From Bacteroidales bacterium (lineage in GTDB: Bacteria; Bacteroidota; Bacteroidia; Bacteroidales; UBA7960): a stretch of 36,401 nt of DNA. The stretch is from NCBI GenBank assembly GCA_003560165.1, contig PWJC01000057.1, positions 1 to 36,401 of the forward strand, given 5' to 3'. The first letter of the stretch is position 1. The number at the start of each line of letters is the position of its first letter. Made by a program: the position numbers and the translations under genes. The notes below the pieces were generated by a model. The model did not search any database. It was given only the letters and a program-made list of their open reading frames with translations, and had not been told where the DNA came from. This document shows positions 1-36,401 of this stretch, one piece after another.

Positions 1-210
1 CCATTTCTTGTTCCTGAACGTCTGCTGATACAGCAGGATGATCTCCCCGGTGACTTCGTAGACGGTTTCACCATCGGGTTCCTGCTGCCGCAATTCGAGC
101 AGGTTCTCAACCTGGATGATGTCGTCCTTTTCACTGGCCAGCGTGCCCATGGGCCATAAAAGAAACATAGAGAGAAGCAATGCGGTGATGCCTGGTAAAT
201 GTTTTTTCAT
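1..210 (-). CDS. Secreted protein, N-terminal part (cut by window edge)
   Basis: The frame is open from an ATG at 210 to the left edge, giving the first 70 residues of a longer protein. It begins with MKKH, a hydrophobic stretch (residues about 5-22) and a likely signal-peptidase site after the T-L-A-S region, so it should be exported. The mature start (DDIIQVENLLELR, then a Y-E-V-T-G-E-I strand and an F-R-N-K-K-W turn) resembles the OB-like domain at the front of many Bacteroidota surface proteins with lamin-tail or DUF5689-type modules. That family link is from memory of the pattern only. The rest of the protein, and so its function, lies outside the window. It would be transcribed leftward from the 170-bp gap before sucC. 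Confidence 0.6.
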   Translation of the reverse strand, partial: MKKHLPGITALLLSMFLLWPMGTLASEKDDIIQVENLLELRQQEPDGETVYEVTGEIILLYQQTFRNKKW

Positions 211-380
211 CTTTCGGGGTTTTAAAGGTGAATGGTTTGGCAAAATACTGAACGTTTAAGTGTTAGGAATATGTGATTTAAACTTTGTTAATCAATAACA
301 TAACCATGGCTATCTGCAATAATTATTCAAGCTGTCAGCCCGGGCTAAAATAAAAAGAATAATTGAGCGGAACAAACTTC

Positions 381-1571
381 TCAACCGATGGCCCGGTTAA
401 CCAGTTCTGCTGCTTCCTTTAACAGGATGGCCGACTGCACTTTCAGCCCCGATCGGTCGATGATCTGCTTCGCCTCCTCAGCGTTGGTTCCCTGAAGCCT
501 GACAATGATGGGCAGGTCGATCTGTCCGATATTGGTGTAGGCATCCACTATCCCGCTGGCCACCCGGTCGCACCTGACGATGCCGCCAAAGATATTGATA
601 AGGATGGCTTTTACATTGGGATCTTTCAATATGATGCGAAAGGCTTCCTCTACCCGTTTGGCACTGGCCGATCCGCCCACATCCAGGAAATTGGCCGGTT
701 CGCCACCGCTGAGTTTGATGATGTCCATGGTGGCCATGGCCAGCCCGGCCCCGTTGACCATACAGCCCACATTGCCTTCCAGTTTGACATAATTCAGATC
801 GTGCTCACCGGCCTCCACTTCCATGGGGTCCTCTTCCAGCACATCGCGCATCTCCACGATGTCGGGATGGCGGAACAGAGCATTGTCGTCGATGGTCATC
901 TTGGTATCGACCACCAGGATCTTGTTATCGGAGGTTTTGAACAGGGGATTGATCTCGATCAGGGTGGCGTCGTTTTCAAGATAGGCTTCCACCAGTCTGG
1001 GAACAAACTCTACCATGTTTTTGAAAGCCTGCCCCGACAGCCCCAGGTTGAAGGCAATGCGCCGGCACTGGAAAGCACGTATGCCGGCCAGGGGATCGAT
1101 CTCTTCGGTATAGATCTGATCGGGGGTCTCTTCGGCCACTTCCTCAATATTTATTCCCCCCCGGGGCGAATACACGATCATGTTGCGCGAGGTTTCCCGG
1201 TCCAGCAGCATGCTCATATAGAATTCGGCAGGTTCGCTTTCACCCGGGTAATAGATCCCCTGTTCCACAAGGACCTTTCTGACGAGCTTTCCGCGGGAAG
1301 AGGTTTGGGGGGTAACCAGCCGCATGTTTAATATGGAAGCCGCATGCGACGCCACTTCCTCAAGGCTTCTGGCAATTTTCACACCGCCGCCCTTTCCCCG
1401 GCCCCCGGCGTGGACCTGGGCTTTGACTGCCCAGACGGGAATGCCGGTGGCCTCCTCTATTTTTTCAGCTGCCGGGATCGCCTCTTTGAAGTTTTCTACC
1501 AGAATGCCCTTTGCTACGGGCACATCGTGTCGCATCAACAATTGCTTCCCTTGGTATTCATGTAGGTTCAT
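381..1571 (-). CDS. sucC: Succinyl-CoA synthetase (ADP-forming), beta subunit
   Basis: Beta subunit of the TCA-cycle enzyme that converts succinyl-CoA, ADP and phosphate to succinate, CoA and ATP; it works in the cytoplasm with the alpha subunit SucD. The 396-residue length is normal. The N-terminus [12 protein letters not shown] is the family signature and fixes the start at 1571; an in-frame ATG ten codons upstream is less likely. The ATP-grasp part contains [15 protein letters not shown], the metal-site region E-I-N-P-L and V-D-T-K, and the C-terminal domain has [12 protein letters not shown] and N-I-F-G-G-I. sucD is not adjacent on either side in this window, so the two subunits are probably encoded apart. 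A TAnnTTTG promoter box lies 28 bp upstream. Confidence 0.96.
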
Positions 1572-1598
1572 GGCCGGATATTTTAACCCCTGTACCCA

Positions 1599-1606
1599 CA
1601 AAGATA
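1599..1606 (-). promoter_or_regulatory. Promoter -7 box for sucC
   Basis: On the minus strand this reads TATCTTTG, an exact match to the Bacteroidota TAnnTTTG element, 28 bp before the sucC ATG. The nearest TTTG that could serve as -33 box (1633-1636) is 26 bp away, longer than usual. A 10-bp palindrome, TTGCCGGCAA, sits further upstream at 1656-1665. Confidence 0.55.
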
Positions 1607-1727
1607 CGTAATTATCGATGCGCCGGCAGAGCCAAATCAGGGTGGTGAAGTTTTTTTGCCGGCAATAAAATAATCAGGAGTTGCTTCCCGTTTTATCGTT
1701 GAATCCAATAAACCCAAATAACAGCCT

Positions 1728-1973
1728 ATGAAACAAATCAATACCATTGAGAATGAATTACTGTTGTATTTACGGTCGATCCAAACAGACGAAGCCGACT
1801 CAAAAGAACACAACATGCACCGGCAAGCAACGGCCCCGGACTCATACCATCACAAAAACCAGGACGCGTTCCTTCCGGGCAAACATGTCATTCATCACAT
1901 CATGGGTTATGCCCGCGCATTGAGTGTGCTCAAGAGAGGAGACGGTGAACGGATCTTTCTGCTGAACAACTAG
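1728..1973 (+). CDS. Small conserved-looking hypothetical protein (81 aa)
   Basis: I do not recognise a named family. The ORF starts at ATG 1728 and encodes an 81-residue, histidine-rich, soluble protein without signal peptide or membrane segment. The N-terminus is a likely amphipathic helix (N-E-L-L-L-Y-L-R-S-I), the middle is polar and low in structure, and the C-terminus (H-H-I-M-G-Y-A-R-A-L-S-V-L) looks like a second helix. It appears real because it fills the space between sucC and a near-perfect intrinsic terminator that starts 21 bp after its stop codon, and no better gene overlaps it. A weak promoter match (TATCGTTG, one mismatch) is at 1694-1701. Small proteins of this general layout (N-terminal helix, charged linker, Y-A-R-A-L near the end) are common in Bacteroidales, but the role is unknown. 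Confidence 0.6.
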   Translation: MKQINTIENELLLYLRSIQTDEADSKEHNMHRQATAPDSYHHKNQDAFLPGKHVIHHIMGYARALSVLKRGDGERIFLLNN

Positions 1974-1994
1974 GGAACCCCCTGGTAAGCAACC

Positions 1995-2031
1995 AAAACC
2001 TTTCCGGGTACAATTCCCGGAAAGGTTTTTT
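1995..2031 (+). terminator. Strong rho-independent terminator
   Basis: A 14-bp perfect stem (left arm 1995-2008, right arm 2016-2029) closes a 7-nt loop and runs into a T tract. It lies 21 bp after the stop of the 81-aa gene. The A/T outer pairs give T runs on both strands, but no gene ends here from the other direction. Confidence 0.92.
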
Positions 2032-2052
2032 CACAAGCCTGATAAAAAAGCC

Positions 2053-2060
2053 TATTTTTG
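2053..2060 (+). promoter_or_regulatory. Possible promoter -7 box for the lipoprotein-lipA unit
   Basis: TATTTTTG matches TAnnTTTG exactly and follows the terminator by 21 bp. No clear TTG -33 box is seen at the usual spacing, so support is moderate. The transcript would carry the 8-bp tandem repeat patch in its leader. Confidence 0.4.
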
Positions 2061-2107
2061 TAATTAGTATTCCCTGATGGAAGTTAGAAGGTGGGAGCTA
2101 GAAAGAT

Positions 2108-2155
2108 GGAACGAAGGAACGAAAGAACGAAGGAACAACAGAACGATTGAACAAC
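2108..2155 (+). repeat. Degenerate 8-bp tandem repeat, six units
   Basis: Six consecutive 8-bp units follow the pattern nGAACnAn: two GGAACGAA, then AGAACGAA, GGAACAAC, AGAACGAT and TGAACAAC. The purine-rich stretch just before it (about 2082-2107) is similar in flavour, and a second short tandem (CTCATCA, 7-bp period) follows at 2162-2176. The patch has no coding frame and lies in the 256-bp gap between the terminator and the small lipoprotein gene. The biased, drifting units suggest replication slippage or a dispersed intergenic repeat family; other copies cannot be assessed from this window. Confidence 0.8.
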
Positions 2156-2229
2156 TTTTTGACTCATCACTCATCACTATTTCGGCCTATCGACATTTCA
2201 ATATACTGTAATATAAAAATTATTAACAG

Positions 2230-2370
2230 ATGAAAGCCAGACTGATGTTGCTGCTTTTTGCATTGGCCGTGATGTCCGTATCCCTGCAGGGGTGCGGAAC
2301 CCAAAGGCTTTGCCCCGCTTATTCAGATGTCCCTGTTGAAAACCTGCAGGGGACCACCCCAACCACCTGA
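2230..2370 (+). CDS. Tiny lipoprotein (46 aa)
   Basis: The ATG at 2230 opens a 46-residue frame. It has a charged start (MKAR), a hydrophobic core and a lipobox L-Q-G-C, so Cys22 should be acylated by the lipoprotein pathway. The mature peptide is only 25 residues and begins CGTQRLCPAY, a pattern I associate with very short Bacteroidota lipoproteins; the ending is P/T-rich. It stops at TGA 2368-2370. The lipA start codon follows 12 bp later in the same reading frame, so the two are probably cotranscribed and lipA may depend on termination here. The gene is easy to miss because of its size. Its function is unknown. Confidence 0.65.
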   Translation: MKARLMLLLFALAVMSVSLQGCGTQRLCPAYSDVPVENLQGTTPTT

Positions 2371-2382
2371 GCCCACCTGCTT

Positions 2383-3243
2383 TTGAAAACAGTCAGCGGC
2401 AAATACCTGAAAAAGCCCCCCTGGCTCCGGATCAAACTTACCGGGGCACAGTATTACCGGCAAATGAAGGGAGTTCTCGAAGCCGGAAAACTAAATACCA
2501 TCTGCGAAAGCGGGGCCTGCCCGAATAAGGGAGAATGCTGGGGCGCCGGAACCGCTACCTTTATGATACTGGGCAATGTGTGCACCCGCAGCTGCCGTTT
2601 TTGCAATGTACCCACCGGAAAACCCGCTACGCCCGATCCCTTCGAACCCGAACAGGTGGCAGCGGCAGTTGCATCGATGGGGGTCAGGCACTGCGTCATT
2701 ACCAGTGTCGACCGCGACGACCTGGCCGATGGGGGTGCCTCGGTATGGGCAGCCACCATTGCGGCCATCAGGGAAAGATCGCCCCGGACCACCATAGAGG
2801 CCCTGATCCCCGATTTCAGGGGACAGGAAAAAGACATTCGCAGGGTGATGGAAACCAGGCCGGATGTGCTCAGCCACAACCTCGAAACCGTAAGGAGGCT
2901 GACCCGCGAGGTGAGGGTGTTTGCCGATTACGATACCAGCCTGGGTGTGATACGCTATATTTCGACCACTTCGGATATCAGGACCAAATCGGGCATCATG
3001 CTTGGTCTGGGCGAAACCGAGGAAGAGATCATTCAGACCATGGACGAGCTGTTGCTGGCCGGATGCCAGGTACTTACGCTGGGGCAATACCTTCAGCCGA
3101 CCCGAAAACACCTGCCGGTTCAACATTACGTTCATCCCCACGATTTTGAACGTTACGGTACCCTGGCCCGCGATAAAGGCTTCCGTTTTGTTGAGAGTGC
3201 CCCTTTGGTCAGGTCGTCCTATCATGCCGAAAAACATGTGTAA
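2383..3243 (+). CDS. lipA: Lipoyl synthase
   Basis: Radical-SAM enzyme that inserts two sulfur atoms into the protein-bound octanoyl group to make lipoyl cofactor for the 2-oxoacid dehydrogenases and glycine cleavage. The auxiliary cluster cysteines (C-E-S-G-A-C-P-N-K-G-E-C), the radical-SAM motif C-T-R-S-C-R-F-C, the conserved Q-Y-L-Q-P-T and the C-terminal R-S-S-Y are all present. At 286 residues it is full length. The start used is TTG at 2383; no ATG is available between the upstream in-frame stop at 2368 and the conserved N-terminal region. The end is near the NamZ-type gene, whose alternative upstream ATG (3236) would overlap the lipA stop. Confidence 0.95.
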   Translation: MKTVSGKYLKKPPWLRIKLTGAQYYRQMKGVLEAGKLNTICESGACPNKGECWGAGTATFMILGNVCTRSCRFCNVPTGKPATPDPFEPEQVAAAVASMGVRHCVITSVDRDDLADGGASVWAATIAAIRERSPRTTIEALIPDFRGQEKDIRRVMETRPDVLSHNLETVRRLTREVRVFADYDTSLGVIRYISTTSDIRTKSGIMLGLGETEEEIIQTMDELLLAGCQVLTLGQYLQPTRKHLPVQHYVHPHDFERYGTLARDKGFRFVESAPLVRSSYHAEKHV

Positions 3244-3274
3244 CACCTGCAGCCCGCCCCCTTTTGCCGCGGCA

Positions 3275-4501
3275 ATGTCCCGATTGTTCACCCCCCTGGC
3301 CGTGGCCTTTCTGCTGCTTATGGTAAGCGCGGGCTTCCCGGCTCCTGCCGAACCGCTTAACAGCTATGGAATCAGCTCTGACAGGATAATCCCGGGAGCC
3401 TGGCAAACAGAAAAATACCTTCCCCTGCTCGAGGGAAAACGGGTGGCTGTTGCAGTGAACCATACTTCGATGGTGGGCAACCGCCACCTGGCAGACACCT
3501 TGTTGCTTTCGGGGGTCAACGTGGTAAAGGCATTCAGCCCCGAGCACGGCTTCAGGGGAGAGGCCGCCGACGGTGAACTGGTGGACGACGAATACGACGA
3601 AACCACCCGGCTGCCGGTGATCAGCCTTTACGGGACGGGGCAGAGAAGGCCTTCGGCCACCCACCTGTCAGATATCGACATCATTGTTTTTGACATCCAG
3701 GATGTCGGGGCCAGGTTCTATACCTATGTTTCGACCATGACCTATATCATGCAGGAAGCCGCCAGCCAGGGCATTCCGGTGATGATACTGGACAGGCCCA
3801 ACCCCAACGGACATTATATTGACGGACCGGTCCTCGAGCTGGAATATGCTTCCTTTATCGGTTTGCATCCGGTACCGGTAGTACATGGGATGACCATGGC
3901 CGAATATGCACAAATGGTCAATGGCGAAGGCTGGCTGGGTTTGGGAAGGGTCTGCGAACTCGTCATCATCAAGGTGGAAAACTATACCCGCCAAACCCCC
4001 TATTGCCTGCCCTTACCCCCTTCGCCCAACCTGCCCAATATGCATTCGGTGTATCTTTATCCTTCGCTTTGCCTGTTCGAAGGGACGCAAATCAGCGTGG
4101 GCAGGGGTACCCCAAAGCCATTTCAGGTATTCGGCCATCCGGAGTTTCCCCCGGAGCTGTTCACCTTCACCTTTATGCCCGAAAGCCAACCCGCTTCCAA
4201 ATACCCCCCCCTCGAAGGGCAGACTTGCTACGGCAAAGACCTGAGCATCCATTCACTCGACTCGCTGAGGGCCGGAAACCGCATCAACCTGGCCTACCTG
4301 CTGGAAGCTTACCGGCATTTCCCGGACAAAGCGGCGTTTTTCAGCGACAGGGCATTCGATCTGAGGGCAGGCAATTCGCTGCTGCGAAACCAGATCAGGG
4401 CCGGATTGTCGGAAGAACACATCAGGATGAGTTGGCAGGAAGGCCTGGATGCATTCCGTAAATTCAGAGAGCCATACCTGCTGTATCCCGACCTGGATTG
4501 A
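3275..4501 (+). CDS. namZ: Exo-beta-N-acetylmuramidase NamZ-type (DUF1343)
   Basis: DUF1343 proteins include NamZ of Bacillus subtilis (YbbC) and Tannerella forsythia, exo-acting enzymes that release terminal N-acetylmuramic acid from peptidoglycan fragments. This 408-residue protein has a signal peptide (MSRLFTPLAVAF to A-P-A-E), then the Rossmann-like domain with V-N-H-T-S, the family signature F-S-P-E-H-G-F-R-G, D-I-Q-D-V-G-A-R-F-Y-T-Y and L-D-R-P-N-P-N-G, and the C-terminal domain with F-E-G-T and S-V-G-R-G-T. It should act in the periplasm. ATG 3275 puts the signal peptide at the front; ATG 3236, overlapping the lipA stop, would add 13 residues. Its stop overlaps a possible TTG start of prmC. 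Substrate is inferred from the family, not tested. Confidence 0.9.
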   Translation: MSRLFTPLAVAFLLLMVSAGFPAPAEPLNSYGISSDRIIPGAWQTEKYLPLLEGKRVAVAVNHTSMVGNRHLADTLLLSGVNVVKAFSPEHGFRGEAADGELVDDEYDETTRLPVISLYGTGQRRPSATHLSDIDIIVFDIQDVGARFYTYVSTMTYIMQEAASQGIPVMILDRPNPNGHYIDGPVLELEYASFIGLHPVPVVHGMTMAEYAQMVNGEGWLGLGRVCELVIIKVENYTRQTPYCLPLPPSPNLPNMHSVYLYPSLCLFEGTQISVGRGTPKPFQVFGHPEFPPELFTFTFMPESQPASKYPPLEGQTCYGKDLSIHSLDSLRAGNRINLAYLLEAYRHFPDKAAFFSDRAFDLRAGNSLLRNQIRAGLSEEHIRMSWQEGLDAFRKFREPYLLYPDLD

Positions 4502-4524
4502 CCCCAACTGAAACTTACTTATAT

Positions 4525-5430
4525 ATGCTTGGACTTAAGGACAATACACTGGGTGAAGTTTATCGTTGGTTTAAGAAACAGATTGCCGCTGTCTACCGGC
4601 CTGACGAACAAACCACACTGGCCAATGAGGTGTTCCGCCGTTTTCTGGACGTTGCTCCCGATCAGCGGGTACTCTCTCCCCGCCAACGCTTATCCGAATC
4701 CGATATCGTCAGGCTTTACAAGGCAGCCAAACGCCTCAGCAGGGGAGAGCCTCTCGAATACGTTACCGGCGTCACCGATTTTCTGGGGCATCCCATCCGC
4801 GTGAGTCCCCGGGTATTGATCCCCCGGCCGGAAACCGAAGAATTTGTTCAGTGGGCCGGTGCGCATATCAGGGAAAGGGGGCATCCGAAACATCAGGCCC
4901 ACCGCCTGCTGGACATTGGCACCGGCAGTGGTTGCATTGCCATTGCCATGGCGCATGGGTTTCCCGGCATGGAGGTATGGGCTTGCGACGAGGACGTGGA
5001 TGCACTTGAAATAGCCAAACATAATGCATTGATAAACAAGGTATCAGTAGGTTTTTTTCGCTGCAATGTATTGGCCCGGCGGGACCATCCTTTCCCCCCC
5101 GCTTCTCTCGATACCATTGTCAGCAACCCCCCCTATGTCCGCGAATCGGAAAAAGCCCGGATGAAACCCAATGTACTCGATCACGAACCGGCAAAGGCCT
5201 TGTTTGTGCGTGATAAAGACCCCCTGATATTTTACAGGGCCATCGGCATTCTGGCCATGGAGTGGCTGAGGCCGGAAGCTTGGCTGTATGTGGAAGTCAA
5301 TGAGTCCATGGCGCCCGAAACCAGCATGCTGCTGTTCGAACTGGGCTTGCGCGAAAACATGCACACTGCCGACTTTCGCGGCAAACCCCGTTTTGTGCGG
5401 GCACAGAGACCAGGCCAGGGGTTTCATTAG
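4525..5430 (+). CDS. prmC: Peptide chain release factor N5-glutamine methyltransferase
   Basis: SAM-dependent enzyme that methylates the glutamine of the GGQ motif in release factors RF1 and RF2, improving translation termination. The N-terminal helical domain is followed by the fold's SAM motif (L-D-I-G-T-G-S-G-C-I-A-I-A), the acidic adenosine-binding motif and the catalytic N-P-P-Y that binds the glutamine amide; R-P-E-T-E is also present. The start was set at ATG 4525 (301 aa). A TTG at 4498 overlapping the NamZ stop would add nine residues and is possible. The gene ends only 6 bp from the stop of the convergent threonine aldolase gene, with no evident terminator between them. Confidence 0.93.
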   Translation: MLGLKDNTLGEVYRWFKKQIAAVYRPDEQTTLANEVFRRFLDVAPDQRVLSPRQRLSESDIVRLYKAAKRLSRGEPLEYVTGVTDFLGHPIRVSPRVLIPRPETEEFVQWAGAHIRERGHPKHQAHRLLDIGTGSGCIAIAMAHGFPGMEVWACDEDVDALEIAKHNALINKVSVGFFRCNVLARRDHPFPPASLDTIVSNPPYVRESEKARMKPNVLDHEPAKALFVRDKDPLIFYRAIGILAMEWLRPEAWLYVEVNESMAPETSMLLFELGLRENMHTADFRGKPRFVRAQRPGQGFH

Positions 5431-5436
5431 GCGGCA

Positions 5437-6471
5437 CTAATCTGCCATGGCTTCTTTGACTGCTCCGGCAAACTGTTCAATGTCGTTCTCTGTGGTGTGG
5501 TAGGCCGTCATCCACCTGACCTCGTTCTGCGGGGCATCCCATACATAAAAGAAATATTTTCGCTTCAATTTCTCGATGGCCCTGGCCGGAATCCTGGCGA
5601 ATACCGCATTGGTTTCCACCGGTTGGGTGATCTGTATGCCGGGGATGGTGTTCAGTATCCCTGCCAGCTTCCCGGCCATGGCATTGGCCCTGACAGCGTT
5701 TTCCAGCCACAGCCCGCCCGAGAGCAAGGCGTTGAACTGAGCGCTGATGTAGCGCATCTTGGAAGCCAGCTGCATGGATTGCTTCCTTGTGTACTCAAAG
5801 GCTTCTCCCAGGGCAGGATCAAAAAAGACCACGGCTTCTGCTGCCATCAACCCATTCTTGGTGCCTCCGAAAGACAATACATCCACCCCCGCATCCACGG
5901 TCAGTCCGGCCAGGCTGGTCCTGAGGCTGGCCGCCGCATTCGCCAGCCTTGCGCCATCCATGTGCAGGTACATCCCATGTTCGTGCGCAAAGTCTGCAAT
6001 TTCCCTGATCTCCTCAATGCGGTAAACGGTGCCCAACTCGGTAGCCTGGGTAATGGAGATCACCCTTGGTTGCGCGTGATGCTGGAAACCCAGGGAACCC
6101 AGCAGCGGAAGGATCTGGTCGACCCGTATCTTCCCGTCGGCAGAAGGCAGCTTCAATAGTTTGCAGCCAGAAAACCGCTCCGGGGCACCACACTCATCGT
6201 TTTCCAGGTGGGCTTTGTCCGAACAGACAACAGCCTGGAAAGGTCTGGTGATATGGGCCAGGCAAGCCACATTGGCTGCCGTGCCGGTAAACATAAAAAA
6301 CACCCCGATGCCGTCACCGAAATGCTCCCTGAACATTTTTTCGGCCGCCAGGGTATGCCTGTCGTCTCCGTAGCCGATGGCATCGCCCCGGTTGGCCTCC
6401 ATCATGGCGTGAAACACTGTTTCGTGCACCGGGGCGTTGTTGTCGCTGGCAAAACTCTTGAGTGATTCCAT
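5437..6471 (-). CDS. ltaE: Threonine aldolase, low-specificity type
   Basis: PLP enzyme of fold type I that cleaves L-threonine or L-allo-threonine (and other beta-hydroxy amino acids) to glycine and an aldehyde. The 344-residue protein starts M-E-S-L-K-S-F-A-S-D-N-N at ATG 6471, the family's typical N-terminus. It contains Y-G-D-D, the G-T-A-A-N phosphate-binding turn, H-M-D-G-A-R-L-A-N-A and the PLP lysine in S-F-G-G-T-K-N-G. It is last in the minus-strand run M55-M20-alr-ltaE, 25 bp after the racemase stop. The context suggests amino-acid salvage; whether it prefers L-Thr, L-allo-Thr or a product of the neighbours cannot be read from sequence. Confidence 0.92.
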   Translation of the reverse strand: MESLKSFASDNNAPVHETVFHAMMEANRGDAIGYGDDRHTLAAEKMFREHFGDGIGVFFMFTGTAANVACLAHITRPFQAVVCSDKAHLENDECGAPERFSGCKLLKLPSADGKIRVDQILPLLGSLGFQHHAQPRVISITQATELGTVYRIEEIREIADFAHEHGMYLHMDGARLANAAASLRTSLAGLTVDAGVDVLSFGGTKNGLMAAEAVVFFDPALGEAFEYTRKQSMQLASKMRYISAQFNALLSGGLWLENAVRANAMAGKLAGILNTIPGIQITQPVETNAVFARIPARAIEKLKRKYFFYVWDAPQNEVRWMTAYHTTENDIEQFAGAVKEAMAD

Positions 6472-6496
6472 CGTGTGTATGCAATTGAAGTGAATG

Positions 6497-7645
6497 TCAG
6501 GGAACAATAAGGCGGGGAATGTCGGCCGGCAAACGGGTGAGCAGCTGGTAATTGAGCTGCTCACTGAGTTCGCAGAACGAAGATATGCTGATGTTCATCC
6601 GTTTTTGCCTGCCTATCATGACCACCTCGTCTCCCCTTTCCACTCCGGGCAGGCCGGTAACATCCACCGTCATGGTATTCATGGTAACGGTACCGATGAC
6701 CGGCACCCTGCGCCCACGTATCAGCACCCTGCCCGTGTTGCTCAGCGCGCGGCTGAATCCATTGGCATAGCCCACAGGTATAATGGCCACCTTCATTTTC
6801 CGGTTGGCCAGGTAGGAGCTGCCATACCCGATGAAGTTCCCCGCCTCCACCTGTTTTACCACCATAACCTTCGACTTCCACGAAAGCATGCGGTTTAGGG
6901 GAGATTTTTCGGCTGTTCCCTTACGGAAACGGAACATCTTGGTTTCAGGGCTGGGCCAGAACCCGTATTGGGCAATGCCAAAGCGCACCATGTCCATAAT
7001 GGTGTTGGGATAGGTGAGGGCTGCAGCCGAACAGGCCGTGTGCCGAAGCTCCGGCAAAAGGTCGTGGCGAACGAAATAGCGGTTGAATTTCCGAAACTGC
7101 GATAGCTGGTTTTTGATCCTGAGGTAATTGGCCAGGCTCTCGGCCCCGGCATAATGCGTGCACAATCCGCGAAATTCAAAGTGTGCACGGTGTTGCTTCA
7201 GGTAGGCCATCAGGGCCCCGATGTCAGGATATTCGAATCCTGTCCTGTTAAAACCGGTTTCCACTTCGATATGCAGCCTGGCCCTGAGGTTCATCTTCCG
7301 GGCCGTTTCGATGGCCTTCTGAAGACGCCCGTGATCAAAAACAAAGAATTCGATCCCGTTCTCTATGGCCCATTCAATCTCGGGATCGTCGAGAAGGCCC
7401 ATGATCATGATCTTGCTCTTCTCCGACAAGACCTCCAGCATCTCGCTGGCCTCCTTTGCCGAAAACACAGAAAAATGAAAGATGCCAGCCTCCTCGGCCA
7501 GGGGCACAATGTTGTGCACCCCGTGCCCATAGGCATTTCCCTTTACCACTGATGAAAAAGCGGCTTTTCCGATGATCTTTTTCAGATAACGGATATTGCT
7601 TCGATAGGCTTTCCTGCTGATCTCAATGTACGAGGTGTTAAACAT
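6497..7645 (-). CDS. Alanine racemase-like PLP enzyme, stand-alone
   Basis: Fold type III racemase, normally interconverting L- and D-alanine. The PLP lysine is Lys35 in V-V-K-G-N-A-Y-G-H-G, and the catalytic tyrosine region is I-G-Y-G-S-S-Y. The later motif that is usually C-M-D in alanine racemases reads T-M-N here (G-T-V-T-M-N-T-M). The length is 382 residues. ATG 7645 overlaps the upstream M20 gene by 9 bp, so translation is probably coupled. In many Bacteroidota the housekeeping racemase is fused to MurF; this copy is free and lies in a catabolic-looking operon. It may therefore be an accessory racemase with different or broader specificity. Racemase activity is likely; that the substrate is alanine is less certain. 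Confidence 0.85.
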   Translation of the reverse strand: MFNTSYIEISRKAYRSNIRYLKKIIGKAAFSSVVKGNAYGHGVHNIVPLAEEAGIFHFSVFSAKEASEMLEVLSEKSKIMIMGLLDDPEIEWAIENGIEFFVFDHGRLQKAIETARKMNLRARLHIEVETGFNRTGFEYPDIGALMAYLKQHRAHFEFRGLCTHYAGAESLANYLRIKNQLSQFRKFNRYFVRHDLLPELRHTACSAAALTYPNTIMDMVRFGIAQYGFWPSPETKMFRFRKGTAEKSPLNRMLSWKSKVMVVKQVEAGNFIGYGSSYLANRKMKVAIIPVGYANGFSRALSNTGRVLIRGRRVPVIGTVTMNTMTVDVTGLPGVERGDEVVMIGRQKRMNISISSFCELSEQLNYQLLTRLPADIPRLIVP

Positions 7646-8807
7646 CCTGCCCAATAGTTAGTAGTTGATCTGCAATATGGTAGAACAACATGATCCCTGC
7701 CGGGATGATGTGGTCGGGGAAATCGTAATCGTGGTTGTGGAGGCTGGGGTGTTTTTCGCCCGAACCCAGGCCAAAAAGTGCCCCCCGGTATTTCCCGGTA
7801 AAATGACCGAAATCTTCCGACCACCTGAATGCTTCACCGACCCGCATGGGAGTGACCCCGCTGCGCCTGACAGCCTCTTCCACCAGGCGGTTGGCCTCTG
7901 CGTCATTGTGCGTGGCCGGGAATTCCTCTGTATGGTTGATCTGTGCCTTTATGCCGTGTTTCTGGGCAAGTTTGTTGACGATCTCCATGGCCCTGTTGCT
8001 CAGCAATTCCATATCGCTGTTCAGAAAGGTGCGCAGGGTGGCCATGACCACCGCCTTTCCGGGGGTGGTGCCGAAGGCCACTTCGCCCAGCTTTGCATGA
8101 ATAATGGTAAGCAGCGCAAAATCGGACAACCCGGAAGCATCACCGGGCAGTTCTGTCAACTCCTTCATCAGTTCCACCATCATATGCACCGGACTGTTCC
8201 CCTGTTCCGGATGGGCGGCATGAGCCGATCTTCCCTGCAGTTGAACGATCATCCCTTTGGAGGCAGAGGCAAAAACCCCCTCCCTCAACACCGCCGACTT
8301 TGCCGGGTATCCCGGGAGGTTGTGCAAGGCAAAAACCCAGTCGGGTTCGATTTCCCTGAAGGCCTTGTCGGCAATGACACTGGCAGCTCCCTGCCCGGTT
8401 TCCTCTTCGGGCTGGAAAAGCAGCACAAGCCGCCCCTTCTGAGGCCTGCGAGTGCGGACAATGGTGGCCAGCCCGGACAGAATGGCCATATGGCCGTCGT
8501 GACCGCATGTGTGGGCCACACCGGGGTGACGGCTGCGGTGGGCAAAGCGGTTCACCTCTTCAACGGGCAGGGCGTCCAGATCGGCACGCAACATCAGGGT
8601 AGGGCCGGATTTCCCTGAATTGTATACCGCAGCAAGCCCATGACCTCCAATACCTTTAATGATACTGTCGGGCTTCTGCTTACTCAGGAAAGCCTCCAGC
8701 CTGTCAGCCGTTTGACTCTCGTGTCCGGAGAGTTCGGGATAACGGTGCAGGTTTTTGCGCAGCCTGACCACCCTGTCCAGACAATTTTTGGAAATGATCT
8801 CTCCCAT
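7638..8807 (-). CDS. M20D family metal-dependent amidohydrolase
   Basis: Zinc-type peptidase/amidohydrolase of the hippurate hydrolase, IAA-amino-acid hydrolase and N-acetyl-diaminopimelate deacetylase group. Metal and catalytic residues are visible: H-T-C-G-H-D-G-H, Q-P-E-E-E (general base and ligand), A-L-H-N and the C-terminal S-L-H-N-H-D-Y-D-F-P-D. The dimerisation lid (G-R-S-A-H-A-A-H-P) is intact. It has 389 residues from ATG 8807, no signal peptide, and is probably cytoplasmic. It is 53 bp downstream of the M55 peptidase and overlaps the racemase. Removal of an acyl group from an amino acid or short peptide fits the setting, but the substrate cannot be named. Confidence 0.9.
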   Translation of the reverse strand: MGEIISKNCLDRVVRLRKNLHRYPELSGHESQTADRLEAFLSKQKPDSIIKGIGGHGLAAVYNSGKSGPTLMLRADLDALPVEEVNRFAHRSRHPGVAHTCGHDGHMAILSGLATIVRTRRPQKGRLVLLFQPEEETGQGAASVIADKAFREIEPDWVFALHNLPGYPAKSAVLREGVFASASKGMIVQLQGRSAHAAHPEQGNSPVHMMVELMKELTELPGDASGLSDFALLTIIHAKLGEVAFGTTPGKAVVMATLRTFLNSDMELLSNRAMEIVNKLAQKHGIKAQINHTEEFPATHNDAEANRLVEEAVRRSGVTPMRVGEAFRWSEDFGHFTGKYRGALFGLGSGEKHPSLHNHDYDFPDHIIPAGIMLFYHIADQLLTIGQDV

Positions 8808-8860
8808 TGGTATCGTCAACTTTCTGCAGGTAAAATGAAACAGGCATACGGAATGCCCGG

Positions 8861-9763
8861 TTAGTCCCTGGCTATCAGAAGCACCGCCCTGAGCAACTGA
8901 AAGACCTCAATAAAGTCTTCCCTGGCAAATGCCACACTGCGCGGCCCCGTCCTGTCGACACCGGGGATAAGGGTGGCCGATTGTGCCTGTGAACTGAACA
9001 AGAAAGATACCTCCAGGGAAGTTTCCGGGCCGGGACGAAAGGGAGTGGCCCGCCCGCGTCCGTTGAGGGCAAGGGCGGTGTTTTCCCTGATAAGTTCGGC
9101 AGCCCTGGAAGGCACCAGGGTATTGGCTGCGGTACGACCGATCCCCTGCTTTACGGGGGTGGTCACCAGGTGTTCTCCCAGCAGCGACCTGGCCTGCTCA
9201 CAAAAGACCTCGTCGCCCGAAACCATCACCACCGCCACACCGTAATACCCGGCGATCAGGGCATTGATCCCGGCTTCGCCCATTTCCTGCCCGTTCACTT
9301 TGATTGAATAGACCGATGCACTGGAATACGTATGATCGAGTACCCCGTCGAAAGAACCGGCCCGGGCGTGATATCCGATAAACACCACGGCGTCGAAGTT
9401 TTCGCCGATGCCCTCCATCATGGAAAGGGGCTTGGGGCTGCCGGTAATCAGCCGGGCCGCCGGATTGATCTCGGAGGCGATCAGGTTGCGCATACCGCCG
9501 TGAGAGTCATTAACAACAATATAAGTGGCCCCGGCATCCAGCGCTCCCTGGATGGCCGCATTGGCCTCGAGAGTGGCCCATTGCCTGGCCAGGGAATAGT
9601 CGTGGCCCCCGGCACGTACCTGGTCGCTGGCCACCACGCCGGCAACCCCTTCCATGTCGACTGAAATATAGACCCTCAGGCCTTCATCTCCATGCACCCG
9701 CACAGGGTAAAAACTCAGAGAAAGAATGGCAATGGCTGCCACAAAAATTGCAATCCGGTTCAT
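8861..9763 (-). CDS. M55 family D-aminopeptidase (DppA-like), exported
   Basis: M55 enzymes such as DppA of Bacillus subtilis are zinc aminopeptidases that release N-terminal D-amino acids, notably D-alanine. The residues known from DppA are all present: D36-x-E38 (S-V-D-M-E-G), D-S-H-G, G-Y-H-A, the nucleophile histidine in V-L-D-H-T and the glutamate in G-E-A-G-I-N. Unlike cytoplasmic DppA, this 300-residue protein carries a clear signal peptide (residues 1 to about 25), so it should act outside the inner membrane. ATG 9763 was chosen; ATG 9781 would add six residues. The open frame continues upstream into a decayed receptor gene, which is not part of this protein. It is the first gene of the M55-M20-alr-ltaE run. 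Confidence 0.9.
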   Translation of the reverse strand: MNRIAIFVAAIAILSLSFYPVRVHGDEGLRVYISVDMEGVAGVVASDQVRAGGHDYSLARQWATLEANAAIQGALDAGATYIVVNDSHGGMRNLIASEINPAARLITGSPKPLSMMEGIGENFDAVVFIGYHARAGSFDGVLDHTYSSASVYSIKVNGQEMGEAGINALIAGYYGVAVVMVSGDEVFCEQARSLLGEHLVTTPVKQGIGRTAANTLVPSRAAELIRENTALALNGRGRATPFRPGPETSLEVSFLFSSQAQSATLIPGVDRTGPRSVAFAREDFIEVFQLLRAVLLIARD

Positions 9764-9937
9764 CGTTACAAATGAATTCATGAATAATTCGTTCTGATCG
9801 GGTCTGCAAAATACAAAAAAAAACACCCGGAATAATCCCGGATTGGAATTCCATGAAAGCTCCGGAAGCTGTTTCAGCGATCCTGCCCGGGTATGCGCAG
9901 CAAAATGCGTCCGGTTATATTGTACGCGATGATCACT

Positions 9938-10493
9938 GAATTCGCTCCTGACGTATGTATAGGAAAGGATCAGATTCCAGCCCCGGAGATCCTGTTCCCT
10001 GAAAAACAGTTCGGCTCCGTAAGCCCTTCCCCAGCCCACAGATAACACGACCTCGTCGCCCACAGCCAGCCTCTCCCATGCCCAGCATTAGGCGGTACTT
10101 TCCCAGATTCAACAGCCGTTCAAAGAGGAGCTTGTTCTCTGCTTCATCCGAAGTATAGTCAAAGATCCGGGAAAGCGAGCTGATAACCCATGTTTGCGTA
10201 CCATTGCCCATGAAACGGCGAAAAACCGCCCCCAGAGAATAGTTCCACTGCTCGTTCACCGGCAAAAAATCAAGAATGTACCGCTGTTGTTCTGTTTCAT
10301 TGGCCTCGAGGTTCAAACGCAAGCGGTCGATGGCTCTGATGCCCACTATGCTCAGGGTCGAACTGGGGCCTGTGCGCGTTTGGCTTTTAAACTGAAAGCC
10401 ATTGTAGGTGGGCAGAAAAGGCAGGCCTACCACCCCAAAGAGAAACTGGAGATAGGAACGTCTGGCGGAGGCAATGAAGGTGGTATTGGGGCC
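9938..10493 (-). pseudogene. TonB-dependent receptor remnant
   Basis: Two blocks of typical Bacteroidota TonB-dependent receptor barrel sequence survive. Block 1 (about 10493-10074) contains F-I-A-S-A-R-R-S-Y-L-Q-F-L-F, G-L-P-F-L-P-T-Y, Y-I-L-D-F-L-P-V-N-E-Q-W and S-D-E-A-E-N-K-L. Block 2 (about 10063-9938), in another frame, contains G-R-A-Y-G-A-E-L-F-F and L-S-Y-T-Y-V-R-S-E-F, which normally lie far downstream near the C-terminal barrel. The join near 10064-10076 therefore removes a large internal segment. Block 1 also looks shortened between T-W-V-I-S and D-Y-T-S-D. Signal peptide, plug domain and C-terminus are absent. Only about 185 codons remain of a receptor that is usually over 700 residues. 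It lies on the same strand as, and directly upstream of, the M55 operon. Confidence 0.85.
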
Positions 10494-10523
10494 AAGGGGG
10501 CTGGCCGGAATGCAAAAAAATAG

Positions 10524-10531
10524 TATTTTTG
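10524..10531 (+). promoter_or_regulatory. Promoter -7 box for DUF2721 gene
   Basis: TATTTTTG, an exact TAnnTTTG match, lies 44 bp before the ATG at 10576. No clear -33 TTG is seen. The box abuts the edge of the receptor remnant. Confidence 0.5.
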
Positions 10532-10575
10532 CTTTTGCCCTGTTCCGGGGCCGTTCCTCAATAGCACCTTCCGAT

Positions 10576-10980
10576 ATGGAAAGCCTCAGCCTCTCTACCC
10601 CCGCACTGTTATTCTCGGCCATTTCCCTTCTGATGCTGGCCTATACCAACCGCTTTCTCACCATGGCCGGGCTGGTCAGAAGCCTACATGCCCAATACAG
10701 GGAAAACCCAAGCAAGGCGCTCTCAGGGCAGATCAGCAACCTCAAACGCCGGATCAACCTCACCCGGTCGATGCAGATATACGGGCTGACGAGCCTGCTT
10801 TTGTGCGTTGGCTGCATGTTCCTGATCTATATCGGTTCGCAGTTGCTGGCCGGGCTGATTTTCGGCATTGCCCTGTTGCTGCTAATACTCAGCCTGGCTA
10901 TCAGTATCTGGGAGATCAACATCAGCGTAAAGGCGTTGAACCTGCACATCAGCGATCTGGAAAAGCCCGGGAAAAACTGA
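10576..10980 (+). CDS. DUF2721 family membrane protein
   Basis: A 134-residue integral membrane protein of the DUF2721 family, function unknown. Three hydrophobic segments are visible: residues about 5-25, 70-95 and 95-112. A charged stretch containing K-R-R-I-N-L-T-R lies between the first two, and a short polar tail follows. ATG 10576 is the sensible start; a longer frame to 10474 would run back into receptor-remnant sequence on the opposite strand. It is followed after 36 bp by the LiaF-like gene, so the two are probably cotranscribed. The promoter box at 10524-10531 supports the start. Confidence 0.85.
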   Translation: MESLSLSTPALLFSAISLLMLAYTNRFLTMAGLVRSLHAQYRENPSKALSGQISNLKRRINLTRSMQIYGLTSLLLCVGCMFLIYIGSQLLAGLIFGIALLLLILSLAISIWEINISVKALNLHISDLEKPGKN

Positions 10981-11016
10981 ACGGGAGTTAGTTTTATCAT
11001 TAAAACCATCGTCACC

Positions 11017-11733
11017 ATGCGTACAAAAAGATCAAGAAGGGTGTTCACCGGCCTGTTGTTTGTCATTATCGGCGCCATTTTGCTGTTGAGAATGACGGGG
11101 ATCCATCTTCCCCTTCAGCTTCCTGCCTATTTTTTCTCCTGGCAGATGATCCTGATTGCTCTTGGGGTGTTCTTTATGTTTTCCGAAAACAACCGGAATA
11201 CAGGCATTATCCTGTTTGTGATCGGGGCGGTCTTTTTAAGCCGGGATATCCTTGACCTGCGCTTCAGGGAAATAATCCGGTTCGCCATTCCCGTCCTGCT
11301 CATTCTGGGAGGGCTCGCCATTTTGTATCCCAGGCGGTTCAGCGGAAAAAAAAGAGTCCGTGGTCAGACCGCCAAAGAGTTCAGTTACGAAGAGATCCGT
11401 GAGGTAATCATATTGAGCGGCAGCAGGCGGGAGATCAGCAGCCTTGATTTCAGGGGAGGGGAAATAGTCTGCATCCTTGGGGAGGCAGACCTGAATTTCC
11501 GCAACGCCAGCCTTTCGCCAAACACCAATGTCGTCAGCCTTTCCTGCATTTTTAGCGGATGTAAGCTCTATGTCCCCGACGACTGGACCATCCGGGTGGA
11601 TACGGTCAGCATATTCGCCGGCGTTTCCGACAAGCGCCTGCGGCCGCCAGGCGGAAGGCAGCCCGATCCCGTCAAGCTGCTGGTGATAAAAGGGAGTTTG
11701 TTGTTCAGCGGAGTGGAGATCAAATCGGCCTGA
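11017..11733 (+). CDS. LiaF-like membrane protein
   Basis: The 238-residue protein has an N-terminal membrane domain of four helices (about residues 8-28, 38-55, 60-75 and 85-102) and a soluble C-terminal domain. The layout matches the LiaF transmembrane-domain/DUF5668 proteins, whose soluble part resembles the cell-wall-active antibiotic response domain. In Firmicutes LiaF restrains a cell-envelope stress kinase; Bacteroidota homologues are mostly uncharacterised and no LiaRS-type kinase is nearby here. The C-terminal part contains repeated beta-strand patterns (I-C-I-L-G-E-A-D-L-N-F and V-S-L-S-C-I-F-S-G-C). It sits 36 bp after DUF2721. A role in envelope homeostasis is inference from the family. 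Confidence 0.8.
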   Translation: MRTKRSRRVFTGLLFVIIGAILLLRMTGIHLPLQLPAYFFSWQMILIALGVFFMFSENNRNTGIILFVIGAVFLSRDILDLRFREIIRFAIPVLLILGGLAILYPRRFSGKKRVRGQTAKEFSYEEIREVIILSGSRREISSLDFRGGEIVCILGEADLNFRNASLSPNTNVVSLSCIFSGCKLYVPDDWTIRVDTVSIFAGVSDKRLRPPGGRQPDPVKLLVIKGSLLFSGVEIKSA

Positions 11734-11754
11734 GGGAGACGATTTTAAGGATTT

Positions 11755-11789
11755 TTTGTACTGCCGAATGCCAGAATTGTTTACCTTTG
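11755..11789 (+). promoter_or_regulatory. Promoter of the bamD operon
   Basis: TTTG at 11755-11758 and TACCTTTG at 11782-11789 are separated by 23 bp, close to the Bacteroidota TTTG-N19/23-TAnnTTTG arrangement. The bamD ATG is 58 bp downstream of the -7 box. Confidence 0.7.
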
Positions 11790-11847
11790 CATTCTGTTTG
11801 AACAACAACATGCTTTTTTAGTTAATGAAAACTTTCCTCAACAGCAT

Positions 11848-12678
11848 ATGATCCACTTCAACAGGCTTACCGCGATCCTTGCCGGTTTGCTGCTTGCCTT
11901 TACCCTGGGCTCCTGCAGCCAGTACCAGCGCTTGCTCAAAAGCGACGATTACGAGCTGAAGTACAGAAGGGCCATCGAATATTACTACGAGGAAGAATAC
12001 AGGCGCACCATCGCCCTGCTTACCGATGTCATTCCGGTATACCGCGGAACGGCGGAAGCAGAAAACATTAATTTCTACTATGCGATGTCCCATTTCAAGG
12101 CAAGGGACTACATACTGGCCAGCCATTATTTCCGGTCTTTTGCCAGCGCCTTTCCGCAAAGCCCTCATGCCGAAGAATTTTTCTATCTGAGCGCCTATTG
12201 CAAGTACCTCGAATCGCCGAGGCATTCGCTCGACCAGACCAATACCCTGCAGGCCATCCGTGAACTTCAGAACTTCATTAACCGCTATCCTCAAAGCGAC
12301 AGGGTGGAAGATGCCAATGAACTGATCGATGAGCTTCGCTACAAACTGGAAAGAAAAAGATACCAGAACGCCAGGCTGTTCATGGACATCAGCGACTACC
12401 TGGCTGCTGCAACCACCTTTCAGAGCCTGGTAAGGGACTTTCCCGATACCCGTTACAGGGAGGAAGCCATGTTCCTGACAGTGAAGGCCTATTATGAATT
12501 TGCATCCCGCAGCATTCCCGAAAGGCAGGAAGAACGTTACGAAAAGGTGCTCAATGCCTACCAGGTCTTCTTACGCAGGTATCCCGACAGCGGGTACCTG
12601 TCAGAAGCTGACCGGATGAGGGAGAGGGCCGACAGGTCTATTCAGTGGCTGAGGGAACAGGATTTAACCGAAATTTAG
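11848..12678 (+). CDS. bamD: Outer membrane assembly lipoprotein BamD
   Basis: Lipoprotein of the BAM complex that, with BamA, folds beta-barrel proteins into the outer membrane. The 276-residue protein has a signal peptide ending at a lipobox (L-G-S-C, Cys23), followed by S-Q-Y-Q-R-L-L-K-S and a series of TPR-like helical repeats (A-I-E-Y-Y-Y-E-E-E-Y-R, F-A-S-A-F-P-Q-S-P-H-A and later Y-P-Q-S-D-R and F-P-D-T-R-Y), the usual BamD pattern. It heads the conserved bamD-rpoZ-coaBC-porD-recN run and has its own promoter box. A short upstream ATG frame (11825) encodes only eight residues and overlaps the start. Confidence 0.92.
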   Translation: MIHFNRLTAILAGLLLAFTLGSCSQYQRLLKSDDYELKYRRAIEYYYEEEYRRTIALLTDVIPVYRGTAEAENINFYYAMSHFKARDYILASHYFRSFASAFPQSPHAEEFFYLSAYCKYLESPRHSLDQTNTLQAIRELQNFINRYPQSDRVEDANELIDELRYKLERKRYQNARLFMDISDYLAAATTFQSLVRDFPDTRYREEAMFLTVKAYYEFASRSIPERQEERYEKVLNAYQVFLRRYPDSGYLSEADRMRERADRSIQWLREQDLTEI

Positions 12679-12686
12679 CAAACCCA

Positions 12687-13019
12687 ATGGAAGATAAAAA
12701 AGTAAGGACAGAAAGTACCACCGTCACCCGCGACCTCAGGCTGTTTGACAAGGAAACCAAAAACATTTACCAGACGGTGGTGATCATTTCGAAGCGGGCC
12801 AACCAGATCGGACAAGCCGTAAAAGAAGAGCTGAGTTCGAAGCTGGAAGAATTTGTCAGTTCGACCGATAACCTGGAGGAAGTATTTGAAAACCGGGAGC
12901 AAATTGAAATTGCCAAGCATTACGAACAGCTTCCCAAACCCAGTTTGATCGCGATCAGCGAATTTCTGAACAAGGAGGTCTATTACCGGGTACCCGAAGT
13001 CGAAGACAAGTCCATTTAA
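12687..13019 (+). CDS. rpoZ: RNA polymerase omega subunit, Bacteroidota type
   Basis: The 110-residue protein matches the Bacteroidota form of the omega subunit, which helps assemble RNA polymerase. Diagnostic parts are T-V-T-R-D, N-I-Y-Q-T-V-V-I-I-S-K-R-A-N-Q-I, E-E-L-S-S-K-L-E-E-F and E-V-F-E-N-R-E-Q-I-E-I-A-K-H-Y-E near the end. ATG 12687 is eight bases after the bamD stop, so the pair is tightly linked. It is followed by coaBC, as in related genomes. An in-frame upstream start inside bamD is possible but breaks the usual family length. Confidence 0.87.
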   Translation: MEDKKVRTESTTVTRDLRLFDKETKNIYQTVVIISKRANQIGQAVKEELSSKLEEFVSSTDNLEEVFENREQIEIAKHYEQLPKPSLIAISEFLNKEVYYRVPEVEDKSI

Positions 13020-13079
13020 TCCCACAGGCCTCACCGGGCGAGACAACCCTTGCCAGGCAGGTCACAAATCTTTGTGCCT

Positions 13080-14291
13080 ATGCTGTCGGGGAAAAAGATC
13101 ATACTTGGCATTTCAGGCGGCATTGCTGCCTATAAATCACTCTTGCTCATCCGGCTGTTTAAAAAAGCCGGGGCCGGGGTCAGGGTAGTCTGCACCTCCA
13201 ACGCCCTTGAGTTCATTACCAGGGTTAGCCTCGAAAGCCTTTCCGGCAATAAGGTGTACCATCAGGTATTCGGATCCGGGAACGATTACACCACCGAACA
13301 TGTGTCACTGACAGACTGGGGGGATGTATTTGTACTTGCCCCGGCCACTGCCAACATCATCGGCAAACTTTCGGGGGGTATTGCCGACGATGCCCTCTCT
13401 ACTTCTCTGCTGGCCTTCGACAAGCAGCTTTTTATCGCCCCGGCCATGAATTGCAAAATGTGGTCGCATTATTCGGTTAAAAAAAACCTCGAATACCTCA
13501 AAAAACAGGGTGTGTACATCATCGGCCCCGCCGGGGGTTACCTTGCCTGCGGGTACGAGGGCCAGGGGCGCATGGAGGAAGCCGGGGAGATCTTCCGGAT
13601 TGTCAGCGAGCATTTTAGCACCGGCGGTCAGAGCCTTTCCGGAAAACAGATATTGGTGACGGCCGGCCCCACCCACGAAGCCATCGACCCGGTAAGGTAC
13701 CTGGGCAACCGCTCTTCGGGCAAAATGGGGTTTGCACTGGCCAGGGAACTGGCTTCCCGGGGTGCCAGCGTTCACCTGGTTGCCGGCCCCACTTCAGTGG
13801 AAGCTCCTGCTCATCAGAACATTCACCTGGTAAGGGTGGTTTCGGCCAGGGATATGCTGGGCAGCTGCATACAGCTTTTCCCGGTTTGCGATGCCGCCAT
13901 CATGGCCGCAGCCGTGGCCGATTACACCCCCTCCAAAGCCGCAGACCAGAAAATCAAAAAGGACAGGGAAGGGGCTCCCCTCGAACTGACACTCTTGCCA
14001 ACCACCGACATTTTGGGAGAGATGGGAAAGAACAAGAAAGGGCAGGTATTGGCAGGATTTGCGCTTGAACCCGCCAATGGCGAAGAGAATGCCAGGAAAA
14101 AGCTCGCGGAAAAGAACCTCGACTTCATCGTATTGAACTCACTGGAAGATAAGGGTGCCGGTTTTCTGCACAATACCAACAAAGTGGCCATTATCGGCAA
14201 TAATCAGGAAATACTGCGTTATGAACTAAAGGACAAGCAAGAGGTGGCGGCCGATATTGCAGATACCCTTGAAAAATACCTCAAACGATGA
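13080..14291 (+). CDS. coaBC: Bifunctional phosphopantothenoylcysteine decarboxylase/synthetase
   Basis: Two steps of coenzyme A synthesis: CoaB joins cysteine to 4'-phosphopantothenate (using CTP) and the FMN-dependent CoaC domain decarboxylates the product. The 403-residue protein has the CoaC half first, with G-I-S-G-G-I-A-A-Y-K, T-T-E-H-V (catalytic His region), A-P-A-M-N-C-K-M-W and the flap cysteine in G-Y-L-A-C-G-Y-E. The CoaB half follows with T-A-G-P-T, N-R-S-S-G-K-M-G, A-A-A-V-A-D-Y and the lysine K-I-K-K. ATG 13080 is used; an upstream TTG at 13050 is less likely. Its TGA overlaps the next ATG by 4 bp (ATGA). Confidence 0.96.
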   Translation: MLSGKKIILGISGGIAAYKSLLLIRLFKKAGAGVRVVCTSNALEFITRVSLESLSGNKVYHQVFGSGNDYTTEHVSLTDWGDVFVLAPATANIIGKLSGGIADDALSTSLLAFDKQLFIAPAMNCKMWSHYSVKKNLEYLKKQGVYIIGPAGGYLACGYEGQGRMEEAGEIFRIVSEHFSTGGQSLSGKQILVTAGPTHEAIDPVRYLGNRSSGKMGFALARELASRGASVHLVAGPTSVEAPAHQNIHLVRVVSARDMLGSCIQLFPVCDAAIMAAAVADYTPSKAADQKIKKDREGAPLELTLLPTTDILGEMGKNKKGQVLAGFALEPANGEENARKKLAEKNLDFIVLNSLEDKGAGFLHNTNKVAIIGNNQEILRYELKDKQEVAADIADTLEKYLKR

Positions 14292-15196
14292 AGATACGCC
14301 TTATTTCCCTGTTGCTGCTCTCACTCCTTGGCGCCAACCCTGCGGCTGCCCAGGACCTGAATTGCCAGATTTCGATCTCCACCCCCGGCATGTCGGAAAC
14401 CGAACGCCAGGTTATGCAGACGCTGCGATCCGAACTGCATGAGTTTGTAAACCAAACCAACTGGACAGGCTATCAGCTGGAAACCAGGGAACGCATCGAA
14501 GCTTCCATACAGATCACCATCGAAGAGCGCACCGGAGGCGATGAATACAGGGGCAGCATACAGATCCAGGCCCGCAGGCCGGTTTACCAAACCGCATATA
14601 ACTCTCCGGTATTCAGCCACCGCGATCGCGATCTGGAATTCAGGTACCGTGAGCACCAACCCCTGGAATATGCGGATAACGCCTTCCTTTCGAACCTGAC
14701 TGCCGTTGTGGCCTATTATGTATACCTGATCATCGGTTTCGATTTCGACACTTTCTCGCCCATGGGAGGCACCCCCTATTTTGAAAAGGCCCAGAATATA
14801 GTGAACATGGCACAGAATGCACCCCAGCGGGGATGGAAGTCATTCGAAAGCCAGAGAAACCGCTACTGGCTGGTTGAAAATCTTTTGAACCCGACTTACA
14901 GGCAGATCAGGCAATCGATGTATGCCTACCACCGTCTGGGCTTCGACACCCTGACCGACAACCTCGACATGGGCAGGACGGAGGTGCTGCAGGCCCTCGA
15001 ACTGCTGCAGAGGGCCCACCGCGAAAGGCCTGGCAGCTTTTTGATGCAGGTGGTTGTGGGCACCAAGAGCGACGAACTGGTGAACCTGTTCTCTGAAGCC
15101 CCCCAGATGGAACAGGGCAGGGCCATCGAGGTGCTATCGGAAGTAGACCCCTCAAACAGCGCAAAATACCGGCGGATGGCCGAAGGAGGGAGGTAA
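14288..15196 (+). CDS. porD: PorD-like protein (DUF4835)
   Basis: A DUF4835 protein, a family associated with the type IX secretion system as PorD in Porphyromonas; I am confident of the family and less so of the functional name. The 302-residue protein starts with a signal peptide ending after A-A-A-Q, then D-L-N-C-Q-I-S-I, the typical mature start. Conserved features include F-V-N-Q-T-N-W, I-Q-A-R-R-P-V-Y-Q-T-A-Y-N-S-P, Y-Y-V-Y-L-I-I-G-F-D-F-D-T-F-S-P-M-G-G and A-Q-N-I-V-N-M-A-Q near the middle. It should be periplasmic. The ATGA overlap with coaBC indicates translational coupling. Confidence 0.88.
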   Translation: MKIRLISLLLLSLLGANPAAAQDLNCQISISTPGMSETERQVMQTLRSELHEFVNQTNWTGYQLETRERIEASIQITIEERTGGDEYRGSIQIQARRPVYQTAYNSPVFSHRDRDLEFRYREHQPLEYADNAFLSNLTAVVAYYVYLIIGFDFDTFSPMGGTPYFEKAQNIVNMAQNAPQRGWKSFESQRNRYWLVENLLNPTYRQIRQSMYAYHRLGFDTLTDNLDMGRTEVLQALELLQRAHRERPGSFLMQVVVGTKSDELVNLFSEAPQMEQGRAIEVLSEVDPSNSAKYRRMAEGGR

Positions 15197-15209
15197 GTCC
15201 AAAGTTTCC

Positions 15210-15217
15210 TATCTTTG
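15210..15217 (+). promoter_or_regulatory. Promoter -7 box for recN
   Basis: TATCTTTG, an exact TAnnTTTG match, lies in the 47-bp gap between porD and recN, 26 bp before the recN ATG. No strong -33 box is visible, so recN may use both this and operon readthrough. Confidence 0.5.
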
Positions 15218-15243
15218 TTCCATCCTCATTATCTACTGGCTGT

Positions 15244-16911
15244 ATGCTCACACACCTCCTGATTGAGAACTATGCGCTCATACAAAAGCTGGATACCGGC
15301 TTCAGCGAGGGTCTCACGGTAATTACCGGAGAAACCGGTGCGGGAAAATCCATCCTTCTGGGAGCATTGTCGCTGATACTTGGGCAGCGGGCCGACACCA
15401 GGGTATTGAAGGATAAATCACGCAAATGCATTATTGAAGGAAGTTTTTCGCTCAGCGGGATTCCCATCCGGGATGTGTTTGATTCCCTCGACCTGGATTA
15501 CGACGAATTGTCCTGGTTCCGCAGAGAGATCACTCCCCAGGGCAAATCCAGGGCCTTCATCAACGACACCCCCGTAACCCTGCAGGTCATGAGGACCCTT
15601 TCCGAACGCCTCATCGACATTCACTCCCAGCACCAGAGCCTGCTGCTGGGCAACTCCGCTTTCGCGTACAACGTGCTTGACAGCTACGCCGGGCATATCG
15701 ACACCGTGAACGCCTTCAGGGCGGGTTACAATCAGTATCAACTCCTGCAGCAGGAGCTTCGGCAGTCAGAAGAGGCCGAAAAAAGCGCAAGGGCCGATTT
15801 GGATTATTATCACTATCAGCTCGACGAGCTCAAAAAAGCCCTGCCCACACCGGAAGAATACCGGCAGATGCTGGAGGAGGCGGAAATCTACCGGCACGCA
15901 GAGGAGATCAGCCACCGTCTTGAAAAGTCCGTATTCCTGCTGCAATACGCCGAGCCCAATCTGGCCGATACCCTCAACGAGATCATTTCACTCATCAGGC
16001 CGCTTGGGCGGTTGAACAAGGCCTACGATGAGCTGGCATCGCGGCTCAACTCGGTACTGATCGAAAGCAGGGACGTGGCCTCAGAGGCCGAAAGCCTGAA
16101 GGACGCCGTGGTGCACGACCCTGAGCAAGCCGCCCTGCTGGAAGCAAAACTCGACCAGGTTAACAAGCTGCTGTTCAAGCATCATGCCTCTGACATCGAC
16201 GATTTGCTCGCAACCAGGGATGCCTTTTCGCTCAAGATCGCCGGCGCCGTTTCGCTCGAGGAAAAAATCAGGGAATTGCGCAAAAAAGTCGTTGAAGCAG
16301 AAGGGGATTTGCAAAAACAGGCAGAGGCCCTCTCTTCGGCCCGCTCACGGGCCATCCCCGCCATGGAGAAGGAAATATCGGAGATGCTGAATGAGCTGGG
16401 CATGCCCGGTGCCCGCTTCAGGGTACGGCGGGAAGCCGCTGGCAAACTCACTCTCCACGGGACCGACCGCCTTGATTTCTTGTTCACCGCAAACACCGGC
16501 GCAACACCCCGGGAAGTGTCGAGGGTCGCATCAGGGGGAGAGCTTTCCCGCTTGATGCTGAGCTTCAAGAGCATGATCTCCCGCAAAAACCTCCTGCCCA
16601 CCATCATCTTCGACGAGATCGATACCGGGATATCCGGCGAAACCAGCCACCGTGTAGCCCATATATTGCACCGGATGTCGCACCATATGCAGGTAGTGGC
16701 CATAACCCATCTGCCACAGATCGCTGCCCGCGGAACAGACCACCTGCTGGTATACAAAACCGTGGAAGACGGAAAAACAAATACCCATATCCGGAAACTG
16801 ACTTCCGACGAACGCATTGCCGAGGTGGCCAGGATGCTTGGGGGAGAAAAGCCCACCAAAGCAATGGAGGAAAGCGCAAAAGAGTTAATTTTAAACAAAT
16901 TAAATAACTAA
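15244..16911 (+). CDS. recN: DNA repair protein RecN
   Basis: SMC-like ATPase that acts at DNA double-strand breaks early in recombination repair. The 555-residue length is normal. The Walker A motif G-E-T-G-A-G-K-S is near residue 30, with the conserved H-S-Q-H-Q-S-L-L after it. Two long coiled-coil stretches lie around residues 165-215 and 320-380. The ABC signature (V-A-S-G-G-E-L-S-R) and Walker B (I-I-F-D-E-I-D-T-G-I-S-G) are near the C-terminus, followed by I-T-H-L-P-Q-I-A. It ends the bamD-rpoZ-coaBC-porD run, and fabI starts 16 bp later. Confidence 0.97.
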   Translation: MLTHLLIENYALIQKLDTGFSEGLTVITGETGAGKSILLGALSLILGQRADTRVLKDKSRKCIIEGSFSLSGIPIRDVFDSLDLDYDELSWFRREITPQGKSRAFINDTPVTLQVMRTLSERLIDIHSQHQSLLLGNSAFAYNVLDSYAGHIDTVNAFRAGYNQYQLLQQELRQSEEAEKSARADLDYYHYQLDELKKALPTPEEYRQMLEEAEIYRHAEEISHRLEKSVFLLQYAEPNLADTLNEIISLIRPLGRLNKAYDELASRLNSVLIESRDVASEAESLKDAVVHDPEQAALLEAKLDQVNKLLFKHHASDIDDLLATRDAFSLKIAGAVSLEEKIRELRKKVVEAEGDLQKQAEALSSARSRAIPAMEKEISEMLNELGMPGARFRVRREAAGKLTLHGTDRLDFLFTANTGATPREVSRVASGGELSRLMLSFKSMISRKNLLPTIIFDEIDTGISGETSHRVAHILHRMSHHMQVVAITHLPQIAARGTDHLLVYKTVEDGKTNTHIRKLTSDERIAEVARMLGGEKPTKAMEESAKELILNKLNN

Positions 16912-16927
16912 CATAAATAACTGTTTT

Positions 16928-17797
16928 ATGAGCAACCAGCTTTTAAAAGGGAAGAGGGGATTGATCTTTGGCGCACTCGATGCCAATTCCATCGCCTGGT
17001 ACGTGGCCGAAAAAGCACATGCGCACGGGGCAAAGTTCGTATTGACCAATGCACCCATTGCCCTAAGGAAGGGGGATATCTTCAAACTGGGGGAGAAAAC
17101 CGGCAGCGAGGTCATTCCGGCAGATATCACCCAGGTTGATGAACTCGAGGGCCTGTTCCAGGAAACCCAATCCATACTGGGTGGAAACCTCGATTTTATC
17201 CTTCATTCGGTGGGCATGTCGCCCAATGTGCGCAAGAACCTGCCCTATACCGACATTGATTACAATTACCTGGCGAAAACCCTTGATGTTTCGGCCATTT
17301 CGTTGCATAAGGTATTGCAGGTGGCCTGGAAAATGGACGCCATCAACTCCTGGGGCTCGGTGGTGGCACTGAGCTATATTGCTGCCCAGCGAACCTTTTC
17401 GACATACAGCGACATGGCACAGGCCAAGGCGATGCTAGAATCCATCGTCCGGAGCTTTGGTTACCATTATGGGGTAAAAAAGAAGGTGAGGATCAACAGC
17501 GTTTCTCAATCGCCGACCATTACTACCGCAGGCACCGGCGTGGGAGGTTTCAAAAGCTTTTATGCCTATGCCAATTGCATGTCACCGCTCGGAAATGCTT
17601 CTTCCGATGATTGTGCCAATTACTGCATCAGTCTTTTTTCTGACCTGACACGCAAGGTCACCATGCAGAATCTGTTCCACGACGGTGGCTACTCCACCAT
17701 GGGCATCAGCGATACCCTGATCAAAAGCTGCTTTACCTGCCAGGGCGAGTGCTTTGACGACATTGTTGAAAAAGAAAGGGTGATGGGGAAAAAATAA
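16928..17797 (+). CDS. fabI: Enoyl-ACP reductase
   Basis: NADH-dependent enoyl-ACP reductase that completes each fatty-acid elongation cycle. The 289-residue SDR-fold protein has the FabI N-terminus (L-L-K-G-K-R-G-L-I-F-G-A-L-D-A-N-S-I-A-W), H-S-V-G-M-S, and the catalytic tyrosine and lysine in Y-S-D-M-A-Q-A-K. It ends with a C-terminal extension containing S-C-F-T-C-Q-G-E-C, longer than the 262-residue E. coli enzyme; the three cysteines are notable. It starts 16 bp after recN. The same operon position directly ahead of an electron-transfer flavoprotein operon is probably coincidence, as the ETF genes have their own promoter. Confidence 0.93.
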   Translation: MSNQLLKGKRGLIFGALDANSIAWYVAEKAHAHGAKFVLTNAPIALRKGDIFKLGEKTGSEVIPADITQVDELEGLFQETQSILGGNLDFILHSVGMSPNVRKNLPYTDIDYNYLAKTLDVSAISLHKVLQVAWKMDAINSWGSVVALSYIAAQRTFSTYSDMAQAKAMLESIVRSFGYHYGVKKKVRINSVSQSPTITTAGTGVGGFKSFYAYANCMSPLGNASSDDCANYCISLFSDLTRKVTMQNLFHDGGYSTMGISDTLIKSCFTCQGECFDDIVEKERVMGKK

Positions 17798-17841
17798 GCA
17801 GGGTTTCACTGATTGTTCTGTTTTCCCCTTAAAAAACACCG

Positions 17842-17872
17842 GCATTTTGTAAAAAAAATATATACAAAATGC
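17842..17872. terminator. AT-rich inverted repeat after fabI, possible terminator
   Basis: A perfect 10-bp stem (GCATTTTGTA at 17842-17851, its complement at 17863-17872) closes an 11-nt A-rich loop, 45 bp past the fabI stop. No T tract follows on the plus strand, so it is not a classical intrinsic terminator. A T run exists on the minus-strand side. The rest of the 287-bp fabI-etfB gap holds the etfB promoter and GC-rich leader. Confidence 0.45.
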
Positions 17873-17955
17873 TGATGTACAGGTGGAAGCGATTCGCTTT
17901 CACTTGCTTTTTTTCCATTCGTGGGTGTATGGGTCTGAACGAAAAAAAAATCCTG

Positions 17956-17963
17956 TATATTTG
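17956..17963 (+). promoter_or_regulatory. Promoter -7 box for the etf operon
   Basis: TATATTTG matches TAnnTTTG exactly. Transcription starting just downstream would give a leader of about 115 nt before the etfB ATG. A clear -33 TTG was not found. Confidence 0.55.
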
Positions 17964-18002
17964 TAGCCTTTCCAGGTGCAGGCCTTTCCGGTAGTGCCAG
18001 CC

Positions 18003-18049
18003 CCGGAGCCGGCAGCAGCCGGAACAGCCCGTGCCGGAGCCGGCACGGG
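18003..18049 (+). repeat. GC-rich direct and inverted repeat in the etfB leader
   Basis: The 12-mer CCGGAGCCGGCA occurs twice (18003-18014 and 18034-18045). The second copy lies inside a perfect 10-bp hairpin (arms 18028-18037 and 18040-18049, only 2 nt between arms, so the real loop opens a pair or two). The structure ends 35 bp before the etfB ATG, in a leader that is otherwise AT-rich. Confidence 0.8.
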
Positions 18050-18084
18050 AAACAGGCAAATAACCCAATCCAATACCCTCAATC

Positions 18085-18834
18085 ATGAACATTTTAGTTT
18101 GTATCAGTCAGGTTCCCGATACCACTACCAGGGTGAAATTTACCGGCAACAACACCAAGCTGGATACTACGGGCATTCAATGGGTCATCAATCCGTGGGA
18201 TGAACTCTCACTGACACGGTCACTCGAGCTCAAAGAGGACGCTTCGGCAGGGGTTGACCGGGTATCTGTTGCCCATGTCGGGCCCGCTTCCTCCGAACCC
18301 ACCATCAGAAAGGCCCTTGCCATCGGGGCCGATGATGCCTACCGCGTCAACACCGAAGCCAGCGGGGCTTTCCCCGTTGCTGTTCAATTGGCCAAAGTGG
18401 TCAGGGAAGAAAACTTCGATGTGATACTTTGCGGTATCGAGTCGAGCGATTACAACGGCTCGAGCGTTGGCGGGATGCTGGCCGAATTACTCGATTATCC
18501 TTCGGTATCGGGCATTTCAGGCCTGAATGTCGAAAACGGAGAACCCGAGCTGATCCGGGAGATCGACGGCGGCAAGGAAGTACTGAGCCTTCCAGTGCCC
18601 TTTGTGGGAATCGTCCAGAAGGGAATCGCCAAAGAGCCCCGGATCGCAGCCATGAGGGGCATCATGCAGGCCCGCACCAAACCCATCAGGGTGATTGATC
18701 CCGATGAGGTGGAGCCACTGGCAGAATACCTTGATTTTGAGCCTCCCCAGCCAAGGCCGGCTTGCATATTTATTGATCCGGACCATCCAGAAAAGCTGAT
18801 CGGGCTTTTACAGAACGAAGCCAAAGTGATCTGA
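18085..18834 (+). CDS. etfB: Electron transfer flavoprotein beta subunit
   Basis: Small subunit of the flavoprotein that takes electrons from acyl-CoA dehydrogenases. The 249-residue protein begins M-N-I-L-V-C-I-S-Q-V-P-D-T, the family start, and carries I-N-P-W-D-E, the C-G-I-E-S-S-D motif and A-L-A-I-G-A-D-D-A. It binds AMP in the canonical heterodimer. It is the first gene of etfB-etfA-oxidoreductase-CCG-ACAD, with etfA 26 bp downstream. The structured GC-rich leader upstream could modulate expression. Confidence 0.95.
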   Translation: MNILVCISQVPDTTTRVKFTGNNTKLDTTGIQWVINPWDELSLTRSLELKEDASAGVDRVSVAHVGPASSEPTIRKALAIGADDAYRVNTEASGAFPVAVQLAKVVREENFDVILCGIESSDYNGSSVGGMLAELLDYPSVSGISGLNVENGEPELIREIDGGKEVLSLPVPFVGIVQKGIAKEPRIAAMRGIMQARTKPIRVIDPDEVEPLAEYLDFEPPQPRPACIFIDPDHPEKLIGLLQNEAKVI

Positions 18835-18860
18835 TCCTTATTAATTCAAATTGTTTACCT

Positions 18861-19832
18861 ATGTCAGTTATTGTATATACAGAAAACTGGGACGGAAAAT
18901 TCAAGAAGCTCTCTTTTGAGCTCGCCTCGTACGCGACAAAACTTGCCGAAATGCTCGGAAGCGAAGCGGTTGCCCTTTCTCTTGGGCCGGTGGGGGAGGA
19001 GGAATTGCGCAAACTGGGCAAATACGGGATCAGCAGGATCCTCAGCATGGAAAACAACAGCCTCGAGCCATTCGACCCCAGGCTCTATACCGGGGCCATC
19101 GCTTCCGCAGCCGGCCGTGAGTCGGCCGGGGTGATCATCATGGCCAACAACAACACCGGGAAAGCTTTGGCGCCCAGGCTTGCTGTCCGCCTGAAAGCGG
19201 CTATCTGCCCGGGAGCCATCCGCCTGCCTGAAAGCACCGCACCTTTTGTGGTCAGCAAGCGTGTTTTTTCGGGAAATGCCATCGCCAGGACCGAACTGAA
19301 AACCGGTGTGAAGATCATCACCCTCACCCAGAACTCCTTCGACCTGGTCGAACGGCCCGTTGAGCCCCGTATCGAAACCATTGACGCCGGCCTTGACGGA
19401 GGGACTTCACCGCTTCGGATAAAAGAGGTGCAAAAACAAAGCGGAAATCTTCTGCTGACCGATGCCGAAATCGTGGTATCGGGAGGCCGGGGCATGAAAT
19501 CGTCCGAAAACTGGGGGCCGATCGAAGAACTTGCCGAACTGCTTGGCGGGGCCACCGCCTGTTCTCGCCCGGTTTCGGACGAAGGCTGGCGTCCCCACGA
19601 AGAGCATACCGGTCAAACAGGAAAGATCATTGCCCCCAACCTGTATTTTGCCATCGGTATTTCGGGAGCCACCCAGCATTTGGCCGGAATCAGTTCATCA
19701 AAATACATCGTGGCCATTAACAACGACAAGGATGCCCCGGTGTTTGAAGCGGCACAATACGGCATTGTGGGCGATGCCTCCAAAGTGTTGCCGAAGCTGG
19801 TGAAAGCTCTCAGGAAGGCCAAATCTGAATAA
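18861..19832 (+). CDS. etfA: Electron transfer flavoprotein alpha subunit
   Basis: FAD-binding subunit of the electron transfer flavoprotein. The 323-residue protein has the variable N-terminal domain and the conserved C-terminal FAD domain, with S-G-G-R-G-M-K-S, the G-Q-T-G-K stretch, [13 protein letters not shown] and [11 protein letters not shown]. All typical FAD contacts appear intact. It is placed between etfB and the membrane Fe-S oxidoreductase, so electrons most likely pass from the ETF dimer to that complex rather than to a classical ETF:ubiquinone oxidoreductase, which is not seen in this window. Confidence 0.96.
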
Positions 19833-19879
19833 ACCGGCACGGCCTGCCGGGCCCGAAGCCTTCTAATAATTTCTACCAG

Positions 19880-21187
19880 ATGATCGCCAATTTCATTTTC
19901 AGCCTGCTCCTTATTGCGGCTGCCTGGTTGTTCACCAGGAATGTCAAAAGGATCTCCCGCAACATCAGAATGGGAAAAAAGGTCAGCATCAACGACCAAA
20001 AGCCCAAAAGATGGAAGCTCATGGCCCGGGTGGCCATCGGACAATCAAAAATGACCACCCGTCCGGTCTCAGCAATCATGCACCTTTTCGTCTATGTGGG
20101 ATTTATCGTGATCAACATCGAAATGATCGAGATCCTGATCGACGGTGTTTTTGGCACCCACCGCATACTTTCTTTTGCCGGCAGCGCTTACCCGGTCCTG
20201 ATCTCCCTGTTCGAAATATTTGCCCTGTTGGTCATCGTGGCCTGTATCGTTTTCCTTATCAGAAGGAACTGGATCAGGCTCGGCAGGTTCTGGACCAGGG
20301 AAATGACCCCCTGGCCCCGGAGCGATGCCAACATCATCCTGGTTACCGAGATCCTGCTCATGTCGTCCATTTTGCTGATGAATGCCTCCGACGGCTTGCT
20401 TCAGGACAGGGGAAGCCTGCATTATGCGGTGGTGGGTCCCTTCCTGATCAGCGACCTGATCAAACCCCTGCTTGCCGGGCTGCCAGATGCTTCCCTGATT
20501 GTGATTGAACGCTCGACCTGGTGGTTCCACATCATCGGCGTGCTTGTCTTTTTGAATTACATTACCTACTCCAAGCATTTTCACATCCTGCTTTCCTTCC
20601 CCAATGTGTATTATTCCAAATTGGGTCCGTTGGGAAAAATGGACAATATGCCCTCCATCACCCAGGAGGTCAAACTGATGCTGAACCCCCAGATAACGGC
20701 CGATCACACCGCCAACGAAGAAGAGATGGGGCAGTTCGGTGCCAGGGATGTCAATGACCTTAATTGGAAACTGTTGATGGATGCCTATACCTGTACCCAA
20801 TGCGGACGATGTACATCGAGTTGCCCGGCCAGCATGACAGGTAAAAAACTGTCGCCAAGGAAAATTGTCATGGACGTGCGCTTCAGGGCCGAGGAACTGG
20901 GAAGGTATTTGCACAGGAACGGGAATGGCAAGGGCGACGGAAAGTCGCTGTTCGACCGCATCGAAGCAGAAGAATTATGGGCCTGCACTACCTGCAATGC
21001 CTGTGTTGAGGAATGTCCGGTAAACATCGACCCGCTGGCCGTAATCCTCGAGCTCAGGCGCTACCTGGTCATGGAAAAAGCCGCTGCTCCCGGCGAACTG
21101 AATGCCACGTTTTCCAATATGGAAAACAACGGGGCCCCCTGGCAGTTTTCGAACGAAGACCGCATGCAGTGGGCCGGAACAAATTGA
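19880..21187 (+). CDS. Membrane heme b/Fe-S oxidoreductase, ETF:quinone (EtfD-like)
   Basis: The N-terminal half has five or so membrane helices (residues about 1-18, 63-90, 100-125, 145-165 and 205-230) of the NarI-like type. Candidate heme ligands are His in I-M-H-L-F and W-F-H-I-I-G. The C-terminal half carries two 4Fe-4S sites: [12 protein letters not shown] and [12 protein letters not shown]. EtfD/DgcB-type proteins fuse these parts with CCG domains and pass ETF electrons to menaquinone. Here the protein stops after the clusters at 435 residues, and the CCG part is the next gene, 14 bp away. Function as the ETF exit to quinone is inferred from domains plus operon. Confidence 0.85.
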
Positions 21188-21201
21188 TAACGAAGGGCTT
21201 C

Positions 21202-21999
21202 ATGCAGACAAAAGAAAAAATAGAAATTCCGGTCATGGCCGATCTGACCGCAAAGGGCGAAAAACCCGAATACCTGTTCTGGGTGGGATGCGCGGGGGCA
21301 TTCGACGACAGGTACAAAAAGGTCACCAGGGCCTTTGCCAGGATATTGAATCATCTCGGATGCAGTTATGCCGTGCTTGGAAAAGAAGAATCCTGTACGG
21401 GCGATCCGGCCAGGCGCGCCGGCAACGAAATGCTCTTTCAGATGCAGGCACTGCAGCTGATCGAACTCTTTCATTCATACGAGATCGGTAAAATCATCAC
21501 CATCTGCCCCCATTGCTACAATGTGTTCAAAAACGAGTATCCCGATCTGGGCGGGCATTTCGAGGTGATCAGTTATGTCGATTTCCTTGACAAAGCCATC
21601 CGGGTGGGCCAGCTGAAGCCCGATTTCGAAAAATTTTCCGGTGTGCGCATCACCTACCACGATCCCTGCTACCTTGGCCGGGCCAACGGCATTTACGAGT
21701 CTCCCCGCAGCATTCTCAATTCCCTTACCGGCAAACTCCTGGAAATGAAAAGGAACAGCCAGCTCGCCCTCTGTTGCGGGGCAGGGGGGGGGCAGATGTT
21801 CAAGGAGGCCGAAAAGGGCGATAAGGAAATCTTTATCGAACGTACCGGAGAAGCCCTGGCCACCGAACCTGATATCATTGCCACTGCATGCCCGTTTTGC
21901 ATGATCATGATCACCGACGGCATCAAATACAAAAATCGGGAAGATGAAGTGAAGAATTATGACATTGCTGAGCTCATTGCCCTCTCGCTGGGCAATTAA
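21202..21999 (+). CDS. CCG-domain (HdrB/GlpC-like) oxidoreductase subunit
   Basis: The 265-residue protein has two cysteine-rich CCG domains, as in HdrB, GlpC and the C-terminal part of EtfD. The first is W-V-G-C-A-G, E-E-S-C-T-G-D and C-P-H-C-Y-N; the second is H-D-P-C-Y-L-G-R, C-C-G-A-G-G-G and C-P-F-C. Such domains bind unusual Fe-S clusters or mediate disulfide chemistry. Start ATG 21202 was chosen because it leads straight into the M-A-D-L-T-A-K-G region; the much longer open frame to 21013 runs back into the previous gene. It very likely forms one complex with the preceding membrane protein. Confidence 0.88.
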   Translation: MQTKEKIEIPVMADLTAKGEKPEYLFWVGCAGAFDDRYKKVTRAFARILNHLGCSYAVLGKEESCTGDPARRAGNEMLFQMQALQLIELFHSYEIGKIITICPHCYNVFKNEYPDLGGHFEVISYVDFLDKAIRVGQLKPDFEKFSGVRITYHDPCYLGRANGIYESPRSILNSLTGKLLEMKRNSQLALCCGAGGGQMFKEAEKGDKEIFIERTGEALATEPDIIATACPFCMIMITDGIKYKNREDEVKNYDIAELIALSLGN

Positions 22000-22021
22000 C
22001 AAACAAAAACAGCCTTAAAAC

Positions 22022-23806
22022 ATGGACAAAAAAAAATACCTGAAAAGCGGAGAATTTCTCGTCAGAGAGGTGGATTCCAGGGATGTGTTCGTACCGGAAG
22101 AGTTCGATGAGGAACAGAAAATGATCGCACAAACCTGCAAGGACTTCCTGGAAGCCGAAGTATATCCGAATCTCGACCAGCTGGACAAAGGAGACAGGCA
22201 GCTGATGAAAGACATATTGAAGAAATCGGGAGAACTTGGCCTGATGGGCATCTCCCTGCCAGAGGAATATGGCGGCTTCGGCCAATCATTCGTTACCCAG
22301 ATGCTGGCAGCCGAGACCATTGGGGCAGGTTATTCGTTTTCTGTTGCCTTCATGGCCCATTGCGGCATCGGCACCCTTCCCATCATGTATTATGGGAATG
22401 AAGAACAACGCCAAAAATACGTAAGCCGGCTGGCCACCGGAGAGCTCCTGGGCGCCTATTGCCTTACCGAGCCAGGGGCCGGAAGCGATGCCAACTCGGG
22501 CAAGTCGTCGGCCAGCCTGTCGGACGATGGCAAGCACTATATTTTAAACGGACAGAAGATGTGGATCACCAATGCCGGCTTTTGCGACACCCAGGTGGTG
22601 TTTGCCAAGATCGACAAGGACCGCATCCTGAGTGCCTTCATTGTAGACACAGAAATGCCAGGTGTGGTCATCGGGCCCGACGAACACAAAATGGGCATCA
22701 AGGGTTCTTCAACGGCACAGATCTATTACAACGACGTTAAAGTCCCTGTCGGAAACCTGCTCGGGGCCAGGGGAGAGGGTTTCCGGATTGCCCTGAGCAT
22801 TCTGCATATGGGCCGGATGAAGCTTGGGGCCAACGTGATCGGAGCCGCAAAAATGGCCATCGATGATGCGGTAAAGTATGCCAACGAAAGGAAGCAGTTC
22901 TGCGTACAGATAGCTACCTTCGGTGCCATCCAACATAAACTGGCCGAAATGGTGATCCGCACCTTTGCTCACGAATCGGCCATATACCGGGTAAGCAAAG
23001 ACATCGACGACCTGATGGAAAAATTCAAGGCAACCGAAGGTTGCGACATTGGACGCGGCGCCATTGATGCCATCAGCCACTATGCCGTCGAAGACGCCAT
23101 TCTGAAGGTATACGGCTCCGAAATGCTCGACTTCGTAGTGGATGAGGCTGTCCAGATACACGGCGGAATGGGGTATTCGTCCGAAATGAATGTGGAAAGG
23201 GGATATCGCGACTCACGGATCAATCGCATTTTTGAGGGCACCAATGAGATCAACAGGCTTCTGGTAGTGGATACCGCCATGAAACGCTCCATGAAAGGGG
23301 ATTATGATCTCTTCGGGAAGGCCGCCGAACTCTATCAGCAAATGGGTTCACTCACCCACGGGCAGAAAGACGGTGAAAGCTACCATGAAGAGAAATGGCG
23401 CTGCCTCATCAACATGAAAAAAGCCATCCTGCTGGTCATCCACGCCGCTTCGGCAGGTTTCGGGAAGAAGCTCTCCAGGGAGCAGGAGGTGATGAACAAC
23501 CTGGCCGACATGATCTCCGAACTTTATATAGCGGAGTCACTGGCCCTGAGGGTGGAAAAGATCGAACCGATCAAAGGGGGTGATGCCGGGCTATACAAAA
23601 ACATGCTGGATGTGTTTGTGTACGACGCCGCGTCCAGAATCCGCAAATGGGGGCTGGATGCTGTCTACTCGATGCCCGCCTCGCCCGATCAGGCTTCCCT
23701 GGCCGGGGCCATCTCCGTTCTGACCACCGTTTCGGGGGTCAACGTGAAGGATGCCCGCCGACAGATCGCTGCCAGGCTGATTGAAGACAACGCATACAGG
23801 ATTTGA
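22022..23806 (+). CDS. Acyl-CoA dehydrogenase, long form with C-terminal extension
   Basis: FAD enzyme that forms the alpha-beta double bond of fatty acyl-CoA and hands electrons to ETF. The core shows the usual N-terminal helical, beta and C-terminal helical domains: G-I-S-L-P-E-E-Y-G-G-F-G, Y-C-L-T-E-P-G-A-G-S-D, M-W-I-T-N-A-G and Q-I-H-G-G-M-G-Y. The catalytic base is the Glu in F-E-G-T-N-E-I-N-R. At 594 residues it exceeds the common 380-residue enzyme by a helical extension of about 170 residues, as in VLCAD-like forms. It closes the ETF operon, 22 bp after the CCG gene. Chain-length preference cannot be told. Confidence 0.95.
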   Translation: MDKKKYLKSGEFLVREVDSRDVFVPEEFDEEQKMIAQTCKDFLEAEVYPNLDQLDKGDRQLMKDILKKSGELGLMGISLPEEYGGFGQSFVTQMLAAETIGAGYSFSVAFMAHCGIGTLPIMYYGNEEQRQKYVSRLATGELLGAYCLTEPGAGSDANSGKSSASLSDDGKHYILNGQKMWITNAGFCDTQVVFAKIDKDRILSAFIVDTEMPGVVIGPDEHKMGIKGSSTAQIYYNDVKVPVGNLLGARGEGFRIALSILHMGRMKLGANVIGAAKMAIDDAVKYANERKQFCVQIATFGAIQHKLAEMVIRTFAHESAIYRVSKDIDDLMEKFKATEGCDIGRGAIDAISHYAVEDAILKVYGSEMLDFVVDEAVQIHGGMGYSSEMNVERGYRDSRINRIFEGTNEINRLLVVDTAMKRSMKGDYDLFGKAAELYQQMGSLTHGQKDGESYHEEKWRCLINMKKAILLVIHAASAGFGKKLSREQEVMNNLADMISELYIAESLALRVEKIEPIKGGDAGLYKNMLDVFVYDAASRIRKWGLDAVYSMPASPDQASLAGAISVLTTVSGVNVKDARRQIAARLIEDNAYRI

Positions 23807-23844
23807 ATGTGATGCGAAGCGCATTCAGGAATCAGTAAACATCG

Positions 23845-23879
23845 AAAAGAAAAGGGGACATCAGGTCCCCTTTTCTTTT
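23845..23879. terminator. Bidirectional terminator shared by the ACAD and clpC genes
   Basis: A 15-bp perfect stem (arms 23845-23859 and 23865-23879) closes a 5-nt loop, with A/T outer pairs giving T runs on both strands. It lies 38 bp after the acyl-CoA dehydrogenase stop. For clpC, the upstream arm is coding sequence and the stop codon (23861-23863) is in the loop. Confidence 0.92.
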
Positions 23880-26431
23880 TCTGCCCCGCCGGACGGAGTA
23901 CTTTCAGCTCCGGCCTTGATGAGGCTTATGTCCACGCCCTCTGCGTCCTTGTTATAATCTACGTTGATCACGTCGCCTTCGCTGACATGGCTGCGTATGA
24001 TCTCCTCGGCCAGAGGATCTTCGAGGTATTTCTGAATGGCCCGTTTCAGAGGCCGGGCGCCGTAGGAGGGATCCCAGCCTTTTTCGGCAATGAACTCCTT
24101 GGCATTTTCAGTGAGTTCGATGGTATAGCCCAGATCGCCGATGCGCTTGAACAACCGCTTGAGTTCAATGTCGATAATGCGGAAAATATGTTCTTTCTGC
24201 AGGGAATCAAAGATTACCACGTCGTCTACCCTGTTCAGGAATTCGGGGGCAAAGGTTTTTTTCAGGGCATTTTCGATGACACTCTGGCTGTATTCTTTAC
24301 TGCCCGCCTGCCTGGCAGAGGTGCTGAACCCCACGCCCATCCCGAAATCCTTGAGCTGCCGCGAACCGATGTTCGAGGTCATGATGATGATGGTATTCTT
24401 AAAATCGACCCGGCGGCCAAGGCTATCGGTAAGTTGTCCGTCGTCGAGCATCTGCAGCAGCAGGTGGAATACGTCGGGGTGGGCTTTCTCTATTTCATCG
24501 AGCAGCAAAACAGAATAGGGTTTCCGGCGGACCTTCTCGGTGAGCTGTCCGCCTTCTTCATAGCCCACATAACCCGGCGGGGCCCCCACCAGACGGCTGA
24601 CCGCAAATTTCTCCATGTATTCGCTCATGTCGATGCGGATAATGGCATCGTCTGAGTCGAACAAATGTTGAGACAAAACCTTGGCCAGGTGAGTTTTACC
24701 CACACCGGTAGGTCCGAGGAAAATAAAGGAACCGATGGGCTTGGCCGGATCTTTCAAACCCGCCCTGTTGCGGCGGATGCTTTTCACCACCTTTTTGATG
24801 GCGTCTTTTTGTCCGACCACGCTTTTTTCCAGGTCAATTTCCATGCTCATCAGGCGTTCGCTTTCGTTCAGGGCGATGCGTTGCACGGGTACCCCTGTCA
24901 TCATGGAAACCACCTCCGAAACATTCTGTTCGCTCACGGTTTCACGGTGCAGCTGGGATTCCTCTTCCCATTTCTTTTTTTCCAATTCCAGCTGCTCCAT
25001 CAATTCCCTTTCCTGGTCACGGAACTTGGCGGCCTGCTCGTATTTCTGGGCCTTGATGGCCTTGGTTTTTTCTTCCTTTACCTGATCTATCCTGGATTCA
25101 ACATTGATGATGTTCTCGGGCACCCGGATATTGGTGATGTGTACCCGCGAACCGGCTTCGTCCATGGCATCGATGGCCTTGTCGGGCAAATACCGGTCGC
25201 TTACATAGCGATCGGTCAGGTGCACACAGGCCTTAATGGCCTCGGGCGAATAATGCACCAGGTGGTGGTCTTCGTATTTGGATTTGATGTTGTTCAGGAT
25301 CTCCATGGTTTCCTCTGCCGAAGTGGGATCGATGATGATCTTCTGGAAACGCCGTTCGAGGGCTCCGTCTTTTTCAATATGCTGACGGTATTCGTCCATG
25401 GTGGTAGCGCCGATGCACTGAATTTCGCCCCGTGCCAGTGCGGGCTTGAACATATTGGAGGCATCCAGTGAGCCCGAGGCACCGCCGGCACCCACAATGG
25501 TATGCAACTCATCGATAAACAGAATGACTTCGTTGTTTTTTTCCAATTCGTTCAAGAGGGCTTTCATCCTTTCCTCAAACTGCCCACGGTACTTGGTTCC
25601 GGCAACCAGGGAAGCAATGTCGAGGGTAACGATGCGCTTGGTGAAGAGGGCTCGTGATACCTTGCGCTGCACAATGCGCAGGGCAAGGCCTTCGGCAATG
25701 GCCGACTTGCCCACTCCGGGCTCGCCGATAAGGATGGGGTTGTTCTTTTTTCGGCGGGAAAGGATCTGCGCGATCCGCTCAAGTTCCTTTTCCCTGCCTA
25801 CGACAGGATCCAGCCGGTCTTCCTCGGCAGCCCGTGTCAGGTCGCGGCCAAAATTGTCCAGCACCGGGGTGTTTGACTTTTCTCCGGTTTTTTTCACCGG
25901 GCTGCCAAAACCGCCGCTTTCGGTGGCTTCATCGTCTTCGCTGCCTGGAGATAACTCATCCCTGATATTCCCGCTGTCCTCGTCGTCGGCAAATCCGCTT
26001 CGGAGTTGGTTTACCTCGTCTTTTATTAATTGATAGTCAATCCCTTGCTGATGCAACAACCGGGTTGCCAGGTTGTCCTGGTCTTTCAGTATGGACAAGA
26101 GCAAGTGTTCGGCGCCGATGAGTTCGCTCTGGAACAGCTTGGCCTCCAAATAGGTGATTTTCAAAACCCGCTCCGCCTGCTTGACCAGGGGTATGTTCTC
26201 AATATTGCGGTTTTTCGGCGAACTGCCCTTGATGGTGTCTTCGATGGTTTTTTTGATCCGGACAAGATCGATGCCCAGCTGGGTGAGTATCTGGATGCCG
26301 ATGTTCTCTCCCTCCCTGATCAGACCAAGCAACAGGTGTTCGATACCAATATAGTCGTTTCCGTTGCGCAATGCCTCTTCGCGGCTAAAGGTGATCACAT
26401 CTTTCACAACCGGTGAAAATTTTGCTTCCAT
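23861..26431 (-). CDS. clpC: ATP-dependent Clp protease ATPase subunit ClpC
   Basis: Hsp100 AAA+ unfoldase that feeds substrates to ClpP. The 856-residue protein has the two Clp-N repeats (residues 1 to about 145), an acidic linker, AAA1 with Walker A G-E-P-G-V-G-K-S, the middle coiled coil with a UVR-like motif (K-Y-E-Q-A-A-K-F-R-D), and AAA2 with G-P-T-G-V-G-K-T and L-L-D-E-I-E-K-A. The C-terminal tail is acidic and lysine-rich. ATG 26431 is the start. It is divergent from gyrA across a 206-bp gap, an arrangement typical of Bacteroidota. Its last codons form one arm of a terminator hairpin. No clear TAnnTTTG box was found upstream (best is TATCATTG on the minus strand, one mismatch). Confidence 0.96.
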   Translation of the reverse strand: MEAKFSPVVKDVITFSREEALRNGNDYIGIEHLLLGLIREGENIGIQILTQLGIDLVRIKKTIEDTIKGSSPKNRNIENIPLVKQAERVLKITYLEAKLFQSELIGAEHLLLSILKDQDNLATRLLHQQGIDYQLIKDEVNQLRSGFADDEDSGNIRDELSPGSEDDEATESGGFGSPVKKTGEKSNTPVLDNFGRDLTRAAEEDRLDPVVGREKELERIAQILSRRKKNNPILIGEPGVGKSAIAEGLALRIVQRKVSRALFTKRIVTLDIASLVAGTKYRGQFEERMKALLNELEKNNEVILFIDELHTIVGAGGASGSLDASNMFKPALARGEIQCIGATTMDEYRQHIEKDGALERRFQKIIIDPTSAEETMEILNNIKSKYEDHHLVHYSPEAIKACVHLTDRYVSDRYLPDKAIDAMDEAGSRVHITNIRVPENIINVESRIDQVKEEKTKAIKAQKYEQAAKFRDQERELMEQLELEKKKWEEESQLHRETVSEQNVSEVVSMMTGVPVQRIALNESERLMSMEIDLEKSVVGQKDAIKKVVKSIRRNRAGLKDPAKPIGSFIFLGPTGVGKTHLAKVLSQHLFDSDDAIIRIDMSEYMEKFAVSRLVGAPPGYVGYEEGGQLTEKVRRKPYSVLLLDEIEKAHPDVFHLLLQMLDDGQLTDSLGRRVDFKNTIIIMTSNIGSRQLKDFGMGVGFSTSARQAGSKEYSQSVIENALKKTFAPEFLNRVDDVVIFDSLQKEHIFRIIDIELKRLFKRIGDLGYTIELTENAKEFIAEKGWDPSYGARPLKRAIQKYLEDPLAEEIIRSHVSEGDVINVDYNKDAEGVDISLIKAGAESTPSGGAEKEKGT

Positions 26432-26580
26432 ATGTTTTTTTCAATCAGATTTAATTTCCTTACAATGATACACAAAATGCTTTTAACAACGTCATTGGTT
26501 TAACAATAATTAACTGGATTTGTTGAGAAAAAAACACCTTTAAATGATGCCCGGACCCTCCTAAGTAAGAAAAAAATATG

Positions 26581-26614
26581 TATTTTCGTAGACCCTGGAA
26601 CCACCAGGTTTTTT
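26581..26614 (+). promoter_or_regulatory. gyrA leader: weak -7 box followed by a terminator-like hairpin
   Basis: TATTTTCG (26581-26588) is a one-mismatch match to TAnnTTTG. Six bases later comes a 5-bp stem (CCTGG 26594-26598, CCAGG 26604-26608) with a 5-nt loop, followed by six T residues (26609-26614). If the box is the promoter, the hairpin sits at the very start of the transcript, 23 bp before the gyrA ATG. Confidence 0.4.
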
Positions 26615-26637
26615 GATTAAAAATATTGATATCCAGC

Positions 26638-29133
26638 ATGTCGGAAGAAAAAATAACAAAAGTTGACATCGAGGTTCAAATGAAGGCCGCCTACATCGAC
26701 TATGCCATGTCGGTGATCGTGTCGAGGGCCCTGCCCGATGTGCGCGACGGTTTGAAGCCGGTGCACCGCCGGGTGCTGTTCGGGATGTCCGAACTCGGCA
26801 CCCTCAGTAACCGGCCTTACAAAAAGTCTGCCAGGATAGTAGGGGAGGTCCTCGGTAAATATCACCCCCACGGAGACAGTTCCGTATACGATGCCATGGT
26901 CAGGATGGCCCAGGACTGGTCTTTGCGCTACCCCTTGGTGGACGGGCAGGGAAACTTCGGCAGCATCGACGGCGACAGCCCCGCTGCCATGCGGTATACC
27001 GAAGCCAGGATGCAAAAGCTGGCCGAGGAAATGCTGGCAGATATCGATAAGGACACAGTCGACTTTCAGCTCAACTTCGACGATACCCTCTCCGAACCCT
27101 CCGTATTGCCCGCCAGGTTGCCCAACCTTTTGGTGAACGGATCGTCGGGGATTGCCGTGGGCATGGCCACCAACATGCCTCCCCACAACATCAGCGAGGT
27201 GATCGATGGGACCATTGCCTATATTGACAACAACGACATCGAAATAGATGGGTTGATGGAGTTTATCAAGGGGCCCGACTTTCCGACAGGGGGGATCATT
27301 TACGGACACGAAGGGGTTAAGGCCGCCTGCCATACGGGGCGTGGCCGCATTGTGATGCGGGGCGAAGCCATTGTGGAAACTGCCGAAAGCGGCAAGGAAG
27401 TCATTATTGTCACCTCCATACCCTATCAGGTGAACAAGTCAGAGATGATCAGGAAAACCGCCGACCTGGTCAATGACAAAAAGATCGAGGGCATCACCGA
27501 TATCCGAGACGAATCGGACCGTACCGGACTGCGCATTGTTTACGAACTCCGCAAGGATGCCATCCCCAACGTGATACTGAACCAGCTCTACCAGCATACC
27601 GCCCTCCAGAGCTCCTTCAATGTCAACAACATTGCCCTGGTAAACGGACGGCCGCAGATACTCAACCTGAAAGACCTGATCAGGCATTTTGTAGATCACC
27701 GCCACGAAGTGGTCTCCCGCCGTACTGCCTACGAACTCAGGGAAGCCGAAAAGCGGGCCCACGTGCTGCTGGGCCTGCTGGTGGCCCTCGACAACATCGA
27801 TGCCGTCATTTCGCTGATCAGGGCCTCCCAGACCACCGAGGATGCCAGGAATGGGCTGATGGAAACCTTTGATCTCACCGAGATCCAGGCAAAAGCCATC
27901 CTCGATATGCGACTGCAGCGGCTCACGGGGCTGGAAAGGGAAAAGTTGCAGGCAGAATACGAGGAACTGCTCAGCAAGATCGAGTATTACAAGGAGGTAT
28001 TGGCCGATATAACCCTGAGGATGAACATCATCAAGGAAGAACTACGGGAGATGAAACAAAAGTACGGCGACAAAACCCGGACCGAGATCGAATACACGGC
28101 CAATGATTTCCGCATTGAAGACACCATCCCCGACGAGGAGGTGGTGATCACCATTTCCCATCTGGGCTACATAAAACGCACCCAGCTTTCCGAATTCAGG
28201 ACACAGGGAAGGGGAGGGCGCGGCAGCAGGGGCTCCACCACCCGCAACGACGACTTTGTGGAACACCTCTTTGTGGCCACCAACCACAATTACCTCCTGT
28301 TTTTCACCGAACAGGGCAAGTGCTTCTGGATGCGGGTATTTGAAATACCCGAAGGCACCAAGACCTCCAAGGGCCGGGCCATACAGAATCTGATCAACAT
28401 TCCTTCGAACGACAAGATCAAGGCCTTTGTCAACGTGAAGGACCTCACCGACGCAGAATACACCGGCAGCAATTACATCATCCTCTGCACCCGCAAGGGG
28501 ATCATCAAGAAAACCAGCCTGGCTGCCTACTCCAGGCCACGGGCCAACGGCATTATTGCCATTCACATCCGGCCCGGCGACGAACTGATCGAGGCCTCAC
28601 TTACCAATGGGGAAAATGAGATCCTGATCGGCCTGCGCTCGGGCAAAGCCATTCGCTTTCGCGAAGACAGCGTGAGGGCCATCGGACGTAATGCAGCCGG
28701 TGTCAAGGGGATAAGCCTTTCCGGCCCCGAGGACGAAGTTATTGGCATGGTTTGTGTTGAACATCCAAAGAGCAACATCCTGGTGGTTAGTGAAAAAGGC
28801 TACGGAAAACGTTCCACCCTCGAAGAATACCGGATCACCCACAGAGGGGGCAAGGGAGTTAAATCGCTGAATATCACAGATAAGACCGGAGCAATGATCG
28901 CCATGGTGAATGTAGAGGATACAGATGATCTGATGATCATCAACAAAACCGGGATCACCATCCGTTTGCCCGTATCCACATTGAGGGAAATGGGCAGGGC
29001 CACCCAGGGGGTGAAACTCATTAACTTAAAGAACGACGACAAGATCGCAGCGGTTACCAAAGTGCAGGAAAAAGCCCTCAACGGGGTTCAGGAAGAAGGG
29101 GTGGATGAAGAAAGCCCGGAAAATACCGGATAA
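26638..29133 (+). CDS. gyrA: DNA gyrase subunit A
   Basis: Cleavage-reunion subunit of gyrase, which introduces negative supercoils. The 831-residue protein has the winged-helix/tower domain with the catalytic tyrosine at Tyr120 (A-A-M-R-Y-T) and the quinolone region [10 protein letters not shown], where Ser81 and Asp85 correspond to E. coli Ser83 and Asp87, the sensitive state. The C-terminal beta-pinwheel follows. The GyrA box near residue 523 reads Q-G-R-G-G-R-G, one change from canonical Q-R-R-G-G-R-G. The start at ATG 26638 (M-S-E-E-K) is preferred over an in-frame TTG at 26626. Stop is followed after 110 bp by the TPR gene. Confidence 0.97.
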
Positions 29134-29153
29134 TGTGTTTTTTGAGCCGCCCA

Positions 29154-29183
29154 TTGCATCGAATCAAATAATTCATAATTTTG
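29154..29183 (+). promoter_or_regulatory. Promoter of the TPR gene
   Basis: TTG at 29154-29156, a 19-bp spacer and TAATTTTG at 29176-29183 match the Bacteroidota promoter pattern, 60 bp before the ATG at 29244. The TPR gene can therefore be transcribed separately from gyrA. Confidence 0.65.
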
Positions 29184-29243
29184 CGATAATGAGTTGTCGG
29201 ATGTTTAGAAACACTTTTTAAAAAAAACAAAAAAATCATCTCA

Positions 29244-30464
29244 ATGAAAAGGACTGTATTTTTTCTCATATTCATGTTATTTGCCGCGTCCCTGGCACAG
29301 GCACAGAGCCGGGAACTCAGGAGGGCATCCCGGCAGCTAAACCGGGGTAACCTGGAGGCCGCACTGGAACACATCACCCCGGCCATTGAACACCAGGAAA
29401 CTATAAATGACCCCGAAACCTGGGTCACGGCAGCACAGATCTATATGGAGATCTCCATGAACGAAGATCCCGAGATCCGCGACCTGGTGGATGAGCCGGT
29501 AGCCAAGGCCGACCATGCCCTGAGCAGGGCAGAGCAGCTCGACACGAACAATGAATTCATCCTGGAAATCCAGCAGGGTTTGCTCTTTTTATCGGAGCTG
29601 ACCTTCAATGCAGGGGTGGAGGCTTACAACGATAGCCGGTGGACGGCTGCCAGTGACTACTTTTTGAGGTCATACGAACTCGGACTGTCGTTCGAATCGG
29701 TGGACACCACAACCTATTACAATGCCGCCCTGTCGGCCGAGCTGGGGGGCGCTTACGAAAGGGCAAAGGAAATTTACCTTGACCTCAGGGAAATGGAGTA
29801 CGACCAGCCCTTTATCTATTCGTCGCTTTCCAATATCACCCTGGCCCAGGGAGATACCCTGCAGGGCACCGTATACATTCAGGAAGGCCGTGACCGCTAT
29901 CCCGATGACCTCGACCTGATCTTTACCGAAGCCAATATCCATATTTTTACCGGCGACGTGGAGCAGGCCAGGAAGGTTTTGGATATCGCCATCCAGAGAG
30001 ATCCCGAAAACCCCAACCTGTACTTTGCCTTTGGGGCAAACTACGACAAAATGTCACAGGATACCACCTATACTGCAGAGGAGAGGGAATTTGCCTTCGA
30101 GCAGGCCGCAGAGGCCTACGAAAAAGCCATTGAGCTGAACCCTGATTATTTTGATGCGGTGTACAACCTGGGCGTACTGTATTTTAACGAGGGAATACGA
30201 ATCTTTGAGCAAGCCGACGAAAGGCTTCGCCAGACACATGACTTTGCGCGCTATGAAGAGGACGAGGAAGAGTTCCGCCAGGCGTGGCTTCAGGCACAGC
30301 CTTATCTGGAACGCTCCAAGGACATGATTGAACCCGACGATCCCAATTACGAGGTGGTCGTTGTTTCGCTTGTGCAGTTGTATGCCAGGACCGGGCAACA
30401 GGATAAACTGGAAGAGATAGAAGATCTCTACATCAAATATTTCGGCGTCGAAGAAGAGATGTAA
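29244..30464 (+). CDS. Secreted TPR protein
   Basis: A 406-residue protein with a signal peptide (residues 1 to about 20, ending A-Q-A-Q-S) and multiple tetratricopeptide-type helices. Clear units include A-F-E-Q-A-A-E-A-Y-E-K-A-I-E-L-N-P near residues 280-300 and D-A-V-Y-N-L-G-V-L-Y-F-N-E-G after it; earlier helices are more divergent. The C-terminus is acidic (F-G-V-E-E-E-M). It should be periplasmic and serve as a protein-binding scaffold; no enzymatic motif is seen. Its position after gyrA is conserved in Bacteroidota as I recall it. A strong terminator follows its stop. Confidence 0.88.
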   Translation: MKRTVFFLIFMLFAASLAQAQSRELRRASRQLNRGNLEAALEHITPAIEHQETINDPETWVTAAQIYMEISMNEDPEIRDLVDEPVAKADHALSRAEQLDTNNEFILEIQQGLLFLSELTFNAGVEAYNDSRWTAASDYFLRSYELGLSFESVDTTTYYNAALSAELGGAYERAKEIYLDLREMEYDQPFIYSSLSNITLAQGDTLQGTVYIQEGRDRYPDDLDLIFTEANIHIFTGDVEQARKVLDIAIQRDPENPNLYFAFGANYDKMSQDTTYTAEEREFAFEQAAEAYEKAIELNPDYFDAVYNLGVLYFNEGIRIFEQADERLRQTHDFARYEEDEEEFRQAWLQAQPYLERSKDMIEPDDPNYEVVVVSLVQLYARTGQQDKLEEIEDLYIKYFGVEEEM

Positions 30465-30491
30465 TTTTCAGGATGCATAAGATCGATCGGG

Positions 30492-30528
30492 CAGGGAAGC
30501 AGGCATGAGCTGTTTCCCTGTTTCTTTT
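30492..30528 (+). terminator. Rho-independent terminator after the TPR gene
   Basis: An 11-bp stem with one G:U pair (arms 30492-30502 and 30510-30520) closes a 7-nt loop and is followed by TTTCTTTT, 27 bp after the TPR stop codon. Confidence 0.85.
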
Positions 30529-30542
30529 CAACCGCAAACTTA

Positions 30543-30560
30543 ACATAATATTAATTATGT
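30543..30560. repeat. AT-rich inverted repeat
   Basis: ACATAAT and its complement ATTATGT (30543-30549, 30554-30560) flank ATTA, between the terminator and the mgtE promoter box. It could be a protein-binding site upstream of mgtE, but AT-rich sequence makes chance likely. Confidence 0.35.
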
Positions 30561-30625
30561 AACTTTTAATGCATATAAATTTTATGGATTAAATCCCTGC
30601 GCAACGGGCTCCGGACAAAAATAAT

Positions 30626-30633
30626 TAAATTTG
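30626..30633 (+). promoter_or_regulatory. Promoter -7 box for mgtE
   Basis: TAAATTTG matches TAnnTTTG exactly and lies 46 bp before the mgtE ATG at 30680. No clear -33 element. Confidence 0.5.
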
Positions 30634-30679
30634 TGCGGTGGTGCCTTTTTCTTTGAGTGAACCAAACAGGGAGCGTATT

Positions 30680-32020
30680 ATGATCGACATCAAAGAGGAT
30701 TTTCAACAATTGATCAGGAATCGCGAATGGAAAGTCGTGAAGCGGATGATCAACGAATACGAAGCCTTTCAAATCGCCGAAATCATTGAGGAACTTCCTC
30801 CTTCGGTCAACGTCATTTTATTCCGGCTGCTATCCAGGCAACAGGCAAAGGAAACCTTCCAGCACCTTTCACACGACAAACAGGAAGAGATCATCGAAAG
30901 CCTGGCCCAGAACGCCCAGCTGATCACCACCCTGCTGAACGACCTTGATCCCGACGACAGGACCGCTTTTTTCGAAGAACTCCCGGGCGAGATCACCCAG
31001 CGCTTCATCCAGCTGCTTTCGGCCGAAGAACGAAAAATTGCTACCCAGCTGCTCGGGTATCCCGAAGACAGTATCGGCCGTTTGATGACCCCCGAATACG
31101 TGGCCGTAAAGCCCCATTATTCCGTGGAAGAGTCTCTGGAACATATCCGCAAATACGGACGGGACTCCGAGACCCTGAATGTGATCTATGTTGTTGACGA
31201 TGACATGAGGCTCATCGACGACATCCGCATCAAGGAGATCATCCTGGCTTCGCCGGGACAAACCATTTCCTCCATCATGGACCACCGTTTTGTTGCCCTG
31301 AACGCTACCGACGACCAGGAGGTAGCCATCGGTGTCTTCAGAGACCACGACAGGGTGGCCCTGCCTGTAACCGATACCAAGGGGGTGCTTCTTGGCATTG
31401 TCACCTTTGATGATGTGATGGATGTGGCCGAAGAAGAGTCGACCGAAGACTTCCATAAATTTGGATCCATCCAGGATGCTATTTTTAACCCACTGAAGAT
31501 CAGACTTTTAAACTTATACAAAAAACGCATTGTCTGGCTTTCCATCCTGGTATTCATGAATGTGTTCTCCGGCGCCGCCATTGCCAGTTTTGAGAATGTC
31601 ATCGAATCGGTGGTTGCCCTGGTGTTCTTTCTCCCTCTGCTGATCGACAGCGGCGGAAACGCCGGAGCCCAGTCGGCCACCCTGATGATCCGCGCCCTGG
31701 CCGTTGGCGACGTGGAGTTAAAAGACTGGCTCAGGCTGTTTGGCAGGGAGTTTCTGGTGGCCCTGCTGCTGGGCATCACCATGGCCTTCGCCGTTGCCCT
31801 GGTGGCCAGCTTCAGGGCCCCCGAAATAATGCTGGTGGTCATGATCACCATGGTGCTTACGGTACTCACAGGCAGCCTGGTGGGTATGCTGCTGCCATTT
31901 ATCTTCACCCGTCTGAGACTCGACCCGGCCACGGCAAGCGCCCCCCTGATCACTTCCATTGCCGATATTTGCGGGGTGCTGATCTATTTTTCGATCGCTT
32001 CCTGGTTTTTTGGCATCTGA
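30680..32020 (+). CDS. mgtE: Magnesium transporter MgtE
   Basis: Mg2+ channel of the inner membrane, gated by cytoplasmic Mg2+. The 446-residue protein has the N-domain (about residues 1-125, with L-P-P-S-V-N-V-I-L-F-R-L-L and L-D-P-D-D-R), a tandem CBS pair (about 130-250, R-L-M-T-P-E-Y-V-A to V-T-F-D-D-V-M-D-V) and five C-terminal membrane helices with the pore motif G-G-N-A-G-A-Q-S. Start ATG 30680 (M-I-D-I-K-E-D) is the family-like N-terminus; a GTG 42 bp upstream would extend it by 14 residues. Its stop is 24 bp from the convergent methyltransferase stop; a small 5-bp hairpin (32031-32044) lies between. Confidence 0.95.
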   Translation: MIDIKEDFQQLIRNREWKVVKRMINEYEAFQIAEIIEELPPSVNVILFRLLSRQQAKETFQHLSHDKQEEIIESLAQNAQLITTLLNDLDPDDRTAFFEELPGEITQRFIQLLSAEERKIATQLLGYPEDSIGRLMTPEYVAVKPHYSVEESLEHIRKYGRDSETLNVIYVVDDDMRLIDDIRIKEIILASPGQTISSIMDHRFVALNATDDQEVAIGVFRDHDRVALPVTDTKGVLLGIVTFDDVMDVAEEESTEDFHKFGSIQDAIFNPLKIRLLNLYKKRIVWLSILVFMNVFSGAAIASFENVIESVVALVFFLPLLIDSGGNAGAQSATLMIRALAVGDVELKDWLRLFGREFLVALLLGITMAFAVALVASFRAPEIMLVVMITMVLTVLTGSLVGMLLPFIFTRLRLDPATASAPLITSIADICGVLIYFSIASWFFGI

Positions 32021-32044
32021 CGACCCCTTTCCGGCGGATGCCGG

Positions 32045-32809
32045 TCAGCCACCATGGCCAATCCCGGCCGGCAGGTTTTGGGGATGGGCAATGAAATAGT
32101 ATTCATTCTTTTTCAGGTAATGCGATTCAAAGCCGGGCAGCGTCAGGGCAGCTTCCCCGTTTAAAAATGCGGGCAACAGCGAAAGCTTCAGCCCGCATTC
32201 CTCTACCAGCAACTCATACATATCGCGGGGGGGGGCATGATAATAATTGCTGCCCCCCAGACCGAATTCAAATACAATACACGGACGGGATCGTTTGATG
32301 AGTTCCCTCCCCCCTCTGATGACCTGGTATTCGGCACCTTCCACATCGATCTTGATGAAGGCGACTGGCAAATCGGGCGGAATGAGCTGGTCGAGCCTTC
32401 GCATTTCCACGTCAATTTCCTCTATGTCGGGGTATTCAACGGCGTATTTTCTTTTTTTCAGCCCACTGTAAGACGGGGCATTGCGCACATAACAAAATGA
32501 GGCAGTACCGCTTTTGTCCGACAAGGCATAGGGATACACTCTGATGCGGTCGCCATACCTCCGGTTAACTTCCGTATAATAGGCGGGAATGGGTTCAAAG
32601 GCAAAGTGCATGCCCCCGGGCGCAAGTCGAAGGATGCGGTCAATGAATTCCCCCTGGTGACTGCCTACATCGATGCAATTGGAATGCTTGTGGAGCAGGC
32701 GCTTGAGTATGCGGGCTGTCAGGCGGTCGTAATACATGTTCCGCGTCAGATCGATACCGGCAGCCGACAATGCCCGCTTCAGGAATTGTTTTATCCGGGA
32801 AAAATACAT
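32045..32809 (-). CDS. FkbM family methyltransferase
   Basis: SAM-dependent methyltransferase of the FkbM group, often acting on sugars, lipids or natural products. The 254-residue protein has the SAM motif I-D-V-G-S-H-Q-G-E-F, then F-A-F-E-P-I-P, and the core I-K-I-D-V-E-G-A-E-Y that marks the family, followed by V-F-E-F-G. ATG 32809 is the start. The gene lies 24 bp after the DUF2807 stop on the same strand, so readthrough from the ABC operon is possible, but no functional link is evident. It has no neighbouring sugar-polymer genes in this window; the substrate is unknown. Confidence 0.88.
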   Translation of the reverse strand: MYFSRIKQFLKRALSAAGIDLTRNMYYDRLTARILKRLLHKHSNCIDVGSHQGEFIDRILRLAPGGMHFAFEPIPAYYTEVNRRYGDRIRVYPYALSDKSGTASFCYVRNAPSYSGLKKRKYAVEYPDIEEIDVEMRRLDQLIPPDLPVAFIKIDVEGAEYQVIRGGRELIKRSRPCIVFEFGLGGSNYYHAPPRDMYELLVEECGLKLSLLPAFLNGEAALTLPGFESHYLKKNEYYFIAHPQNLPAGIGHGG

Positions 32810-32833
32810 CTACGTATTGTTATCTGTTCGATA

Positions 32834-33592
32834 TCATTCTCCTCCCCTGCCGGGATTACGGACAATTTGCCCCCCCCGGCTGGTGGTAAAACTGGTCTGG
32901 TCCGGATTGCCTGAGTAATTGATCACACTGCCCTGGCCGGCACGGGCCGTCAGCTTCCGGCTGACTTTCAAGCTGGCCACGGCTCCGTTCCTGCAGGCAA
33001 TCTCGGCACTGGCAACCTCAAATTGCCCGGCCTCCAGAATGGCCCCGTTCCTGATGTCGGCCGAGAGCGTACCCGCTCTCCCCGCTAAGGAAACCACCGA
33101 GCCCATCTGCGCCCCGAGTTCTACCTCATCGTATTCCAGATTCAGCGTGCTTCTTGCGCCGGTGCCCAACTGATGTACCAGCCGCCCTCCCCTGAGGGTT
33201 TCCGGGCCATGCAGAGTAACTCCTCCAGTGCCTGTCAGGCTTTTGAGCACGTCCAGTTCCAGTTGTACTTCAATCGTTACTTCACGTGCAACGCGATCGT
33301 CCAGTGAGACGCGCAGTCTGCCCCTGTCGACCTCGGAGGTTATCAGTTCCAGGATATTGTCGTCGGCGGTTAACTGCACCCGGTAATTGCCGGTCTGCAC
33401 CAGGCTTACCCGCAGCTGACCGTGGACCTCCACAGCATCAAAGGCAGGCATTTCGTAATTGACCGTTCGTCTCTGCCCGCTCCCGTGGATGACCTCACGC
33501 CCGAGTTCGTTGCGCAGGGCCAGCATCAGAAAGAACAGGACAATGACCACAAGGGCAAAAGCCGCAAGCAGGATTTTACTGGCTGTCTTCAT
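32834..33592 (-). CDS. DUF2807 (GIN-type adhesin-head-like) protein
   Basis: The 252-residue protein starts with a membrane anchor or uncleaved signal (residues about 7-28, followed by N-E-L-G-R-E-V). The rest is a DUF2807 beta-helix domain, with repeated short strands such as V-E-V-H-G-Q-L-R-V-S-L, L-R-V-S-L-D and L-T-G-T-G-G-V-T. Family members are surface or periplasmic proteins of unknown function, common in Bacteroidota and often beside GntR/ABC units, as here. It ends with a glycine-rich tail (N-P-G-R-G-G-E). Start ATG 33592 follows the GntR stop by 91 bp; a small hairpin (33657-33671) lies in that gap. Confidence 0.87.
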   Translation of the reverse strand: MKTASKILLAAFALVVIVLFFLMLALRNELGREVIHGSGQRRTVNYEMPAFDAVEVHGQLRVSLVQTGNYRVQLTADDNILELITSEVDRGRLRVSLDDRVAREVTIEVQLELDVLKSLTGTGGVTLHGPETLRGGRLVHQLGTGARSTLNLEYDEVELGAQMGSVVSLAGRAGTLSADIRNGAILEAGQFEVASAEIACRNGAVASLKVSRKLTARAGQGSVINYSGNPDQTSFTTSRGGQIVRNPGRGGE

Positions 33593-33683
33593 CTTTATCG
33601 GTTTTATTTTGTACACAATTGCTTTAACTGTCAACAAACGGGCATCAGCGGATGAGTTGTTCCCTGAACAATGCATAATACTT

Positions 33684-34016
33684 TTACAGGTCTTTGACAT
33701 CGAGCTTGAGCATATCCATCGTATAAAATATCTGCGGCAGGTCTTCGCCGATGAATTTATCTTTCTTAAAATCGAGGGTTTTCTGATACCCATTGTCCGA
33801 CACGAAGTAGCCGATGCCCCGTTTGTTGTAAATAATGCCTTTTTCCTGAAGAAAATTATAGGTTCGTATGGCCGTGTTCGGGTTGACCTCTACCTGGACG
33901 GCAATTTCCCGGATCGAAGGGATCTTCTCTCCTTGTTTCCACTGTTTTTTCAGGATGCGTTCGCAAAAATAGTCGGCAATCTGCAGATAAATGGCTTGGC
34001 CTTCATTAAATTCCAT
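33684..34016 (-). CDS. GntR family transcriptional regulator, YtrA type
   Basis: A short 110-residue regulator with the GntR winged helix-turn-helix (K-I-P-S-I-R-E-I-A-V-Q-V-E-V-N-P-N-T-A, then R-T-Y-N-F-L-Q-E-K-G-I-I-Y) and only a small C-terminal helix, no ligand domain; this is the YtrA subfamily, which represses linked ABC transporter operons. The start at ATG 34016 is fixed by a strong Shine-Dalgarno sequence; it lies 2 bp after the permease stop. An alternative ATG at 34049 would overlap the permease. An inverted repeat over the operon's promoter start is its likely target. Confidence 0.92.
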   Translation of the reverse strand: MEFNEGQAIYLQIADYFCERILKKQWKQGEKIPSIREIAVQVEVNPNTAIRTYNFLQEKGIIYNKRGIGYFVSDNGYQKTLDFKKDKFIGEDLPQIFYTMDMLKLDVKDL

Positions 34017-34018
34017 CT

Positions 34019-34786
34019 TTACACCTCCCTTTCTTTTAAGGTAAACCATGTCACTGCCAGGAAAAACGGCACAGCCAGGTAATTGAACAGGATGCGGGCA
34101 GTGGCCGGGATGGTATTCATGAACAATGACTCCATGCCTGCCGACAAATTGCCCGGCCCAATGGAAAACTCTCCGCCCGGTACATAGGGCGATAACAGCA
34201 TCCAGCCGAAAAGTCCGGTAATGACCGCAAGTACCATGCCCACCACAAACATGGCCAGCAAGGTCTTCAAGAAGTTGTTCTTTCTGAAATAAGCAGCTCC
34301 CAGCAGAAATACCGATTGGGTGACCAGATAGGTCCTGATGGCATTCAAGCCCGTTTGCGAGAACACTCCCTGAAAAGGTTGAAGATCAAACGCAAAATTC
34401 ATGATCAGATTGGCAACGAAAACAATCAGGCCGATGGACAGAAAGGCCAGCAGCGGATAAAGGATGCCGGTAACGATCCAGGCACTGCCAAGGCGTTCGG
34501 TAACGGAAACCGGGAGAGTAAGGTAATGATGGGCCCTGCGGGGGTAATCCAGTTCAGAAAAAATATTGCTGGTAAAGATATACCCTCCGATGAACATGAT
34601 GGAAAGGTAAAACGGGATCAGGCCCGGCAGGTTAGCGGGGTTGAAATAAGCCACCAGCAGGGAAATTACCATCAGGGTGCCTGCCAGCCCGCCAAATGCA
34701 ATGAACAGGCCGCTGGTGTTTGACAAAACATAGCGCCTGATGAGCAGATAGAGCCGCCTTATACTGAAAATATTGTTCTGTTTCAT
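34019..34786 (-). CDS. ABC transporter permease
   Basis: A 255-residue integral membrane protein with about six helices (residues about 25-45, 55-75, 105-130, 150-165, 175-200 and 230-248), in the ABC-2-like style, with no signal peptide. It starts with M-K-Q-N-N at ATG 34786, 6 bp after the ATPase stop, and is followed 2 bp later by the GntR gene. It is the membrane partner of the ATPase. YtrA-linked ABC systems often export or respond to antimicrobial or envelope-active compounds; that role is inferred and the substrate is unknown. Confidence 0.87.
   Translation of the reverse strand: MKQNNIFSIRRLYLLIRRYVLSNTSGLFIAFGGLAGTLMVISLLVAYFNPANLPGLIPFYLSIMFIGGYIFTSNIFSELDYPRRAHHYLTLPVSVTERLGSAWIVTGILYPLLAFLSIGLIVFVANLIMNFAFDLQPFQGVFSQTGLNAIRTYLVTQSVFLLGAAYFRKNNFLKTLLAMFVVGMVLAVITGLFGWMLLSPYVPGGEFSIGPGNLSAGMESLFMNTIPATARILFNYLAVPFFLAVTWFTLKEREV
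34021..34030 (-). promoter_or_regulatory. Strong Shine-Dalgarno of the GntR gene
   Basis: On the minus strand AGGGAGGTGT precedes ATG 34016, with the GGAGG core 7 nt from it. Such a good match is uncommon in Bacteroidota. It overlaps the permease stop codon region, which suits reinitiation by ribosomes finishing the permease. Confidence 0.75.
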
Positions 34787-34792
34787 GTCTGT

Positions 34793-35629
34793 CTATGATT
34801 TGAATGCATAATTGATCCCCTCGGGATTGGCAATAACGCCATTGAACAGGAGTTCGATATCCAGCCGGCTGTCGCGCCCGTGTATGTTGGGCATGATGGC
34901 CTGATAGCCCCCCAGCTGCTCTTCGTGGTAGATGGGGCGCATGTTTTCCCTGATCACCGGAATGGTCTCAAAAACAAGGGCCGAGCTGATTTCATCCACC
35001 CCCCGGTTGAAAATGATCTTTCCGTTTTCAATAATGATTACCGGATCGATCAGGTTTTCCAGGTCGCGGACCTGGTGGGTGGAGATCAACACGCATTGTT
35101 CCTCGTTTACCGAAGCCGTGATCACACGCCGGAACTGGCTCTTTGACGGAATGTCGAGGCCGTTGGTGGGTTCATCCATAAGCAGCAGCCGTGCAGAGGT
35201 CGATAAACCAAAAGCCAGCAAAAACTTTTTCTTCTGACCGAAAGACAACTGGTGCAGTTTATGGCCGGGCTGCAGCTGAAATTCCCTGAGAAGCCATTCG
35301 AGCTTGTCGTAGTCGAAACCAGAATAAAAGGGCGCATTGATTGAAATATAGCGGTCGATGCGCACCGAAGGCAGGTGGTACTCTTCCGGAATGAAACAAA
35401 TGTTTTCCAGGCAGGCAGGAACCCGGTTTTTCGACTGGTAGTCAGCCACCACCGATTGCCCGTGCCGTGGAAAAACCAGGCCGGCCATCAACTTTAACAG
35501 CGTGGTCTTGCCCGCACCATTGCGGCCCAGCAAACCGTAGATGTTGCCGGGGAGCAATTTCAGGTCCAGGTTGTCAAACAAGGTCTGCCGCCTGGTATAA
35601 CCAAATTCGAGATTCTCAATAAGGACCAT
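34793..35629 (-). CDS. ABC transporter ATP-binding protein
   Basis: The 278-residue ATPase has Walker A G-R-N-G-A-G-K-T-T (near residue 35), the signature L-S-F-G-Q (a variant of LSGGQ), Walker B L-L-L-M-D-E-P-T-N-G-L-D and the H-loop S-T-H-Q. The C-terminal 60 residues are a variable domain. ATG 35629 follows the promoter/operator region directly. It is the first gene of ATPase-permease-GntR-DUF2807, so an export or bacitracin-type efflux function with autoregulation is plausible, by analogy to YtrA-regulated systems. Confidence 0.93.
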   Translation of the reverse strand: MVLIENLEFGYTRRQTLFDNLDLKLLPGNIYGLLGRNGAGKTTLLKLMAGLVFPRHGQSVVADYQSKNRVPACLENICFIPEEYHLPSVRIDRYISINAPFYSGFDYDKLEWLLREFQLQPGHKLHQLSFGQKKKFLLAFGLSTSARLLLMDEPTNGLDIPSKSQFRRVITASVNEEQCVLISTHQVRDLENLIDPVIIIENGKIIFNRGVDEISSALVFETIPVIRENMRPIYHEEQLGGYQAIMPNIHGRDSRLDIELLFNGVIANPEGINYAFKS

Positions 35630-35642
35630 AATTTTTATGTTT

Positions 35643-35668
35643 TAGTGTACTACACATCTATTACACTA
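35643..35668. promoter_or_regulatory. Inverted-repeat operator, probable GntR (YtrA-type) site
   Basis: Left arm TAGTGTACTA (35643-35652) and right arm TATTACACTA (35659-35668) are inverted repeats (9 of 10 pairs) across a 6-bp gap. The repeat sits directly downstream of the -7 box on the minus strand and so covers the expected start of transcription of the ABC operon. The regulator is encoded third in that operon. Confidence 0.7.
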
Positions 35669-35699
35669 CAAATGTAATGAGGTTTTTTTAATTTTCCAA
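35669..35699 (-). promoter_or_regulatory. Promoter of the ABC/GntR operon
   Basis: On the minus strand TTG (35699-35697), a 20-bp spacer and TACATTTG (35676-35669) form a full Bacteroidota promoter. The 304-bp gap 35630-35933 holds this promoter, the operator and the divergent DoxX-like promoter; its middle (about 35700-35835) shows no further signal I could name. Confidence 0.8.
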
Positions 35700-35836
35700 T
35701 AAAAACGCATTTATTTTTTAAAAAATTTTATCTCCCTGTTTATCTGGTGATTAAAATCATAACGGAAGTAACAGGACAAATAAACCAGCAATTTGCCAGG
35801 AAATGCCGGTGTCATTCTGCATTTTTTTCTGTACGG

Positions 35837-35867
35837 TTTGGAGATTTCAGGAAAAAACATACATTTG
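35837..35867 (+). promoter_or_regulatory. Promoter of the DoxX-like gene
   Basis: TTTG at 35837-35840, a 19-bp spacer and TACATTTG at 35860-35867 form an exact consensus promoter, 67 bp before the ATG at 35934. Confidence 0.8.
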
Positions 35868-35933
35868 TTTATACAACTGCATGGTTGTTTATTTTCAAAA
35901 ACAAACCTTATTATTCAACAAACCCCTGACAAA

Positions 35934-36299
35934 ATGGACTTCCTTACCAAGACCCTCTCCCGCTTCCTGTTCTCGGTTCCCATCCTGATCTTCGGACTGT
36001 TTCACTTCATGAATACCCAGGCCATGGCGGGCATGGTGCCACAGTGGATCCCTGGATCCGCATTCTGGGTCATTCTGACCGGGATTGCACTGATTGCCGC
36101 AGCCGTAGGCATTATGGCGCGTGTATGGGACTACTGGGCCGGCTTTTTGCTTGGTATCATGCTGCTGATCTTCGCCCTGACCATACATCTTCCGGCGGCA
36201 ATCGGGGGCGACCAGATGGGCATGACCATGTTGCTGAAAGATACAGCGATGGCGGCAGGTGCCTGGATGTATGCGGGTTACCTGGCCAGGCGGATATAA
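35934..36299 (+). CDS. DoxX-like small membrane protein
   Basis: A 121-residue protein with four hydrophobic helices (residues about 10-28, 42-62, 68-88 and 95-115), matching the DoxX-like family layout. The typical start is F-L-F-S-V-P-I-L-I-F-G-L-F-H-F, with H-F and later T-I-H-L-P characteristic of the family. The ATG at 35934 follows a consensus promoter; the longer frame to 35793 has no signal and is not used. It is divergent from the ABC operon, with no operator-like repeat on its side. Function in this family is poorly known. Confidence 0.8.
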   Translation: MDFLTKTLSRFLFSVPILIFGLFHFMNTQAMAGMVPQWIPGSAFWVILTGIALIAAAVGIMARVWDYWAGFLLGIMLLIFALTIHLPAAIGGDQMGMTMLLKDTAMAAGAWMYAGYLARRI

Positions 36300-36401
36300 C
36301 CAGTCCCGGGGATAAGCGACCGAAAAAGTCACGGGTTTTTCCGGCGCACAAGCAAACACGGTAAAGTCTTACGAAGAATGGCTCAGCACCCTGTCGGGCT
36401 A
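36300..36401. other. Right edge, no gene assigned
   Basis: The last 102 bases follow the DoxX-like stop. One plus-strand frame reads plausibly (V-K-S-Y-E-E-W-L-S) up to the edge but has no start codon, and an ATG at 36378 opens only eight codons. Neither is enough to call a gene. Confidence 0.5.

Follow-up and report, generated by a model that had tools for sequence, protein, structure and literature searches.

Classical alanine racemases are described in PMC10288493 as sharing a fully conserved Asp-Arg-Asp network, and the same source gives Asn as the natural residue of broad-spectrum racemases at the site of Geobacillus Asp313. A Tyr gate favours small substrates such as alanine, according to PMC4517790, and the broad-spectrum racemase of P. 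putida prefers Lys and Arg (PMC6034422). In staphylococci an M20-type hydrolase adjoins an Alr homologue, Alr2, inside a lysine biosynthetic cluster (PMC4685198). We found no M20-alanine racemase pair described for Bacteroidota in open-access papers. Here we analyse such a pair in the window, by which we mean the whole 36,401-nt stretch of contig PWJC01000057.1, from a genome of a soda-lake-type Bacteroidales. The genes named in a first-pass annotation are all intact there, and their coordinates and Pfam/NCBIfam profile matches hold, the four minus-strand enzymes exceeding their Pfam cut-offs by a wide margin:

2383..3243, plus strand: lipA, a housekeeping neighbour (TIGR00510, 360.3 bits; cut-off 310.25)
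3275..4501, plus strand: NamZ-type exo-muramidase, 408 aa, outside the minus-strand row (PF07075, 246 bits; PF20732, 111.5 bits)
4498..5430, plus strand: prmC, a housekeeping neighbour (TIGR03534, 207.2 bits; cut-off 199.1)
5437..6471, minus strand: low-specificity L-threonine-aldolase homologue, 344 aa (PF01212, 181 bits; 5vye, 280 bits)
6497..7645, minus strand: alanine-racemase-like PLP enzyme, 382 aa (TIGR00492, 265.7 bits; cut-off 168)
7638..8807, minus strand: M20D amidohydrolase, 389 aa (PF01546, 115 bits, cut-off 24.6; TIGR01891, 220.7 bits, cut-off 153.75)
8861..9763, minus strand: M55 D-aminopeptidase, 300 aa (PF04951, 326.1 bits, cut-off 25; DppA 1hi9, 188.8 bits)
9917..10499, minus strand: TonB-dependent receptor remnants (tblastn with receptors of relatives)

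Spacing of the four minus-strand genes is operon-like, with 53 bp from the M55 stop to the M20D ATG, an 8-bp overlap of the M20D and racemase genes (7638–7645) and 25 bp from the racemase stop to the aldolase ATG. A terminator-like hairpin precedes M55 and a weaker one separates it from M20D, so M55 and M20D may or may not be co-transcribed. NamZ lies in a lipA-namZ-prmC row on the opposite strand, its gene overlapping prmC by 4 bp, and prmC and the aldolase gene converge. Given its strand, NamZ was rejected as part of one transcription unit with the row.

The catalytic motifs are intact, in agreement with the original gene calls. M20D keeps the metal-site motif CGHD in alignment with B. subtilis YxeP (1ysj), the racemase aligns with solved relatives at its PLP Lys and its catalytic Tyr, and M55 matches B. 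subtilis DppA at the positions DMEG, SH, GYH and E, which include the metal ligands. M55 scores 233.2 bits against the cut-off of 430 for the DppA equivalog NF058634. NamZ carries both of its domains, and a second NamZ is encoded on contig C111 of the same genome. The aldolase, close in sequence to solved L-threonine aldolases, falls below the NCBIfam equivalogs (54.2 of 312 bits for NF007825; 92.3 of 230 for the GntG family). Signal-like N-terminal stretches, read by eye, are present on M55 and NamZ as annotated. No signal peptide was seen on M20D, nor an export signal on the racemase, whose N-terminus, MFNTSYIEIS, begins directly in the fold when read by eye; the pair is therefore placed in the cytosol.

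We then compared this arrangement across relatives. In 33 of 36 family loci the gene directly upstream of the racemase, and co-oriented with it, is M20D, and the contigs of the other three end 6–131 bp upstream; a 241-aa racemase fragment (G019) was excluded from the family set. A wider Bacteroidota set was drawn from the best 80 loci by racemase similarity, and 26 of these, 65–80% identical, repeat the family set and were left out. In the remaining 54 loci (L102–L156 minus L121), which are not a random sample and may not all fall outside the taxonomic family, M20D stands beside the racemase in 45, at 51–63% racemase identity. In an even sample of 148 genomes of the phylum, the racemase clade (E<=1e-70) occurs in only 17, our own genome included, and M20D adjoins it in 10 of 16 carriers. 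The pair is retained in other genera even where the flanking genes differ, and the adjacency is therefore beyond chance. The clade also occurs without an adjoining M20D, in 9 of the 54 similarity-selected loci and 6 of the 16 even-sample carriers, and the racemase can thus work alone.

The neighbours of the pair are distributed differently. M55 is found in 5 of 21 genus genomes, each time immediately ahead of M20D; across the family the figure is 9 of 47 genomes. It is missing from the other 16 and 38, respectively, while M20D-racemase stays. In the tree, its carriers in the genus branch off as a basal grade. Of 32 informative family loci, 24, spread over six genera, have the aldolase next to the racemase, and in three others it comes after a symporter, its linkage to the pair being seen inside the family only; three loci of genus g5 have a Na+-neurotransmitter-type symporter between racemase and aldolase. 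None of M55, NamZ and aldolase was detected at E<=1e-15 in the 54 wider loci taken from the best 80. The four-gene order M55-M20D-racemase-aldolase, whose conservation had been predicted, is kept in five genus genomes (5 of the 12 genus loci reaching that position) and in 0 of those 54 loci.

These distributions bear on the interpretation offered at the outset, in which NamZ and M55 cut peptidoglycan outside the cell, D-amino acids are imported, and M20D deacylation, racemisation to L-forms and aldolase or other catabolism follow. Besides the two signal-like N-termini and the gene order in the genus, the company of NamZ and prmC in 14 of 18 family loci that reach prmC is in its favour. We nevertheless regard this pathway as unlikely, since NamZ sits among housekeeping genes on the other strand and has a second copy elsewhere, M55 is absent from most of the family, and both are lacking, with the aldolase, from the wider loci; moreover, threonine aldolase is not known to act on alanine. 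The wall-cutting neighbours are local or separate additions. Operon-like spacing, a non-housekeeping racemase and the genus-level order thus survive from the first-pass annotation, and wall degradation as the common theme is not supported. Two outcomes had been named beforehand as counting against it, an unconserved order and a racemase that is the sole housekeeping enzyme; neither was found, as the order is kept in the five genomes and the window racemase is not a sole housekeeping enzyme.

Within the genus, conserved gene order also takes in sucC, lipA, prmC and housekeeping genes on the recN side, which makes proximity by itself a poor guide. This synteny is compatible, as are the terminator-like hairpins around M55, with a functional link between M20D and racemase only, M55 and aldolase being neighbours by descent that share no pathway. 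That the aldolase keeps its place beside the racemase, or behind a symporter, across six genera argues against such passive inheritance, which we hold to be doubtful.

We next mapped the racemase on Geobacillus Alr (1sft/1bd0). Lys39 and Tyr265 are present in 36/36 family and 53/53 wider racemases, and Arg136, Arg219 and the Tyr354 gate (Geobacillus numbering) are kept. The clade lacks the Asp-Arg-Asp network of alanine racemase. Where the classical enzyme has the Asp of GYADG, Arg363, Asp313 and Lys129, the window enzyme has Asn295, Asp375, Asn323 and Glu127. Asp was found at the GYADG site in none of the aligned clade racemases; at the Arg363 site 33 of 36 family sequences have Asp or Asn, and 50 of the 53 wider sequences have D, N, T, A or E; and the Asp313 site is Asn in 36/36 family, 52/53 wider and 4/4 sequences in the alignment. 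These counts exclude L072, whose racemase is cut by a contig end, and L122, lost in ORF calling. The same genome encodes a MurF-Alr fusion, the Alr domain of which has the Asp of GYADG, Arg363 and Asp313, as well as a third racemase paralogue; a paralogue on contig C13 has no adjoining M20D. Because of the fusion, the window racemase is not the housekeeping copy.

A racemase acting on Lys- or Orn-like amino acids, with M20D acting on their N-acyl forms, would fit the Asn at the Asp313 site, the Lys and Arg preference of the P. putida enzyme and the staphylococcal lysine cluster. It would also fit two sets of neighbours: LKR/saccharopine dehydrogenase homologues directly before M20D in three of four loci of genus g2, and, at many loci of Flavobacteriales, a protein of the ornithine racemase (Orr) family encoded immediately behind the racemase. 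However, the Orr-like protein scores 326 bits against a cut-off of 480, the lysine-related neighbours are limited to one small genus, the Tyr gate is retained, and among solved structures alanine racemases come closest, lysine and broad-spectrum racemases not ranking first in a profile search. We judge dedication to basic amino acids to be rather unlikely. Replacement of diaminopimelate epimerase, an idea put forward for the hydrolase-alr2 pair of staphylococci, would share with our locus the pairing of hydrolase and Alr homologue (PMC4685198); since DapF exceeds its cut-off in all but one of the 47 family genomes, our own among the 46, we reject it as extremely improbable.

Upstream of the row, the window holds a remnant of the module's TonB receptor, in two pieces and two frames (10074–10499 and 9917–10066), with most of the gene missing. 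By tblastn it is 65% identical to residues 269–426 of the 807-aa receptor of L038, plus a C-terminal piece. In relatives the receptor is intact (Pfam on an intact relative) and directly upstream of the gene row, and is followed by a gene for an exported DUF2271-like protein. This protein gave sub-threshold DUF2271 matches in 13 of 15 sequences (best E 0.0067), its model is weak (mean pLDDT 65.7) and no PDB structure matched it at E<=0.001, and an own-genome search gave no match, an empty answer that by itself shows nothing.

The recurrence of the M20D-racemase core across Bacteroidota makes it look like an uncharacterised amino-acid salvage module. Its recurring neighbours, namely Na+ symporters, GNAT, Orr-like proteins and LKR/saccharopine dehydrogenase, with a symporter-GNAT-M20D-racemase-Orr-like order in Flavobacteriales and others, point to general amino-acid salvage and not to peptidoglycan D-Ala. 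We infer the following order and direction of reactions. In the cytosol, M20D of the translationally coupled pair would release an amino acid by cleaving its N-acyl derivative or a dipeptide, after which the racemase would invert it for ordinary L-amino-acid metabolism. To this core, lineages would attach exchangeable uptake and processing genes (TonB receptor and DUF2271-like protein, Na+ symporters, GNAT, Orr-like racemase, lysine-degradation enzymes); in this genus an exported M55, which may supply substrate, stands in front and the aldolase homologue behind. We consider the chances of this hydrolyse-then-invert module evenly balanced. The kept Tyr gate, alanine racemases as nearest structures, the hairpins around M55, clade members without M20D and the clade's presence in only 17 of the 148 phylum genomes count against it. 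A bolder version is possible but less than probable: an undescribed, Bacteroidota-wide stereo-inversion module whose racemase forms a subfamily with a rewired active site and a non-alanine substrate, basic and hydroxy amino acids being candidates, fed by M55 in the genus.

If this is true, many Bacteroidota genomes encode a racemase that wrongly bears the name alanine racemase, and its carriers have an overlooked way of exploiting N-acyl, dipeptide or D-amino acids, compounds plentiful in sediments and in soda lakes. With the substituted residues one could also test directly how enzymes of this family select their substrates.

Among described systems, B. subtilis DppA shares with the window M55 its family and aligned catalytic residues; the window enzyme differs in its signal-like stretch, predicting export, and in its distance from the equivalog cut-off, and no dpp transporter lies beside it. 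The pepV-dat pair of S. aureus likewise has an M20 hydrolase adjoining a PLP enzyme of D-amino acids; Dat is an aminotransferase, and PepV belongs to another M20 group. The staphylococcal hydrolase-alr2 pair has the same kind of adjacency, but next to the window pair we saw no genes of lysine biosynthesis, and the window genome has DapF. With broad-spectrum racemases (Bsr; P. putida Alr) the window racemase has in common the Asn at the Asp313 site (PMC10288493), and a catabolic role is a proposed analogy (PMC6034422); Bsr is periplasmic, whereas the window enzyme lacks a visible signal peptide, keeps the Tyr gate and does not have Bsr as its best profile match. With alanine racemases (Geobacillus Alr 1sft, C. 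tengcongensis Alr 4y2w, B. subtilis Alr2 5irp; TIGR00492) it shares the fold family, the PLP Lys, the catalytic Tyr, both arginines and the gate, and it differs from them at the four substituted positions and in its linkage to M20D, in a genome that has a MurF-Alr fusion besides.

All five genes that the first-pass annotation had assembled into a candidate cluster for scavenging D-amino acids from peptidoglycan are real, and their surroundings are as follows.

3275-4501, plus strand: NamZ, after lipA, with a 4-bp overlap with prmC
5437-6471, minus strand: threonine-aldolase homologue, near solved L-threonine aldolases
6497-7645, minus strand: alanine-racemase-like gene (alanine racemase model, 265.7 bits)
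7638-8807, minus strand: M20D amidohydrolase (TIGR01891, 220.7 bits)
8861-9763, minus strand: M55 (PF04951, 326 bits)
9843-9825, minus strand: terminator-like hairpin with nine T, after the receptor remnant and before M55
9917-10499, minus strand: TonB-dependent receptor remnant, two pieces in different frames (10074-10499 and 9917-10066)

Every protein of the set is a member of a known family, and alignment of the catalytic residues of the racemase, M20D, M55 and aldolase confirmed that their motifs are intact. The racemase and M20D scores lie above the model cut-offs (168 and 153.75, respectively), and the reported overlap of their genes measures 8 bp. M55, though a PF04951 member, reaches only 233 bits against the DppA equivalog cut-off of 430, and the aldolase falls below the NCBIfam aldolase equivalog cut-offs. 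The aldolase gene and prmC are convergent, their 3′ ends (5437 and 5430) lying 7 bp apart.

We examined gene order at 36 loci, one from each of 36 other family genomes, and found that the most constant element is the pair of M20D and racemase. In 33/36 loci the gene immediately upstream of the racemase, in the same orientation, is M20D; in the other three the contig ends 6–131 bp upstream of the racemase. Of the 32 loci extending to the next gene, 24 have the aldolase directly behind the racemase (17/18 within the genus), and 3 more have a Na+ symporter gene between the two. M55 occurs in 5 of 21 genus genomes, always directly before M20D; among the 12 genus loci reaching that position, window included, 5 carry M55 and 7 another exported protein. 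In a midpoint-rooted tree of joined racemase, M20D and aldolase proteins, these five carriers occupy basal positions within the genus, compatible with a single early gain and a single later loss. In four further family genomes M55 is present, but away from the racemase loci examined. Of the 18 family loci reaching prmC, 14 contain NamZ; two genus genomes (L046 and L072) have no namZ between prmC and lipA, and it is thus dispensable at this site. A second NamZ-type gene lies elsewhere in the same genome (C111:49696-50313).

Upstream of the row, a gene for a TonB-dependent receptor is found in 15 of the 36 family loci, and one for an exported protein weakly resembling DUF2271 also in 15. Intact relatives of the window's receptor remnant head the row in sister genomes; the DUF2271-like gene that follows the receptor in relatives was not found in this genome, in a search run without a parallel positive control. 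A weaker hairpin lies between M55 and M20D, and since the scan returned 11 terminator-like sites against 6.6 (sd 2.8) expected, the hairpins around M55 are weak evidence.

Beyond the family, the pair persists and its partners change. Scanning named genomes yielded 80 loci, of which we counted the 54 with 51–63% racemase identity. In 45 of these an M20D gene of the same orientation is found no more than 700 bp upstream of the racemase, and M55, NamZ and aldolase (E≤1e-15) were not detected in any of the 54 within the available flanks. The proposed M55-M20D-racemase-aldolase order was seen in 5 of the 12 genus loci that reach the M55 position and in none of these 54. Of 148 phylum genomes drawn evenly, 17 (this one included) carry the racemase clade at E≤1e-70, and M20D is directly upstream in 10 of the other 16 and not in 6. 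Recurrent partners vary by lineage across the 54 loci: a PutP-like SSS symporter (16), an Orr-like second racemase (15), a GNAT protein (14) and an M23-like protein (13). In 3/4 loci of one family genus, g2 (L066, L068 and L069), M20D is immediately preceded by lysine-ketoglutarate reductase-like and saccharopine dehydrogenase-like genes. An operon-like SSS symporter-GNAT-M20D-racemase-Orr-like racemase arrangement, in which two different PLP racemases adjoin, was seen in Flavobacteriales and others (L124, L134, L137, L141, L143, L149 and L152). In Cyclobacteriaceae and relatives (L109, L111, L126, L129, L133, L138-L140 and L147) the M23-like protein stands directly before M20D; it has no obvious signal and resembles the middle part of the PRK06148 family.

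The window racemase is not the housekeeping copy. Among six PF01168 matches in the genome, three are Alr-type: an 834-aa Mur ligase-Alr fusion (C117), a 48% identical paralogue (C13) and the window gene. In 38/47 family genomes the window gene has an orthologue with ≥65% identity, a count that takes in one fragment (G019); counterparts of the C13 racemase occur in 6 other family genomes. The C13 copy (C13:9546-10682) also has Asn at the Asp313 site and lacks an M20D neighbour.

Residues were mapped onto Geobacillus Alr, its sequence checked against the PDB. The clade retains Lys39, Arg136, His166, Arg219, Tyr265 and Tyr354, and is altered at four other sites. Asp313 is replaced by Asn in 36/36 family sequences (window included), 52/53 wider sequences and 4/4 of the paralogue type; the GYADG Asp by Asn in 36/36 family sequences and by His, Asn, Gln or Met in the 53 wider ones; Arg363 by Asp or Asn in 33/36 and by Asp, Asn, Thr, Ala or Glu in 50/53; and Lys129 by Glu in 36/36 and 52/53. 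The genome's own MurF-Alr domain retains Asp, Arg, Asp and Lys at these sites. The GYADG Asp, Arg363 and Asp313 are described as a salt-bridge network in PMC10288493, and this network is kept in the five PDB relatives examined. That paper also reports Asn at the Asp313 site as natural in broad-spectrum racemases, a feature they share with the clade. However, Tyr at the Tyr354 gate restricts larger substrates, according to PMC4517790, and its retention counts against a wide substrate range, so that these two indicators conflict.

Most likely, the pair acts in the cytosol as a hydrolyse-then-invert unit. M20D would hydrolyse an N-acyl amino acid or a dipeptide, the racemase would invert the amino acid so released, and L-amino-acid metabolism might take over the product. 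The exported M55 could supply the window genus with extra D-amino-acid dipeptides or free D-amino acids, and the aldolase may act on beta-hydroxy amino acids. Wall scavenging stands as one possible use, with NamZ, on the opposite strand, at most a neighbour.

In the open-access library searched we found no description of a Bacteroidota-wide M20D-racemase pair with an altered active site. An epimerase role for the window racemase is unlikely, because DapF is present in 46/47 family genomes; such a role is suggested in PMC4685198 for Alr2 of a staphylococcal lysine cluster, whose hydrolase and Alr2 are the nearest precedent we found for the pair.
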